Shown one piece after another: positions 1-64,000 of a stretch of 64,000 nt of DNA. Under the pieces are notes generated by a model, which made no database searches, was not told the DNA's origin, and was given only the letters and a program-made list of their open reading frames with translations. Positions within the stretch are counted from its first letter, which is position 1, and every line of letters begins with the position of its first letter. Location of the stretch: positions 635,599 to 699,598 of the forward strand of contig NZ_JHEG04000001.1 of assembly GCF_000760695.4 (NCBI RefSeq). Direction: 5' to 3'. Source of the DNA: Tolypothrix bouteillei VB521301 (GTDB lineage: Bacteria > Cyanobacteriota > Cyanobacteriia > Cyanobacteriales > Nostocaceae). The translations under genes and the position numbers were made by a program.

Positions 1-17
1 AATTATCGTCATGACAA

Positions 18-45
18 GGCAGATGGCAGAGGGCAGATGGCAGAA
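18..45. repeat. Two direct copies of a 14-bp unit
   Basis: GGCAGATGGCAGAG is followed directly by GGCAGATGGCAGAA. Short tandem repeats of this purine-rich kind are common between cyanobacterial genes. No function is visible. Confidence 0.7.
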
Positions 46-147
46 GGGAAGAGGTTTTTAGGCAACTTTACTTTTCGTTACATACTTCGGTTTTTTTGCG
101 CCTTTCTACTTAAATGAAAGCTTGGTAAATTATGCTCTTGGAAAAGA

Positions 148-184
148 GCGATAGGGCTTTAGCCCTTAGCGCTTACGCTATCGC
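148..184. repeat. Nested palindromic repeat downstream of the peroxiredoxin gene
   Basis: The outer arms GCGATAG and CTATCGC enclose two smaller hairpins, AGGGCTTTAGCCCT and AGCGCTTACGCT. The whole could fold as a three-way structure. It sits 40 bp past the stop of the minus-strand peroxiredoxin gene and could stop or protect its transcript, but there is no clean T-tract. It resembles dispersed cyanobacterial palindromic repeats. Confidence 0.6.
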
Positions 185-223
185 ATTTCAAAAGTAAATT
201 TTTTCTCTCAGTCAAGCTTTGCT

Positions 224-1072
224 CTACATCGATCGCACGTTGCGAGCTACCCAACCAAACTGGCTTTGGGCTAACTCAAATTTGACAGCCGTACCAGCTG
301 ATATGGTACGGTATCCCTCTCCTGGAATAGCGGTGAAGTTGAAGAAGACATCTTCACCACCGTCATTTCTGCCAATTGCACCATTGCCCGTTTTGAGATC
401 GAACCAACGTACAGTTCCTTGCAACACAGTTCTTCCATTGGCTCCCAATGGTGGTCCACCATTCAACCATTCTTGTTGGGGGATGCGAACTTGTTTGACT
501 TGGTCGGTATCGTAAGCTTCATAGCGGTAATCGGAGCGCGTCTCCATAATTGCCCGCAAATCGTGCCGCAATTCTTCAAGTGTTGGTCGCCCGACAAAGA
601 ACCAACCGTTGTAAATTTTGTAGATGGTTAAATCGGGACGCAAAATAAAAGTATAAGGTTGAGCGCGATAGGCATACTCACCTTCCGTGCTATCTAAAAT
701 ATTAATTTGCTTTATCAGTTCGCGTTTCTCGTCACATAGAAACGACCACTGTGCTCCCAATCCAGCCCGGAAAGCAGCTTGAACTAGAGGCGGGTCCACA
801 CTAATTGTTACCAAGGAGCCGTAATTGACTGCCAATTCACTTTGAAACCGTACTAACTGGGAAAGCTGTTCTCGATCTCTAGGACAAAAGAAGCCTCGAT
901 AGAAGACAACAATCAACGGGTAACCGTCGGTAAAACCCATGTGACGATCCATCAGGCTGGGCTGAGTGAAATCGGAAAGCTTCACCAGTTCATTTTTGTG
1001 ATTCGGCAGTTCGGCATTTATAAAGCGATCCCCTGGTTGTAAATTTGCGGTCATAAAGCTGCACCCGTGCAA
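224..1072 (-). CDS. Peroxiredoxin-like protein fused to a C-terminal cold-shock-like domain
   Basis: Residues about 7-180 form an AhpC/TSA-type thioredoxin fold. FYRGFFCPRDREQL contains the likely peroxidatic Cys63 and the following Arg, and Cys113 is a second cysteine. After a linker, residues 217-282 read as a cold-shock/OB domain: GTVRWFDLKTGNGAIG occupies the RNP1 region and DVFFNF the RNP2 region. The family reduces peroxides; cold-shock domains bind single-stranded nucleic acid. The combination is unusual. Several RNP1 aromatics are changed, so RNA binding is uncertain. A start at Met7 (1054) begins exactly at the conserved region and is at least as likely. The gene is cytoplasmic, with no signal peptide and no operon partner. 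Confidence 0.8.
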   Translation of the reverse strand: MHGCSFMTANLQPGDRFINAELPNHKNELVKLSDFTQPSLMDRHMGFTDGYPLIVVFYRGFFCPRDREQLSQLVRFQSELAVNYGSLVTISVDPPLVQAAFRAGLGAQWSFLCDEKRELIKQINILDSTEGEYAYRAQPYTFILRPDLTIYKIYNGWFFVGRPTLEELRHDLRAIMETRSDYRYEAYDTDQVKQVRIPQQEWLNGGPPLGANGRTVLQGTVRWFDLKTGNGAIGRNDGGEDVFFNFTAIPGEGYRTISAGTAVKFELAQSQFGWVARNVRSM

Positions 1073-1077
1073 AAATT

Positions 1078-1338
1078 CTAAATATTAAGCGCTACAACAA
1101 TCTTATAAATTTCTGAGAATATGTTTGTAAGTAACCCCTTGTAAATATCATCTACAACCATGTTGTGATATATCCATTTTTGAAAATCAGACGTTTGTGG
1201 TAAACAATATTCATTGAATTGCCAAGGGGAATTTCCTAAAAAGCTGCCGACCAAATCTTCATAGAGTTTAGCGTGGGTTACACCCTCATAGTCTAACCAC
1301 AAATCTTCGTAACTAGTTTCAGGATTGAAGGCAGTCAT
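1078..1338 (-). CDS. Hypothetical protein, 86 aa
   Basis: This small ORF lies between the permease (47 bp upstream on the same strand) and the peroxiredoxin gene. The frame stays open further upstream into the permease, but the protein most likely begins at MTAFNPETSYEDLWLDYEG, which gives 86 residues and no overlap. It is acidic and rich in aromatics, with no signal peptide and no membrane segment. I do not recognise a family. Position and orientation fit a small downstream partner of the permease. Coding status is plausible, not proven. Confidence 0.45.
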   Translation of the reverse strand: MTAFNPETSYEDLWLDYEGVTHAKLYEDLVGSFLGNSPWQFNEYCLPQTSDFQKWIYHNMVVDDIYKGLLTNIFSEIYKIVVALNI

Positions 1339-1385
1339 TATGAGGGGTGCAATAGCAAAGATTAAACTAACCAGATCCGTCTGTA

Positions 1386-2681
1386 CTAGTCTGTAGTTAG
1401 TAATCTTACAATGACACGCCAGATTAGCCCAACAGCAATGAGCGTTAAACCTACTAACCAAATCTGTTGTTCTACCCAAAAAGCTAAGAAAGCACAGGAA
1501 GCCAAACCCGCCCAAGCTAACCATTTAGGATAGAGCCGTTCTTGGGGAGGTAGTTGTAGTGCTGCCAAGTTAGTGACGGCGTAGTAAATTAAAACGCTGA
1601 AGGCACTAAAAGACCAAGTCGTTTTTACATTTCCAATCAGAACCAAAAGAGCGATCGCAATGCCAACAACCAACACAGCCCAAACTGGTGTCGTCTCTGA
1701 CTTATTCAACCTTGCCAAAATTCCAGGTAGATCTCGGCGTCTTGCCATTGCCAATACCACGCGAGACAATCCTAGAATCAAATTCAGCAGCACGCCTAAC
1801 ATTGCAGTCATGGCTCCAAGAGCTAAGACTACACCACCGCTTGAACCTACAACGTTGCGGACAACAAGTTCAAGCGGTGCAGCTTGAACTTGTTGAGTGA
1901 CCTTGCCTAAAACATCTGCTCCCACTGCTCCAATACCAACCACCGCCACTGCTATATAAAGCAGCATCGTCAGCAATAAGGTGACAACCATCGCTCTGGG
2001 AATAGTTTTTCGCGGTTCTTTTGCTTCTTCACCCATTGTGGCAATGCGACCATAACCCGTGTAAGCTACAAACATGAGCGCAGTCGCTTGGAGTAAGGAT
2101 GCAGTATTTCCCGTAAAAAAAGGTGTAAGATTTTTAGCACTATTCTCGATGGCACTTGGCAAACAAACAACCACAAAGAAACATAAAGATAGCAGCGTTA
2201 TCGATACAATGATGATATTAATCAGGTTAGAGCGCCGAAGCCCACTTAGAACAATTAGAGTCAGAATAGCCACAGCTATTAAAGCCGTAGGAACGAAAAA
2301 GCCACTACCTATAAGATTGGTAGTAGTCAGTAAGTAGCCAGCAAAACCCAATGCAGCCGTGGCTGCTGAAGCAGTTTTGGCTAAGAGAAACATCCAGCCT
2401 GCTGTAAAACCAAACCAAGGATTAAGGTACTTATAGCCGTATTCATAAGTTCCACCACTGACAGCATGATTGGCAGCTAACTGAGCACTGTTTAGACCGT
2501 TGCAAGTGGCAACGAAAGCAGCTAACGCCAGTGCAAGTATAACGCTAGGTCCAGCAATTCCAGCAGATATGCCTATACTTACAAATACACCTGTACCAAT
2601 AATCGAGCCCAGTCCCATCATCGTTGCACCCATCACCCCTAATTCTCTTCGTAATTGGGGCATTACTGTTCTCTGTGACAC
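1386..2681 (-). CDS. APC-superfamily amino acid permease
   Basis: The 431-residue protein has about 12 hydrophobic segments. The N-terminal GLGSIIGTGVFVSIG matches the TM1 substrate-binding signature of amino acid/polyamine/organocation transporters. TM6 (ATALMFVAYTGYGRIATMGEE) and the cytoplasmic loop EEAKEPRKTIPRAM are also typical. It should import an amino acid or related cation across the plasma membrane; the substrate cannot be read from sequence. Length is normal for the family. Confidence 0.9.
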   Translation of the reverse strand: MSQRTVMPQLRRELGVMGATMMGLGSIIGTGVFVSIGISAGIAGPSVILALALAAFVATCNGLNSAQLAANHAVSGGTYEYGYKYLNPWFGFTAGWMFLLAKTASAATAALGFAGYLLTTTNLIGSGFFVPTALIAVAILTLIVLSGLRRSNLINIIIVSITLLSLCFFVVVCLPSAIENSAKNLTPFFTGNTASLLQATALMFVAYTGYGRIATMGEEAKEPRKTIPRAMVVTLLLTMLLYIAVAVVGIGAVGADVLGKVTQQVQAAPLELVVRNVVGSSGGVVLALGAMTAMLGVLLNLILGLSRVVLAMARRRDLPGILARLNKSETTPVWAVLVVGIAIALLVLIGNVKTTWSFSAFSVLIYYAVTNLAALQLPPQERLYPKWLAWAGLASCAFLAFWVEQQIWLVGLTLIAVGLIWRVIVRLLTTD

Positions 2682-2819
2682 AACACACCTTTTGTTGAGA
2701 TAGAGACTACAGAAACATATTATCGTAAATCAATATCGAAATTCTATATAAAACTCTTACATCTGCTGTTTAATGCGATCGCCAGACTTTTTGTTACAGC
2801 AACAGCATTTTGGGTTTAA

Positions 2820-3287
2820 TTACTTTTGATACTTAGCCTGTGTAAAAAGCCCCTTCTTTGTCAACGGTATGATTATTAAACATCCCCCAATAACCAGAAA
2901 AACCGATCCTAAAGCAGTCAAAACAAATGTCACTCCCCAAAGACTAAAAAAAGAATTAATATTGACAGAATTGGGATTTTGAGAATTATATAACACTTCT
3001 ACCTGTTGACCTAGAGAAAATCGTGGTGGGTAGCTACCTGTATTAGATTCAAATATCCTTTCTTGTCCAGATTTTGTGGTAAATCTAACCATTGGATAGT
3101 AAAGCTCGGAAACTTCACCATCACTATCAGTTGAGAAGCGTCTGATTAAATTGACGACTGTCCCTTGTGCTGGTATTGCTTGACTGACGAAAGAACGAGT
3201 ATTCAGTCCATTGACTATGCCTGCAACACTAAGTATAGTGCCAACACCACCCATGACTGAACCAATTAACATGATAATTTTACTCAT
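2820..3287 (-). CDS. DUF3592-like membrane protein
   Basis: The 155-residue protein has one hydrophobic segment near the N-terminus (about 5-27) and another near 118-145. They flank an extracytoplasmic beta-rich part containing YYPMVRFTTKSGQERIFES and FSLGQQVEVLYNSQNPNSV. This arrangement (Y-P-x-V-x-F, G-x-x-V-x-V-x-Y-x-P/N) is what I know of DUF3592 proteins. The function of the family is unknown. It stands alone on the minus strand. Confidence 0.75.
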   Translation of the reverse strand: MSKIIMLIGSVMGGVGTILSVAGIVNGLNTRSFVSQAIPAQGTVVNLIRRFSTDSDGEVSELYYPMVRFTTKSGQERIFESNTGSYPPRFSLGQQVEVLYNSQNPNSVNINSFFSLWGVTFVLTALGSVFLVIGGCLIIIPLTKKGLFTQAKYQK

Positions 3288-3666
3288 AGAGATTGTGACA
3301 TGTTTGAAACTATTATTGAACTATTAATTTAGGTCACAATCGGGTAAAACTAGGGGAAACCTCTAGATAAGCTTTGAAGCGTAGTGCCATATTCCAGGAT
3401 CTGTATTCTCAACTAGCCATCATTTGCCAGCAAGTTGGTGGGTTTGAATTTACCAGAACACATTCATTTTGTAGGTCTCTTATCTAACCCAAAAATTTGT
3501 TCATCTGTAGAATTCCCCTTTGATTTGGTTGTCTCGCTGTCGTCGTGCTTCCATGTCATCCCAGTTAAGTTTGCGAGCTAGTTCCACTAGACGATTTCTA
3601 ATATCAAAGGCTCAACTCAAATACGGACGTGACAATCGCTCGGAGCATTTTTAAACCCGAGTGCAG
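3288..3666. other. Gene-free stretch with a possible decayed coding remnant
   Basis: No complete gene is present. On the minus strand, 3611-3501 keeps an open frame that reads like protein (RLVELARKLNWDDMEARR, ending KGEFYR) but is preceded at once by a stop and has no normal start. It looks like the 3' tail of a lost gene. Nothing else is recognisable. Confidence 0.35.
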
Positions 3667-4146
3667 CTATAACTTCTTGAAGTACCTAGCGATGGGTAAC
3701 AACCTGAAACCTAGCTTTTCATATGCACAACGTGCTGGAGCATGACCGGGGTCACCTCCAGTCTCGACCATAGCAACAGACATTCCAGCAACTTTCATCC
3801 AATCAAGAGCAAATTCCATTAGAGCGGTGCCAATACCTCGACGTTGATAGTCTGGATCGACGGCAATCATGTAAATTTCCCCCATTCTACTCTCTGAGTA
3901 GAGCTTCACGGCTATAAAACCCACGGTTGAATCAGAGTCGATAGCAACCCACACTTTCATGTCTGCTTCTACACAGACGGACTCGACAGCATGAAGCTGA
4001 CTTAAACGCCAACCCTCAGGATAAAATGAGCGGTACACCTCAATATCCATCGCTTTCTCAATCGAATCAAAGACTGGAGCCCATGCCCGAAGCGAAAGAC
4101 TTTTGACGGCATCAAGCTGACTATCTTCGTATGGTTCAATTCGCAT
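3667..4146 (-). CDS. GNAT-family N-acetyltransferase
   Basis: The 159-residue protein has the GNAT acetyl-CoA core. IYMIAVDPDYQRRGIGTALM gives motif A with the R/Q-x-x-G-x-G pyrophosphate loop, followed by the helix EFALDWMKVAG. A C-terminal YEKLGFRLLPIARYFKKL is the usual motif B end. It should transfer an acetyl group from acetyl-CoA to an amine; the substrate is unknown. The N-terminus MRIEPYEDSQLDAVKSLSLR is a typical GNAT start. Confidence 0.85.
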   Translation of the reverse strand: MRIEPYEDSQLDAVKSLSLRAWAPVFDSIEKAMDIEVYRSFYPEGWRLSQLHAVESVCVEADMKVWVAIDSDSTVGFIAVKLYSESRMGEIYMIAVDPDYQRRGIGTALMEFALDWMKVAGMSVAMVETGGDPGHAPARCAYEKLGFRLLPIARYFKKL

Positions 4147-4262
4147 ATAAGTACGGACTTCGCTGAGTACAAGGTATCAGTAGCATCGTAACAGAAAATT
4201 AAACACTCGTGTTACAAAAATACTACATTTTTAGGTGTTATTTACTCATTGTGTTGAAGGCA

Positions 4263-4393
4263 TATAGAAATCCTAAATCATTTGTAAAAAATTTTGATTG
4301 CTAATAGCTAATGGCTTTTTGACCATTAGCCATTAGCTATTAGCTATTAGCAGTTTTCACTCTTATTTTTATATTTCATTTAGGATTGCTATA
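4263..4393. repeat. MITE-like element enclosing heptamer repeats
   Basis: TATAGAAATCCTAAAT at 4263-4278 and its near-complement ATTTAGGATTGCTATA at 4378-4393 match at 15 of 16 positions. Between them lie an inverted pair of ATTAGCC/ATTAGCT heptamers (about 4299-4315 and 4325-4353). The element has no coding capacity. The rest of the gap up to the IS630 element holds nothing else I recognise. Confidence 0.65.
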
Positions 4394-4614
4394 ACTCTGA
4401 AGTTGTAACAAACTAACAAATAAGAAAATAAAAAATACGGCTGTACAGTTCTCAAGTCATATGAAGCGATCGCCCTGGTACGAATTTGTCGCTAACTTTT
4501 CAAAGTTGAGCCTTCTTCAAGGTTACTTGTGACCGATGTGGCATGAACAAATACAGCAGTTTCCGATGTTATGAGGTACAGTTAGTATTAATAAAATCAA
4601 AAGATAATACTGTC

Positions 4615-5561
4615 ATGAAAGCATATTCAGTAGATATTCGAGAAAAAATAGTGGCAGCGCATATTGAGGAAAAAATCTCGATTCGTCAAGTAGCACTCAG
4701 ATTTGCAGTGAGCAAAAGTTTAGTACAAAAGCTAGTAAAGCAACAAAAAAGTCATGGTAATTTACAACCATTAAAACCGGGTAAGCCACGATTTAGTCAT
4801 CTGACAAATGCGGAATTAGAGTTAAGAGAACTAGTGTCAGAGAATCCGGATGCAACAATAGTGGAATTCTGTGAATTATTTGCGGCAAAGACAGGTAATT
4901 GGGTGAGTCAGACGGCAATGTGTCGTTCTTTACAAAAATTAGGATTAAATCGCAAAAAAAAACATTGCGGAGTAGCCAAGCAGCAACTCCAAGAGTTCAA
5001 AAACTCAGAGTAGAATATTGGGAAAAAGTCAAGGAGATAGAGCCAGAAAACTTGGTATTTTTAGATGAAACAGGGGTAATACTGGGTTTAGCAAGAACGC
5101 ATGCACGTTCACAAAAGGGAACAAGAGTATATGAAATGAAGCCATTTTACCGGGGAGCAAAAGTTACGGTGATTGGAGCAATAAGTCTTAAAAAAGTTGT
5201 GGCATTAATGACAATAAATAACTCAATGGATAGCCTAGCTTTTGAAGGATTTATTGAGAAGTTCTTATTGCCTCAATTATGGCCGGGAGCAGTAGTAGTT
5301 ATGGATAATTTACCGGCACATAAACTAGCATCAATCGAACCAATGATTGAATCTGTAGGTGCAAAAGTCTTGTGTTTATCTCCATATTCTCCTGATTTTA
5401 ATCCCATTGAATTATGGTGGTCACAACTTAAATCTTTTTTACGTACTTTTTCTCCAACTACAACCGAAATGGTTGATAAAGTTATCTCTGTTGCTCTCGA
5501 CTTGATGAATCCTCAACATTTAAAAAATTGGTTCACTAAGTGCTGTTATTGTACCTCATAA
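4615..5561 (+). CDS. IS630 transposase, made by -1 frameshift from two overlapping frames
   Basis: The first frame (4615-5013) encodes a helix-turn-helix DNA-binding part: VDIREKIVAAHIEEKISIRQ, then VALRFAVSKSLVQKLVKQ. The second frame (open to 5561) holds the DDE nuclease: VFLDETG, VVMDNLPAHK and SPDFNPIELWW. A run of nine A (4954-4962) in the overlap would let ribosomes slip back one base, giving NRKKKTLRSSQ, which continues the family sequence smoothly. ATG 4615 lies inside the element; the upstream ATG at 4543 lies outside the left end and is not the start. All three acidic residues are present, so the enzyme may be active. Confidence 0.88.
4954..4962 (+). promoter_or_regulatory. A9 slippery run, likely -1 frameshift site
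   Basis: Nine consecutive A fall on three AAA codons of the first transposase frame. A one-base backward slip joins it to the DDE-domain frame. This is the standard signal in many IS elements. A chance mutation that broke a once single-frame gene cannot be excluded. Confidence 0.7.
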
Positions 5562-5580
5562 CATCGGAATTTGCTGTAAA

Positions 5581-7107
5581 TTATGGATAATTTAAACTGT
5601 CTGATTTTAGCAAATTGCTAGAAGTTGCTTGATGCTTTAATCGGTCAATCATGACAAATCGAATATCCCGTTTTTCGGCAATCAGTTTAATCCCCGGTTG
5701 TTGAAGATTTAAGAAGTCCAACCCTTTTTCTTTACCGCTAATTAAGAAGTCATTGATAGCGATTTTATAAGTGCGTTTGGGGTCAAGAGGTTGACCCTGA
5801 ACCAACCAATTTTTTGAATTGGCTTGCTGGCTTACTTTAGCTGTTTGCAAATAGCCACCAGTACCTTTATTAGCTTGTCCTCGATCCAAGACTCTTTGCA
5901 AAAGCGCACCATCGATCTCTATTGCAACAACTTTACCCCCAAAAGGCAGTATCCGAATCACATCAAATTGGGTAATTGGTCCTGGGGGAATAACATCATC
6001 TATGCGAATGGAACCACCATTAAAGACAGCTAAATCTGCGTCAGGTACTTCCTGCAACATCGCCTCAGCAATTAACTCTGTCAGCTTTGTAGATGTATTG
6101 CGGACGCTAGATTCTAAACCATCTAACGCAAATGTCAGTTGACCAATTTCCTGAGTTGGCTCAAAACCAGCAGCACGAAATGCTTGATAACCTCGTTCTA
6201 GCCATTCCTTAACTATTTTTGCCGTTTTTGGGTCGTCAGGAATTTTTTCGGTAATTGGTACCAATCGAGAGTTAATTGCAAGACTTTTATCAATAGTATC
6301 GTAACTCAATTGGTGAACGTAAACTGTACGTGCATTAGCATCTGCTTTAAAAATCGGTGTAAAATCCCGACCCCGCCATTGCTGGATATTTTCATGTTCG
6401 TGACCACCCAGAATTATGTCGATTTCCGGTACAGTTTCGGCTAGTTTGCGGTCATCTTCAATTGATAGATGAGTGATGGCAACTATAATATCAGCTTTAC
6501 CCTTTAGTGCTATCACCTGCTGTTTGGCTGTTGCAATCGGATCGGTATAACTGACGTAGTTAGGCTGATTGCTATTGAGGGTAACACCAATTAATCCTAC
6601 CCTAACCACAGCACCGCGATCGCCTTTAACATTGAATACTATTGAGCGGGGAACGCCCTTGAAAGGTTGTCCGGTGCGAGCGGATACATTACTGGAAATC
6701 CAGCGAAATTGAGATTCTTGCAATCTTTGATAGAAGAGATTTTCGGGTAAGTCAAATTCGTGGTTACCAAAAGTCGCATAGTCAAACCCCAAGGCGTTCA
6801 TCACAGCTACCATTTGCTGACCTGCTAGAGGTGTACCATTAATTTTGGCAGTTCCTAAAGCCGAAGGGCTAAAAGCGTCTCCTGCTAACACGGTGTAGGT
6901 GCGGGGATTGGCTTTGTAAAGTTGTTTTCGTAGGGTGGCGACACGCGCTAAACCACCACGAGTTCCACCCTCGACAGGAGTAATTTCATAGATATCGTTA
7001 AGTTGTAGCAGGTTAATATTTACAATTTCTGCAAGTGCAGGAGTCACTAAGGTTACTGCTGCTAATACTTGTAAAACTACACTGTATGCCTGAAAAATAA
7101 GTTTCAT
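5581..7107 (-). CDS. Secreted bifunctional metallophosphatase/5'-nucleotidase
   Basis: Residues 1-26 form a signal peptide ending near ALA-E. The N-terminal metallophosphoesterase domain has LLQLNDIYEI (first Asp), GDAFSPS, FGNHEFD and LGGHEHENIQ. The C-terminal 5'-nucleotidase domain starts near residue 320 and contains NGGSIRIDDVIPPG and RILPFGGKVVAIEIDG. At 508 residues it has normal UshA-like length. It should hydrolyse nucleotide phosphates outside the plasma membrane and so help scavenge phosphate. The IS630 element ends a few bases past the stop codon, so the extreme C-terminus may have been altered by the insertion. Confidence 0.9.
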   Translation of the reverse strand: MKLIFQAYSVVLQVLAAVTLVTPALAEIVNINLLQLNDIYEITPVEGGTRGGLARVATLRKQLYKANPRTYTVLAGDAFSPSALGTAKINGTPLAGQQMVAVMNALGFDYATFGNHEFDLPENLFYQRLQESQFRWISSNVSARTGQPFKGVPRSIVFNVKGDRGAVVRVGLIGVTLNSNQPNYVSYTDPIATAKQQVIALKGKADIIVAITHLSIEDDRKLAETVPEIDIILGGHEHENIQQWRGRDFTPIFKADANARTVYVHQLSYDTIDKSLAINSRLVPITEKIPDDPKTAKIVKEWLERGYQAFRAAGFEPTQEIGQLTFALDGLESSVRNTSTKLTELIAEAMLQEVPDADLAVFNGGSIRIDDVIPPGPITQFDVIRILPFGGKVVAIEIDGALLQRVLDRGQANKGTGGYLQTAKVSQQANSKNWLVQGQPLDPKRTYKIAINDFLISGKEKGLDFLNLQQPGIKLIAEKRDIRFVMIDRLKHQATSSNLLKSDSLNYP

Positions 7108-7219
7108 TTTTAAATTTGGAAACTCGTACTTTAGTGTTTCTATTATTATCTAATGTTTTGGATGATGTGGGATTGTAAAGTATTGCGGGAGAGGTACTCC
7201 TGCTACTAAGACAATTGCT

Positions 7220-7231
7220 TACTCATGAGTA
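7220..7231. promoter_or_regulatory. 12-bp palindrome in a divergent promoter region
   Basis: TACTCATGAGTA is perfectly self-complementary and sits inside a longer imperfect palindrome (7215-7235) between the divergent nucleotidase and dioxygenase genes. Its place suits a dimeric repressor or activator site. The protein is unknown. Confidence 0.35.
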
Positions 7232-7295
7232 GCAATGCATGACATAAAAGTTGTTAAATACAATTAAAATTTAAAAACTAAAATTCACGAGTCAT

Positions 7296-8204
7296 ATGGA
7301 TAATATTCCGGTCATTGACTTTTCTCTCTTTACCAGTGATGATGCAAGGGCTAGGCAAAGTGTAGTTGAGCAAATCTACGTAGCTTGTCATGAAATTGGG
7401 TTTATGTATTTACAAAATTGTAGTATATCTCAAGACCTGATTGAGCAAGTATTCATACAGAGCAAAGACTTCTTCAATTTACCTTTGTCAGTAAAGCAGC
7501 AGTTTGCTTGGAGTGATGAATTTAGCAACTGTGGTTATGTTGGTGTAGGGAGAGAACGCCTCGACCCCAATAAACCAGGCGATTTAAAAGAAGCTTTTAA
7601 TGTAGACAAAGAATTTTTTGATAGTAACAAATTTGTTCATAACTTGGAATTTTACGCTTGCATTCTCAACTTTCATGAGGCTTGTACAACACTTGCCGAT
7701 CGCGTGCTGCAAGCTTTTACTTTCGCTTTGCAATTGCCATTCGATTTTTTTACCACTAACCACGATCGGCACAACCATACTCTAAGATTGCTGCACTATC
7801 CCCCATTGTTACAACCACCATTACCCCTACAGGTTCGTGCGGGTACACATTCTGACTATGGCAGTATTACCTTGCTGTTTCAGGATGAGGTCGGAGGTTT
7901 AGAAGTTCAGACAGCAACGGGTGAATGGATTGCAGCGCCGACGATTCCTAATACTATCATAGTTAATACTGGGGATTTAATGGAACGGTGGACAAATCAC
8001 GTGTTTTGTTCTACTAAGCATCGGGTGATTGTTCCTAATGATGATAGGGTGAAGCAGTCGAGGTACTCGATAGCGTTTTTCACACATCCAAACGACGATA
8101 CAGAAATTGCTTGTTTGGAAAGCTGTCGAAGGGGATTGTTGCCTGTTTATCCCCCAATTCTTGCAGGGGAATACCTTTTGAGTCGCTTGCGAGCAACATA
8201 TTAG
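7296..8204 (+). CDS. Isopenicillin N synthase-like Fe(II)/2-oxoglutarate dioxygenase
   Basis: The 302-residue protein begins with NIPVIDFSLF, typical of the DIOX_N domain. The iron site is visible as HSDYGSITLLFQD (His-x-Asp) and the distal His in CSTKHRV, followed by RYSIAFF (R-x-S) for 2-oxoglutarate. Family members oxidise small molecules at a non-haem iron using O2. The substrate is unknown. It lies 165 bp upstream of the EF-G gene on the same strand, with no evidence of co-transcription. Confidence 0.9.
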   Translation: MDNIPVIDFSLFTSDDARARQSVVEQIYVACHEIGFMYLQNCSISQDLIEQVFIQSKDFFNLPLSVKQQFAWSDEFSNCGYVGVGRERLDPNKPGDLKEAFNVDKEFFDSNKFVHNLEFYACILNFHEACTTLADRVLQAFTFALQLPFDFFTTNHDRHNHTLRLLHYPPLLQPPLPLQVRAGTHSDYGSITLLFQDEVGGLEVQTATGEWIAAPTIPNTIIVNTGDLMERWTNHVFCSTKHRVIVPNDDRVKQSRYSIAFFTHPNDDTEIACLESCRRGLLPVYPPILAGEYLLSRLRATY

Positions 8205-8369
8205 CAGGTATGGTCAAGCAAACAACTCTTTCCTACTGGGCGATTGTAGAAATGCATGGCGATCGCTAGCAAACCGTAGCTCTTTACATTTTTGTAGTAT
8301 GAATGTAATATATAATGATAGTTACTGTTGAGACAGTAGCTATTTGTCCATTTTGCAAAAAGGAAGTTT

Positions 8370-10400
8370 ATGAAACCCCGAGAACGCGTCCGCAATATTG
8401 GTATTTCTGCCCACATAGATTCTGGTAAAACCACGTTGTCGGAGCGAATTCTATTTTATACTGGCAGAATCCATAATATTGAGGAAGTACGGGGAGGTGG
8501 CAAAGGTGCCATTATGGACTTCATGGAGTTAGAAAAAGAACATGGCATTACTATCACCTCAGCTGCAACCTCCTGTCAGTGGAATGATACCCAAATAAAT
8601 CTTATTGATACACCCGGACACGTGGATTTTACGATAGAAGTTGAACGTGCCTTACGGGTTTTGGATGGGGCAATTATGGTACTTTGTGCTGTCGCGGGTG
8701 TACAGTCACAGTCGATTACGGTAGACCGTCAAATGAAGCGGTATCGAGTTCCGCGTTTGGCGTTTGTCAACAAAATGGATAGGGCTGGTGCAAACCCTTT
8801 TCGTGTTGTGCAAGCAATGCGCGATCGCCTTGGGCTGAATGCGGTGTTACTTCAGCACCCAATTGGTAGTGAAGACCAATTTCACGGAGTCATTGACTTA
8901 GTGGAAATGACTGCAAATTACTATGAGGGTGAAAACGGGGAGAACTGGGTAAAAAATCCAGTTCCTGACACTCTTAAGGGTGAAGCACAACAAGCAAGGG
9001 AAAAAATGCTTGATGCTTTGTCATTGTTCTCAGAATCAATGACAGCCATGTTAGTAGAAGGTGAAGAAGTTCCTAAAGAACTGATTTGGGAGACTATTCG
9101 ACAAGCAACCCTAAGACTGGAACTAGTTCCAGTGCTACTGGGTTCTGCTTTCAAAAACAAAGGAGTGCAAAACTTGTTGGATGCAGTCACCCTTTACCTT
9201 CCTTCTCCTGTAGATAAGTTTGTCGTCGCCCTGAAGCGCACAAATGAACGGAATTCCCAACCTCAGATTCCCATTTATTCCAAACCTGACAGTCCATTGG
9301 TTGCTCTAGCATTCAAGTTAACAGTAGAGTCTTTTGGACAGTTAACCTACACTCGTATTTACTCAGGCACATTAAAGCCCGGTGATACTGTTTACAATCC
9401 CCGAACAGAAAAGCGAGTGCAAATTGGTCGTATGGTGAGGATGCATGCTAACAAACGAGAAGAAGTCAAAGCTGCTGTCGCAGGGGATATTGTTGCTCTG
9501 TTGGGTGTTGACTGCGCCTCTGGAGATACTTTGTGTTCTGAAGAAATGCAAGTTTCTTTGGAAGGAATGTTTATTCCAGAAGCAGTCATGACTCTGGCAA
9601 TTACTCCCAAGAAGCAAGAAGACACAGATCGTCTTGCGAAAGCACTGCACCGTTTCCAACGGGAAGACCCGACATTCCGAGTTAGCGTAGATCCGGAATC
9701 AAATAACACTCTCATTTCTGGTATGGGAGAGCTCCATTTAGAAATTTACGTTGAGCGCATCAAGCGCGAGTACAATGCTGAGGTTTATGTGGGACAGCCT
9801 GCAGTTGCTTACCGAGAAACCATTTTGCAACAAGCTAGTTTCGACTACCGACTCAAAAAACAATCAGGCGGTTCCGGTCAGTTTGCCCATGTCACTGGCA
9901 GAATTGAACCTTCAGACGAACCGTTTGTGTTTGAAAATAAGGTTGTTGGTGGTGCGATTCCTAAGGAATACATTCCTGCTTGTGAAAAAGGTTTCAAAGA
10001 AGCAATGCAATCAGGATTGTTAGAAGGTTATCCCGTAACTGGGGTGAAAGTGGTTTTGGAAGGAGGTTCCTATCACCCTGTTGATTCTTCGGAATTCGCG
10101 TTCCGGTCGGCGGCGCATCAAGCTTTTGAGCAAGCATTTGCCCGAGCAAAGCCTGCTATACTCGAACCCATTATGCTTGTAGAGGTAGAAACACCTAACG
10201 AGTTTGTGGGAAGAGTCCAGGGCGATCTTTCATCCCGTCGTGGTTTGCTATTGGGTTCTGAAACCATGCAAGGCGACTCGGTTATTCGGGCTGAAGTCCC
10301 CTTGGAAAAAATGTTTGGCTATTCTACAGCCTTACGATCGCTGACTTCCGGTATGGCAACTTTTTCAATGGAGTTCGCCTGCTACCGTCGTCAAATTTAA
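8370..10400 (+). CDS. Elongation factor G paralogue, mitochondrial/spirochaete-like type
   Basis: At 676 residues it has all five GTPase motifs: AHIDSGKTT (G1), GITIT (G2), DTPGH (G3), NKMD (G4) and GSAFKN (G5), followed by domains II-V. The G1-G2 segment with [17 protein letters not shown] and the [20 protein letters not shown] stretch reads more like mtEFG1 and the spirochaete-type EF-G than the usual cyanobacterial fusA product. There is no str-operon context (no rpsL, rpsG or tuf), which also argues for a second EF-G. A strong AAGGAAG ribosome site precedes the ATG. GTP-driven translocation or ribosome recycling is the family role; which one applies here is open. Confidence 0.88.
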
Positions 10401-10410
10401 GTTGAACGTA

Positions 10411-10432
10411 GAGACGCGCCATGGCGCGTCTT
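10411..10432. repeat. Palindromic repeat of the GTAGAGAC...GTCTTTAC family
   Basis: A perfect 20-bp palindrome centred on CCATGG lies 11 bp past the EF-G stop and is followed by TTTAC. The same frame with a different but still complementary stem recurs after chlH (60694-60719). It could act as a weak transcription terminator. Confidence 0.65.
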
Positions 10433-11268
10433 TACAAAATTTTTCGGTTACATTATTTTTTCTTTAATTTTTTTTAAAAAAATATAATTAAGTATACAAA
10501 AAAGACTTAGTATAACTTTTGCGATCGCTTTACCTTAAACGCTGAAAAAACTATTAAATTCTTGTTGGTTCAAGCTAATTTACACTCCACCAGTACCCCC
10601 ATAGTAGACTGTGGCAGGTAGCTTTCTGCCATCAATATCCTTTCCTTGATATTGGGCTCCCATTGCAGGTGTAGCCAGGAAAAATACTACACTTAGGAAT
10701 AGCTGTAAAATTTTTATCGTAAGATTGAAGTACGATTTGACGCTGCTATTTTTTTAAGGTAAACACGATTTCTATGTAAGCAACTTTATCAAGAGAGCGA
10801 TCGGCATATATAAAAGAAAACCCAGACATACTTTTACATCTACAGGGAGTTTTAAGTATTATATAGTGTAAGGTATTTCAATTTTCTTCTGCCTGGAGTC
10901 ACAAAAGCGTTTAAGGAAAGCGATTGCCTCCAGCACGCTTCGCGAACGCATTCCCAATGAATATATTGATTCGAGGGTAAGGCTTTAAAGGCTGTTTAGT
11001 ACATCATACGGGACTCAGTTGAGGTAAGTATGAAGTCAGTACAGGCTGACTTAACTTGTATAGCCGCGATTTCAATCCCCCAATGTTTTGTCCAGATAGA
11101 GATGTCCCCGAAGAGATAAGTACCATCCGAACCGCTAAGAACAAGAGTTCCTGTCAAAAATGGGTTGATATTCCAACCGTAGCAGTCAGCGCTTTTGCTC
11201 GTTTTGAAAACCAAATTTGTGCGTTGTACTTGGTAATTTCACTATATCAATGGGAAGAATAAGTTTGT
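10433..11268. other. Long gene-poor stretch upstream of the giant kinase gene
   Basis: AT-rich sequence around 10440-10520, then the broken small secreted-protein gene listed separately (10580-10717), then a short dispersed repeat with GCTTCGCGAACGC (about 10938-10950). Open frames exist at 11056-11262 (+) and 10996-11214 (-), but they overlap each other, show no recognisable domain and are not supported as genes. The kinase promoter must lie in the last few hundred bases. Confidence 0.5.
10580..10717 (-). pseudogene. Remnant of a small secreted-protein gene, start codon lost
   Basis: The frame reads like a signal peptide (KILQLFLSVVFFLATPAMGA) followed by a short mature part beginning QYQGKDIDGRKLPATV and ending in TAA after 45 codons. 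Where ATG is expected (before KILQ) the codon is ATA, and an in-frame TAA lies a few codons further upstream. A point-mutated start in a decaying gene is the simplest reading. Rare ATA initiation cannot be excluded. Confidence 0.4.
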
Positions 11269-14200
11269 ATGGGCAGAAAAAAATTGGATTTGATAGAGGC
11301 AGCTATGGTGAATTTGACTGGTTATTTTATTTCTCAACAAATATACTCAGGTCATAAAACTGTAGTTTATCGAGGGATTAGGGAAGTAGATCGGCAACCA
11401 GTTATTATTAAAAGAATGCGGAGTGAGTATCCTAACTTTAGAGAACTCATACAATTCCGCAATCAGTTCGTCATCACCAAAAATCTTAACTTAGAAGGTG
11501 TAATTAAAACGTATAGTTTGGAACGCTATAAGAACAGCTACGTTTTGGTGATGGAGGATTTTGGGGGTATATCTTTAAAGGATTATGTAAAGAATTATGT
11601 CTGTGACAACCAGCATCCGTGTTATGGGGGGTCTGTTGATGAATTTCTGGAAACTGCGATTCAAATAGTGAGCGCGTTGGAAGGATTGTATCGCTCTCGA
11701 ATCATTCACAAAGATATCAAACCAGCCAACATCCTGATTCATCCGATGACAAAGCAAGTCAAGCTGATTGACTTCAGTATCGCCTCTCTACTGCCAAGAG
11801 AAACTCAAACTCTAACGTGTCCCAATGTGTTAGAGGGGACTTTAGCATATTTATCGCCAGAACAAACCGGACGGATGAATCGCGGGATTGATTACCGCAG
11901 TGATTTTTACTCGTTGGGGGTGACATTGTTTGAAATGCTTACAGGACAATTACCTTTTGCAAGCAATGACGCCATGGAGTTAATTCACGCTCATATTGCC
12001 CAAACTCCACCACTGGTTCATCACATCGCTCCGACAATTTCCCCAACTGTTTCTGCCATCGTCAATAAACTGATGGCAAAAAACGCCGAAGATCGCTATC
12101 AAAGTGCTTTTGGGCTGAGACATGATTTGGAAATGTGCCTCGAGAGCTTGAAACAAACAGGCAAAATTGGTACATTTGAACTAGCAAAACGAGATATATG
12201 CGATCGCTTTCTGATCTCGGAGAAACTTTACGGACGCGACAAGGAAGTCAAAATATTGCTTGAGGCATTTGCACGGGTAGCGCGTCCACAGGCAAAACAA
12301 CTCGCAACAGATGAACTCACAAATACTTTATCAAGAATATCGAATATTGTAATGGTAGCGGGTTTTTCTGGGATTGGGAAAACGGCTGTTGTGAACGAAA
12401 TTCACAAACCCATTGCCAAACAGCAAGGTTACTTTATCAAAGGTAAGTACGAGCAATACAAACGCGACCTTCCCCTCTCAGGATTTGTGCAAGCATTGCA
12501 AGATTTGATGGGGCAAATCCTCTCAGAAAGCGATGCACAATTACAGGTTTGGAAAAATAAAATCATCTCAGTCTTGGGTGAAAATGGTCAAATTCTGATT
12601 GATGTGATTCCAGAACTCGAACAGATTATTGGTCAGCAAGCTCCGGTCTTAGAATTATCAGCAACCGCCGCACAAAACCGCTTTAACTTACTGTTTCAAC
12701 AATTCATCCAAGTGTTTGCAACTGTTGAGCATCCTTTAGTGATATTTTTGGATGACTTGCAGTGGGCAGACCAAGCATCACTGAAATTGATACAGCTATT
12801 AATCACAGAGACACGCTATGTGTTGACGATAGGAGCATACCGAGATAATGAAGTCTCGAGTACACATCCATTGATGCTGACTTTACAAGATGTTAAGACG
12901 AGTATCAAGACAATCACCTTAACACCCCTAAGTCTAAGCAACATCAACGAATTGATTGCCGATACCCTGAGTTGTTCGAGACCACTCGCCCAACCTTTAG
13001 CAGAACTTGTTTATCAAAAAACGCAAGGCAATCCATTCTTTAGCAATCAATTTCTGAAGTTTCTCTACGATGAAGGTTTGATGAGTTTTGACTATCAACT
13101 CGGTACTTGGGAGTGCGATCTGACGGGAGTGAAGATGTTAGCTACGAACGAGGATGTTGTGGAGTTTATGGTCAGACAATTGCAGAAATTGCCTCTAGCC
13201 ACGCAATCGCTCTTGCAATTAGCAGCCTGTATTGGCAACTCTTTTGATTTGGCAACTCTGGCAATTGTCTGCGAACAATCGCTAGGTGAGACATCTGCCG
13301 ATTTGTGGAAAGCGCTAGAGGAAGGATTGGTGATTCCCATAACAGAAGTTTATAAGTTTTATCAAAACGAAGGCGAGTACAATCAACCACTTATAGCAGA
13401 TCGCTCCGCACAATTAACCATAAGCGATGAGCCATTAGCCAACTATAAATTCCTTCACGACCGAGTACAGCAAGCAGCGTATTCGTTAATTCCTCAAGAC
13501 CAAAAACAAGCAACGCACCTGAAAATTGGGCAACTGCTGTTAAGCAAGACGCCAAAATCACAACAAGAAGAGAAAATCTTTGAAATTGTCAATCAATTCA
13601 ATGCAGGTTTAGAATTAATCACTCTTCCAAACGAGCGAGAGAATTTAGCATCATTAAATCTGGTAGCAGGGCAAAAAGCCAAAACGGCCACGGCTTACAC
13701 AAATGCTTACAAACACTTAACGACGGCCATGCAACTTCTGGGAAATCATTCTTGGGAAACTCATTACGAGTTAACCCTCATCTTGCATCAAGAAGCAGCA
13801 GAGGTAGCATACTTGGCGGGCCACTTTGAACAAGTGACACAATTGGCAGATATTGTGTTAGAAAAAGCGGCTGGCGTGCTCGATAAAGTCAAAGTTTATG
13901 AAGTCAAAATTATGACTTTAGGAGCACAAAATCAACCTCGAGAAGCTGTATATACAGCCTTAAGCGTCCTGAAAATGTTGGGACAAGAATTGCCCGTGAA
14001 TCCCAAGAAGTCCGATCTCGAGCAAGCTCAGTTAGAACTCACTGTCAATTTGAAAGAAAAGTCGATTGAAGATTTAATTCATCTACCGGAAATGACGGAC
14101 GTCACGCTCTTAGCAGTTCTACGTATCCTATCACTTATCATCACCTACTCCTATCATGCAGTCCCTGAATTATTGCCACTTATTTTGTTAAAACAGGTCA

Positions 14201-16779
14201 ATTTGTCACTCCAATATGGCAATGCTCCTTTATCAGCTTTTGCATACTTGTGTTATGGGTTAATATTGGGTGGGATAATGGAAGACATAGAGCAAGGATA
14301 TCAATATGGCAAACTGGCTTTAAATTTATGGGCAAAGTTTAATGCCAAAGAAGTGAAAGCTAAAGTGATTCAAACATTTTATGGCATGATCGGGCATTGG
14401 AAAAACCATCCCCGACAAGTTTTATCACCTTTGTTAGAAGCTTATTCTGTAGCTTTAGAAACGGGTGATTTAGAATTTGCCGCTTTTTCTCTTCAAATGC
14501 ATTCTTACACTTCATACTGCATTGGCAGGGAACTCACCCTACTAGAATCCGAAATGGCATCCTACAATCATACCATTCGTCAACTCAAACAAGAGATTTC
14601 GTTAGGCTGCGCTTCCGTGTTTCGACAAATCGTTCTGAATTTACTAGGAAGAACTGACAATCCCTGCCTATTATCTGGTGAATCTTTTGATGAAGAAACA
14701 ATACTGCCACTTTTCCAAAAAAGTAACAATAAATTGGGGTTTTTATTTTTTTATTTCAGCAAACTTCATCTATGTTATCTATTTGGAGAATATCAGCAAG
14801 CTTTAGAATATGCAGCGTTAGTAGAAGACTATTTCAATACTAGCACAGGACAAATCGTCACGGTACTTATCTATTTTTACGATTCACTCTCGCGACTGGC
14901 AATTTACCCTCAAACCCCAGAGCAAGAACAACAGATGATTCTTGAGAAGGTACGTATCAATCAGGAAAAATTACAGAAATGGGCGCATCATGCACCGATG
15001 AATTATCTACACAAATTCTATTTGGTGGAAGCAGAAAGACATCGAGTGCTCAAGCAAAAATCGGAAGCGATCGAGATGTACGATCTCGCTATCTCTCTAG
15101 CTCAGGAGAATGAGTACCTTAATGAAGAAGCTCTCGCTCGGGAATTAGCTGCTCGCTTTTACCTCGAATGGGGGAAACAAAGAGTTGCTCAAGATTATAT
15201 GACCCATGCCTACTATTGCTATGCTCGGTGGAGTGCAAACGCAAAAGTTTCTGACTTAGAAAAACGCTATCCTCATTTACTTGACTCCATTCTACAACCG
15301 GACACAAATCTTCTCAATTCTAGCGATACACTTACAGTGTCCGGTGGAACGACATCATTAATACCCTCAAGTAGTAGCAGTGTTTCCGAACAACTCGATT
15401 TGACGAGTGTGATCGAAGCCTCACAAACTCTAGCAAGCGAAATTGAATTGGACAAGTTACTCGATAAATTGATGCAAGTTGTCATGGAAAACGCCGGAGC
15501 CAAAAAATGTGCTTTGATGTTACCTCATGGCAACAATTTGGTTGTTGAGGCGCTTGCGACCTTTTCCGGGAGCCCAATTATTCTGCAATCAATTCCTGTT
15601 GAGTCTTGTTTGGAAGTTCCCCTTCACCTGATTAACTACGTCAAAAACACGCTCAAAACTTTAGTGATTGATGATGCTGTTGCGGAAAATTCCTTTGTCA
15701 GCGACCCCTACCTCAATCAATACAAACCCAAGAGTCTGTTGTGTACTCCCGTCCTCAATCAAGGAAAGTTAATTGGAATTTTGTACTTAGAGAATTCTCT
15801 GACCACTGGAGCCTTTACCTCCGAGAGATTGCAAGTGCTGAACCTTCTGATTTCCCAAGCCGCCATCTCCCTAGAAAACGCTCGCCTCTATCAAAAATCC
15901 CAAGACCTCTACCTGCAAATGCAAAGCTACGCCGAGCAACTCGAACATTCTCTGAGCGACTTGCAGCAGATGCAACTCCAACTTATTCAAAATGAGAAAA
16001 TGTCTGCTTTGGGGAATTTAGTGGCGGGTGTGGCACACGAAATTAACAACCCTGTGGGCTTTATTGCGAGTAATTTACAACCAACACAAGAATATCTTCG
16101 CGATCTCTTTCACCTGATTGACCTTTATCAAGAAAAATTTCCCCACCCTGGTGCTGAAATTTTAGCTCAACTCGAAGCGATAGATCTCGAATACCTGCGG
16201 GAAGATTTTCCCAAACTGATTGACTCTTTAAAACTGGGAACCGATCGCATTCGCCATATCAGTACTAGCTTGCGGATTTTCTCCCGCGCCGACACTGATA
16301 CCAAAGTCCCTTTTAACATTCATGATGGTCTTGAATGTACCTTGTTGATTCTCAAACACCGTTTAAAAGCCAATGGCAATCGCCCGGAAATTCAAATTCT
16401 TAAAGAATATGGTGAGTTACCATTAGTCAAATGTTTTCCCGGACAACTCAATCAAGTCTTTATGAATCTTTTAGCGAATGCCATTGATGCCATTGAAGAC
16501 TTATCGGTCGCTAAAACAGCTTGTATTCGGATTCAAACTCAATACATCTCAGAAAATAAAAGTGTTCTGATTGGGATTAAAGATAATGGGGTGGGAATCC
16601 CTGAGGAATTGAAAACCAAAATTTTCGACCATCTGTTTACCACAAAAGCTGTTGGCAAAGGGACTGGCTTGGGATTATCAATTGCCCATCAAATTGTTGT
16701 CCAAAAGCACCAAGGGGTTTTAGAAGTCCATTCCGTTCCCGGACAGGGTTCGGAATTTTTGATCGCTCTTCCGGTATAA
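11269..16779 (+). CDS. HstK-type hybrid: Ser/Thr kinase, ATPase, GAF and histidine kinase
   Basis: The 1836-residue protein has, in order: a Ser/Thr kinase (about 15-290; HKDIKPANIL with catalytic Asp149, DFS in place of DFG); an AAA-type ATPase with Walker A GFSGIGKT near 365 and Walker B VIFLDDLQWAD; a long helical TPR-like middle; a GAF domain (about 1375-1540); a coiled coil; and a histidine kinase with ALGNLVAGVAHEINNPVGF (His near 1590) and ATP site DNGVGIPEELK / GKGTGLGLSIAHQI. Cyanobacterial proteins of this plan link the two phosphorylation systems. There is no receiver domain, so a response regulator must be encoded elsewhere. A start at 11305 (MVNLTGYF, preceded by GAGG) matches the family better than 11269. 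Confidence 0.92.
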   Translation: MGRKKLDLIEAAMVNLTGYFISQQIYSGHKTVVYRGIREVDRQPVIIKRMRSEYPNFRELIQFRNQFVITKNLNLEGVIKTYSLERYKNSYVLVMEDFGGISLKDYVKNYVCDNQHPCYGGSVDEFLETAIQIVSALEGLYRSRIIHKDIKPANILIHPMTKQVKLIDFSIASLLPRETQTLTCPNVLEGTLAYLSPEQTGRMNRGIDYRSDFYSLGVTLFEMLTGQLPFASNDAMELIHAHIAQTPPLVHHIAPTISPTVSAIVNKLMAKNAEDRYQSAFGLRHDLEMCLESLKQTGKIGTFELAKRDICDRFLISEKLYGRDKEVKILLEAFARVARPQAKQLATDELTNTLSRISNIVMVAGFSGIGKTAVVNEIHKPIAKQQGYFIKGKYEQYKRDLPLSGFVQALQDLMGQILSESDAQLQVWKNKIISVLGENGQILIDVIPELEQIIGQQAPVLELSATAAQNRFNLLFQQFIQVFATVEHPLVIFLDDLQWADQASLKLIQLLITETRYVLTIGAYRDNEVSSTHPLMLTLQDVKTSIKTITLTPLSLSNINELIADTLSCSRPLAQPLAELVYQKTQGNPFFSNQFLKFLYDEGLMSFDYQLGTWECDLTGVKMLATNEDVVEFMVRQLQKLPLATQSLLQLAACIGNSFDLATLAIVCEQSLGETSADLWKALEEGLVIPITEVYKFYQNEGEYNQPLIADRSAQLTISDEPLANYKFLHDRVQQAAYSLIPQDQKQATHLKIGQLLLSKTPKSQQEEKIFEIVNQFNAGLELITLPNERENLASLNLVAGQKAKTATAYTNAYKHLTTAMQLLGNHSWETHYELTLILHQEAAEVAYLAGHFEQVTQLADIVLEKAAGVLDKVKVYEVKIMTLGAQNQPREAVYTALSVLKMLGQELPVNPKKSDLEQAQLELTVNLKEKSIEDLIHLPEMTDVTLLAVLRILSLIITYSYHAVPELLPLILLKQVNLSLQYGNAPLSAFAYLCYGLILGGIMEDIEQGYQYGKLALNLWAKFNAKEVKAKVIQTFYGMIGHWKNHPRQVLSPLLEAYSVALETGDLEFAAFSLQMHSYTSYCIGRELTLLESEMASYNHTIRQLKQEISLGCASVFRQIVLNLLGRTDNPCLLSGESFDEETILPLFQKSNNKLGFLFFYFSKLHLCYLFGEYQQALEYAALVEDYFNTSTGQIVTVLIYFYDSLSRLAIYPQTPEQEQQMILEKVRINQEKLQKWAHHAPMNYLHKFYLVEAERHRVLKQKSEAIEMYDLAISLAQENEYLNEEALARELAARFYLEWGKQRVAQDYMTHAYYCYARWSANAKVSDLEKRYPHLLDSILQPDTNLLNSSDTLTVSGGTTSLIPSSSSSVSEQLDLTSVIEASQTLASEIELDKLLDKLMQVVMENAGAKKCALMLPHGNNLVVEALATFSGSPIILQSIPVESCLEVPLHLINYVKNTLKTLVIDDAVAENSFVSDPYLNQYKPKSLLCTPVLNQGKLIGILYLENSLTTGAFTSERLQVLNLLISQAAISLENARLYQKSQDLYLQMQSYAEQLEHSLSDLQQMQLQLIQNEKMSALGNLVAGVAHEINNPVGFIASNLQPTQEYLRDLFHLIDLYQEKFPHPGAEILAQLEAIDLEYLREDFPKLIDSLKLGTDRIRHISTSLRIFSRADTDTKVPFNIHDGLECTLLILKHRLKANGNRPEIQILKEYGELPLVKCFPGQLNQVFMNLLANAIDAIEDLSVAKTACIRIQTQYISENKSVLIGIKDNGVGIPEELKTKIFDHLFTTKAVGKGTGLGLSIAHQIVVQKHQGVLEVHSVPGQGSEFLIALPV

Positions 16780-16962
16780 TCCCTTCCATTGCAAGAAAGT
16801 TGCTGATTCTAAGAGTTGTCTGAGAATAAAGTTTTCTCTCATCTAAACGAAATTTGAGATCGTTTATCCTTAGCGCATCCAAAAATTTAAATTAATTGCT
16901 ATTTCTTGAAAAATTTCCTAATTAATGCTGAGGTGGTCATAGGTGATACATTAAAAAACCTA

Positions 16963-17130
16963 GTGACATCTCCTACACTCGTCCTTCGGACTGAGTGTAG
17001 GCTTCCAAGACAATCCGGCTATTGCTTAGGAGGCTCTTGGCTTTAAGAACGGAATGCCCTACCGCTCTGTCTTACAAAGTTTGGCGGTGTCGGTTTCCGT
17101 CCCGCCAACTTTGCGCTATTTTTTATATTT
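16963..17130 (-). ncRNA. Candidate omega-RNA scaffold / right end of the tnpB element
   Basis: Just past the tnpB stop, reading the minus strand, a strong hairpin (CCTACACTC paired with GAGTGTAGG, 16972-17001, with an inner GTCC/GGAC) is followed by GATGTCAC. In IS200/IS605-type elements the 3' part of tnpB and its right end make the guide RNA scaffold, and the bases after the last hairpin form the guide. Here the guide would begin near 16962. The upstream limit is a guess. The assignment rests on position and hairpin only. Confidence 0.5.
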
Positions 17131-18245
17131 ATCGCTGCATTATGGTCGCGGTCAAGACTGCAACCACACTGGCAAGAATGCCAACGTTCATGCAATTTCT
17201 TAGGAACTTTCACGCCACAACTAGAGCAATCTTGAGAAGTGCCAGAAGCATTCACAGCTATCACCAACAAACCAGCATTTTCGGCTTTGTTTGATAGTAT
17301 CGACAGGAAGCTTGACCATCCAGCATCATGCAGAGATGTTGCTAGTCTGGATTTTGAAAGTCCTTTTATATTAAGGTCTTCATGAATAACAACGTCATAT
17401 TTAGACAGTAATTGTTTTGCAGTTTTAAAGTGAAAATCTTTACGCTTGTCAGCAACTTTTTTGTGCCTCTTGCCCAACTGCTTTACAGCTTTGCGTCTAC
17501 GGTTACTGCCTTTTTTGCGTCGTGATACCCGTTTTTGGATAACTCGTAAACGTTTTTGAGACTTGCGATAATGTTGAGGTATTTCTACAGTCTCACCCTC
17601 AGAAGTTGTTAAAAACTCCTTTAAACCCATATCAATACCAGTTATAAATTCTGGATTAATATCTGGTTTGATTTCTGGAACTGTAGAATCTTCAAGGCTG
17701 AGGGTAACGTAATACCCGTCAGCTTTTTTGGTAACTGATACCGTTTTTACCGTGAGTCCATCCGGTATTGGGCGATGCAAAACAAGCTTGATATTTCCTA
17801 GTTTTGGTAGGTTAATCAAATTTCCTTGAATGCAATCATCTTTCATCTGTGGATAAGTAAAAGTCCGGTAACGGTCACGAGACTTAAACCGAGGTCTACC
17901 ACTTTTCTTACCGTTGCTATCCCCACTTAAAAAGCGGTCAAAAGTAACCTTAACTCGCTTGACTACATCTTGCAAAACTTGTGAGTAAATTTCACCGTAG
18001 TGAGGATGAGTCTTTTTGAGCAATGGCAAACTTTTCTTTTGACTGTAATAGTCTGGTTTTTCGCGTAATTCTGGTAGGTGACAAACGAGAGGGCAAGCGT
18101 TAATTGGACAACGATTTTGCTCATACCAATCGAAACGTCGAGCCAACAAATAATTATATTGAGAACAAAGCATAGACAGCCATCTATCTATTTCTATAGC
18201 TTTTTGCTTTGTTGGACGTAACTTGTATTGGTATGAGGTTCTCAT
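17043..18245 (-). CDS. tnpB: TnpB RNA-guided nuclease (IS200/IS605-family OrfB)
   Basis: The 400-residue protein has the OrfB N-terminal helix-turn-helix ([19 protein letters not shown]) and an intact split RuvC nuclease: GIDMGLKEF (first Asp), [10 protein letters not shown] (Glu) and [13 protein letters not shown] (last Asp). A CSSCG...CQCG zinc ribbon lies in between. Family members are RNA-guided DNA endonucleases that help their IS persist. No TnpA (Y1 transposase) gene accompanies it, so this is a solo tnpB locus. The ribosome site AAGGAGGTGATA is an almost full complement of the 16S 3' end. A ribbon-helix-helix gene diverges from it, 60 bp away. Confidence 0.92.
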
Positions 18246-18250
18246 TTGTT

Positions 18251-18262
18251 TATCACCTCCTT
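18251..18262 (-). promoter_or_regulatory. Near-perfect Shine-Dalgarno of tnpB
   Basis: On the minus strand AAGGAGGTGATA ends 5 bases before the tnpB ATG. Eleven consecutive bases match the anti-Shine-Dalgarno complement, far more than in neighbouring genes. It fixes ATG 18243-18245 as the start and suggests strong translation once mRNA is made. Confidence 0.75.
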
Positions 18263-18272
18263 GATCCGCCTA

Positions 18273-18295
18273 TGTTAACATAAACGTATTAACAA
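18273..18295. promoter_or_regulatory. Possible operator between tnpB and the RHH gene
   Basis: TTAACA occurs twice in direct orientation (18275-18280 and 18290-18295), the first inside the palindrome TGTTAACA, within the 60-bp divergent gap. Short spaced repeats of this size are usual for ribbon-helix-helix repressors. Binding by the adjacent RHH protein is inferred. Confidence 0.35.
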
Positions 18296-18305
18296 TGGTG
18301 ATACA

Positions 18306-18530
18306 ATGAAAAATAATTCTATAAGAATACGATTATCTGATAGACGTTTAAATAAACTACGTTTATATGCTGCTCAGTCGGACAAAACAATGACTCAAGT
18401 AGTAGAAGAACTTATAGACTCTTTGCCTCAACCAAAAGAAATTGGTGAGCAGCGCGGTCTTGGCGGTTTCCGTCAAGAAGCGACTGCTCACCCGAAGGGC
18501 AATTCCTCATCGACCCCACTCCCGCGTTAA
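18306..18530 (+). CDS. Ribbon-helix-helix (CopG-like) protein divergent from tnpB
   Basis: Residues 5-42 fit an RHH DNA-binding fold: a strand SIRIRLSDRRLNKLRLYAAQ followed by a helix with MTQVVEELIDSL. The fold dimerises and binds short operator repeats. The second half (after about residue 46, GEQRGLGGFRQEATAHPKGN) is translated from a dispersed cyanobacterial nucleotide repeat, so the original C-terminus may have been replaced. It lies 60 bp from and divergent to tnpB, so it probably regulates tnpB or is a partner carried with it. Confidence 0.7.
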   Translation: MKNNSIRIRLSDRRLNKLRLYAAQSDKTMTQVVEELIDSLPQPKEIGEQRGLGGFRQEATAHPKGNSSSTPLPR

Positions 18531-18640
18531 TCTTCGATTAACATAGGTCGGGGGCGGCACGTTTTGGGAAAGAATCTTCTTTCCCAAAAGCTGCCTTGTC
18601 AATTCGTCATTGCCCCAAAATTCATCTCATCACTCCCCTT
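18440..18640. repeat. Cluster of dispersed palindromic repeats
   Basis: Three repeat units stand in a row. The first is a GCAGCGCGGTCTTGGCGG...GGGCAATTCCTCATCGAC block that overlaps the RHH reading frame. The second is GTTAATCTTCGATTAAC (18527-18543). The third is a perfect 12-bp stem (18562-18573 with 18578-18589, loop ATCT) whose arms begin TTTTGGG and end CCCAAAA. The first block resembles a repeat common in Nostocales genomes. It separates the tnpB locus from the glutamine-synthetase-like gene. Confidence 0.6.
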
Positions 18641-18695
18641 CGGGTGAGTGAGAGGCTTCTTTTGGATTAAGCTAAACCCTAAAAGCGCGATAGCA

Positions 18696-20045
18696 ATGGT
18701 TGAAAAAAATAATTTGAAAAAAGTACGTAAGTTTCTTGAAGACACTGGTGTGAAATTGGTGCGATTTCTTTGGTGTGATAATGCCAACATTATCCGTGGG
18801 AAAGCCGTACATATAGAGATGCTATCTCACTACTTTGAGCATGGCGTAGGTATTTCCGTAGGTCAACAGGGAGTTCCTGTAATGTATGATGCAGTTGTCC
18901 CAGAGAGCAATTTAGGTCCGGTGGGTGAAATTCGCTTAATACCAGATTGGTCTAGCCTGAAACCCTTACCTTATGCCCCCGGTCATGCTCGTGCTATGGG
19001 TAACATGGTAATTAATGGTTCGGCTTGGGCTTTATGCCCCCGAAACTTCTTAAAGCGGATGATAGCCGAAGCTAAATCGCAAGGTTTGGAAGTGCGAGCC
19101 GCTTTTGAAAATGAGTTTTACTTGCTGCGGCAAACATCTGATGGTACTATTCCTGCTGATTCCACAGTGTTTGCCTCAACTCAGGCAATGGACCTCAACT
19201 GTGAAGTCATTAATGCGATCGCCGATGCACTTATCACCCAAGGTATACCTGTAGAACAGTATTACCCAGAATCCGGCCCCGGTCAGCATGAAATTTCCAT
19301 GCGCTACACTGATGCTTTGCAAGCGGCTGACTGGCAGATTGCTTTTAGAGAAACTGTCAAAGCGATCGCCTACCGCCACAACCTCACCGCTTCTTTCCTA
19401 CCCAAAATCTTCCCCAACGCGGCTGGTAGTGGCTGTCACATCCATTTTAGCCTTTGGCAAGATGAGAAAAACCTTGTGGGCGATCCACAAAGTACCTGCG
19501 GTCTATCGAAGATAGCATTACAATTTATTGCTGGTATCCTGCACCATCTTCCAGCACTGATGGCACTTACGACTCCAAGTACTAATTCTTATCGCCGCAT
19601 TCGTCCTCATAGTTGGAGTGGTGCTTTTCGCTGTTGGGGATTAGATAATCGGGAAGCATCTGTGAGAGTTCCCACCGACCCTAACTTGAACTGTCCGAGC
19701 CACTTGGAATTGAAGACGGTGGATGCATCAGCTAATCCTTACTTGGCATTAGGTGCAGTTATTGCAGCTGGGCTTGATGGCGTGCAGCGCGGTTTGACAC
19801 CTCCCAACCCAGTGAATCAAGACCCAGGATATTTATCAATTGAAGAACGGAATTCCCATGGAATAGATCCATTACCAGATAACTTAGGGCAAGCAATCGC
19901 TCACCTCCAGCAAAACGATATCCTATTAACAGCTTTAAATCCTCAATTAGCCCAAGCTTTCTTAGCAGTGCGTCAAGCAGAGTGGCAAGCTATGAAAGAT
20001 TGGGAATTAAAGACAGAAGTCAACATGTTATTAGAAAAATACTAA
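18696..20045 (+). CDS. Glutamine synthetase-family protein (FluG C-terminal type)
   Basis: The 449-residue protein has the catalytic signatures of the GS fold: AAFENEFYLL (metal Glu pair), GSGCHIHFSLW (His and ATP site), RRIRPHSWSGAF and REASVRVP. The N-terminus VKLVRFLWCDNANIIRGKAV differs from GlnA type I. This and the next gene point to a gamma-glutamyl ligase rather than the main glutamine synthetase. An ATG at 18648 would add 16 residues out of keeping with the family; MVEKNNLKKV at 18696 is chosen. The next gene starts 17 bp after the stop, so an operon is likely. Confidence 0.85.
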   Translation: MVEKNNLKKVRKFLEDTGVKLVRFLWCDNANIIRGKAVHIEMLSHYFEHGVGISVGQQGVPVMYDAVVPESNLGPVGEIRLIPDWSSLKPLPYAPGHARAMGNMVINGSAWALCPRNFLKRMIAEAKSQGLEVRAAFENEFYLLRQTSDGTIPADSTVFASTQAMDLNCEVINAIADALITQGIPVEQYYPESGPGQHEISMRYTDALQAADWQIAFRETVKAIAYRHNLTASFLPKIFPNAAGSGCHIHFSLWQDEKNLVGDPQSTCGLSKIALQFIAGILHHLPALMALTTPSTNSYRRIRPHSWSGAFRCWGLDNREASVRVPTDPNLNCPSHLELKTVDASANPYLALGAVIAAGLDGVQRGLTPPNPVNQDPGYLSIEERNSHGIDPLPDNLGQAIAHLQQNDILLTALNPQLAQAFLAVRQAEWQAMKDWELKTEVNMLLEKY

Positions 20046-20062
20046 CGGTATTTAACCCGAGC

Positions 20063-21184
20063 ATGAATTTAGCTGATATTCCTTTAATTGACCAACACGC
20101 CCACAACATATTAAAACCAGAAATAGCTGCCCAATATCCTTATGCAGCTGCTTTTACAGAAAGCGATCGTCCAGAAATTATCAACAATCATGCCCGCTTT
20201 ACGTTTTTTTACCGACGTAGCTTGCGGGAGGTTGCAGCTTTGTTGGACTGCGAACCTGAAGAAACAACAATTTTGGCACGGCGGGAAAGTTTAGGATTAG
20301 AAGATCTCACACAGATTTATTTTCACGCTGCCAATCTAGAGGGGATCTATTTGGATGATGGTTTGCGACCAGAAACTATCCTACCTCTGTCATGGCATGA
20401 AAGGTTTATTTCTGTGCGACGAATTCTGAGATTAGAAATGTTAGCAGAACAGCTAATTCCACAATCACCAGATTTTACGACTTTCCTAACCAGATTCAAC
20501 AGCGAACTCGATCCGCCACCACCTGGGGTCGTTGCTTTTAAAAGTATTGCCTGTTATCGGAGTGGCTTAGATATCCAACCTGTAGCTGAAGAGGTAGCTG
20601 TAGCTCATTTTGACAACATCAAACAAAAATTTTCAACTCAACAGTTGCGACTTACAGATAAACCCCTGATTGATTTTTTGTTGCAACAAGCGTTATTGGT
20701 AGCAGCGAAATATCATCTCCCCGTGCAGTTACATACTGGCTACGGCGATCCCGACTTGGATTTACGATTGGCTAATCCCCTGTATTTGCGTCATTTACTG
20801 GAGTCACCACAGTACAGCTGCGTACCAATAGTATTGTTACATGCTTCCTATCCTTATATGCGGGAGGCTGGTTATTTGGCGTCTGTATATCCTCAAGTTT
20901 ATTTAGATTTTGGGTTAGCAGTACCCTTTTTAAGTGTATCTGGAATGCGGGAAACCATCAGACAGTTATTAGAATTAGCTCCTACTACGAAACTCATGTA
21001 TGCTTCTGATGCTCACTCAATTCCAGAATTGTATTACTTGGGTGCAAAATGGGGTCGCCAACTGTTAGGAGAAGTTTTATGGCAAGCAGTTACGGATTCT
21101 GACATTACTGTTGCTGAAGCTGAGGCGATCGCTATCGCAATTTTACGTGAAAATGCTTTACTGATTTATCAATCAACACCCTAA
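20063..21184 (+). CDS. FluG-type amidohydrolase
   Basis: The 373-residue TIM-barrel amidohydrolase has LIDQHAHNIL (His-x-His metal site), PVQLHTGYGDPDL, VLLHASYPYM and KLMYASDAHSIPELY (metal Asp). It should hydrolyse an amide, perhaps a gamma-glutamyl bond. The open frame extends upstream to 19982 inside the glutamine-synthetase-like gene, but MNLADIPLIDQH at 20063 matches the family start. Fungal FluG and its bacterial relatives carry an amidohydrolase and a GS domain in one protein; here they are two adjacent genes in the opposite order. Confidence 0.85.
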   Translation: MNLADIPLIDQHAHNILKPEIAAQYPYAAAFTESDRPEIINNHARFTFFYRRSLREVAALLDCEPEETTILARRESLGLEDLTQIYFHAANLEGIYLDDGLRPETILPLSWHERFISVRRILRLEMLAEQLIPQSPDFTTFLTRFNSELDPPPPGVVAFKSIACYRSGLDIQPVAEEVAVAHFDNIKQKFSTQQLRLTDKPLIDFLLQQALLVAAKYHLPVQLHTGYGDPDLDLRLANPLYLRHLLESPQYSCVPIVLLHASYPYMREAGYLASVYPQVYLDFGLAVPFLSVSGMRETIRQLLELAPTTKLMYASDAHSIPELYYLGAKWGRQLLGEVLWQAVTDSDITVAEAEAIAIAILRENALLIYQSTP

Positions 21185-21304
21185 CAGCTACCAGATACAG
21201 CTTGTATATTGTTTGTTTGGTATATTTGGAAAAGCCCTAACGCTATCAAACGAGTTTTAAATTTACTACTGTACGTATATCGAAATCCTCAAAAAATCCA
21301 AAAT

Positions 21305-21340
21305 AAAAAATGTAGAGAAATTGTGTAAAACCTCTCTACA
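21305..21340 (-). terminator. Rho-independent terminator of the PG-binding gene
   Basis: On the minus strand the stem TGTAGAGA...TCTCTACA (21340-21311) is followed at once by TTTTTTATTT. It lies 35 bp past the stop of the 78-residue gene. Confidence 0.8.
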
Positions 21341-21374
21341 TTAATTTGCTTAGCCTTTAGTAGAAGAAACTGAT

Positions 21375-21611
21375 TTATGCTGCTAGACGAGCACCCAACG
21401 CTTTTCCTGTTTCAGGACCAACAATACCATCTACAGTTATGTGGCTATCTGTTTGAAATGCCATAACAGCCTTTTCCGTATACTCACCAAAAATACCATC
21501 GATACCAGCAGGTCCTAAATCATATCCCAAGTAAGATAGGTCGCGCTGTAAGCGTTCAACCTCTGCACCTTGGTTACCGCGACGTAAGGTTGAAGGACGT
21601 TGTTGACTCAT
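21375..21611 (-). CDS. Small peptidoglycan-binding-domain protein
   Basis: Nearly all of the 78 residues form one PG_binding_1 domain: LRRGNQGAEVERLQRDLSYL, then IDGIFGEYTEKAVMAFQ and VDGIVGPETGKALGA. There is no signal peptide and no catalytic domain, so export, if any, is not explained by the sequence. Such stand-alone domains are frequent in cyanobacteria. The gene has its own terminator and an upstream AGGAGAAAATTATC-type ribosome site. Confidence 0.85.
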   Translation of the reverse strand: MSQQRPSTLRRGNQGAEVERLQRDLSYLGYDLGPAGIDGIFGEYTEKAVMAFQTDSHITVDGIVGPETGKALGARLAA

Positions 21612-22028
21612 GATAATTTTCTCCTTTGATTACAGATAAATATCGAACAATTATGTTGAAACTATGTTGAAGCCATGTTTTTTGATTAAATTGGCTTCTA
21701 TTAAATGGTATTTAAGAAAAAAAGAAATATTTTTTTCTTAGATGCCATTATTTACTTCTAGGTAATTAAACCTGTCAGTAAATTTACTTTCACATATTGA
21801 TTCACTCTAGTTGGAGAACTTTTCGCAAACCAATAGGTAATATGAATGAAGAGAAGACTTTTTCTGACTTTTTCTGACCTTTTCTGACTGCTTGAATGGT
21901 TTTGATACTATCAACAATCTAGATAGGACAATAATATTGGGAGGGCAACGACCGCCATAATTTGTTGGCTGTGTATTATTAGTAAAACTTATTTTTTCTG
22001 TTGCAGTATATAAATATGTCTGAAAAAT
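21612..22028. other. Intergenic region with short tandem repeats
   Basis: GACTTTTTCT is repeated about three and a half times at 21856-21889. At 22016-22041 the 13-bp unit ATGTCTGAAAAAT is duplicated, which places two ATGs 13 bp apart; only the second (22029) opens the next gene. No gene is seen. Confidence 0.6.
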
Positions 22029-22478
22029 ATGTCTGAAAAATTACGCGTGCGCTTTGGTGATGCAAACTACGGTTGGCTACCTGTGGAATTAGTTACGGAT
22101 AAACAAGAATTCTTATTTACAGCGTCTTATGTACCATATGATTCACTCTATGAACTTGTGGAGGCATTGAGTGTATTTCTGAAGGTCGGTACATCAAAAA
22201 TTGTGAGATGGAATACAGAACCAATTGAGTATGAGTTCATTTTTTCAGAAAGCGATGGACAAGCGCAGCTAGAAGTGGTTGAGTATGCAAACTCCAAGCG
22301 GATCAAAGGTAAAAGCCAAACAGTTTTCCACTTAAACGGTTCAAGAAAATTTTTGGTTCTTCCATTCTGGCGTGCTTTACGCGATGTCGAAACTCGCATC
22401 GCTTTTGAGCAGAAATGGCAAAGGTCGTTTCCAAAACTCGGTATGCAACAGCTCGGTCAGCAAATACAGCATTTGTAG
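22029..22478 (+). CDS. Hypothetical protein, 149 aa
   Basis: A soluble protein with alternating beta strands: LRVRFGDANYGWLPVELV near the start, EPIEYEFIFSESDGQAQLEV in the middle, then a C-terminal helix containing FWRALRDVETRIAFEQKW. No signal peptide, membrane segment or catalytic motif is visible. The general look recalls small immunity or effector-partner proteins, but I do not recognise a family and no toxin gene is adjacent. The upstream ATG at 22016 is out of frame. Confidence 0.65.
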   Translation: MSEKLRVRFGDANYGWLPVELVTDKQEFLFTASYVPYDSLYELVEALSVFLKVGTSKIVRWNTEPIEYEFIFSESDGQAQLEVVEYANSKRIKGKSQTVFHLNGSRKFLVLPFWRALRDVETRIAFEQKWQRSFPKLGMQQLGQQIQHL

Positions 22479-22645
22479 CTTTGTCTGTGGTTGGTCAGGG
22501 ATGGTATCGGTATATCTGCTCGGAGTGCAGATTTAAGGCTTTACCTCACTTGATAGGGGGAGCTAGCGGATCGAGGGTTGGAGGTGTGAAATAGTGCAAA
22601 GCTAAGATAACATCGGAAAGATAAAAATCTGTTCTCCAATCTCTA

Positions 22646-24565
22646 GTGAAGCAACCTCGCCGTTTTAGTCCACTGATTTTACTAATATCAGCTTTGGCTT
22701 TCCTTGCTATTGTCAGTTTGAGTTATTTCCATACCCGGTTTGCACTACTCTTACCAAACTCGAACCTCGATCCGACATCTCGCTCAAAGACAAAAGTTAA
22801 ACCACTCGTAGGAACGAATGGTTTACCCCAACTCAACCCTCTACCTACAGCAAAAGAGGTTTGGGAATGCTCTGTTGTTGTGATTGGTGGTTCCTTAGGA
22901 GGAGTAGCCGCAGCATCCGAAGCAATGCAATCGGGAGCAAAGACTTGCTTGATTGAACTCACTCCTTGGCTGGGAGGACAAATTAGCTCTCAAGGGGTCT
23001 CGGCTGTAGATGAATCGCTGGCTATGCGGGCTAAGGAGAATCACTCAAAAAGTTGGATTGAATTCAAGCAGTTAATTGCACAACAACCTGTAGAACTACC
23101 TTCATGGTCTAATGTTCCTTCTCCTTTAAAAGTGAAAGATATTAATAGCTGTTGGGTGGGTAAGTTGTGTTTTCCTCCCAAAGCTGGCGCGTCAGCAGCA
23201 GAACAATTGCTGAAGTCTTCGTCTAGTTTTGCACCAGGAAGTCAGTGGGGAACTTCTATTGCGTTTAAAGGGGCTGAATTTGACAGTACGGGACAGCAAA
23301 TTGTCTCAATTTACGCAGTAAAAAGAATACCACGGAATTCTAACTACGTTCCTAAAGGTCGCCTTTCTCAAGAATTAACTTCTTGGTATTCCTGGTTTGA
23401 CAATGAGGAATTTGAAAAAGTCCCACTGCGACTGCAACCTCCAAAAGGCGATCGCATGATAGTCATTGACGCTACGGATACGGGAGAATTGATAGGATGG
23501 GCAAACATTCCCCACCGACAGGGGTCAGAATCTCAGGTCACAACAGGTGAAATTCATGCAGCGCCTAAAGATAACCCCAAATGCACCCAAGCATTTACTT
23601 TTCCATTTGCTGTTGCTATTCATGATGATGGGGGTTTAAGTCGCGATCGCTTATCTCGTATCGAGTCAGGAATATCAAAAGAGGAACATCGAAAAGACTT
23701 CTCCATTGGGAGGACTCCCGTATTTGCAGGTCGAAGTTTCTTTAATTACAGACGTATTGTTAGCATGCGCCGCAGCAACCCCTTTGTTGATACTCCTGTC
23801 CGTGGAGATATAACTATGGTGAATTGGAATCGAGGGAACGACTGGAACTTAATGAATCCGCACTTAATTCTGACACAAGAAGAGGTAAGTGCTTCCGGAC
23901 AGCGTCAGAACTGGGTAGGAGGGCTTGCTTTAGAAGCACTGAAGGAAGCTGAAAATCATGCACTTTTTTTTGCAGAATGGCTTTTAGAAACTCAAGCTCA
24001 ACCTAATTTTCCCCTAACCTACCTCTTTGGAACAGAGTCTCCCATGGGTACAGTTTCAGGATTGAGTATGACGCCTTATATTCGGGAGGGACGCAGAATT
24101 TTAGGACGCCAAGCCCACGGACAAAATGAGTTTATGATGCGCGAGGCAGATATTAGAACAGATGTTTCAAGTAGTCGAGATGTTTCCAAAACAGTAGTTG
24201 CGGTCACTCATTATGATATTGATATTCATGGATGTCGCTATCGTAATTGGGAACCATCCAACGAAGCAGCCAAAGCTCCAGCTAGAGAGTTTGTGGTTCG
24301 TCCCGTCATGATTCCTTTGGAAAGCATGATTCCTCAGAAAATAGATAATCTTCTGATTGGTGGAAAAAGTATAGCCGTGACTCACATTGTTAATGCTGTA
24401 ACTCGCGTTCATCATAGCGAGTGGGGTATTGGTGCTGCTTCTGGAGTGACAGCGGCTTGGCTGTTGACTCAACCGAATTTGACTCCCTCCCAAATTGTTC
24501 CAAAACAACAAATGCCTCAATTGCAACAAGCGATGAAAAAGCAAGGTTTGCGTCTTTCTTGGTGA
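22646..24565 (+). CDS. Membrane-anchored FAD-dependent oxidoreductase
   Basis: It starts at GTG 22646. Residues 7-28 form a signal anchor (PLILLISALAFLAIVSLSYF), so the bulk probably lies outside the plasma membrane. The FAD-binding Rossmann motif VVVIGGSLGGVAAASEA follows near residue 77, then LIELTPWLGGQISSQGV. A C-terminal segment DNLLIGGKSIAVTHIVNAVT with HSEWGIGAASGVTAAWLL is typical of the FAD_oxidored family closing the FAD site. Length is 639 residues. Substrate and electron acceptor are unknown. It stands alone. Confidence 0.85.
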   Translation: MKQPRRFSPLILLISALAFLAIVSLSYFHTRFALLLPNSNLDPTSRSKTKVKPLVGTNGLPQLNPLPTAKEVWECSVVVIGGSLGGVAAASEAMQSGAKTCLIELTPWLGGQISSQGVSAVDESLAMRAKENHSKSWIEFKQLIAQQPVELPSWSNVPSPLKVKDINSCWVGKLCFPPKAGASAAEQLLKSSSSFAPGSQWGTSIAFKGAEFDSTGQQIVSIYAVKRIPRNSNYVPKGRLSQELTSWYSWFDNEEFEKVPLRLQPPKGDRMIVIDATDTGELIGWANIPHRQGSESQVTTGEIHAAPKDNPKCTQAFTFPFAVAIHDDGGLSRDRLSRIESGISKEEHRKDFSIGRTPVFAGRSFFNYRRIVSMRRSNPFVDTPVRGDITMVNWNRGNDWNLMNPHLILTQEEVSASGQRQNWVGGLALEALKEAENHALFFAEWLLETQAQPNFPLTYLFGTESPMGTVSGLSMTPYIREGRRILGRQAHGQNEFMMREADIRTDVSSSRDVSKTVVAVTHYDIDIHGCRYRNWEPSNEAAKAPAREFVVRPVMIPLESMIPQKIDNLLIGGKSIAVTHIVNAVTRVHHSEWGIGAASGVTAAWLLTQPNLTPSQIVPKQQMPQLQQAMKKQGLRLSW

Positions 24566-25152
24566 CCGATGACTAATGACTGATGACACAATAACAAGTT
24601 AGCGTGCAATTTAAATGCGTAACAGATCGCCTAAACTGCAACTTTAATCATCAAAAAAATTTACAAAAATCTCACTAGATTCTCACATTGTCTGTGTATC
24701 TTCAGTATGAAAGTTTTAATTGAGATAAAGTCATGGGTCTAAAAAACAGTTGAACGCAAAAATTTTACTGAATATATATAATATTTTTTTACAATGGGTA
24801 ATTTCTAAGTTCTTATTATTTTAAGATAAACCTTATGTAAAGAGAGTATAAATCATTAAGGAACTGTTATACTCTCTAATACTAGTTTTATGACTTGCAA
24901 GTAAAAATATAGGTATCGCAGGGAGCATTCACCACAAAGTCCAATACCTGAAAGTGCTACTCTTTAGTTGACATTGGCTTATTAGAGGCAGTGTACAGCC
25001 TGCGATCGTACCATATTACCAATGAAGACAACAAGAAAAACTTTCTTTCTGCCCCACTAAAGTTAGCTTTGAGGGGAACTTTATTTAGCAGAATTTTTCT
25101 GCCCTCAGCCTTGTTTCTGGAGAGTGGTGAAATTAAAATTCGGATTTTTACT
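24566..25152. other. Gene-free AT-rich stretch
   Basis: No gene, repeat family or structured RNA is recognised. The frame of the next gene is open from a GTG at 24991, but the protein-like sequence begins at 25153. The upstream part probably holds the promoter and leader. Confidence 0.4.
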
Positions 25153-25671
25153 ATGCTTTTTCTTAGTCTCGAGGATTTAGAAGTTCAAGGTGTTTCCTAT
25201 AACGGAGCATCACAAATTATTTTTAAAAATAAAATTTTTACTAGATTTGTAGATTTTTCCATACAATATCGTCAAAAAGCTATCAAATTTTGTCAGGAAT
25301 TTCTTGATGACAATCTCTTTTGTTTAATTGTAGAAAATCAGTCATATCTGACGGTTTGGGTTGAGGAAAAAGAAAAAAATTTAGCAAACGATACACAACG
25401 GAGCGATTCCGGGTTGCATGAGTCGAATGGTCTCTCATCTCAAGTCGCAGATGCTGATGCTGTAGTTATAACACAGAAAAATTTAACAACCTCTGTTCGT
25501 CCCCACAACTCGACCCAAAACGTATTTCCAAAGGATGAAGAAAAAACTGGATATTCAAATCTAGCAAAAGAGCAAAGCGAGTTGAAAGGTCTCCCTTCAT
25601 CCCCGCCGTCTACCGAACCCAAGCCATCTACTCAAAAATCAACTAGGAAATACCGAGGGATTCCCTACTAA
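25153..25671 (+). CDS. Hypothetical protein with C-terminal YRG motif
   Basis: The 172-residue protein has a folded N-terminal part (about 1-80: MLFLSLEDLEVQGVSYNGAS, then FCQEFLDDNLFCLIVENQ) followed by a long low-complexity linker rich in Ser, Thr, Pro and Lys, and ends KYRGIPY. The ending recalls the YRG-x-x-Y signature of DUF4278 proteins of cyanobacteria. No function is known to me. An earlier GTG (24991) would add 54 residues; the internal ATG is preferred because the conserved-looking domain starts there. Confidence 0.6.
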   Translation: MLFLSLEDLEVQGVSYNGASQIIFKNKIFTRFVDFSIQYRQKAIKFCQEFLDDNLFCLIVENQSYLTVWVEEKEKNLANDTQRSDSGLHESNGLSSQVADADAVVITQKNLTTSVRPHNSTQNVFPKDEEKTGYSNLAKEQSELKGLPSSPPSTEPKPSTQKSTRKYRGIPY

Positions 25672-25856
25672 ACCATTTGTCACAGATTCTATTTCCAAAA
25701 ATCCAGCTACGATTTGAAATCAAAAGTCTTAGGTAAAGGTGGCGATCGCCGATTTCAATTCTCCAATGCTTTATATAAAATGGACTTACGCACAAATACT
25801 TATGTTGACTGACAAATAACTTTCTATTTAGTTTATATAAACTTCTTTAACCCAGT

Positions 25857-27497
25857 ATGAGCCGTACTCGTCGTCCTACAGTTGAGCAGCTTGCTCTAAT
25901 TTCAAGCTATATAGAAAAGTGGAGAGCAATTGCTACCAATACAAATAGACTCGATTCTGTTAAAGTAACAGCAATCATTCATGAAATATATCAATTACTC
26001 AATGTGAATGCTCCTTTGTTGAAATTTACAGATAGCCCGTATAGTGCTGGTTTAATACTAAAAGAATTTATTGAGAGTCGTAATTACGCTCCGCTTAATA
26101 ATTTAAGTCAGCCAATTCAGAAGCATCTTAAGGAAGAACTAACTTTTCAACTGACTGGATATTCAGATGTCAAAGTATATCCAGTTCAACTTATTGAAAA
26201 AGAAAAATCCAACCATATATTAAATTCCCATTTATACCACCAGTTTCACTGTCTATTAGCAGCAAAAGTACGGACACAATTGTGGAAACAACCACAAGTA
26301 TGGACAACTTTAAAAACCCAATCTTGGTATTATGACTATTGTTATATTGCTCCTGAATGGTGGGCATGTGATGGCTGTTATCTTGATTGGCTGAGTAATT
26401 GTCTTAATTGGAAACATAACCCCAAATACTGGGAACTTTTTGAAGCTCTAATCATAGAGTGTGGTTGGATTTTCCCATTTACAGAAATTTGTATTGTCTG
26501 CGAACGTCCCATACGCATTTCTTTTGATACTGAAAAACGCTTACATGCAGAAGCAGAACCTGCACTAGAATTTTTAGATGGGTTTCGGGTATACGCTCAT
26601 CATGGAGTCACTCTACCAGAACAGTATGGAATACTTTTCCCAAATCAATGGAAAGCTCAATGGTATCGGGAAGAAAAATTGGCATCTGTTAAAGAGGTAC
26701 TTTTGCAGAATCTTCCAGTCCACTTAATTGAGCAGAACTGGCTTTTATCGGAATCAGATACAAATTTGAAGAGGCTACTTGTTCAAAGGTTAGGTATTGA
26801 GGTTAAAACACTTACTAACGCTCAAACTAATATTTTGTCAGATTATCATAAAAAATGGCGAGAAGTAGCACTTCAACTAGCCCCTATCAATCGCCAAAAA
26901 GCTGCCTTGGCAATCGAGCAATTTTACACTGCTAATAATTCACCATATACCCCAGAAATTCTATTTGCTGATGGGCTGTACATTGCTCAAAGATTAGTAA
27001 AACAAAAGTGTCGTGGGCAAATATCAATCATCAAGTTGTATAGTTATTACGGACACAAATATGGACGGGAATATTTAAACTTGGCGCTCATCAATAAACT
27101 TTGGAGTACAATAGCCGTACAGCTTAGTGATAGTGTGTTGCAAGAACTTCGCAACGTCCTTATCTGCAAGCGATCTTGGAGTTTAGAACCCTATTTTGGC
27201 TGGATTAAATCTGAGGAATTAACTGGCTGGTGTAGTCTATTTGATTTTTGTATTTCCATTCTCGGATGTGTTCATGACCAAAATTTATGGTCAATCTTGC
27301 AAGCAGTTGTTACAGAATGTGGTTGGTTTTTTCCATGTCAGCGTACTTGTATTGTTTGTGAACGTCCAATCAAATTATCTGTAGACGATCGAGATCGACT
27401 TCATGCTGAGAATGAACCCGCTATTGTCTATGCAGATGGTTACAAACTTAGAGCACGTCACGGACTACACCCCAAAAAGTACTTTCAAACCTATTAG
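25857..27497 (+). CDS. Two-module hypothetical protein, DUF6745-like repeats
   Basis: The 546-residue protein is an internal duplication. Module 1 ends with ICIVCERPIRISFDTEKRLH, then AEAEPALEFLDGFRVYAHHG. Module 2 ends with TCIVCERPIKLSVDDRDRLH, then AENEPAIVYADGYKLRARHG. Each is preceded by W-rich helices and a CGW-FPF/FFP turn. The C-x-x-C-x-R-P ... R-L-H-x-E-x-x-P-A ... D-G pattern is what I recall of DUF6745; that assignment is from memory. Metal binding through the cysteines is possible. No signal peptide. The role is unknown. Confidence 0.7.
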   Translation: MSRTRRPTVEQLALISSYIEKWRAIATNTNRLDSVKVTAIIHEIYQLLNVNAPLLKFTDSPYSAGLILKEFIESRNYAPLNNLSQPIQKHLKEELTFQLTGYSDVKVYPVQLIEKEKSNHILNSHLYHQFHCLLAAKVRTQLWKQPQVWTTLKTQSWYYDYCYIAPEWWACDGCYLDWLSNCLNWKHNPKYWELFEALIIECGWIFPFTEICIVCERPIRISFDTEKRLHAEAEPALEFLDGFRVYAHHGVTLPEQYGILFPNQWKAQWYREEKLASVKEVLLQNLPVHLIEQNWLLSESDTNLKRLLVQRLGIEVKTLTNAQTNILSDYHKKWREVALQLAPINRQKAALAIEQFYTANNSPYTPEILFADGLYIAQRLVKQKCRGQISIIKLYSYYGHKYGREYLNLALINKLWSTIAVQLSDSVLQELRNVLICKRSWSLEPYFGWIKSEELTGWCSLFDFCISILGCVHDQNLWSILQAVVTECGWFFPCQRTCIVCERPIKLSVDDRDRLHAENEPAIVYADGYKLRARHGLHPKKYFQTY

Positions 27498-27612
27498 TAA
27501 CAAGTTAAAAGCGTGTAAAATTTGCCAACACCTTTAAAGATCTAAATAACTGGTGATTTTGAAGAAATCGTGGTGTAATATTTGCACCGAGCCATTAGTA
27601 ACAAGTTAAAAT
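27494..27612. repeat. Direct repeat pair ATTAGTAACAAGTTAAAA
   Basis: The 18-bp unit occurs at 27494-27511, starting in the last codon of the two-module gene, and again about 100 bp later near 27595. It may mark a small duplication or insertion footprint. Confidence 0.5.
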
Positions 27613-27686
27613 CATAAATTATTTTCTCCGGAGTATGGGCGTCCTCGTTTGTTAGAACTAGCGCGATCTCCTGGAGAAATTTCTTG

Positions 27687-28355
27687 TTATTCTACTTGCC
27701 TTGCTTGCCAATAAAATAAGAATAGTAAAATAGGTACCATTGCTAATATAATATCTAAAATACAGGAAAATATGATTGTAGTTACAGTGTTTTCTATAAA
27801 AGCAGAGAATATCCCTACAATAAAAGAGTATGTTAACATCAATAAGACAATTAAACTAGTACCTACAACTATTTGCCATTTTTTTCCTTTTGTTAAATAA
27901 GCACTTCTTTTCAAAATAGAAGATGAGTTACTATATCCTTCAATAACAACTATACAATCCGTTAAGCTATATCTGACTGCCAATACAATTCCAGGTATCA
28001 CAAAAGCGAAAAATCCTAATGTTTGAAAAAATCCAGAGATCAAACGAATAGTAAAAATTTGTCCCCAATTCTTAATTCCAGCCGACATTGCTTCAAAATA
28101 GTTGCAACTCCGACCTTGCTTGATTTCCCATAAAGAGGAAATAAGAGCACCTACATAAATGGGATCGAAAATTGCACTGAAAAAGGAGGAAACTCTAAAT
28201 TCCGCGATGAGTTTTGCATATTCATCTTTGGGCGTCAAGTTATGAACAACAATTTCTGAGAGGATATTAGCGGGAAATCGTATCGTTAGTATAATTAAAC
28301 TGAATAAAATAATGTTGTCGCTAAAAATAGCGATCGCTTCTTTAAGTTTTTTCAC
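27687..28355 (-). CDS. Multi-pass membrane protein, YciC/GDPD-membrane-domain-like
   Basis: The 222-residue protein has about five or six hydrophobic segments. A central FAFVIPGIVLAVRYSLTDCI followed by a polar helix with SSSILKRSAYLTKGKKW is the arrangement seen in YciC-like and glycerophosphodiesterase membrane-domain proteins (x-P-G-x-x-x-x-x-x-Y, then S-x-x-L-T-K-G). No enzymatic domain is attached. It is an integral plasma-membrane protein of unknown job. It stands alone. Confidence 0.65.
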   Translation of the reverse strand: MKKLKEAIAIFSDNIILFSLIILTIRFPANILSEIVVHNLTPKDEYAKLIAEFRVSSFFSAIFDPIYVGALISSLWEIKQGRSCNYFEAMSAGIKNWGQIFTIRLISGFFQTLGFFAFVIPGIVLAVRYSLTDCIVVIEGYSNSSSILKRSAYLTKGKKWQIVVGTSLIVLLMLTYSFIVGIFSAFIENTVTTIIFSCILDIILAMVPILLFLFYWQARQVE

Positions 28356-28735
28356 GGTTGAATTCTCTCAGTTTGTTATATAGGTAGGTTTTGCTACAAA
28401 AAAGGTTCATACGGTGGGTATTGCCCACCCTACAGTTCCCAATCAAGCATTTGAAGCAAGGTTTGCTTGTTTTTGCTGTATATTTAGTATTCCCAAAATC
28501 ACGCTTAAAATTAAACGACTCCCTTTCCTTCATAAAATTAACGTGAGTTCGATAAAGTTAAAAAAGACTTCACGCCAAACCCCTCTTCTACGAGGATACA
28601 GGGTATGGGAGGCGAAGCTTCCTCTCAAAAGCATTCTCAGGCTGAGCCACTGCAAGAGTTTATCAAACAAAAAACCCCCCAAAAAAGGGAGGTTGAGGGA
28701 TGAAATGTTATCCAAACTGTCTTAATTTAAAGACG
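28356..28735. other. Intergenic repeats between two minus-strand genes
   Basis: The stretch holds a hairpin GGTGGGTATTGCCCACC (about 28412-28428), a type repeated in many cyanobacterial genomes, then repeat-like sequence near 28590-28630 and the ilvB terminator (below). An open frame at 28414-28725 (+) runs through these repeats and is not a gene. Confidence 0.55.
28669..28694 (-). terminator. Terminator of the acetolactate synthase gene
   Basis: On the minus strand CCTCCC, six T, GGGGGG and then TTTTTTG form a hairpin with a T-tract, about 45 bp past the stop codon. Confidence 0.7.
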
Positions 28736-30649
28736 TTATAATTTCGTACCGCACTCGGGACAAAAATTATTGTTAGGTAGGTTCTTTGCACCGCAATTGC
28801 TGCAATAAATTGGCTCAAGGGATGCTTTTTGAGGTTGGCGTCGCAAGCCTACCATCTGAGCATTACTCTTACCTGGGGCTACCATTGGGTAACAGTTTTC
28901 ATCTCTAGTTACATGGGCATTGACGATAACTGGACCATCGTGTGCGAGCATTTCGGCAATAGCATCTTTCAATTCATCACGGTTTTGAATGACCATACCT
29001 TTAATGCCGTATGCTTTTGCCAGTAACTCGATATCTGGCATCCCAACTTCCATATTGGAGCATGAGTAACGTTCTCCATAGAAAGCTTGCTGCCACTGGC
29101 GCACCATTCCCTGCCAACCGTTATTGATAATTATGGTCTTGACATTAATCCCATACTGCGCTAGCGTGCCCAATTCCTGCAGGTTCATCTGGAAACTGGC
29201 ATCACCGCTAATACAAACGACTTGGCTATCCGGACAAGCAACTTTAGCACCCATTGCCGCAGGTACGCCAAAACCCATGGTTCCCAAACCAGAACTGGAA
29301 ATCCAACGTCGGGGACCTGCTTTAAGGAATTGCGCCGCCCACATTTGGTGTTGACCTACGTCTGTGGTGAAGATGGCATTAGGTGCTTGGCGACTAACTT
29401 CTGCTATCACCTCTTGTGGTGAAATGCTATCGGGGTGGTGAGGTACTTCTAGAGGGTACTCTTCTTTCCAACGGTTAATGAGAGTCAACCACTCTTGCGT
29501 TTGGTTGGGTGTACTCTCTTTGCACCGACGCAGTAAATCTTGCAATACTGTTTTGACATCACCAACGATGGGGACTTCGGGAACTCGATTCTTACCGACT
29601 TCTGCGGGATCGATGTCAATATGTATGACTTTTGCACGAGAAGCAAATTCGTCTAATTTACCAGTGACGCGATCGTCAAATCTTGCACCAACACAAATCA
29701 GCAAGTCACAATCACTGACAGCAAAGTTAGCATAAGCAGTACCGTGCATTCCCAACATTCCCAAAGAAAGGGGATGGTGTTCGTCAAAAGCACCCAGCCC
29801 CATTAATGTTGTGGTAACGGGGATATTAAATAACTCTGCTAGGCGTTTAATTTCTGAATATGCTCCTGAAGTAATTGCACCACCGCCTACATACAGCAAG
29901 GGACGCCGACTTTCACGTATTAACTGAATTGCGGCACTAATTTGGCGGGGATTTCCCTTGACTGTCGGACGGTATCCTGGCAATTTCACCGAAGCTGGTT
30001 CTACAGGTAGATAGTCAAATTGCTCAAAGGCAACGTCTTTAGGAACATCAATTAACACGGGTCCCGGACGACCAGTACTTGCTATGTGGAACGCTTCTGC
30101 AACAATGCGTGCCATATCGCGGGGATCGCGCACGACGTAGGAGTGTTTGACAATAGGTAGGGTAATTCCGTAGATATCAGTTTCTTGGAACGCATCTGTA
30201 CCGATCGCCGGACGTGGGACTTGCCCGGTTACAATAACCATGGGGATGGAGTCCATGTAGGCGGTAGCGATGCCAGTAACTAAATTGGTTGCTCCGGGAC
30301 CGGAAGTTCCAAAGCAGACTCCGACTTTGCCTGTTGCACGAGCATAACCATCAGCAGCGTGTGCAGCTCCTTGTTCGTGTCTCACCAGAATGTGCTTGAT
30401 CCCGCGACCTTCAACTTCTGCTTTGTACAAATCATCGTAAATCGGGAGAATAGCACCACCGGGATAACCAAAAATATATTCCACGCCGTGAAGCTTTAGG
30501 CTGTCAAGCAGCGCATAACCACCACTCACGCGTTTGGGTGTCGCGACTGGCGGTGTAGAAACCTTTGAGTTAATTTGATTTTCTATTTGCGGAAGAGAAA
30601 TTGGGGAAAGCGAATCTCCTTGGGAGACACTTGGTGAACGCACAGCCAA
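28736..30649 (-). CDS. ilvB: Acetolactate synthase large subunit with C-terminal zinc ribbon
   Basis: The 637-residue protein is a ThDP-dependent acetolactate synthase. It has the N-terminal domain with [18 protein letters not shown] (catalytic Glu), the central FAD/NAD-like domain, and the ThDP site [19 protein letters not shown]...NN. It condenses pyruvate units in the first step of valine, leucine and isoleucine synthesis. The first 35 residues are an extra N-terminal stretch. The last 24 residues (about 614-637) carry CSNCG and CPECG, a four-cysteine zinc ribbon outside the enzyme core. The small regulatory subunit is not in this window. Confidence 0.92.
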
Positions 30650-30786
30650 ACCTCACAGAATAGCGAAGATATTGCTTGATTGTAGTATTTAAAGTTTCAT
30701 TTTATCTGAAAATTTGAGGAGTGCGATCGCATATTTTCTAATTTATTTATGTTAATAGTCAAGAATTCTCCATATTTCAAAAATTT

Positions 30787-32049
30787 TCACAAGGCATCTT
30801 GCAAAACGCGACGGGTAGTTTGCCAAGTCCAAATTCCCACAGCAGCAACTAAGACGCTCATTCCCACAAGCGTCACTTGCAAACCCAAACGATCTACTAT
30901 CGGACCTGTAATTGCTAACGGTGCTGAAAGAGCGATGTTGACAGCATGGTTCTGGAAGCCAAAGACTTTACCGTGCATTGCGCTTGGAGTGTGTTGCTGA
31001 ATCAGAGTTTGCATTGGCACTCCAATCAAGGCAGCACCTATACCTAACACGGCACACAGCCCGAGAGCCAAAACCAAAGTTTTGATAAATGTAAGCACTC
31101 CTAAGACCAGCGCTATCATCAAAAATCCGATGAGAGGCAAGGGTTTACCGTGTAGTTTATGACACCAATGGCCCAGAAGCGCTGCACCCAGTACAATACC
31201 AATACCCGCTGCTGCTAAGAAAAAGCCAAATTGTTTTTCTTGCAACCCAAAATCTGCTGCCAATCTAATTGCTAGAACTGTTAAAGCTGCAAACACACAA
31301 TACAAACCAACCAGTTGTAGCATGGCATTTAACACCAAGCGGTTTGTTTTGAGATATCGCAAGCCTAACTTAAAGTCAGCCCAGGGATGAATAAACTTTT
31401 CTTTTTCTTCTACTGATTTGTAATCTTTCAGGTGTATTGGCTGCATCAATGCGCCAGATAACAAATACAATCCGCAAACAATCAGTTCTTGACCGTACCG
31501 TGCTCCCAGGAAAATTTTAGCAAAACTTAACATTGGTTCTCCGATCGCAAAACCAACAATCATAGCTCCCATCATTGTGCTGCTAAATAGAGCGTTGGCT
31601 GCCATCAAATTTTCGGATCGGACCAACAGGGGAATTGCCGCTTGCTCTGCAGGTGCAAAAAACTGTGTCACTGTAGAAATAGCAAAGGCAATTATCAATA
31701 ACAGCAAGAATTCTCGCGGTAAAAAGGGAATCAACAATATCATGAGTCCCCGTACAACGTCTGAGGCAATCAAAATTAATTTTTTTGGAAAGCGGTCAAC
31801 AAAGATACCACCAGCTGAACCAAACAGAATTGCCGGAATTGTAAACGCCACCATCAACGTGGAGTACATGGAGTTTTCTGGCAACCCGGAAGAGGGTTGA
31901 TAGTTCTTAAGCATGGCAACAAGTAAAACCAACAGGACTTTATCTGCTAGTTGGGACAACAACTGTCCCATCCATAGCAGCATAAAACTACGGTTTTTTA
32001 ATAGGGCGACAAATCCGGTATTGACAGCAGCAGGTTCTGTTGGAAACAT
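30787..32049 (-). CDS. MFS transporter, drug-exporter-like (DHA3 type)
   Basis: The 420-residue protein has about 12 membrane segments and typical major-facilitator loops: the TM2-3 loop GGIFVDRFPKKLILIASDVV and FAPAEQAAIPLLV after TM4, the latter frequent in MefE/DHA3 exporters. It probably exports a small molecule by proton antiport. The substrate is unknown. The next gene downstream on its strand is ilvB, about 140 bp away; a shared job is not evident. Confidence 0.85.
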   Translation of the reverse strand: MFPTEPAAVNTGFVALLKNRSFMLLWMGQLLSQLADKVLLVLLVAMLKNYQPSSGLPENSMYSTLMVAFTIPAILFGSAGGIFVDRFPKKLILIASDVVRGLMILLIPFLPREFLLLLIIAFAISTVTQFFAPAEQAAIPLLVRSENLMAANALFSSTMMGAMIVGFAIGEPMLSFAKIFLGARYGQELIVCGLYLLSGALMQPIHLKDYKSVEEKEKFIHPWADFKLGLRYLKTNRLVLNAMLQLVGLYCVFAALTVLAIRLAADFGLQEKQFGFFLAAAGIGIVLGAALLGHWCHKLHGKPLPLIGFLMIALVLGVLTFIKTLVLALGLCAVLGIGAALIGVPMQTLIQQHTPSAMHGKVFGFQNHAVNIALSAPLAITGPIVDRLGLQVTLVGMSVLVAAVGIWTWQTTRRVLQDAL

Positions 32050-32144
32050 CTGGGATGAGTGGAATAGTAACTGTGATAGGGGAGTGGGGACTTGGCAAAC
32101 ACTCCATCATTCCTCACTCCCAATTGGCAAATCTGTTTTCCGGA

Positions 32145-32714
32145 CTAATTTTCTTGATAGTGCTGGATAAGCGAGTGCAAAAACTCAGATGCACTCAAGC
32201 ATTCTTTTGGAGATAGCTCCCCACGATATGAGTCTACCCAATAACCTCGGACAATGTTAGGCGATCGCCACATTGCCAAATGGTCAACAGACGGATCTGC
32301 ATAAAAGTTAGTTTGCCCGCTACCAAGCAAAGATGAGCTCCAATGAGTGAAGTAATCGTGACTCATACGATGAATGGGAAAGTGACCCCACAGAGGAACG
32401 CCCCATCCATCTATAGCAATAAAAGCTTCAACACGACCTCCGAATATTTGCCACATATGAGCGGCAAATATTGCCCCAACAACACCAGCACTAAAACTAA
32501 TGAAGACAACTGGTGATTCTAACCTATTCCTTAAGCGTTCGTGTAAAAATTGAAATATATGAAATGGCAATAGATTTGAATAATTTTTGGTAGGAAAAAT
32601 AAGTATATTTACGGTTCCATCTGTTGCTCCAGGGGAAGCTTGCTCCATCAATGCCGATACAAAGCTCTGAGTTAAGTCTGGTTCGTGAATTCCAGGACAA
32701 AGAATTATATTCAT
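32145..32714 (-). CDS. Alpha/beta-hydrolase-like hypothetical protein
   Basis: The 189-residue protein starts with a strand (MNIILCPGIHEPDLTQSFV) like the oxyanion-hole loop of alpha/beta hydrolases. It has VVFISFSAGVVGAIFAAH, a nucleophile-elbow-like S-x-S-x-G, and a late Asp/His pair in SVDHLAMWR. It is short for the family and the elbow is not the classical G-x-S-x-G. Esterase or thioesterase activity is possible, not shown. It stands alone, with AATTATG repeats directly at its start. Confidence 0.6.
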   Translation of the reverse strand: MNIILCPGIHEPDLTQSFVSALMEQASPGATDGTVNILIFPTKNYSNLLPFHIFQFLHERLRNRLESPVVFISFSAGVVGAIFAAHMWQIFGGRVEAFIAIDGWGVPLWGHFPIHRMSHDYFTHWSSSLLGSGQTNFYADPSVDHLAMWRSPNIVRGYWVDSYRGELSPKECLSASEFLHSLIQHYQEN

Positions 32715-32752
32715 GAATTATGAATTATAAATTATGAATTATGAATTATGGT
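32711..32752. repeat. AATTATG heptamer repeats
   Basis: About five imperfect copies of AATTATG/AATTATA run in tandem over the start of the minus-strand gene. The same heptamer recurs at 54607-54629 and inverted at 54727-54747. Confidence 0.7.
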
Positions 32753-32861
32753 ATGAGCGTCTGTAGCCTGGTGATTGGAAATCACAATTTGATGCTACAC
32801 TGCTGCTATAATTAGATTTTTCAGTCATAATTGTAAAATTAAAAAGTAAATAGCAGGTGGT

Positions 32862-33068
32862 GTGGGGGATAAACCAACAAGAGAACAACTAGAACAGTTG
32901 TATCGGTTGAGCTACCAGCTTACCAAAATGCTTAGACCAATTAACTTAGTTACAATAGATGACAGGAATGGGAAATTGGTAATACTAGCAGGTGATGAGA
33001 TTGATATAACGGTCGATCGGCAAGGACAAGTAAGTTATGAACAAACCGGATTTCAAAGCAATGAGTAG
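32862..33068 (+). CDS. DUF6888-like small protein
   Basis: The GTG start is supported by an upstream AGGTGG. The 68 residues contain LYRLSYQLTKMLRPINLVTI, followed by a beta segment GKLVILAGDEIDITVDRQG. I recall DUF6888 proteins with the same plan. It overlaps the next gene by 32 bp in another frame, and the two families are typically found as neighbours in cyanobacteria. No function is known to me. Confidence 0.65.
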   Translation: MGDKPTREQLEQLYRLSYQLTKMLRPINLVTIDDRNGKLVILAGDEIDITVDRQGQVSYEQTGFQSNE

Positions 33069-33219
33069 AGCCGAATTACGAGCCTACGTGTTGCAACATC
33101 CAGATGATAAGGAAGCATTTTACGAATTGTCAGACAGGATTCAAGCAACTGCCAAGCCAATAAATGTTGAAGACTTGCCCGACTTAATTGGGTCCAGACC
33201 AGAGCAGCACCAACAGTAG
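33037..33219 (+). CDS. DUF6887-like small protein
   Basis: The 60 residues begin MNKPDFKAMSRAELRAYVLQ, then HPDDKEAFYELSDRI. The N-P-D-F-x-x-M-S-R-x-E-L-R-A-Y-V-L signature is very common in cyanobacterial small proteins that I know as DUF6887. It overlaps and follows the DUF6888-like gene, so translation is probably coupled. A hairpin with TCTTTA follows. No function is known; toxin-antitoxin behaviour has not been established. Confidence 0.75.
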   Translation: MNKPDFKAMSRAELRAYVLQHPDDKEAFYELSDRIQATAKPINVEDLPDLIGSRPEQHQQ

Positions 33220-33638
33220 AAAGATTTATGAGCGGTGTAATACGGCGCTCTTGCTATTGTTTGCAAGGGCGCTCTTTATAGAGTAGATTGCCTTCACATA
33301 AAAATTTTGAAGATTTAAGAAACGATACCCAAAAAAACTGACTGAATTAGCGCTTTTTTATAGCTTCGCATCAACTTTTAATACACACAATTGACATTAA
33401 AGCGAATATATTAACATTTCTTTGAAAAAGAAAACATTTCGCACCGATCTTCAGTAAGCATCCTCAGGGAGAAGAGTTAGGGGGATGGGTAATTCATACT
33501 TCATCCTTCTGGAGATAGAAGTGAGTATAACACCAAAAGTATTACTAAAAGTAACTTTTTAATGCAGTGGGGGGGGATAGGATAGAATTTGACAAGTACG
33601 AAAAAGAACACTCTTGAAGTTGTATAGAGGAATTTATT
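33220..33638. other. Intergenic region upstream of the ferrochelatase-like gene
   Basis: After the terminator listed separately it is AT-rich and contains a run of eight to nine G (about 33568-33576). No gene is seen. The promoter of the ferrochelatase-like gene should lie here. Confidence 0.4.
33245..33278 (+). terminator. Terminator after the DUF6888/6887-like pair
   Basis: GCGCTCTTGC (33245-33254) pairs with GCAAGGGCGC (33263-33272, one G-T pair), followed by TCTTTATA. Confidence 0.65.
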
Positions 33639-34757
33639 GTGGTTGCCACGCCGGAAAAACTACAAAAATCGCACCAGGACGCATCGGGTCAACAACGTGT
33701 CGCCGTATTGCTCATGGGCTATGGCGAAGTTGAAAGTTATGAGGATTTCGCCAATTATAACGAACAGGCTTTAAACCTATTGACTGCAAAATTCGCACCA
33801 GTGCCAACTTGGGTTTATCCTCCGTTGGCAAAGCTTTTAGCATTATTTGACCGTCACGAGTGGGGACACCAGCATCATGATTTCATTTCCCCACACAACT
33901 CTATTTTTGAAAAACAACGAGCGGGTATTGAGAAAAACCTGCAAGCTAAGTGGGGAGAAGGGGTGAAAGTCTTTAAAGCTTTCAACTTCTGCGCCCCTTT
34001 CCTTCCCAAACAAGTCTTAGCAGAAATCAAAAACGAAGGTTTTGATAAAATACTTATCTATCCACTGTTAGTTGTGGATTCTATCTTCACCAGCGGTATT
34101 GCCATTGAGCAAGTTAACAATGCTTTAGCTGAGATGGCAGATGGTAACGAACACTGGGTTAAAGGACAGCGTTATATCCCTTCTTTTTACAATGAGCCAG
34201 CCTATATCGATTTGATGGCGCATCTTGTTGAAGAAAAAATTCATGCTGATTTGATCGATGCTTATCTACCTTCTCAAATTGGCATTATTTTAATGAATCA
34301 CGGTTGTCCCCACAAAGCTAAGGGATTCACCTCTGGAATCACTGAAAGTCAAGCACTTTATGATTTAGTGCGGGATAAGTTAATCAACCGCTATCCACTT
34401 ATCTCAGTTGGTTGGCTTAACCATGACACACCTCTTATTGAATGGACGCAGCCAAATGTCGAACAGGCTGCAAACAATTTGATTCAATTGGGTGCTAAAG
34501 CGATCGTATTTATGCCAATTGGCTTTGCGACAGAAAACCACGAAACTCTATTGGACGTACATCATATCATCCACGCTTTAGAGAAAAAGCATTCTGGTGT
34601 CAGTTACGTGCAAATGCCTTGCGTTAACGACGATCCAGCATTTTTGGCAATGGTAGCAGAATGGGCAAATGCTCACATTGCTGAGTTGCTCTCAGAAGAA
34701 GCGGTGTCAGTGAATCCTCACTTAGCTGTAGGTCATCATCACCATCACCACCATTAA
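33639..34757 (+). CDS. Ferrochelatase-like protein with a natural polyhistidine tail
   Basis: The 372-residue protein (GTG start) has the chelatase fold in two halves: VAVLLMGYGEVESYEDF at the start and QIGIILMNHGCPHKAKG in the second half, with FMPIGFATENHETLLDVHH corresponding to the conserved C-terminal His/Glu region of HemH. It differs clearly from canonical cyanobacterial HemH and lacks the C-terminal chlorophyll-binding helix, so it is a paralogue or chelatase of another metal or tetrapyrrole. The last eight residues are GHHHHHHH, likely metal binding. No operon partner. Confidence 0.75.
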   Translation: MVATPEKLQKSHQDASGQQRVAVLLMGYGEVESYEDFANYNEQALNLLTAKFAPVPTWVYPPLAKLLALFDRHEWGHQHHDFISPHNSIFEKQRAGIEKNLQAKWGEGVKVFKAFNFCAPFLPKQVLAEIKNEGFDKILIYPLLVVDSIFTSGIAIEQVNNALAEMADGNEHWVKGQRYIPSFYNEPAYIDLMAHLVEEKIHADLIDAYLPSQIGIILMNHGCPHKAKGFTSGITESQALYDLVRDKLINRYPLISVGWLNHDTPLIEWTQPNVEQAANNLIQLGAKAIVFMPIGFATENHETLLDVHHIIHALEKKHSGVSYVQMPCVNDDPAFLAMVAEWANAHIAELLSEEAVSVNPHLAVGHHHHHHH

Positions 34758-34760
34758 AAC

Positions 34761-34815
34761 TAATGAGTGAGGACTTAAGGATAAGCACTCTTAACTTTTC
34801 ACTCCTCACTCATTA
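34761..34815. repeat. Long inverted repeat after the ferrochelatase-like gene
   Basis: TAATGAGTGAGGA (34761-34773) and TCCTCACTCATTA (34803-34815) are perfect complements around a 29-base loop that has a smaller inner pairing. It begins three bases past the stop codon. It could terminate or stabilise the transcript. Confidence 0.7.
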
Positions 34816-34936
34816 CTTTGGAACATATATACCCTAAGTTGAGATTTTTCACGCTCAACTCCTTCCTCATCTAGCAAGAGTATAATTTAGGTAGCAATGT
34901 AGAACAGGTTTTTACAGTCATCTCAGTGCAATGCCT

Positions 34937-35209
34937 TTAGGAAAACTGAGATAGTAGTCTTTCATACTCTGTATGCGACCCTACCCAAAACCAAATAACT
35001 GTATCTCCCTCTAACTGTCCAACGGCTCGATAGCTTCTGCTGACTCTTGCAGAATAAATAAGTAATTCTGGATGTACTTTTTTGAAACGTAAACTGGGAT
35101 GATTTGGGTCAAGTTTAAATTGACGATATGCTTCACGGGTTTGCTGTTGCACATTTTCAGGTAAATTACCAAAAGCTTGGCGAAACTGAGAAGTGATACG
35201 AGAATTCAC
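34937..35209 (-). CDS. ParE/RelE-superfamily toxin
   Basis: The 90-residue protein has the toxin core: a helix FRQAFGNLPENVQQQTREAY, then PSLRFKKVHPELLIYSARVS, then YRAVGQLEGDTVIWFWVGSH and a final YERLL. The spacing K-x-V-x(n)-R-V-x-x-x-Y-R-A-V matches RelE/ParE-type toxins of the cyanobacterial subgroup. It acts on translation or gyrase; which cannot be told. It starts inside the stop of the antitoxin gene (4-bp overlap), a standard toxin-antitoxin arrangement. Confidence 0.82.
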   Translation of the reverse strand: MNSRITSQFRQAFGNLPENVQQQTREAYRQFKLDPNHPSLRFKKVHPELLIYSARVSRSYRAVGQLEGDTVIWFWVGSHTEYERLLSQFS

Positions 35210-35424
35210 AGTGTATCTGGATCTAGCTGTTGAGTTTTCCCTGCGCGATATTCAGCCATCGCTTGAGCTGCTAAGAAAGCTAGTGCATCTGGAGAACGCT
35301 CAAAAGCTTCATCCCATTGCTTTTCATCTTCGAGTTCTTCTAAAATCATCGTAGCCATAGCATCTTGTTGACTGGCTGGTAAGTTTTTAAGTTTGATAAT
35401 CGCTTGTTCGAGTAATTCTGTCAT
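35206..35424 (-). CDS. Antitoxin partner of the ParE/RelE-like toxin
   Basis: The 72-residue acidic protein has an N-terminal helix MTELLEQAIIKLKNLPASQQ, a middle EELEDEKQWDEAFERSPDAL and the C-terminal tail AMAEYRAGKTQQLDPDTL, a typical toxin-wrapping tail. It lies directly upstream of the toxin with a 4-bp overlap. It should neutralise the toxin and may repress the operon. Confidence 0.8.
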   Translation of the reverse strand: MTELLEQAIIKLKNLPASQQDAMATMILEELEDEKQWDEAFERSPDALAFLAAQAMAEYRAGKTQQLDPDTL

Positions 35425-35549
35425 GGTGAATGATTGTCCTCTGTTTTATTAATTTTCTCACAAATTCAGAATTGCGATTTGCTATTGCGATGCGCTACGC
35501 CCTGCTTTAGGCAAAAGGGAGACAAGCCCTAATGCCCAATCTCCAATCC

Positions 35550-38081
35550 CTAATCAATTTGACACAACCAAGATTCACTTAAAATTTTTTCGGCAATGGG
35601 GTGTTTTGTTATTGTTCCTGGTTTAGAGGTATCATGCCATCCTTGCCAAGTCTGAGCAGCTAGTGTGGAAAACTCACCCCGCACGTGGAACCAGGTAGGA
35701 TTATCCTCTCTACTCCAGAGACTATAAAGCAAATCTAGAACTTTCTCAGACGTGTGGTTACTCATTTGATTGAGTTTGCTGTTACAAGATTCCGTAAAAC
35801 CTTCCTGAAAAACTCTGCTCAGTCCCTCTCGAATACTAAAGTTACTTAGCTTCTTCGAGCATCTTGCAATATTGAAAAGTGCATCACAAATTCGACGGTT
35901 CAATCCCAAATAAACAGAACCCTTAAGTGCTTCTAAAAAACTCTCTAATGCTGCGATCGGTTCATCTTTAATTAAGAGCAAATATTCTCCTTTTAACAAA
36001 GAAATTTCTGAAAGCACTGCTTGACAAAAATTAGGGCTGTGACCGGTAGTTAAATCAGCCTTAGCATACTTCTCAGCAAAACTTAAGGCTTCTATTGGCA
36101 AATGGCTATCTCCAAGTCTGACCAAAACTCGCCCTGCTAAAGCTAGCCATCTAGCCATTCTTTGTGTTAAACCAATACGTGATGCATAATGAGCAGCTTT
36201 GAAGAAATGTGTTGCGGCTTCTTCAAGAGAATTGCGATCGTTAGAAAGATAGAACTGTATTCGCGCAGCATTTCCATAAATTTCAGATAAGGCTTGATAA
36301 ATATCTAATCCTGGGTCTTTATAACACGAGCCTGGTTTAATTGCCTTTCTAATTTCACGGTCCCATTCTTCTAAGCCAAGCCACTTTTTCCTCTTGCTTG
36401 ATTCAAATAAATCTGGGTGGTGCCCGCACGAAAGTTCATACAAATAAATTTCAGACTGGATAAGAGCTTGAATGGGAACTAGCTGTTTCTTGACTTCGCA
36501 ATCTTCTTCAAGAGCTTCTGTAATTGTTTGGATCAGCAGTTTTGCATTACTGATATTACCTAGAAAATTTGATAGCCTGAGTTCTAATCGTTTTGCCAGA
36601 AAATAGCAACGGTAGAAATTGAGTCGATATGAAAAGTAGATTTTTTCCTTGGGAATTTTCTTCAATTCCTCTCTAGCTATATCGGCAATCCTCTTAATTT
36701 GTGCAGAGCGACATTCTTCATCAAGGAATTGGAAATTTTGAAAAGCCATCCTAACATTGGTTAATCTCGTCCTTAGCTCGGAGAGAGTTTTGCATACAGA
36801 ACCATAAATTTCTAAATTGAGGCTTCCATTCCAACTTTGCTCTGCTAGCCATTGCTTTGCAGCACAGACAATTGCTTGCAGCATAGTAATCATTGAATCT
36901 CGATCGACCCAAATCCCTTGATACTTTTGTTGATTTCCTAAAACGACTGTTGTTTCAACTAAGGAATCAATACTGCTGTCTAAGGTTTTTGTTGATAGGG
37001 TTACGTTAGCTATTTCTTCAGTTAAACCCATGTGTAAGCTACAAGCACCAATAGCATTCTCCACTATCGTATTACTAGAGGTATACATCCATTCAAGAAA
37101 TTCATAAGATTTACCATCATGACTAAAGCTACACGTTACCATTGCCATAATTACGGGGTTGAGCGAATTTAGGGAGTGCGCTTCTAGTCCCATTGTCGGG
37201 CACATTCCTGGAGTCTTCAATTCGCACTCTGCTTGGTGGCTAATTTGTACAAATTTATCGTAGAGATTGCTATATTCTTTTTCCCGGTTAATGGTTCGCG
37301 ATAAAGTTTTGAATTCCAACTTTTGAACTCTAATATGAAGGTTAGTTGGATATTTAAGCATTTGCTCTTTAATGGTAATACTTAGGAAAAGTGCAATTGC
37401 TTCTTGTCGGGAGAAATTAGTTTTTCCTCCAGCTTTTAGTCTTTCCCAAGTTCTCTGCAGTTTCTCAATAACCTCCAATCTCAGTTTTAAACCTAAGGTT
37501 GGGTAGGATTTTCTCAGATTGTTAATGAAATATTCAAGGGAGTCATTCTCAGGAGTATCGGAGGAGTTTAAAAAAAGCTTGTTGCTTGCGATCGCGACTT
37601 TGTTGCTAGCAATTGCTACAAACTCCTGAGTAGTAGAGCGTAAATCTTCCAATTCCAGTAACTCCAGCAATGCAGCTATTTGCGCTACTTGAAAAAATCT
37701 CTCCGACGTAACTCGGATAATCTTTGTTTTCTCTGGCAAAAAACCAGCAGACTCCAGTAGTTCATCGGCTCCTGTATCTCCCAATAACTTTCGCAGTTCG
37801 TCAGGGCTTGATTCTAGTTTTTCTTTTTCTGATGTGTTTTGAATCTCTCGTTTTAATTTTCTTTTGGATGCTCTACGACTGCGAAGATTTTTGCACAGTT
37901 GAATCAACCCTTCGCGATCGACGGGTAACCGTTCTTTTTCCTTATTGAGAAAATCGATCACCACAGGCCGGCTAACACCCATTCCTTCTGACAGCTCTAC
38001 CTGCGTTGCTCCCATTTTTTCTAGGAAGAAGTGGAGCATCTCGCGCAGCGCTTCTTGGTCTCCAACACTTTCTTTGCCCAT
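35550..38081 (-). CDS. Large HTH protein with TPR-like C-terminus
   Basis: Residues about 9-65 form an XRE-like helix-turn-helix (TQVELSEGMGVSRPVVIDFL). Residues about 590-760 look like TPR helices (HFFKAAHYASRIGLTQRMAR, IAALESFLEALKGSVYLGLN). The roughly 450 residues between are helical, with a Cys/His-containing stretch (ECELKTPGMCPTMGLEAHSL). VAIASNK is repeated in tandem near residue 160. The plan recalls HTH-TPR regulators that sense a peptide or partner protein, but is far larger. It lies in the toxin-antitoxin/restriction region. I do not recognise a named family. Confidence 0.7.
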   Translation of the reverse strand: MGKESVGDQEALREMLHFFLEKMGATQVELSEGMGVSRPVVIDFLNKEKERLPVDREGLIQLCKNLRSRRASKRKLKREIQNTSEKEKLESSPDELRKLLGDTGADELLESAGFLPEKTKIIRVTSERFFQVAQIAALLELLELEDLRSTTQEFVAIASNKVAIASNKLFLNSSDTPENDSLEYFINNLRKSYPTLGLKLRLEVIEKLQRTWERLKAGGKTNFSRQEAIALFLSITIKEQMLKYPTNLHIRVQKLEFKTLSRTINREKEYSNLYDKFVQISHQAECELKTPGMCPTMGLEAHSLNSLNPVIMAMVTCSFSHDGKSYEFLEWMYTSSNTIVENAIGACSLHMGLTEEIANVTLSTKTLDSSIDSLVETTVVLGNQQKYQGIWVDRDSMITMLQAIVCAAKQWLAEQSWNGSLNLEIYGSVCKTLSELRTRLTNVRMAFQNFQFLDEECRSAQIKRIADIAREELKKIPKEKIYFSYRLNFYRCYFLAKRLELRLSNFLGNISNAKLLIQTITEALEEDCEVKKQLVPIQALIQSEIYLYELSCGHHPDLFESSKRKKWLGLEEWDREIRKAIKPGSCYKDPGLDIYQALSEIYGNAARIQFYLSNDRNSLEEAATHFFKAAHYASRIGLTQRMARWLALAGRVLVRLGDSHLPIEALSFAEKYAKADLTTGHSPNFCQAVLSEISLLKGEYLLLIKDEPIAALESFLEALKGSVYLGLNRRICDALFNIARCSKKLSNFSIREGLSRVFQEGFTESCNSKLNQMSNHTSEKVLDLLYSLWSREDNPTWFHVRGEFSTLAAQTWQGWHDTSKPGTITKHPIAEKILSESWLCQID

Positions 38082-38562
38082 TTTCTTATTGAGTGCACAA
38101 TATAAATGTAAATCTAATTGACATTGTAAATCTTTCTAAGGGATTTTTTGTGTCAATTTATACGTAAAATTGAAAGAATATATCTTCCGAACATTTATGT
38201 GTATATTGAGTTTACATATTTTATGATTGAAATAAATATTTTGTAGTTTATGATACAAAAATTACTTAAATAATGATTTTAATATTAACATGTACAGTCA
38301 AATGACAATATTTGGCTAGATCCTGCTTCCGGAAGTTATAAACCAATCCCTGACTGCTACAAACAAAGGCTAACTAAGTTTCAGTAGCTCACGGAATAAA
38401 GCTTTAATTTTGGCGTGAGAGTGTTTCCGAATAATTTAATAAATGTCTGCTAACAGCACATTGATGGAAGAACCACGACAGATGCTGTTAGAGCTTCGCG
38501 TATCTAATTTTTTGTCTCTAGCAACTAGAACAACGAATTAATGAATTGCTTGGAGGTCAAAC
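38082..38562. other. Gene-free stretch upstream of two small membrane-protein genes
   Basis: AT-rich, no clear gene. At 38443-38541 a short open frame (MSANSTLMEEPRQMLLELRV, 32 codons, ending TAA) reads somewhat like the start of a lost protein. The promoter of the large HTH gene must lie in the left part. Confidence 0.4.
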
Positions 38563-38775
38563 GTGATTTCATTCAACCAAAATTTTCGGTATTTTGTTTA
38601 TTTGGCTTTGCTTGCGATCCTTTTAGGAGTCGTAGCAGAGTTTGATGGTGCCATTACAGTGCAAGTCGCACCTTGGAGCTTGCAAGTCAAAGTACAAGGC
38701 GGTTCTTCTCCGTGTTCAAATGATTTGGTACCACCTGAGAGTCAGCTTAACGTACTCAAACGGAAATTAGCTTAA
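38563..38775 (+). CDS. Small single-pass membrane protein
   Basis: The GTG start has a strong GGAGG seven bases upstream, which supports translation. The 70 residues have one hydrophobic segment (FVYLALLAILLGVVAEFDGA) and a short outer part with QVAPWSLQVKVQGGSSPCSN. I do not recognise a family. It lies next to another small membrane-protein gene and the restriction-modification system. Confidence 0.55.
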   Translation: MISFNQNFRYFVYLALLAILLGVVAEFDGAITVQVAPWSLQVKVQGGSSPCSNDLVPPESQLNVLKRKLA

Positions 38776-38925
38776 GTTGTTTCTCGTTACCTAACAGACT
38801 AAGTTATGGTGCGATCGCTTTGAATGTATCTACTAAAAGGTTTTCCTGAGTCGAGCGTTACCCTCGTCGATTGCAGTCGGGGGTGCATTTATCTCAAAAT
38901 TTAAATGTCAAAAAGGACAAAAATC

Positions 38926-39141
38926 ATGACGAGCAATCTATTTAAGTGGGCTTGTACGGGTCTGAAATATTTTCTGTGGACTTTGCTTGGTTTTGCGATC
39001 GCACATGTGATATTTCAAATTTTTGGAGTTTCTACTGTTTCAATACTTCTGTTCTCCGTTTTCTTGCCATGGATTGCCCGCATTGCAATCTTTATCTTCT
39101 GTTTGTTTGTCGTTGCCATAGTCCATGAGTCTTGTAGCTAA
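38926..39141 (+). CDS. Small two-pass membrane protein
   Basis: From ATG 38926 (preceded by AAGGAC) the protein has 71 residues with two hydrophobic segments, FLWTLLGFAIAHVIFQIFGV and IARIAIFIFCLFVVAIVHES. An in-frame ATG at 38905 would add seven residues. No family is recognised. Such small hydrophobic proteins next to defence genes can be toxins or simply orphan membrane proteins; nothing here decides. Confidence 0.5.
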   Translation: MTSNLFKWACTGLKYFLWTLLGFAIAHVIFQIFGVSTVSILLFSVFLPWIARIAIFIFCLFVVAIVHESCS

Positions 39142-39299
39142 TTCAGAATATCGTTGTAAATATTACAGATGGTAACATCTTACCTGGGTTGGTTTTGCTG
39201 AATTTACCCATCACTCCAACCCTTCTCTTCATAGGAGAAGGGAGTTTGTACTTTTAAGGAGAAGTAGTGAGGAGAGTTTACAAACATTTTTAAAATCAG

Positions 39300-39328
39300 T
39301 TGACAATCTCATTTGAGTACTATAGTAT
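39300..39328 (+). promoter_or_regulatory. Promoter of the DNA methyltransferase gene
   Basis: TTGACA (39300-39305) and TAGTAT (39323-39328) are separated by exactly 17 bases. Transcription would start near 39335, at or just before the ATG at 39336, so the mRNA would be leaderless. The -10 lies inside the candidate controller box. Confidence 0.65.
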
Positions 39329-39332
39329 TCAA
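39319..39332 (+). promoter_or_regulatory. Candidate controller box upstream of the methyltransferase
   Basis: ACTATAGTATTCAA, with the perfect palindrome ACTATAGT, overlaps the -10 region. The identical 14 bases occur upstream of the controller gene (41478-41491). Binding here would block RNA polymerase, giving repression of the methyltransferase. Confidence 0.65.
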
Positions 39333-39335
39333 AGT

Positions 39336-40496
39336 ATGATGTATAAGTTAATTGATTTATTTGCTGGTGCGGGTGGATTAACTACAGGATTTCACTTAGC
39401 AGGGTTTGAATCTTTGTGTGCTGTTGATATAGACACAAAAGCTTTAGCAACCTATAAACTTAACTACCCAAACACTAAGATTGTCAATCAGGATATAAGT
39501 AAAGTAGATCCTTCAGAACTACGTTTATCGCTTAACTTGAAGCAAGAAGAACTAACAGCGTTAATTGGTGGTCCTCCTTGTCAAGGTTTTTCTAAAAACA
39601 TTCCTGCTCGCGAACGCAGTCTGAACGATCCTCGCAATCAACTGTACAAAACTTTTTTGGAATTTGTACAAGAGTTCAGACCTCTTTATGTCGTTATGGA
39701 AAATGTGTCTGAAATCTTGAAGGCATATGATGGTGTAGTTAAAAATGAAATAACGGAGCAACTAAAATCGTTTGGGTACAAAGTTGTTTCAGCTTCCTTA
39801 AATGCTGCTCATTATGGAATACCGCAAACTAGAACTAGGGCATTTTTTATTGCTAGTTTGGATAAAATACCCTCCTTTCCCACGCCAACACATTATGAAA
39901 ATACTCGGAGAGATCGTAGCTCTGTAAAATTGTGCGATCGCCAGATGAATTTATTCGATCTAGATAGTTCTTCAATGGTTACAGTGAGAGATGCAATTGG
40001 AGATTTACCACCATTAGATGCAGGGCAAGAATATGTTGATGGGGATTATCCATCAACTCCACAAACCTCATACCAAACTATAATGCGTAATGAGAGTACA
40101 AAAATTGTTAACCATATTGCCCGTACTTTAACTCCGATTCAAAGAGCAAGAGTCTGTCTTCTAAAAGAAGGGCAAGATGCAAGAGACTTACCACCAGAAT
40201 TAGCTCCTAAGAAACATTATAGTGGAGCTTATGGAAGGCTTTACTGGGATAAACCAGCAAAAACAATTACAAGATGGATGTTTCATCCTGGTTCTGGTAG
40301 GTTTTTTCATCCTACGCAAAATAGAACTATCACAATACGAGAGGCAGCCAGATTGCATTCTTATCCGGATAACTTTCACTTTGTTGGGTCATATACCGAT
40401 ATGGCTTCTCAAATTGGTGAATCTGTTCCTCCGCTGTTAGCTAAAGCAATTGCTATATGTTTGCATCAGAATTGTTATCAAAAAAAGGGTTATTAA
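39336..40496 (+). CDS. DNA (cytosine-5-)-methyltransferase of a type II R-M system
   Basis: The 386-residue enzyme has the ordered m5C motifs: LIDLFAGAGGLTTGF (I, SAM binding), GGPPCQGFS (IV, catalytic Cys), VVMENV (VI), QTRTRAF (VIII) and QIGESVPPLLAKAIA (X). It protects host DNA from the adjacent endonuclease by methylating cytosine in the recognition site. The frame is open from a TTG at 39300, but that TTG belongs to the -35 box; ATG 39336 (or 39339) is the start. Its 3' end overlaps the convergent endonuclease gene by 44 bp. Confidence 0.93.
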   Translation: MMYKLIDLFAGAGGLTTGFHLAGFESLCAVDIDTKALATYKLNYPNTKIVNQDISKVDPSELRLSLNLKQEELTALIGGPPCQGFSKNIPARERSLNDPRNQLYKTFLEFVQEFRPLYVVMENVSEILKAYDGVVKNEITEQLKSFGYKVVSASLNAAHYGIPQTRTRAFFIASLDKIPSFPTPTHYENTRRDRSSVKLCDRQMNLFDLDSSSMVTVRDAIGDLPPLDAGQEYVDGDYPSTPQTSYQTIMRNESTKIVNHIARTLTPIQRARVCLLKEGQDARDLPPELAPKKHYSGAYGRLYWDKPAKTITRWMFHPGSGRFFHPTQNRTITIREAARLHSYPDNFHFVGSYTDMASQIGESVPPLLAKAIAICLHQNCYQKKGY

Positions 40497-41208
40497 TTTG
40501 CGATTGTAAAGCAGCAAGGATAGTCGTTACATAACGCTCGAGTATAAGACGAATTCGTTCAATATTAATACGAACAGCGTTGGTAAGAATTGTTCTTGCT
40601 TTGAAAAGTTGTTTTTGATTTTTGTACCATACTAAATCTGTTTTTCCTGCTATATTTCCTTGCAAACCTACTCCTTGTTTCCCAGAAATTTTATTGACTG
40701 TCCAAGCCCAAGAAAATGTAGTTGAATCGAGTGGCTCAAGTTCATATTCACAATAAACATATTCAGTACCTTGTATATTTTTTAAAAGTATACCTTCGTA
40801 ACTGTTAATAACTCTTTGTAATGACTGGCTTGTTAAAATCTTTTCGTTCCAATGTTGAATAATAGCTTCTCCTAATTCTTGTGGTGAAGATTGTTCAGTA
40901 AGACCGGGAAATCCAAGTTGATTAGCTTTTTTAATCACATCTGCTCTCTGAATTACAAAAAAAAATGTGTTTCCTGATGTGAAATTATTAAGTTGAAGCG
41001 ATTTCAAAGACCAACCAGTCTGAGTCGTAATATCAACAGCATCATAAAGAAGTTTGGTACGTCCTAAAGCTGGATCGGAAAGAGGAATATCTTTTACGTA
41101 ATGAAAAATTGCTTCCCAAGCATAATCTTCTATTGAGCCAATAACCGGAGATGCTACAGTAGCGATTATGCCTTTCCTTAATCTGTCTATTTCATTGTCT
41201 GTCAACAC
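40453..41208 (-). CDS. Probable type II restriction endonuclease
   Basis: The 251-residue protein is assigned mainly by position: it follows the controller gene with a 17-bp overlap and converges on the methyltransferase. An acidic/lysine cluster, EDYAWEAIFHYV followed by YDAVDITTQTGWSLKS, could be a degenerate PD-(D/E)XK nuclease site. The rest (LKNIQGTEYVYCEYELEPLD and others) is unfamiliar. The recognition sequence cannot be predicted. Its start lies within the controller gene's end, so translation is probably coupled. Confidence 0.7.
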   Translation of the reverse strand: MLTDNEIDRLRKGIIATVASPVIGSIEDYAWEAIFHYVKDIPLSDPALGRTKLLYDAVDITTQTGWSLKSLQLNNFTSGNTFFFVIQRADVIKKANQLGFPGLTEQSSPQELGEAIIQHWNEKILTSQSLQRVINSYEGILLKNIQGTEYVYCEYELEPLDSTTFSWAWTVNKISGKQGVGLQGNIAGKTDLVWYKNQKQLFKARTILTNAVRINIERIRLILERYVTTILAALQSQINNPFFDNNSDANI

Positions 41209-41437
41209 TTAAAGATTCCTCTACGGCTCGGAAAAATTCGCTCATGGTTGTATTTAAAGCATTAGTAATATGGTTGAGAACCCTAACAGATGGGCTTTTC
41301 AAACCGCGCTCTAGTTGGCTGATATACGTTCTGTGCAGACCTGTCACTTCTGCCAAATACTCTTGAGACCAGCTTTTTTCTAGACGACGGCGTTGTATTT
41401 CTAACCCTAATATTTGATCTAGTTGACTAGGCTGCAT
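41192..41437 (-). CDS. Controller (C) protein of the R-M system, XRE type
   Basis: At 81 residues it has the usual C-protein length and is almost entirely one helix-turn-helix: LGLEIQRRRLEKSWSQEYLA, then EVTGLHRTYISQLERG, then SVRVLNHITNAL. C proteins activate their own and the endonuclease gene and repress the methyltransferase, delaying restriction until DNA is protected. MQPSQLDQI at 41437 is chosen; the TTG-started extension to 41491 runs through the operator. The candidate C-box lies 41-54 bp upstream. Confidence 0.85.
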   Translation of the reverse strand: MQPSQLDQILGLEIQRRRLEKSWSQEYLAEVTGLHRTYISQLERGLKSPSVRVLNHITNALNTTMSEFFRAVEESLSVDRQ

Positions 41438-41477
41438 AATCAAGAACATTAAGGCTTTGAATACAAAAGTGCTACAG

Positions 41478-41491
41478 ACTATAGTATTCAA
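41478..41491. promoter_or_regulatory. Candidate controller box upstream of the C-R operon
   Basis: ACTATAGTATTCAA on the plus strand is identical to the methyltransferase copy. It lies 41 bp before the controller ATG, where an autoregulatory site is expected. Nearby GACTATAGT also resembles the GACT...AGTC core of known C-boxes. Confidence 0.65.
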
Positions 41492-41513
41492 TACGATTCT
41501 ACAAGGTGCTGTA

Positions 41514-42167
41514 TTAACTTTCAGGTAACTTACACCTTAAAGAGTTAAAAACTGTCTCTGCTTTTTGCACGCCATCCTCACCATGAGTCAATAGAATAAC
41601 AAAATAACGGTTGTTGCCAATTACCACACTCGTTTTGTAACTAATAGTAAACTGACTTTTGGCATCGTCTGGTAATTTCGTTACCCCTTCTTCCACAGTT
41701 ACCTGCGTTGGTGAACCACAAAGCTTTTTAGGTTCTGACCTCGAAGTAGAGACTTGAAAATTATCTCTGTCTCCGAGAAACGTGCTATCTAGAATTTGCT
41801 CAACTTGCTTTTTGTCTGTTTGCGAATCAATGACCACCCTAGCTACCAAAAGCCGTATATCAGGATTGTCACCGTTACTGGTAATAAGTGCTATTTGCGC
41901 TCCTGCTAACTTTAAACCAAGTACACCTTGAGAACCATCTGGAAAGCTATAGTTCATAATACTCCTAGCTATAGCTTCTGCTCTTTGTGGCTTGAAAGCA
42001 TTTGTCGTAAATTGAATCGCTAGCCCGGTGATACCAATCATGACTAGAAAAATAGCCCCAAAAAACACAGAAATTATTTCTAGTAACGTAACTTTGTACT
42101 TGGAATTTTTTGGTGGTAAGACTTGGTTCATTTGAGTTTGTTCAGGAGCTATGCGGTTCAATTCCAT
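41514..42167 (-). CDS. Conserved-looking membrane-anchored hypothetical protein
   Basis: The 217-residue protein has one N-terminal membrane segment (about 27-50, LLEIISVFFGAIFLVMIGIT) and a large outer part with SYKTSVVIGNNRYFVILLTH and EDGVQKAETVFNSLRC. I do not recognise a named domain; the general plan is frequent in cyanobacteria. It lies directly upstream of the controller gene on the same strand, but the controller box between them suggests separate transcription. Confidence 0.6.
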   Translation of the reverse strand: MELNRIAPEQTQMNQVLPPKNSKYKVTLLEIISVFFGAIFLVMIGITGLAIQFTTNAFKPQRAEAIARSIMNYSFPDGSQGVLGLKLAGAQIALITSNGDNPDIRLLVARVVIDSQTDKKQVEQILDSTFLGDRDNFQVSTSRSEPKKLCGSPTQVTVEEGVTKLPDDAKSQFTISYKTSVVIGNNRYFVILLTHGEDGVQKAETVFNSLRCKLPES

Positions 42168-42416
42168 CCACGGGTTGGTTGATATCTAGTTTGTAATATC
42201 TAGATAAAACTTGTTTAATCGCGGTTCTATAATGTTCTAGTTTATCCATTGAACAATAACCTCTTTACTGAAATGGACAATAATGCTATGGCGGAAGCTA
42301 TTGAAGGAGTATCGCATCTGTATACCTGTTAAGATTGGGTAAGCGAGCCATTGTGACTGTACAATCACCTGATTAGAGATTTTTTTGTGGTGGAGAAAGC
42401 AGCTTTCTTGAGATAA

Positions 42417-42629
42417 TTATTCTTCCAAATCTTTTTCCGTAATTCCCGCATCTTTCATGATGCTTTTCAAAGTTCCTATTGGCAAATCTCGATTACTATG
42501 AACGGGTATGGAAAGGATGGCAGGAACATCTTCTTTGGCATAGATATGATGACTGCCAGTTATTCGCTTCAACTCCCAACCATGCCGTTCCACTACTTTA
42601 CATAGAGCCTTACCAGAAATAGCTTTCAT
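42417..42629 (-). CDS. hicA: HicA-type toxin (mRNA interferase)
   Basis: The 70-residue protein has the HicA double-stranded-RNA-binding-like fold: ISGKALCKVVERHGWELKRI, the catalytic-His motif GSHHIYAK, then SIPVHSNRDLPIGTLKSIMK and GITEKDL. HicA toxins cleave mRNA and are blocked by HicB. It follows hicB with a 4-bp overlap. Confidence 0.9.
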   Translation of the reverse strand: MKAISGKALCKVVERHGWELKRITGSHHIYAKEDVPAILSIPVHSNRDLPIGTLKSIMKDAGITEKDLEE

Positions 42630-42826
42630 ATCGATAGCTCAACTAACTGCTTCTCTGGCTCAATTTCTTCCCGCTCACTTGCAACTTCTAACCAACCTTG
42701 AACAGCGTCCTGTAACATCTCTAGCAAGTGTTCGTAGCTCTCTCCCCAAGTATGACATCCTGGTAATGCAGGTACAGAACCACACCACACTCCATTTTCT
42801 TGCCAAATAACCGCTTTAATTTTCAT
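42626..42826 (-). CDS. hicB: HicB-type antitoxin
   Basis: The 66-residue protein has the HicB partial RNase-H fold: VIWQENGVWCGSVPALPGCH, TWGESYEHLLEMLQDAVQGW and a C-terminal EKQLVELSI. No C-terminal DNA-binding domain is attached. It is first in the hicB-hicA pair, the order often seen in cyanobacteria. The structured block at 42835-43266 begins about 10 bp upstream of its start codon, so its promoter lies in or beyond that block. Confidence 0.9.
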   Translation of the reverse strand: MKIKAVIWQENGVWCGSVPALPGCHTWGESYEHLLEMLQDAVQGWLEVASEREEIEPEKQLVELSI

Positions 42827-42834
42827 CTAAAAAC

Positions 42835-43266
42835 CTCCGGGAGTGTGGAAACCGCGCACCTTTAGGTCGCGGAGGAAACACGACACGAGCTAATTTATTA
42901 GCCGTCCCCTTACGGGGTTGGATAAGCAGAGGAGTAGTGCCTATCCACTTCCCTGTATGCCGGGAACACCTTGCTACTCCAGTAATGTGAGCCTTGCCAA
43001 AGTTATCGGTCGGTACCCTTACGGGTTCGGCAATATCCTGCGACGGGAAACCCGTCTTCAGATTTGCCTCACTATCCAAACAGCACTGTCTTACCCCTCG
43101 TAAAACTGGTTAACCATTTGGTTGTAGAGCAGCGAACTGGCATCACGTATTCGCAGGTACGAACTTTAACTCTTGCCGATAACGTAGTCCAGTTAAGGAC
43201 TTAAGCGGGTCAGCTACCTAAAGGCAGAGGCACGAAGCCCCGTTTCTTCAGAGCGGGGTGCTGACA
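42835..43266 (+). ncRNA. Candidate structured RNA, HEARO / IscB omega-RNA-like
   Basis: A gene-free 430-bp block with many strong hairpins: CCGCG/CGCGG (42852-42872), CCCC-TTAC-GGGG (42906-42917), ACCC-TTAC-GGGT (43015-43026), GACGGG-AAA-CCCGTC (43042-43056), a long-range AACTGG/CCAGTT pair (43135-43194), and a 3' structure in which GTCAGC (43209) and GCTGAC (43260) enclose CCCCG/CGGGG. This density and the closing 3' stem recall HEARO RNAs, the guide RNAs of IscB nucleases. No iscB gene follows. The identification is from memory of the class and was not computed. The 87-codon frame at 42816-43079 (-) is treated as spurious. Confidence 0.45.
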
Positions 43267-43533
43267 AACTATCCATCAGTCTGTACTCATGAATTTTAAC
43301 GCATTGGGCATTTTCTGTGCTTCCACTGTAAGACAAACACATTTAAATTTTGAAAGTCATATGCAATAAGAGTTTTAATTCCTTAGCACTCGCATTGAGT
43401 ATGCTTTTTTTATAACAGCATAGTACTGGCTCCAAAATGCGGTTCATTTAAATAGATAGTCTTCGGTTGGAAAAGGAATAGTCGTTTCGCGAATCGCAAA
43501 AAATAATTCTAGACTCGCCTTTACAGTACGATA

Positions 43534-45978
43534 TTACTCCAAATCAACCCCCAAAAAGCGGTCTAAAAATCGCGTGCGCCACATCAACCGTACAATGAAA
43601 CTCCACTCTATAGCAACTAACCCCAACCACAAGCAATTGATAGGTGAAATTGGTGCTAATTCAAAAAATTCCCGGATAGGAGAAATATATAAAATTAATA
43701 AATAGGTAATAATAAGAATTCCTGCTACGCTGGTATAACGCCAGTCGCCATTGAGAGGTTCAGCGGCTACCCATGCTGTTGTAGGCGGTTTTAGAAAAGG
43801 AATTAATAGGAGTTCGCAAAATACCAAAATGGTCACAAGTGCTGTGCGAGGAATTTCATAATCAACCCTAGCAATTCCAGCAGCTGGTGGTAAATCGAGT
43901 ATGGCACTGACTAAGTAGAAAAGGTAAACAATCAAAGCTACCAAAGTGATGGACAAACTTGCGGGAATAATAAAGTGGAGAATTGAACGCACCATGCTTT
44001 GTTTTGATTGTTCTCCCGGTTGCGCCCAAACAGGAATAAACATGGTGGGAATACCAACGCCAACGAGAGTGACAATTGCACTGTGTTTGTTCATCAACGG
44101 GAAGCTATCGGAGACAATTGCTGTGGCAAAAATAAGTAGTGCGACACAGCAAACTCGCACCATAAAGAGTTTCATGACATCACGGATACCATTGCGAATT
44201 CTTTGCCCTTCTAAAAACGCAGGAGGTAGTGCTTCAAAGGAATCTTTTAGCAAAACTATATCGGCAATACCCCTAGTTGCTTGAGAGCCGCTTTCCATAG
44301 CAATCCCTAAATTTGCCATCTTAAGGGAGAGGACATCGTTGACTCCATCTCCTGTCATCGCAACGTAATGTCCTGCATCCCTAAGACTTTTAACAATTTT
44401 AGCTTTCTGTTGCGGCGCAATTCTGCCAAACACATTATAACTAGAAGCTGCTTGAGCAAATTGGACATCATTCATTTGCTCTAATTCAGCACCAGAAATC
44501 AGCTTGATTTGTTCGCTAAATCCTGCTTGTAAAGCAATGGCTGCTACTGTTTGAGGATTATCTCCAGAAATGATTTTGACTGCAATTTCTGCTTGGGTAA
44601 AGCCTTGTAGTGTTTCACTTGCTCCTTTTCGCAAGCGATCGCTAAAACTTAAGATCCCGATCGCGCTAAGATCTGGTGGTAAGGAAGGAGTGTCATTTGC
44701 GCCCAGAGAAACAGAGACGGGGCTGCGAGCAAACAGCAGAACTCTTAACCCTTGGTTAATTTGCTCCTGAATGTAATTTTTGGCTGTTGCGTCTAAGGGT
44801 GTAGCAAGTGATAAAACTTCCGGCGCACCCAATACATATGTACCATCTCTTTCTGTATCGTCAAAGACGACCGAACTCCACTTGCGATCGCTAGAAAAAG
44901 GAACTTCGGTTTTGATAAGCTTGGTATAACCGGAGCAACCGTTAAGAATAGCGTCTGTTGTGCGATTGCCTGACTGAGTACTTGCAGCATAATCACCGAG
45001 TATAGAGCGAAGATCCCCTACAGGAACTTCTATGGGGTAAAGGTCGTGCAATTCAATTTGATTGGTTGTGAGCGTTCCGGTTTTATCAAGACACAACACA
45101 TCAACATTACTTAAAGACTCTACAGCATTAGTTTGCTGGATTAAGATATTTTTTCCCAACATTTGAACCGCACCCATGACATAGGCAAGTGTAATTGCAA
45201 TTAAAAGCCCTGCAGGAATTAAACCTGCAATGACAGCTGCTCTTTGAACAATTTCATTTAATGATTGAGAGCGAATAATAAAACTAATTGCAATTAAAAT
45301 CCATAAAAAACAGGCGAGAAGTAAAAGTACCCGAATAATTAAGTTAATTTCTTGCTGAAGTGGCGTGTAAACTTGACGAAACTGTCTTGCACCAGCCATA
45401 AGTTGGTAAGCAACTGTTTCAGTACCTACCTTCTGCGCTTCATAGCAAGCACGTCCGCTGACACAAAAGCTACCAGAGTAAACTTCCTGTCCTTCCATTT
45501 TTGGAATTAAATCTGATTCACCTGTCAGCAGTGACTCATCAACTTCAATTCGTCCTTCACCAACAATTTGACCATCTACTAGAATTTGTTCGCCAGGATA
45601 AAGTAGGAGAAGATCTCCCAAAACAATTTCCCTCGGATCGACAGTATATTCTTTGCCATCTCGAATGACAGTTGCTACAGGGCGAGTTAGCAGAGCAATT
45701 TTATCGAGTTTTCGCTTTGCCCAAATTTCTTGGCAAATACCAATAACGACACCACTAAAAATTATAACGGCTACAAAAATAGCATCAGAAGGGCGTTGTA
45801 AAAACAGAAAAACACCGCTAATGGCAAAAAAAACCGCGTTGACAAAAGTAAAAAGGTTCTCGCGTAAAATTTGAACGTAAGAACGGCTAGTTGGCAGTTT
45901 AACATTATTGCTCTTTCCTGCTGTGCGCCTTTCTTTGACTTCTTGTTCGCTCAACCCTTGGAGCTTAGATATCTGCAT
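43534..45978 (-). CDS. Cation-translocating P-type ATPase
   Basis: The 814-residue protein has the actuator motif LLTGES, the phosphorylation site LDKTGTLTT (Asp298), a nucleotide-binding domain, and the hinge MTGDGVNDVLSLKMANLG. About ten membrane segments are visible. TM4 reads GLIPAGLLIAITLAY, not the usual P-E-G-L, a difference seen in the Exp7/CtpE-like group; the transported ion is therefore uncertain (calcium is one proposal for that group). No N-terminal heavy-metal domain and no CPx motif, so not a copper/cadmium pump. It stands alone, divergent from the RND gene. Confidence 0.88.
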   Translation of the reverse strand: MQISKLQGLSEQEVKERRTAGKSNNVKLPTSRSYVQILRENLFTFVNAVFFAISGVFLFLQRPSDAIFVAVIIFSGVVIGICQEIWAKRKLDKIALLTRPVATVIRDGKEYTVDPREIVLGDLLLLYPGEQILVDGQIVGEGRIEVDESLLTGESDLIPKMEGQEVYSGSFCVSGRACYEAQKVGTETVAYQLMAGARQFRQVYTPLQQEINLIIRVLLLLACFLWILIAISFIIRSQSLNEIVQRAAVIAGLIPAGLLIAITLAYVMGAVQMLGKNILIQQTNAVESLSNVDVLCLDKTGTLTTNQIELHDLYPIEVPVGDLRSILGDYAASTQSGNRTTDAILNGCSGYTKLIKTEVPFSSDRKWSSVVFDDTERDGTYVLGAPEVLSLATPLDATAKNYIQEQINQGLRVLLFARSPVSVSLGANDTPSLPPDLSAIGILSFSDRLRKGASETLQGFTQAEIAVKIISGDNPQTVAAIALQAGFSEQIKLISGAELEQMNDVQFAQAASSYNVFGRIAPQQKAKIVKSLRDAGHYVAMTGDGVNDVLSLKMANLGIAMESGSQATRGIADIVLLKDSFEALPPAFLEGQRIRNGIRDVMKLFMVRVCCVALLIFATAIVSDSFPLMNKHSAIVTLVGVGIPTMFIPVWAQPGEQSKQSMVRSILHFIIPASLSITLVALIVYLFYLVSAILDLPPAAGIARVDYEIPRTALVTILVFCELLLIPFLKPPTTAWVAAEPLNGDWRYTSVAGILIITYLLILYISPIREFFELAPISPINCLWLGLVAIEWSFIVRLMWRTRFLDRFLGVDLE

Positions 45979-46438
45979 AAATAATAGAAAATAGAAATTT
46001 TAGATTTTAGATTTCGGATTTTGAATTGAAAGCTTTGTATTTAATACTGTTTCAAGCTTGACCTACAATACCAACTTTTCTAAGTTTTGTATAATTTGAG
46101 ATAATGCTCCTTTTGACATCAGTGAAATCAAATGAGGTAAATAGTGGGTCTTAATGAGTTAATAGACAATAAGTCAAACTATTGTTTCATGTGGTTTCAA
46201 GGTTCATAGTTCTTTTACAGTAAGTCTTGATGTTTTTGCTAAAATCGTCAGAGTAATTACACAGTTTATTTCCTCCTTAGGTAACCACAAATTTATATCT
46301 AAAGATAGATTTATTATTTGGCATTTTTTCTGTTTGTCAAGAACAGGTTAGAAGCAGCGACACTTGGGAGTCAGCAAATTGCGGCTGGGAACCAACGAGC
46401 TCGTGCTGCGTATACCAACCATCGGTGACTGAAACCTT
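45979..46438. other. Divergent intergenic region with a possible coding remnant
   Basis: AT-rich, holding the promoters of the P-type ATPase and RND genes. Just before the RND gene, a short frame ending at 46428 reads RLEAATLGSQQIAAGNQRAR and looks like a helical tail, perhaps of a lost adaptor gene. It has no convincing start. Confidence 0.35.
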
Positions 46439-49400
46439 ATGATTTTTTCCCTCTCTGGCTCCTTTATCAAACGACCTGTCTTTGCAACGGTTTGCTCTAT
46501 CATCATTACACTACTTGGGATAGCTTGTATCCCGACATTGCCAGTTGCTCAGTATCCGGAAATTGCTCCTCCCGTAGTTACCGTAACTTCAAACTATGTT
46601 GGAGCCAATGCAGAAGTCGTTGAGTCTACTGTAACTAACATTTTGGAGCAACAACTCAATGGTATTGAGGGCGTGCGATACATCAAATCTACAAGCGCCA
46701 ATGATGGAACGAGTAGCATTAACTTAACGTTTGAACTGGGGAAAGACCAAGACATTGCTGCCGTAGACGTACAGAACCGGGTGTCAACCGTTCTATCGCG
46801 GTTACCGGGACCTGTAACCCAAACAGGCGTACAAGTCCTAAAAGCTAACAATAACTTCTTGTTAGCAATTGGGATTTACTCCGATCGCGATGAAAGCAAA
46901 GGAAAAGATATTTACAACGATACCTATCTCAGCAACTACACTGACCTTTATATTGCAGATGCCATTAAACGGATCAAAGGTGTCGGTGATGTTCAGATAT
47001 TTGGCGAGCGGAAATATGCCATGCGCCTTTGGCTAGACCCCAATCGTCTCGCCAGCCGAAATTTGACACCTCAAAATGTTATTACAGCACTTCAGCAACA
47101 GAACTTACAAGTCGGTGCCGGACAAATAGGACAACCTCCAACTCAATCATCACAGCAGTATCAGTATGCTGTTAACGCTCAAGGAAGACTCAAGGATGCG
47201 GAAGAATTCAACGAGCTTGTGATTAAAACTACGGAAGATGGGACGCTTATCAAGCTCAAGGATGTCGGTCGGGCTGAGTTAGGAGCCGAAAACTACAGTT
47301 CTTTGCTCAGATTTACTTCTAGCGATCGGGTAACGCACCAAGGCGTGGGATTGGGTATTAACCAGCAAGCTGGTAGCAACGCACTGGATACAGCCGCAGC
47401 AGTCAAAGCGGAAATGAAGCGATTGGCTGAAAATTTCCCTCCAGGTATACACTATGAAGTCGCTTTTGATACTACTACTTTTATCAAAGCAGGAACTGAA
47501 GAAGTTATTGTTTCTTTGTTTCAAGCAGTTGGTTTAGTTGTCCTCATTGTTTACCTATTCTTGCAGAATTGGCGTTCGGCATTGGTGATTTCACTGGCAA
47601 TGCCTGTAGCGCTTCTCGGTACGTTTATCTTCGTCAAACTCCTGGATTTTTCTATCAATACCCTGACTCTATTCGGTTTAACCTTGGCAACAGGTCTGGT
47701 GGTGGATGATGCGGTGGTGATTGTAGAGGACATCACTCGTCGCATTCAAGACCAGGGACTTAAACCTGTGGAGGCGGCGATTCAATCTATGAACGAGCTG
47801 TTTAGCGCGGTGATTGCTACCTCTGTTGTATTGATTGCAGTGTTTGTACCAGTTGCATTTTTCCCCGGTACAACCGGACAGCTTTACAAGCAGTTTGCGC
47901 TGACGATCGCATTTTCCATCACCATATCCACCTTTAACGCGGTTACCTTTACCCCAACACTATCTGCGATTTTGCTCAGGCGAGGTCAGGTACCAAATAA
48001 CTGGTTTTTTAACAGTATTAACTGGGCGATTGATAAAACTCGCCAGATTTACAGTCGCAGCATAGTCTTGTTAACTAGGTTGAAGTTTGTCGTTTTAGCA
48101 CTGTTCTCAGGTGCTTTGATACTGACCTATTGGATCTACAATATCGTTCCAGCAGGTTTTATTCCAGATGAAGATCAAGGTATTTTTATCACCCTCGTTC
48201 AAGCACCAGAGGGTGTGTCTCTCAACTACACTCAAAATGTGTTAGAAAAAGCAGAAGCAATTCTCAAAGAAGTGCCAGAAGTTCAGCAAATTTTTGCAGT
48301 TGGTGGTTTTAGCTTTAGTGGTTCGACGCCCAACAACGGTTTGATATTTACAACCCTGAAACCTTGGGAAGAGCGCCGGGAAGCAAATCAATCTTTGCAA
48401 GCGATTATTGGTGGATTTTTTCCACAGCCTTTTGGATTACTGCCTAAAATGTTGGGAATTCAAGAAGCCACTGTGATTCCATTTAATTTGCCAGCTATTA
48501 ATGGTATTGGTAACTTTGGTGGTTTTGAGTTTCACTTACAAGATAGGGAGAATTTAGGATTTGATGCAATGGGGACAGCCCTCAATAGCTTGGTTGGTCG
48601 AGCCAGTACTTACCCATCTCCCGAACAACCTCAAATAAACGGTTTGCGTCCCAACTTCAACGCCAACACACCGCAAATTTCTGTAGAAGTCGATCGCACC
48701 AAAGCCAATGCCCTTCAGGTTCCTGTTGAAGATATTTTCAACACCTTGCAAGTTTTTCTTGGCTCGACCTACGTCAATGACTTTAACCAGTTCAATCGAG
48801 CTTACCGCGTTTATGTTCAGGCAGACCAGGCATTCCGCTCAAACCCAGAGGATATTAAAAAGCTGTACGTGCGTTCGCAAACAGGTCAAATGATTTCCCT
48901 AAGCAATTTAGTGACAATTAAAGAAGTCATTGGTCCTTCAGTGATTAGCCATTACAATCTGTTTCGCTCGGTGGAAATTAACGGTTCCCCAGCACCTGGT
49001 GTAAGTTCGGGACAAGCTATCAAAGCAATGGAGGTATCTGCTCAAGAAACTTTGCCTAAGGGATTTGGCTATGAGTGGTCCGGGCTTTCTTTAGAAGAAA
49101 TTGAATCTGGCGGACAAGCTCTCTTTATCTTTGGTTTGGGTGTTGTCTTTGTCTTTCTCATACTAGCAGCACAATATGAAAGCTTTGTCGATCCATTTAT
49201 TATTTTGCTGACTGTTCCGTTGGCAATTTTGGGTGCGTTAATTGCTCTTATTATCAAAGGTTCTGCTAACGACATTTACACTCAGGTTGGATTTGTCATG
49301 TTGATTGGTATGGCAAGTAAAAACTCAATTTTAATTGTGGAATTTGCCAACCAACTTCGGGAACAAGGTTTGGGTATTACAAAGGCAGCGATCGAGGCTG

Positions 49401-49681
49401 CTAAGGAGCGTTTGCGACCCATTTTAATGACAGCTTTCTCCACAGTTGCTGGTGGTATTCCACTTTTGGTCGCAACAGGTCCTGGAGCTGCTGCTCGTCA
49501 ATCTTTGGGAACAGCAACTTTTGGTGGAATGTGCATTGCAACTGTTCTGAGTCTATTTGTTATCCCAATCTTGTACATTATTATCAAGAATGCAGAAGTT
49601 TCTTTTGGAAAACGCGATCGCACAGTTGTAGCTGGTGAGGAAACTGTTATAGCAACCAATGACCAGCGACCAAATGCCTAA
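46439..49681 (+). CDS. RND-family multidrug efflux permease (HAE1, AcrB-like)
   Basis: The 1080-residue inner-membrane transporter has the typical start FIKRPVFATVCSIIITLLGI, two large periplasmic loops and 12 membrane segments. TM4 contains the proton-relay pair in GLVVDDAVVIVEDITRRIQD; the late segment MLIGMASKNSILIVEFANQL is also characteristic. It exports hydrophobic compounds by proton antiport and needs a periplasmic adaptor and an outer-membrane channel. Neither gene is adjacent on either side, so partners must come from elsewhere or the operon has been disrupted. Confidence 0.93.
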   Translation: MIFSLSGSFIKRPVFATVCSIIITLLGIACIPTLPVAQYPEIAPPVVTVTSNYVGANAEVVESTVTNILEQQLNGIEGVRYIKSTSANDGTSSINLTFELGKDQDIAAVDVQNRVSTVLSRLPGPVTQTGVQVLKANNNFLLAIGIYSDRDESKGKDIYNDTYLSNYTDLYIADAIKRIKGVGDVQIFGERKYAMRLWLDPNRLASRNLTPQNVITALQQQNLQVGAGQIGQPPTQSSQQYQYAVNAQGRLKDAEEFNELVIKTTEDGTLIKLKDVGRAELGAENYSSLLRFTSSDRVTHQGVGLGINQQAGSNALDTAAAVKAEMKRLAENFPPGIHYEVAFDTTTFIKAGTEEVIVSLFQAVGLVVLIVYLFLQNWRSALVISLAMPVALLGTFIFVKLLDFSINTLTLFGLTLATGLVVDDAVVIVEDITRRIQDQGLKPVEAAIQSMNELFSAVIATSVVLIAVFVPVAFFPGTTGQLYKQFALTIAFSITISTFNAVTFTPTLSAILLRRGQVPNNWFFNSINWAIDKTRQIYSRSIVLLTRLKFVVLALFSGALILTYWIYNIVPAGFIPDEDQGIFITLVQAPEGVSLNYTQNVLEKAEAILKEVPEVQQIFAVGGFSFSGSTPNNGLIFTTLKPWEERREANQSLQAIIGGFFPQPFGLLPKMLGIQEATVIPFNLPAINGIGNFGGFEFHLQDRENLGFDAMGTALNSLVGRASTYPSPEQPQINGLRPNFNANTPQISVEVDRTKANALQVPVEDIFNTLQVFLGSTYVNDFNQFNRAYRVYVQADQAFRSNPEDIKKLYVRSQTGQMISLSNLVTIKEVIGPSVISHYNLFRSVEINGSPAPGVSSGQAIKAMEVSAQETLPKGFGYEWSGLSLEEIESGGQALFIFGLGVVFVFLILAAQYESFVDPFIILLTVPLAILGALIALIIKGSANDIYTQVGFVMLIGMASKNSILIVEFANQLREQGLGITKAAIEAAKERLRPILMTAFSTVAGGIPLLVATGPGAAARQSLGTATFGGMCIATVLSLFVIPILYIIIKNAEVSFGKRDRTVVAGEETVIATNDQRPNA

Positions 49682-50217
49682 TTCTTTGACTGGTTTGTCC
49701 TGAGTCATTCTCTTATTTAGGGAGATTGTTTGAAAAGTGGGTAGCTGTGATTTTAGGCACTCAGCGATCCCCCCTAGCCCCCCTTAACAAGGGTGGAAAA
49801 TATTCTTAAAGCCCCCTTAACAAGGAGGAAAGGCTCTTAAACTCTTCCTTTAAAAAAAGAGGGAAAAGCTCTTAAACTCTTTCTCAAAAAGAGGAAAAGA
49901 CTTTTAAACTCTTCCTTAAAAAAGGGAAAGACTCTTAAAGTCCCCCTTTTTAAGGGTGATTTAGGGGGATCTTGAATGTTTTTCTACTGATGAAAGGACT
50001 TTTCAAACATCCTCTTAACTGCAAGAATCTATTTTAAACTCATTGTATCTGCTCAATAAATTGGGGTAGGACAAAAAATAAATTAAGAGAGAGTTAACGC
50101 AATTACAAGTAACACAGCAACTTGCTTTGATGGGAGCGATTTCTTAGAGTTTGGAAACGGAGATTTTCACAAAATTGCTAAACTTTGTTTCCATCTTGTT
50201 AAAGTATCACCTCTGGA
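49682..50217. other. Gap after the RND gene, largely occupied by a palindromic element
   Basis: Apart from the GATCCCCC-ended element (listed separately) no gene is seen. The right part, 49972-50217, is AT-rich and unremarkable. Confidence 0.5.
49766..49971. repeat. GATCCCCC-ended MITE-like element with internal tandem repeats
   Basis: The left end GATCCCCCCTAGCCCCCC and right end complement GATCCCCCTAAATCACCC form terminal inverted repeats, extended by CTTAACAAGG/CTTAAAAAGG. Inside, a unit of about 30-33 bp containing CTCTTAAACTCTT(C/T)CT repeats about four times with small changes. No coding capacity. Half of the same end sequence recurs after chlH (60730-60757). Confidence 0.75.
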
Positions 50218-50763
50218 TTAATTAACTCCTCGCAACTTGCGCGTATTTTCAACCAAACTCTGAGCGAATTGGTCAAAGCGTTGTGAAAGTTTCTCATCTA
50301 ACAGTTTACCCTCAGGGCTAAAAGCTTTCCACGCTTGTCCGATCGCTATTTGTTCCGGAATGACCCAACCGTGAACCCATCTCATGATGATTCGTAGATC
50401 GTTCAGGGCATTACTGTTGGGTTGTCCGCCCAAAATACTGATAAGCCCGGTCACTTTACCAGACAATTGATCGAAACTCATCAAATCAAGGGCATTTTTG
50501 AGGACACCACTGACGCTACCGTGATACTCTGGTGTTGCCAAAATTAACCCATCAGCTTGAATGACCGCATCACGCATGCGCTGAACATCCGGGTAATCTG
50601 GATATTCCTGCTCGCCATTACAAAACGGTAACTGCATTTGCCGCAAATCGATAATTTCAACCTCCGCACCCAAAGCTTCGACTCTTTGTGCAGCTATCTT
50701 CAAACCAACTTGCGTGTAAGACTCTGTTCTTAAACTGCCACCAATTCCAACAATTTTTACCAT
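50218..50763 (-). CDS. NADPH-dependent FMN reductase
   Basis: The 181-residue flavodoxin-like protein has the FMN phosphate loop GIGGSLRTESYTQ near the N-terminus and the family signature PEYHGSVSGVLKNALD, followed by GLISILGGQPNSNALNDLR. It transfers electrons from NAD(P)H to FMN or to a quinone, azo or chromate-like acceptor. It stands alone on the minus strand, divergent from ftsH. The length is standard. Confidence 0.9.
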   Translation of the reverse strand: MVKIVGIGGSLRTESYTQVGLKIAAQRVEALGAEVEIIDLRQMQLPFCNGEQEYPDYPDVQRMRDAVIQADGLILATPEYHGSVSGVLKNALDLMSFDQLSGKVTGLISILGGQPNSNALNDLRIIMRWVHGWVIPEQIAIGQAWKAFSPEGKLLDEKLSQRFDQFAQSLVENTRKLRGVN

Positions 50764-51155
50764 AACGAACTCTCAATCTCTTAATTTATTAAGTAGCCTT
50801 AATCCAAGGTTAGGTTTTTGCAAAGCGTAGTCATTACGAGTATGTTTATATATTAGCTTATAGACCAGCCAGTTGTGACAAAACGTGTAAAATTTCAATT
50901 GGTAGAGAATTGTTTGCTATTGAGAGTGAGTTTTATTCTGTTTGAGGAACTGTAAGATCCAAGGGCGAATCAGTGCGAAGTTAGGGATCTCAGATACAGG
51001 AATTTGTAAAGAGTAGACGTATGCAAGAGAAAAACTTGGGAATGGTTTTTTGTGGAAGCTACACTAGACAATTAGACACCAAAAAATTATTTGCTAGAAG
51101 AACAGCCATAAAAATGAGCGCTCAGCTTCTGCCAGCACAAAAAGGGTAGTTATTT
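50764..51155. other. Divergent intergenic region between FMN reductase and ftsH
   Basis: No gene, repeat or hairpin of note. It should hold both promoters. Confidence 0.4.
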
Positions 51156-53066
51156 ATGAAAAAGGTTGAGAAAAAAACATCGATGAAAAAGCAAACAGCA
51201 AAGCGAGCTGCCTTGACTGGAGCGCTGGCTGCCAGTTTGCTCGTCTTGCCTAGTTTATCGGGAGGAGCTTCTGCACTGGCACAAAAGGCAGAACGCGACT
51301 CTCAAGCCCTATCTTATGGCGATTTAATCCAGAAAGTTCAGAGTGGAGAAATTGCCAGAGTAGAGCTTGATGAAACCGAACAGGTCGCGAGAGTGTATTT
51401 AAAAGACCAAAAGCCAGATACACAACCACAGCAGGTGCGGCTTTTGGAACAAAATCCAGAGTTAATTAACAAACTCAAAGAAAGGAAAGTTGAGTTTGAG
51501 GAAGTTTCTTCTGCTAACAGTAGAGCGGCTGTCAGCCTTTTGATTAACTTAATGTGGATTTTACCACTCGTGGCTTTGATGCTGTTGTTCTTACGCCGCT
51601 CCACAAATGCTTCGAGCCAAGCCATGAATTTTGGTAAATCAAGAGCACGCTTCCAAATGGAAGCAAAAACTGGAGTGAAGTTTGATGATGTTGCTGGTAT
51701 AGAAGAAGCGAAAGAAGAACTGCAAGAGGTTGTCACTTTCCTCAAACAACCTGAAAAATTCACCGCTGTTGGTGCGCGTATTCCCAAAGGAGTCTTGCTC
51801 ATTGGACCACCAGGGACAGGTAAAACACTTTTAGCAAAAGCGATCGCAGGTGAAGCTGGAGTACCGTTCTTTAGCATTTCCGGTTCGGAATTTGTGGAAA
51901 TGTTTGTTGGGGTCGGTGCGTCTCGCGTGCGCGATTTATTTAAAAAAGCAAAAGAAAATGCTCCTTGTCTAATATTTATAGATGAAATTGACGCTGTTGG
52001 ACGGCAAAGGGGTGCAGGAATTGGCGGTGGAAATGATGAACGGGAACAAACCCTCAACCAACTGTTAACGGAAATGGATGGATTTGAGGGCAACACGGGG
52101 ATCATTATTATAGCAGCCACAAACCGTCCGGATGTGTTAGATGCTGCTTTGCTCAGACCCGGAAGATTTGACAGACAGGTCATCGTAGATGCCCCAGACC
52201 GTAAAGGTCGCCTTTCTATTTTACAAGTTCATGCCCGAAATAAAAAAGTTGACCCATCTGTTTCCTTAGAAGTGGTTGCGCGTCGCACGCCCGGTTTTAC
52301 AGGAGCAGATTTGGCAAACCTTTTGAATGAAGCTGCTATTTTGACAGCACGCAGGCGAAAAGAAGCAATTACACAGCTAGAAATTGACGACGCTATTGAC
52401 CGTTTGACAATTGGTTTAACTCTCAATCCACTGTTAGATAGCAAGAAAAAGCGGTTGATTGCTTACCATGAAGTTGGACACGCTCTTTTAGCGACACTTT
52501 TAGAAAATGCTGACCCACTCAATAAAGTGACTATTATTCCTCGTTCTGGAGGAGTTGGTGGTTTTTCACAGCAAATTTTGAATGAAGAAATGATTGATAG
52601 CGGGCTTTACAGTCGGGCTTGGATGATGGACAACATTACCATGACCTTGGGTGGAAAAGCAGCAGAAACAGAGGTCTTTGGAGAATCTGAGGTCACGGGT
52701 GGTGCGAGTAGCGACTTGAAAGTTGTGGCTAATCTTGCACGCAAGATGGTAACAATGTACGGAATGTCAGAACTGGGGTTGGTGGCTCTTGAAAATCAAA
52801 ACAGTGATGTTTTTCTCGGTCGCGATTGGATGACCCGCAATGATTATTCAGAAGAGATGGCTACCAAAATCGACCGACAGGTTAGAGAAATGGCAAGTAT
52901 ATGCTACCAAGAAGCCCGTCGTATTATTCGTGAAAACCGTCCTTTGGTAGATCGGTTGGTGGATTTATTGGTTGAACAAGAAACAATCGAGGGCGAGCAA
53001 TTCCGCAAGATTGTTTCGGAGTATACTGAGTTGCCAGAAAAACAGAAGATTGTGGTGTTTGGCTAA
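51156..53066 (+). CDS. ftsH: ATP-dependent zinc metalloprotease FtsH
   Basis: The 636-residue protein starts with a membrane segment (about 15-40), then a lumenal or periplasmic part, a second membrane segment ([20 protein letters not shown], about 130-150), and the AAA domain with [13 protein letters not shown] (Walker A, near 219) and [15 protein letters not shown] (Walker B). The second region of homology is [19 protein letters not shown], and the protease site is [10 protein letters not shown] (HEVGH, near 437). It degrades membrane proteins such as damaged photosystem subunits. Cyanobacteria have several FtsH; which one this is cannot be told. The N-terminus is unusually basic. Confidence 0.93.
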
Positions 53067-53092
53067 TTGTTAGTTGTTACCCCAACCACTAA

Positions 53093-53905
53093 CTAATAAT
53101 TTGAATCCTGTTGAAGTTTAGACTCCTCAATTACGACTTGCGATTGTTGGGGAGTCCATTTTTGTGATGATGCTCTTGCAACTTGTTGCTGTGAGAACAT
53201 TGCTCGCAGAACGACAGCGGGATCTACATAGTTTTTGGCATATTTTAATCCCCAGTGAAGGTGAGGACCTGTTGTACGCCCAGTCATCCCTACCCGACCA
53301 ATCCTGAATCCAGCTGGGACTGGCTGACCTTCCCAAAGTTGAATACCTCCGTCTCGGTCTATGAGGTATCGCCGACCACTTGCGCTTTCTACGTGTCCTT
53401 CCATATGGCAGTAGGTGTGTTCCCACGGACCGGATTCAATAACAACGTGAGTACCGCAAGCGTTGCGATCGGCTACCTTACTCACTCTACCAGCCCACCA
53501 GTTGCGAATGTAACTTCCTTGTGGTGCGGCTATATCCAAGCCACTGTGAAATTCCCACCGGGAACCACCAGTTGCTGAGGGGCGATATCCAAATGCTGAA
53601 GTGTAGGCCTTAAAATTTTCCACGGGGAAAGAAGCGGCTAACCAAGTGTTATTATTTGTTGCTTGTAAGCTTGATTTTGGCTGAATTTGGCGCGGTGGGG
53701 TCGCATCTGGTGTGGATGAGCGTGGTATTCTTGCTATCGGAGTCGGAGAGGAACTGTGTGAATCTCGCTCGGGGATTGAAATAAAGGAAAACGCATTAAC
53801 GTTTTTATTTTCCTTGGGCAAGAGAGTATTCAAATTAGCAATACTCAATCCAGATACAAATAGTGTGACTACAGAAATTGCTACTGTTTGTCGCCACTGA
53901 CTCAT
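53093..53905 (-). CDS. Secreted M23-family (LytM-like) peptidase
   Basis: The 270-residue protein has an N-terminal signal or anchor segment (about 9-27), a Pro/Ser-rich linker, and an M23 domain with EFHSGLDIAAPQGSYI (His and Asp zinc ligands) and TGPHLHWGL (H-x-H). The zinc-site residues are all there, so it is probably an active peptidoglycan endopeptidase in the periplasm. The domain is preceded by FGYRPSATGG. It converges on ftsH with only 26 bp between stops. Confidence 0.9.
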   Translation of the reverse strand: MSQWRQTVAISVVTLFVSGLSIANLNTLLPKENKNVNAFSFISIPERDSHSSSPTPIARIPRSSTPDATPPRQIQPKSSLQATNNNTWLAASFPVENFKAYTSAFGYRPSATGGSRWEFHSGLDIAAPQGSYIRNWWAGRVSKVADRNACGTHVVIESGPWEHTYCHMEGHVESASGRRYLIDRDGGIQLWEGQPVPAGFRIGRVGMTGRTTGPHLHWGLKYAKNYVDPAVVLRAMFSQQQVARASSQKWTPQQSQVVIEESKLQQDSNY

Positions 53906-54211
53906 TTTAAAATTCCTCTAAGCGATGATTTATCTGTAAATTAGTAGACAGAAATTAAACGCAGCAGAAGTTTCAATCTGATGGTCGATTGTTATTGACA
54001 TCTGCTCGCTTTTACCCTGTATGCCGTAATGAAAAATGAAAATCGTCTTATTTTTGTTTTTTCCACCGAAATATATTACCAAAAAACCTTCCCAATGGTA
54101 GAGTGAAAAATAAGTAAAAATGCTGATAAGTTATCACAATACCTTTGGTGAAAAAGTAGATTTGGCTTCGATAGAAGCAGAAAAGCATCATCTACAGTAC
54201 CTTCGGAAGCC
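53906..54211. other. Intergenic region without recognised elements
   Basis: AT-rich region between divergent genes. No gene or repeat is seen. Confidence 0.4.
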
Positions 54212-54601
54212 ATGTTGACTGAAATACTGCCTTTTAGCCTTGAGTTCGATAAAATAGCGATCGCAGGAACGAGTTTGTGGTCGCTAGCGTTGTATTTGGG
54301 ATTTTCGACCGCCAGTGAATGGGTAACTCTACAACTCAACAGCTGGTTTAACTTTGCAGAGCGCTCCCTCTACATGAGCCAATCGGAATTTGAAAAAACT
54401 AAAAAGGCAAGGGAATCTCAAAATGCCCTTTATGCTTCGCTTTTTAGCATTCTGCCTTTTTTAGTACTTGGCGGTTTGTGTAATTGGGGAATAGAAGTTA
54501 GCTTGGGTCAAAGTTGGTCTATCAGCATGGGAATACTGGCTTGTATCGGTTCGGGAGTTTACGAACTTGGACGGCGCGATGGAAAAAAGGATGAAGGATG
54601 A
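54212..54601 (+). CDS. Small membrane protein, hypothetical
   Basis: The 129-residue protein has an N-terminal hydrophobic segment (ATSLWSLALYLGFS-like, about 17-32) and two more in the second half (LFSILPFLVLGGLCNWGIEV and ISMGILACIGSGVYELGRRD), separated by an amphipathic charged stretch (MSQSEFEKTKKARESQNALY). I do not recognise a family. It ends at the edge of AATTATG repeats. Confidence 0.6.
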   Translation: MLTEILPFSLEFDKIAIAGTSLWSLALYLGFSTASEWVTLQLNSWFNFAERSLYMSQSEFEKTKKARESQNALYASLFSILPFLVLGGLCNWGIEVSLGQSWSISMGILACIGSGVYELGRRDGKKDEG

Positions 54602-54747
54602 AGTATGAATTATGAATTATGAATTATGAAAAATATACTTGGTTAAGTATGTTAGCTACCGCAACTAACACTCCCCTTAGTCCGACTCTTCGTAAGCAAA
54701 TCCCGTAACCAGTTTTGTCGTTCAGCATTCATAATTCATAATTCATC
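54601..54747. repeat. Small element bounded by inverted AATTATG repeats
   Basis: Three tandem GAATTAT units at 54607-54629 face ATTCATA units at 54727-54747, enclosing about 100 bp with no gene. The right arm reaches into the stop codon of the LpxB-related gene. The same heptamer occurs at 32711-32752. Confidence 0.65.
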
Positions 54748-56032
54748 ATTTCTCCAATTCTTCTTTTACCAAGTATGCTAGCTTTTTCGCTGCACCGGGT
54801 TCTCCTCGAATAGCGCGTAACTTGGCTCGCATCTGTTCTAATTTTTCTGGATTATTTAGATAATCTATGACCATTTCCCCAACTTCTTGAGGTTGAAGTT
54901 TTCCCACTAATTCTGGTACAACCATTTCTTTTGCCCAGATATTAGGCCAAGCTAATAAACCCAATCTTCTCAGTGCTAACCAGTTAATCAATTTGGCAAA
55001 ACTCGAGCCAATCAAAGGCATATTTGCTAGAAGCCCAGGTAATCCATCCCAAGAACGCATGGCATCTAGCTGTTGTGTTGGTAGTAAAACAATCATCGGT
55101 ACAGCCAAAGAACCAAGTTCAGCTGTGTTTGCGCCTACGGTTGTTAAACAAATACTGCACTTAGATAATATACCGTATGCTGGCGTCTCAGTATGCAGTT
55201 CGACGTTTAAGCCCGTTTCTGTTTTGAGGATAAAGACTGAAGATTGGGTATTGGAAATAGGTTTGAGAGAAGCGCTATTAAAACCAAAGGTTTGAACAAA
55301 AGTGTTTTTCTCAGGATCGGCAAAACTTGCCAAAGTTTCCACATCTAAAGTCGGTGCAACGGGAATCAAAAATTGAGATTGCGGTCTTTTTGCCTTCACA
55401 TATTCGGCAGTTGCCAACATGAAAGGGACTCCCTGTGTCAGTTTTGCAGCCTTCGATCCAGGAAGCAAACCAATCAATTCGGGAGAAGACAAGGGAGATG
55501 GGGTAGACACGGTAGACAATGGAGGAAATTCTACCTTGTCCTCCCCTCCCTGGGCTTCTGCCATTAAATCGCCAATGACGGTGAACTTATGAGTATATTT
55601 TTGAGGGACGCGTGCTGCTACTTCGGGCTTCATCACTCCAAAACGGTCTATTAAGTTACACCATCGTGCTTCCCATTCGGCATAAACAACTGTACGGTAT
55701 CCCAACCTTTTGCCAAGAATAACCGGGAAAATTTGATCTCCACCTAAAAAAACAATAACACCGCACTTGCGCCATTCCCAATTCTCAAAGGTTTTTCCCC
55801 AAAGCAAAAAATTCCAAAAATGTTCTGCGGCTTGGACTCTATCGACTTCGGGAAAAGAGCGGGCTATTTCTGCTTCTTTACCACTGGAGTTGGGACAGGG
55901 TGACAAGATGATAGAAATCCTAATTTGTTCGCGGTTATTGCCCAATTGTTGTCGTAATTGCTTTACTACTGGGCGTACCCAAGTTGTGACTTCTCCAGGT
56001 CCATTTGAAAGAATTAAAATATCGGCAGTCAT
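54746..56032 (-). CDS. Lipid-A-disaccharide synthase-related protein (LpxB-like)
   Basis: The 428-residue protein starts with DILILSNGPGEVTTWVRPVV, the G-P-G-E signature of the cyanobacterial and plant LpxB-related group, then VIVFLGGDQIFPVILGKRLG. In the second half are LIGLLPGSKAAKL and CLTTVGANTAELGSLAVPMI, equivalents of the donor-binding loops of LpxB-type glycosyltransferases. Cyanobacteria lack canonical lipid A, so the real glycosyl acceptor is unknown. It stands alone. It ends against an AATTATG repeat. Confidence 0.82.
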   Translation of the reverse strand: MTADILILSNGPGEVTTWVRPVVKQLRQQLGNNREQIRISIILSPCPNSSGKEAEIARSFPEVDRVQAAEHFWNFLLWGKTFENWEWRKCGVIVFLGGDQIFPVILGKRLGYRTVVYAEWEARWCNLIDRFGVMKPEVAARVPQKYTHKFTVIGDLMAEAQGGEDKVEFPPLSTVSTPSPLSSPELIGLLPGSKAAKLTQGVPFMLATAEYVKAKRPQSQFLIPVAPTLDVETLASFADPEKNTFVQTFGFNSASLKPISNTQSSVFILKTETGLNVELHTETPAYGILSKCSICLTTVGANTAELGSLAVPMIVLLPTQQLDAMRSWDGLPGLLANMPLIGSSFAKLINWLALRRLGLLAWPNIWAKEMVVPELVGKLQPQEVGEMVIDYLNNPEKLEQMRAKLRAIRGEPGAAKKLAYLVKEELEK

Positions 56033-56681
56033 TAGGGGAGTATGGGGTATAGGGTAGGGGCATAATGCCTTAAGGTAGAGAGATCTCCGACTTCTTGATT
56101 GGGATGCTGTTGGTGAATCATGGGTCTCACGCCTTACCTCATTCCAGTGGCGCAGCCACCGGATTCCCTTGAGAGAGTCTCCACTTCCTGTACTCGTCTG
56201 TCACGCGAGCTAAAGCCTCGCAGACTGCATTCCCAGCCAAAGTTTGGGTTTTGAGAGATAAGGGAGCGTTGAATGAGGGATGTCACCCCTATGGATCGGC
56301 TGTATTTTTGAAGAAGTCGAGCATCTTGCACCATTGTCATTATTAAGCAAATATTTGTTCCGTTATTGATTAATTACTAATTAGCTATATACAAAAATAA
56401 AAAAAGAACGATTAATTCTCTACACAAAAATACCCAATCCCGAAAAAGAATTGTTGCAAAAAATTAACAAATAGTGAGTAGATACTTCTAATAATTGTCA
56501 AACAAGTTTACAAAATATTGCATTTTTTATATCATTTTGTGTCAGATAGACGACAAAATGCCCTACTAATAAGCATTTTCTGGTAAAAAACTGATATTGC
56601 CGACCAGAGGAAGAATCGATTGGCAAATTTGCCAAAAAGTTCTTTCTGTCAGAGAACACGCATCAAAGGAGCCTAGGAAGC
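56033..56681. other. Long leader/intergenic region upstream of chlH
   Basis: It holds a hairpin GTGGC-GCA-GCCAC (56147-56159) in repeat-like sequence up to about 56340, then 340 bp of AT-rich DNA before chlH. An open frame at 56134-56340 (-) lies in the repeat-like part and is not supported as a gene. The chlH promoter and a long leader are expected here. I see no riboswitch that I can name. Confidence 0.45.
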
Positions 56682-59600
56682 ATGTTCACTCACGTCAAGT
56701 CCACCATTAGACACATAGCCCCCAACCAATTGCAGGGGCGTCACTTAATTAAGGTGGTCTATGTCGTGTTAGAGTCCCAGTACCAAAGTGCATTGTCACA
56801 AGCGGTTCGGGCGATTAACGAAAACAATCCCAATCTGGCGATTGAAATCAGTGGTTATTTAATCGAAGAACTCCGCGACAAAGAGAACTACGAGGAGTTT
56901 AAAAAAGATATCGCAACTGCCAATATCTTTATTGCCTCACTGATTTTTATAGAAGACTTAGCCCAGAAATTAGTAACAGCAGTAGAACCATACCGCGATC
57001 GCCTTGACGTAGCCGTTGTGTTCCCCTCAATGCCTGAAGTTATGCGCCTAAATAAAATGGGCAGTTTCTCTTTGGCACAGTTGGGGCAATCTAAAAGTGC
57101 AATAGCACAGTTCATGCGAAAGCGCAAGGAAAAATCCGGCGCGGGTTTCCAAGATGGAATGCTAAAACTGCTAAGGACATTGCCGCAGGTGCTTAAGTTC
57201 CTGCCAATGGATAAAGCACAAGACGCCCGAAATTTCATGCTCAGCTTTCAGTACTGGTTGGGAGGGTCTCCAGATAATCTGGAAAACTTCTTACTCATGC
57301 TGGCAGACAAGTACGTTTTGAAAGGCGTTGAGACGAGAAATAGAGAGTCCGTACAGTACCAACCACCGGTAGTGTACCCAGATATGGGGATTTGGCATCC
57401 TCTTGCTACCACAATGTATGAGGATGTGCGAGAGTACCTGAATTGGTACAGCAGCCGTCAGGATATCTCTCCGGATCTCAAGGACCCTTTAGCACCATGT
57501 ATAGGGTTGGTCTTGCAACGCACGCACCTTGTTACTGGTGATGACGCTCACTATGTAGCGATGGTACAAGAACTCGAAGCAATGGGAGCAAGGGTTGTTC
57601 CAGTGTTTGCAGGAGGATTGGACTTTTCCAAGCCTGTAGAAGCATTTTTCTACGAACCCACTCATAAAACTGCCTTGGTGGATGCTGTTGTATCTCTAAC
57701 GGGCTTTGCTTTAGTAGGTGGACCTGCACGTCAAGACCATCCTAAGGCAATTGAGGCGCTGAAGCGGTTAAACCGTCCTTACATGGTGGCATTACCCCTC
57801 GTCTTCCAAACTACAGAAGAATGGCAAGATAGCGATTTGGGATTGCACCCAATTCAGGTAGCATTGCAAATTGCGCTTCCTGAGTTAGATGGTGCGATTG
57901 AACCAATCATTCTATCAGGACGTGATGGCACAACAGGGAAAGCGATCGCACTGCAAGACCGCATCGAAGCAGTCGCACAACGCGCTCTTAAGTGGGCAAA
58001 TCTACGCCGCAAACCAAAGTTAGACAAGAAAGTTGCTATCACTGTGTTCAGTTTCCCACCAGATAAAGGGAACGTGGGAACGGCTGCATACCTAGATGTG
58101 TTTGGTTCCATTTACGAGGTCATGAGAGCACTCAGGAACAACGGGTATGAAGTGCAAGACTTGCCAGAAAACGCTAAGGAGTTGATGGAACAAGTCATCC
58201 ACGATGCACAAGCACAGTACAGCAGCCCCGAACTTAACGTTGCTTACCGGATGTCGGTTCGCGAGTATGAAGCACTCACGCCTTACTCCCAACGATTGGA
58301 AGAAAACTGGGGACCACCACCAGGACATCTCAACAGCGATGGTCAAAACTTGCTGATTTATGGTAAGCAATTTGGGAACGTTTTCATTGGGGTTCAGCCA
58401 ACTTTTGGTTATGAAGGCGACCCAATGCGGTTGTTGTTCTCCCGTTCTGCAAGTCCCCACCACGGTTTTGCGGCTTACTACACCTACCTAGAACAAATTT
58501 GGCAAGCGGATGCAGTGTTGCATTTTGGAACTCACGGTTCCTTGGAATTTATGCCAGGGAAACAAATGGGGATGTCTGGAGAATGTTATCCAGATAACTT
58601 GATTGGAACCATTCCCAATCTTTATTACTATGCAGCTAATAACCCGAGTGAAGCAACAATTGCCAAGCGCCGCAGTTACGCTGAAACAATTTCTTATTTG
58701 ACTCCTCCTGCAGAAAATGCTGGATTGTATAAGGGTTTAAAAGAACTCAGCGAGTTAATCGCTTCTTACCAAACTCTCAAAGATAGCGGACGGGGTATTC
58801 CTATTGTTAATACCATCATGGATAAATGCCGGATGGTTAATTTGGATAAGGACATAGCCTTACCAGAAATGGATGCCAAGGATATGAGCGGTGAAGAACG
58901 CGATAATATCGTTGGTTTGGTGTACCGCAAGTTGATGGAGATTGAATCGCGACTGTTACCCTGTGGATTGCACGTCATAGGGAAACCACCTTCTGCAGAA
59001 GAAGCGATCGCAACTCTCGTTAACATTGCCAGCCTAGACCGTCCTGAGGAGGAAATTCTCAGTCTTCCCCGTCAAATCGCAAACAGCGTAGGACGCAATA
59101 TTGATGAAGTTTACCAAAACAGCGACAAAGGCATTTTAGAAGATGTCCAGTTGCTGCAAGATATTACAATGGCAACCCGTGCTGCTGTTTCTGCCCTTGT
59201 CAAAGAGCAAACAGATGCAGAAGGACGAGTTTCCCTTGTTTCCAAGCTCAACTTCTTCAATATGGGTAAAAAAGAACCTTGGGTAGAAGCGCTGCACAAA
59301 GCAGGTTATACCAAGGTAGATGCTACAACCCTGAAACCGCTATTTGAGTATTTGGAATTCTGCTTGCAACAAGTTTGCGCTGATAATGAATTGGGAGGAT
59401 TGCTCCAAGGTTTAGAAGGTGAATATATTCTTCCCGGTCCCGGTGGTGACCCCATCCGCAACCCAGATGTATTGCCTACAGGGAAAAACATCCACGCCCT
59501 TGACCCCCAAGCTATTCCCACAATGGCTGCGGTACAGTCCGCAAAAATTGTCGTAGATCGATTGCTAGCAAGGAATAGGGCAGAAAATGGCGGTCAATAT

Positions 59601-60668
59601 CCTGAAACCATCGCTTGCGTGCTTTGGGGAACCGATAACATTAAAACTTATGGTGAATCCCTAGCACAAATCATGTGGATGGTGGGAGTGAGACCGGTTC
59701 CCGATGCATTGGGACGGGTAAACAAGTTAGAACTGATACCTTTAGAAGAGTTAGGACGCCCCCGCATTGACGTGGTTGTTAACTGTTCTGGAGTATTCCG
59801 CGACTTGTTCATCAACCAAATGAACCTGTTGGATCAAGCAGTGAAGATGGCTGCAGAAGCGGATGAACCTGTAGAAATGAACTTTATCCGCAAGCACGCC
59901 TTGGAACAAGCTGAGGAAATGGGGATTAACCTGCGCCAAGCAGCAACTCGCGTGTTCTCCAATGCTTCTGGTTCCTACTCATCCAATATTAACTTGGCAG
60001 TAGAAAACAGTACTTGGGAAAGCGAAGCTGAATTGCAGGAAATGTACCTCAAGCGCAAATCCTTTGCTTTCAGTGCCGATAACCCCGGTACGATGGAAGA
60101 ATCAAGGGCTATTTTTGAAAAGACCTTGAAAACCGCTCAGGTGACTTTCCAAAATCTTGACTCTTCCGAGATTAGCTTGACGGACGTTTCCCATTACTTT
60201 GATTCCGATCCTACCAAGGTCGTTGCTAGCTTGCGGGGTGATGGTAAAACACCAGCATCCTATATTGCGGATACAACTACAGCTAACGCACAAGTCCGTA
60301 CTTTATCAGAAACTGTACGTTTGGATGCTCGTACCAAGTTGTTAAATCCCAAGTGGTACGAAGGTATGCTTTCTCACGGTTACGAAGGTGTGCGAGAACT
60401 CTCCAAGCGATTGGTCAATACAATGGGTTGGAGTGCAACCGCAGGTGCTGTTGATAACTGGGTTTACGAGGATGTCAATACCACGTTTATCAAAGATGAA
60501 GAAATGCGGAAGCGTTTGCTGAATCTTAACCCCCATTCATTCCGCAAAATGGTTTCTACTTTGTTGGAAGTGAACGGTCGCGGTTACTGGGAGACGAGTG
60601 AAAACAATTTGGAATTGTTGCGCGAGTTGTACCAGGAGGTTGAAGACCGGATTGAGGGAATTGAGTAA
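56682..60668 (+). CDS. chlH: Magnesium chelatase subunit H
   Basis: At 1328 residues it has exactly the length of cyanobacterial ChlH. The N-terminus ([20 protein letters not shown], then [19 protein letters not shown]), the CobN/Mg-chelatase core with [20 protein letters not shown] (metal/porphyrin region, near 610) and the C-terminal [19 protein letters not shown] are all in place without gaps. With ChlI and ChlD it inserts Mg2+ into protoporphyrin IX, the first step of chlorophyll synthesis. chlI and chlD are not here. AAGGAG lies upstream of the ATG. Two palindromic repeats follow the stop. Confidence 0.97.
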
Positions 60669-60693
60669 GGTCTAATCGTGCAGTCCCCATATG

Positions 60694-60719
60694 TAGAGAC
60701 TAGCATGGCTAGTCTTTAC
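60694..60719. repeat. Palindromic repeat of the GTAGAGAC...GTCTTTAC family
   Basis: AGACTAGC-ATG-GCTAGTCT is a perfect stem, framed by the same GTAG and TTAC bases as the copy after the EF-G gene (10411-10432). The inner stem bases differ between copies but stay complementary in both. It lies about 25 bp past the chlH stop and could end its transcript. Confidence 0.65.
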
Positions 60720-60729
60720 TGAGATAATT

Positions 60730-60757
60730 CCCCCTTTTTAAGGGGGGTTAGGGGGGC
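60730..60757 (+). terminator. CCCCCTTTTTAAGGGGG hairpin after chlH
   Basis: CCCCC and GGGGG(G) pair around TTTTTAA. The sequence matches the end of the GATCCCCC-type element at 49766-49971. It may serve as a terminator for chlH, although the T-tract is weak. Confidence 0.45.
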
Positions 60758-61147
60758 TCGAAACTTGTGTACACCATCGTAACCTTTATAAGTTTGGTAA
60801 ATAAAAAAATATTTTCACAGAATTGCGGAATAGTGGCATTTCATTTTGTAGGTAATTACAGACAAAGAAAAACGGGGTTAACTGATAAGAGGTTAATACC
60901 TTAAATCTAGGAAAACCTGACAACCAATAACTTTTTAATTTACTAACTTGAAAATCTTTATAAAAACCCAGACCGCACTGCTGAATAAAGTGGTGCGGTC
61001 TTATAATTTTTGACACTTGCACCTCTACCAACGTAGCTTACTGATTTGGGAACCACTATACTGCTCAAGTTTTACAGACCCGTAGTGCGTTCGCTTCTCC
61101 AGTTTCGTATAGCATGGGTGTATGTGACTCAACTCCAGGAGAATGAG

Positions 61148-61528
61148 ATGCAAGTTGCCAAGAATTTTGAGAGTGAACTTCAACACGTTACTGAGTTTTG
61201 GTCACCTAGAGTTGTAGGTAGAGTGAACGATCGATATATCAAAGTTGCAAAACTTAAAGGCGAATTTGTTTGGCATAAACACGACAACGAAGATGAACTG
61301 TTTTATGTTGTCAAATGACAGCTAACGATTCAGTTTGAAGATCGTAAAGTAGAACTGAAAGAGGGCGATTTTTGTGTAGTGTCTAAAGGTGTGATGCATA
61401 AACCCATTGCTAAAGATGAATGTTGGATCGTCTTGATTGAGACTGTGACAATCCAGCACACAGGAGATGTTGAGACTCCAATAACCAAAACCATCGAACA
61501 GCAACTCGCTCAAGCAGGTACAACCTGA
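61148..61528 (+). pseudogene. Cupin-domain protein gene broken by an in-frame TGA
   Basis: From ATG 61148 the frame encodes MQVAKNFESELQHVTEFWSP, then GEFVWHKHDNEDELFYVVK (cupin His-x-His...Glu metal motif), then TGA at 61316-61318. The same frame continues with QLTIQFEDRKVELKEGDFCV and GVMHKPIAKDECW to a stop at 61526-61528. Relatives normally have Gly after VVK, so one GGA-to-TGA change explains the break. The rest is not decayed, so the loss is recent, or the base is a sequencing error. Confidence 0.8.
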
Positions 61529-61775
61529 ATCACCCCAACAAACTTTTGAGAAATTAAGTATAGCCCCTTCTTTTCAAAGGAGTTGGGGAGATCTGCAATG
61601 TGTGAAATCCCTAATACACAGTTGTGGTTGAGAAGAGATTTCTAGCAAGAATTTAAGAAAATCTTATACCATCACTTTTATTTATCCTTTTGAAAACAAA
61701 GAGTATTTGCTCTTATAGTTGGGTCGGCGTACATTAAGACACATAAGGTAAATCACAAGAACGCCGAGGTGCAAG

Positions 61776-62213
61776 ATGAAGCTGGCAAAGAAAACATTAT
61801 CTAACAGTGTTGGTACAAAAGTTGTTCAAAATTCCTCTGTGATTGAGAAACAGCAATTAGTAACCCAAAATATAGCAAATCAAGAATTGACACCAGGACA
61901 GCGCCTTGCAGATAAATTAGCAGCACAAGTAGGTTCTTGGGGATTTCTTATTGGTCAAAGTGCGATTTTAGCAGGAGACGATCGCAAAGTTGCTGAAGAG
62001 TTGGTTCGTTGGTAAGAGTTAGGCACCAGTGCATTTTTCATTTCTGCGATCGCCCTTGGCGCAAGCTGTACCCAGCTTATCGCTACAAGTATCGCAATGT
62101 TACACCAAATCGATACGTTTTTAGGTTATGAGCTAGGCTCTCTTAAAGATTTTGAGAAAAAAGAATATTCGCCCTGTGAAACAAAAGCCCTTGCAGATAT
62201 AGACCACAGTTAG
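61776..62213 (+). pseudogene. DUF1003-like membrane-protein gene broken by an in-frame TAA
   Basis: From ATG 61776, 79 codons include ELTPGQRLADKLAAQVGSWG, which matches the start of the DUF1003 domain, then KVAEELVRW and TAA (62013-62015). The same frame continues with ELGTSAFFISAIALGASCTQ (hydrophobic) and ends at TAG 62211-62213, giving 145 codons in all. A Tyr codon (TAT or TAC) mutated to TAA would explain it. DDRK follows directly after the first membrane segment, so a middle part of DUF1003 may also be missing. Family assignment is tentative. Confidence 0.6.
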
Positions 62214-62252
62214 TTCAAACATTGCTAGTAAGAAGATTAAGGAGACATAGAA

Positions 62253-62957
62253 ATGCACTCATTTGTGACAGCTATCCCTACTGGAATTACAGCTTTTACA
62301 GCCACCAACTTGGATGATTTAGTTATCTTGACGCTGTTATTCTCGCAGGTCAATGCAACTTTCCGTCACCGACACATTGTCATTGGTCAGTACCTGGGCT
62401 TTTGTACTCTCACAATCGCCAGCTTAGTTGGTTTTTTGGGAGGTTTAGTAGTCCCATCACAATGGATTGGGTTGCTAGGTTTAGTTCCAATCTCCATCGG
62501 GCTAAATCGTCTGCTTAATCCAGAAAGCGATTCATCATCGCAAAGCGAGTCAGAAACCGAACTGTCTCATTCTTCTCCTTTTGCTGGGTTCCTTTGTCCC
62601 CAGACTTATAGTGTAGCAGCTATTACCATCGCTAATGGCAGTGACAATGTAGGTATTTATATGCCATTGTTTGCTCACTCTACCCTTGGAGATCTGTTGG
62701 TTATTATTACAGTTTTCTTGTTACTCGTTGGGGTTTGGTGTACTCTGACTTACAAACTTACTTGCAAACCAGCGATCGCCAATCTCCTGAACCGCTATGG
62801 TAATAATCTTGTACCGTTTGTCTTGGTAGGTTTGGGTGTGTTTATTATTTTAGATAGTGCCTCCCTAACTCCAATGACCTTAATAGCTATTTGCCTGAGT
62901 TTAATGGGGCTTATCAAAATTATTCAAAATAACAAGTTTAAAGCTCAAAGTTTGTAA
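62253..62957 (+). CDS. CadD-type cadmium resistance / cation transporter
   Basis: The 234-residue protein has about five or six membrane segments and the CadD-family start TAFTATNLDDLVILTLLFSQ with the conserved N-L-D-D. In the second half, VAAITIANGSDNVGIYMPLF is the matching repeat motif N-G-x-D-N. Family members export cadmium and perhaps other divalent cations. A ribosome site AAGGAG precedes the ATG. The gene for the next secreted protein begins 13 bp after its stop, so the two are probably transcribed together. Confidence 0.88.
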   Translation: MHSFVTAIPTGITAFTATNLDDLVILTLLFSQVNATFRHRHIVIGQYLGFCTLTIASLVGFLGGLVVPSQWIGLLGLVPISIGLNRLLNPESDSSSQSESETELSHSSPFAGFLCPQTYSVAAITIANGSDNVGIYMPLFAHSTLGDLLVIITVFLLLVGVWCTLTYKLTCKPAIANLLNRYGNNLVPFVLVGLGVFIILDSASLTPMTLIAICLSLMGLIKIIQNNKFKAQSL

Positions 62958-62970
62958 TTTTAAAAAAAAC

Positions 62971-63297
62971 ATGAAACTTTTTCAAGTACTTTTAGTGGTT
63001 CTAGTGCTTGTACTTAACCTATTTATGGCTTTTCCCTCTTGGGCAAAAACTCCTTCCTTAGTTAACGATGTTGATGATTTTCAAGTGGGACAGAAAGTCA
63101 TTTGGCTTTACAAAGCTCGTGCTGACTTTGATGAAGTTCACAAAATTCCTGCTGAAGTCGTGAAGCTAAGCGAAAAACAAGTACAAATTAAAATCCGCAA
63201 AAACAACGAATTTATCAATCGTTGGGTAAATCCAAATAAATTGGAGAAGTTTTGCCAAGACAAGAGAAAGTTTAAAGATTGTGAGGAGAATTCATAA
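62971..63297 (+). CDS. Secreted hypothetical protein, 108 aa
   Basis: Residues 1-25 form a signal peptide (LFQVLLVVLVLVLNLFMAF, cut after PSWA). The mature part starts KTPSLVNDVDDFQVGQKVIW and continues with a small beta-rich domain (EVVKLSEKQVQIKIRKNNEF) and two cysteines (CQDKRKFKDC) that may form a disulfide. I do not recognise the family. Only 13 bp separate it from the transporter gene. The next gene has a very similar signal peptide ending PSWA. Confidence 0.7.
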   Translation: MKLFQVLLVVLVLVLNLFMAFPSWAKTPSLVNDVDDFQVGQKVIWLYKARADFDEVHKIPAEVVKLSEKQVQIKIRKNNEFINRWVNPNKLEKFCQDKRKFKDCEENS

Positions 63298-63539
63298 ATT
63301 TCAACTCAACCAACAACTAAAACCATTTATAATTCTCGTTCGTTAGTTGAAATTCAAGTCATTGAAAGTTTAGTAAAACTCATATTAATGTATGATTTTT
63401 AACGTTACAAAAATCATAAATAGCATCGAGAAATGGATAGAAAAGTATTTATGTCACTTACAGAAGAATGAAGCAACACCAACTTTCCCATCACATTTTT
63501 TGTCAGAAAGCACGATTGTGTAAAACAAAGGAGAAAAAT

Positions 63540-64000
63540 ATGCAGTTTATCAAAGTTGTTCTTGTCGCTGTTGTATTTATTGTGAATTTAGCGATCGCTC
63601 AGCCTTCTTGGGCGGGTAAAAATTTCACCAAGGGTACTGACTATGCTGAGGTTACTCAGGAGTTGAATGAACTTTTGAGAGTGCAAACTGCTCCAGAGCA
63701 AGCAGGCTATACACCTGAAGAATTTCAGAGCCGACTGGCAAAATTACAGTTACAAAAAAATATTATCGAAACAGCCACGAAACGAGCACAATGCCGCAAT
63801 GAAACTGGAAGAACGTTGGCTGTTTATGCCAATAAACCCAAAAAATTACCAACTCAACTCTACTATTTAGGAGCAGGAAAAATCACGGATGATGATTGGG
63901 ATTGTGATGGAATCTACTTACCTGCTATGACTCAGGTAGCTCTCAGCCCCAATGCTCAACCACAAGAGTTGACTGAACCTATCGCAGTTAAGTTTGTAGA
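63540..64000 (+). CDS. Secreted hypothetical protein, cut by the window end
   Basis: An open frame of 153 codons runs to the window edge with no stop. AAAGGAG lies seven bases before the ATG. Residues 1-25 form a signal peptide (FIKVVLVAVVFIVNLAIAQ, cleavage after PSWA). The mature part includes a helical stretch (EVTQELNELLRVQ, EEFQSRLAKLQLQKNIIETA), then cysteines in QCRNETGRT and DWDCDGIYLP that may pair. The family is not recognised. The signal peptide resembles that of the gene at 62971, so the two may be related in export or regulation. Confidence 0.75.
   Translation, partial: MQFIKVVLVAVVFIVNLAIAQPSWAGKNFTKGTDYAEVTQELNELLRVQTAPEQAGYTPEEFQSRLAKLQLQKNIIETATKRAQCRNETGRTLAVYANKPKKLPTQLYYLGAGKITDDDWDCDGIYLPAMTQVALSPNAQPQELTEPIAVKFV

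Follow-up and report, generated by a model that had tools for sequence, protein, structure and literature searches.

The stretch of DNA analysed here (64,000 nt, referred to as the window) comes from Tolypothrix bouteillei VB521301 (assembly GCF_000760695.4), in which it occupies positions 635,599–699,598 of the forward strand of contig NZ_JHEG04000001.1. Judged by homology, one locus in the window is a type II restriction-modification (R-M) system in which a methyltransferase gene (M) converges on a controller-endonuclease pair (C-R); it is C-controlled, belongs to the FspI family and is conserved across cyanobacteria. The homology of all three genes thus supports the original prediction of a C-controlled type II system.

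M (39336–40496, forward strand) encodes a C5-cytosine methyltransferase of 386 aa, which matches PF00145 with 217 bits and shares 73% identity with P0325, a protein named M.FspI by NCBI. The PF00145 match begins at residue 3, so that M has no N-terminal extension. R (40453–41208, reverse strand) has a GTG start at 41208, supported by 15 aligned homologues that share its first residue, and encodes a putative FspI-family endonuclease of 251 aa. The protein was detected by PADLOC (REase_II, PDLC03480, 427 bits), and a profile search returned neither a Pfam nor an NCBIfam match. It shares 72% identity with P0038, a Fischerella protein whose UniRef name is FspI. The identities of R and M to these named proteins place the system in the FspI family, with sequences about 28% diverged; the same C and M, together with both of the operators described below, are present at locus L020 of Fischerella muscicola. 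M and R share 44 bp at their 3′-ends, and such an overlap was observed in 39 of the 49 loci in which both ends could be read.

C (41192–41437, reverse strand) encodes a predicted controller protein of 81 aa with an XRE-type helix-turn-helix (PF01381; PADLOC Control_protein, 45 bits). Its best match among solved structures is C.BclI (46 bits), and C.Esp1396I (29 bits) and C.AhdI were matched as well. The 17 bp overlap of C with R was confirmed, and overlaps of 11–23 bp occur in all 44 loci where they could be measured. In having a small XRE-type gene that immediately precedes and overlaps R, the locus has the arrangement of C-controlled type II systems, for which overlaps of about 20 nt are described as usual (PMC2997769). 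AhdI, PvuII and other C-controlled systems likewise place C and R in a single operon in which the genes overlap (PMC2997769), but differ in their canonical GACT-type C-boxes and in having R from other families. PvuII-like systems described from cyanobacteria (PMC3850674) are also C-controlled and of type II; in these C is fused to R, whereas here the two are separate overlapping genes.

Two other features of the neighbourhood were recorded. Genes for a HicA toxin (PF07927, 78 bits) and a HicB-like antitoxin lie at 42417–42826 on the reverse strand, some 1 kb away from the C-R promoter, and an 843-codon ORF at 35550–38081 on the reverse strand has no Pfam or PADLOC match.

Predicted promoters and operators before M and C

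A 14-mer, ACTATAGTATTCAA, occurs at 39319–39332 and 41478–41491, and a search of both strands of the window found exactly these two copies. None of 100 dinucleotide shuffles gave two matches (mean 0.00). The first copy overlaps the −10 of a predicted M promoter (39300–39328, forward strand), which consists of TTGACA at 39300–39305, a 17 bp spacer and TAGTAT at 39323–39328. With 10 of 12 consensus matches, this is the top-scoring promoter-like site within 39100–41700, although the scan overall found no excess of sites (9, against 8.4 in shuffles). Its start point, which had been proposed to fall on the M ATG, is predicted on the ATG (39336) or 1 nt before it. TTGAC starts 35–36 nt upstream of the M ATG in 40 of the 44 C-bearing loci. 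A pattern scan also picked out a terminator-like hairpin at 39220–39242 (forward strand), ahead of the M promoter, one of four such sites where 1.5 were expected from shuffles.

The M copy of the 14-mer belongs to a 20-bp near-palindrome, TTGAGTACTATAGTATTCAA (39313–39332), which covers the M −10 and is dyad-symmetric at 18 of its 20 positions. We refer to this predicted single C-dimer site as OM. Only 4–5 nt separate its 16-bp core from the M ATG in C-bearing loci, which leaves scant space for a ribosome-binding site, and the M mRNA would be leaderless. The original prediction had M repressed by promoter occlusion on a leaderless mRNA; the position of the site and the geometry of the start fit this proposal, in which the repression and the leaderless message themselves are predicted steps.

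The C-R copy, which lies 41 bp before the C ATG as had been noted, is part of a 35-bp tandem operator (41457–41491, reverse strand) that reads TTGAATACTATAGTCTGTAGCACTTTTGTATTCAA along the C strand. It comprises OL (41491–41477), a spacer TGTAG and OR (41471–41457), and its near end lies 19 bp from the C ATG. In appearance the site resembles two adjoining dimer sites, the outer halves TGAATAC and GTATTCA being those of OM and the inner halves being weaker. Of the 44 relatives compared, all have TGAATAC as the outer half of OL and 39 have GTATTCA as that of OR. The claim of an identical operator before both units therefore holds for the 14-mers, but the predicted functional units are longer and differ, a single palindrome before M and a two-dimer tandem before C-R. 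The C-R copy in most relatives reads TACTTTAGT rather than TACTATAGT; that the two copies match exactly is therefore mostly peculiar to this genome and seems partly accidental.

A candidate C-R −10, TAATGT, was read from the sequence 8 nt before the C ATG (41446–41451, reverse strand). Across 44 loci, the best C-R −10 is a block read as TAATCT that precedes the C ATG by 6–9 nt and has a pairwise identity of 0.68. The corresponding −35 position falls inside the operator and, as read by eye, is poor (TAGCAC in the window). The C transcript is probably leaderless too, and leaderless C transcripts are described as common among C-controlled systems (PMC4824078). A weak second promoter before C (41524–41496) was dropped because shuffles give equally many sites.

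Conservation of the operators and loci without C

A scan of genomes yielded 46 loci, and R was present in 22 of the 145 genomes belonging to the family of the window, that of the window being one of them. Once 16 duplicates had been taken out, 52 loci including the window were left, and the M start was visible in 49. The M operator was counted where a site with at most two mismatches to the 16-bp core GAATACTATAGTATTC lay within 100 nt before the ATG, and the C-R operator where at most four mismatches separated a site from the 35-bp consensus. By these measures the M operator was found in 42 of 44 loci with C (including L041, whose C is cut by a contig end) and in none of five without C. The two misses despite C are L034, in which R is broken and half of the operator is left, and L045, in which C, R and the C-R operator are intact. 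The symmetric tandem operator before C-R was found in 45 of 46 loci, the sole miss being L040, where C is present and M is broken. The best background matches further upstream had 5–9 mismatches of 16 and 15–22 of 35, respectively. When 386 cyanobacterial genomes were searched, the C-R operator pattern was present in 10, each time next to C and a complete or partial FspI-type R, and at that stringency no second use of the pattern was found among the 386.

Mean pairwise block identity was 0.93 for the M operator (40 loci) and 0.89–0.98 for the C-R operator (44 loci), compared with 0.26–0.29 upstream, the range for M alone being 0.27–0.29. At fourfold sites of M, 0.52 were identical (39 loci, 741 pairs), and in the 367 most diverged pairs the value was 0.43, against 0.93 for the M operator. 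Recent shared ancestry therefore fails to explain the conservation, and this comparison among relatives shows both operators to be under selection. Several loci depart from the usual layout: in L040 and L041 the M frame is interrupted and TTGAC is gone from its usual place, L040 also being without the C-R operator, which could reflect decaying systems or assembly errors. In L038, ATT stands at the position of the relatives' M ATG, and R is truncated at 136 codons.

The C-less loci of the main set are four of Calothrix type (L015, L016, L019 and L027) and L051. A search of the 145 family genomes for M found a close one (E up to 1e-100) in 26, of which five (G030, G047, G084, G105 and G119) have no R. 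Their M loci, L103, L111, L112, L117 and L114, respectively, also have no close C, and no close C was found elsewhere in these five genomes, nor in the genome that carries L016 or in those carrying the duplicates of L015, L019 and L027. All these C-less genomes hold only distant XRE matches (27–36% identical); for L051 the absence was judged at the locus. The M operator was found in none of the ten C-less M loci, five of which were scored (3–8 mismatches) and five read by eye. On the M tree, the presence of C requires three changes, all forced by well-supported branches and best read as losses of C.

The Calothrix-type clade (support 100/99) is sister to L007 and L021, which have both C and the operator. 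It keeps TTGACA at −36 while the arms are altered, TTGATTAC becoming TTAATTAC and GTATTCAA becoming ATATTCTG or ACATTCTG. L051 and four G047-type loci have not kept such a promoter, and the G047-type M is also without the operator. In L022, L038 and L048, by comparison, R is truncated and the M operator remains, which indicates that operator decay tracks C and not R, bearing in mind that some of these truncations may be assembly errors.

Comparison with Esp1396I and the predicted mechanism

Esp1396I is a plasmid-borne system of an enterobacterial host in which OM, at the start of M, represses M; here M and R are of the FspI family and the host is a cyanobacterium. The two systems share convergent M and C-R units, an OM at the M start and a 35-bp two-dimer OL+OR before C-R, as well as a TATA-like core and an outer TG (PMC3758141; PMC4041747). 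By position and by conservation across the C-bearing loci, the window has this architecture, with a single C site at the predicted M start point. T36 and Y37 of C.Esp1396I are kept in C, while R46 is replaced by K and S52 by V, and all 45 aligned C proteins agree at these four residues (residue pairing read by eye). The outer half-sites are TGAATAC/GTATTCA here and GAC/GTC in Esp1396I. Most C proteins tested are described as recognising GACT-tat-AGTC pairs that flank a spacer centred on GT (PMC4824078). The spacer here keeps the GT, but the outer GAC/GTC has become TAC/GTA and GTC occurs only in the OL inner half, so the sites fall outside the GACT/AGTC class of C.PvuII. The suggestion that the box defines its own type is thus borne out in the outer halves and not in the core, spacer and outer TG, which follow the Esp1396I plan.

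Building on the observed gene content, homology, operator positions, selection on the operators and absence of OM where C was lost, we consider that this is most probably an FspI-family (TGCGCA) R-M system, convergent and C-controlled, with the same mode of action as Esp1396I. The M promoter, which has a perfect −35, would fire in a naive cell and M would protect the DNA, while the C-R promoter would be weak owing to its poor −35. As C accumulated, a dimer would occupy the near-perfect palindrome OM at the M −10 and shut M down. A dimer at OL would activate C-R in a positive feedback, and once C rose further, a second dimer, bound at OR, would repress it; binding affinity would follow the order OM > OL > OR. 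Several points speak against this mechanism, namely L045 without the M operator, L034 with half of it and L040 without the C-R operator, the outer TAC/GTA instead of GAC/GTC, the changes R46 to K and S52 to V, and a promoter scan that did no better than shuffles.

Alternatively, C could act on C-R only, the M palindrome being no more than a strong, conserved promoter or else being bound by a different regulator of the host. Promoter elements that would be conserved anyway overlap the M site, and L045 keeps C without it. However, beyond the −10 the arms of OM are conserved and symmetric and correspond to the C-R operator's outer halves, the C-less Calothrix-type clade retains TTGAC at −36 while its arms change, and the operator is missing from every C-less locus found, which makes this explanation improbable. 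It is less probable still that C binds the M site and activates M. C.Csp231I is described as raising both its C and M promoters (PMC4824078), but the site here covers the −10 of a promoter that already has a perfect −35, and its counterpart is the Esp1396I OM, a repressing site. That OM is situated at the M start site (PMC4041747). We give very little credence to autorepression by M through the palindrome, as by M.SsoII: there are C5 methyltransferases that control the systems they belong to (PMC6100179), but this M begins its PF00145 domain almost at its first residue and the ten C-less loci keep M and not the operator. Recent spread of one cassette, whose genes are close across genera, is equally hard to credit given the divergence at fourfold sites of M beside the conserved operator. 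Returning to the Esp1396I-like mechanism, its requirement that one regulator serve both promoters, as originally predicted, is supported by operator conservation and by operator absence in C-less loci.

Predicted specificity and implications for the FspI family

FspI is described as recognising TGCGCA (PMC6449724), and the same specificity may be expected of this system. The window contains no TGCGCA, compared with 7.8 expected, and the 9.9-Mb genome has 18, compared with 711 copies of the reversed word ACGCGT. Fewer than four TGCGCA per Mb were found in 22 of 22 family genomes with R versus 67 of 123 without (Fisher p 8e-6, kinship ignored). Since depletion is widespread without R, it is weak evidence for the specificity, though consistent with it. 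Across the 144 family genomes and that of the window, TGCGCA is nearly absent from many Nostocaceae-type genomes, including many without an FspI-type R. Deamination of m5C as the sole cause of the depletion was dropped, as four genomes with M and no R have 25–30 sites per Mb; in G030, the fifth such genome, the figure is 0.8 per Mb, and M in these genomes may be inactive or recent.

Our literature search, most subscription papers lying outside it, found no paper on the control of the FspI system. The original prediction was correct in substance, its interpretation being partly supported: this type of arrangement is known, and in relatives that retain the C gene the operators are preserved nearly letter for letter, with likely C docking sites before both gene sets. 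FspI is a commercial restriction enzyme, and the analysis gives a predicted regulatory layout for its family. The roughly 45 conserved operators form a set on which recognition by C proteins that do not follow the GACT code could be tested, and C has apparently been lost in nature at least three times, which shows the fate of methyltransferase control without C. More tentatively, at a little under an even chance in our estimation, the cyanobacterial FspI controllers may form an operator-specificity class of their own (TGAATAC-TATA-GTATTCA) with leaderless M and C transcripts in many cyanobacterial families, and lineages may repeatedly have left this control by loss of C followed by breakage of the symmetric arm bases of OM, the M promoter being kept in one clade. 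If true, this would amount to a natural experiment on the dismantling of such switches.
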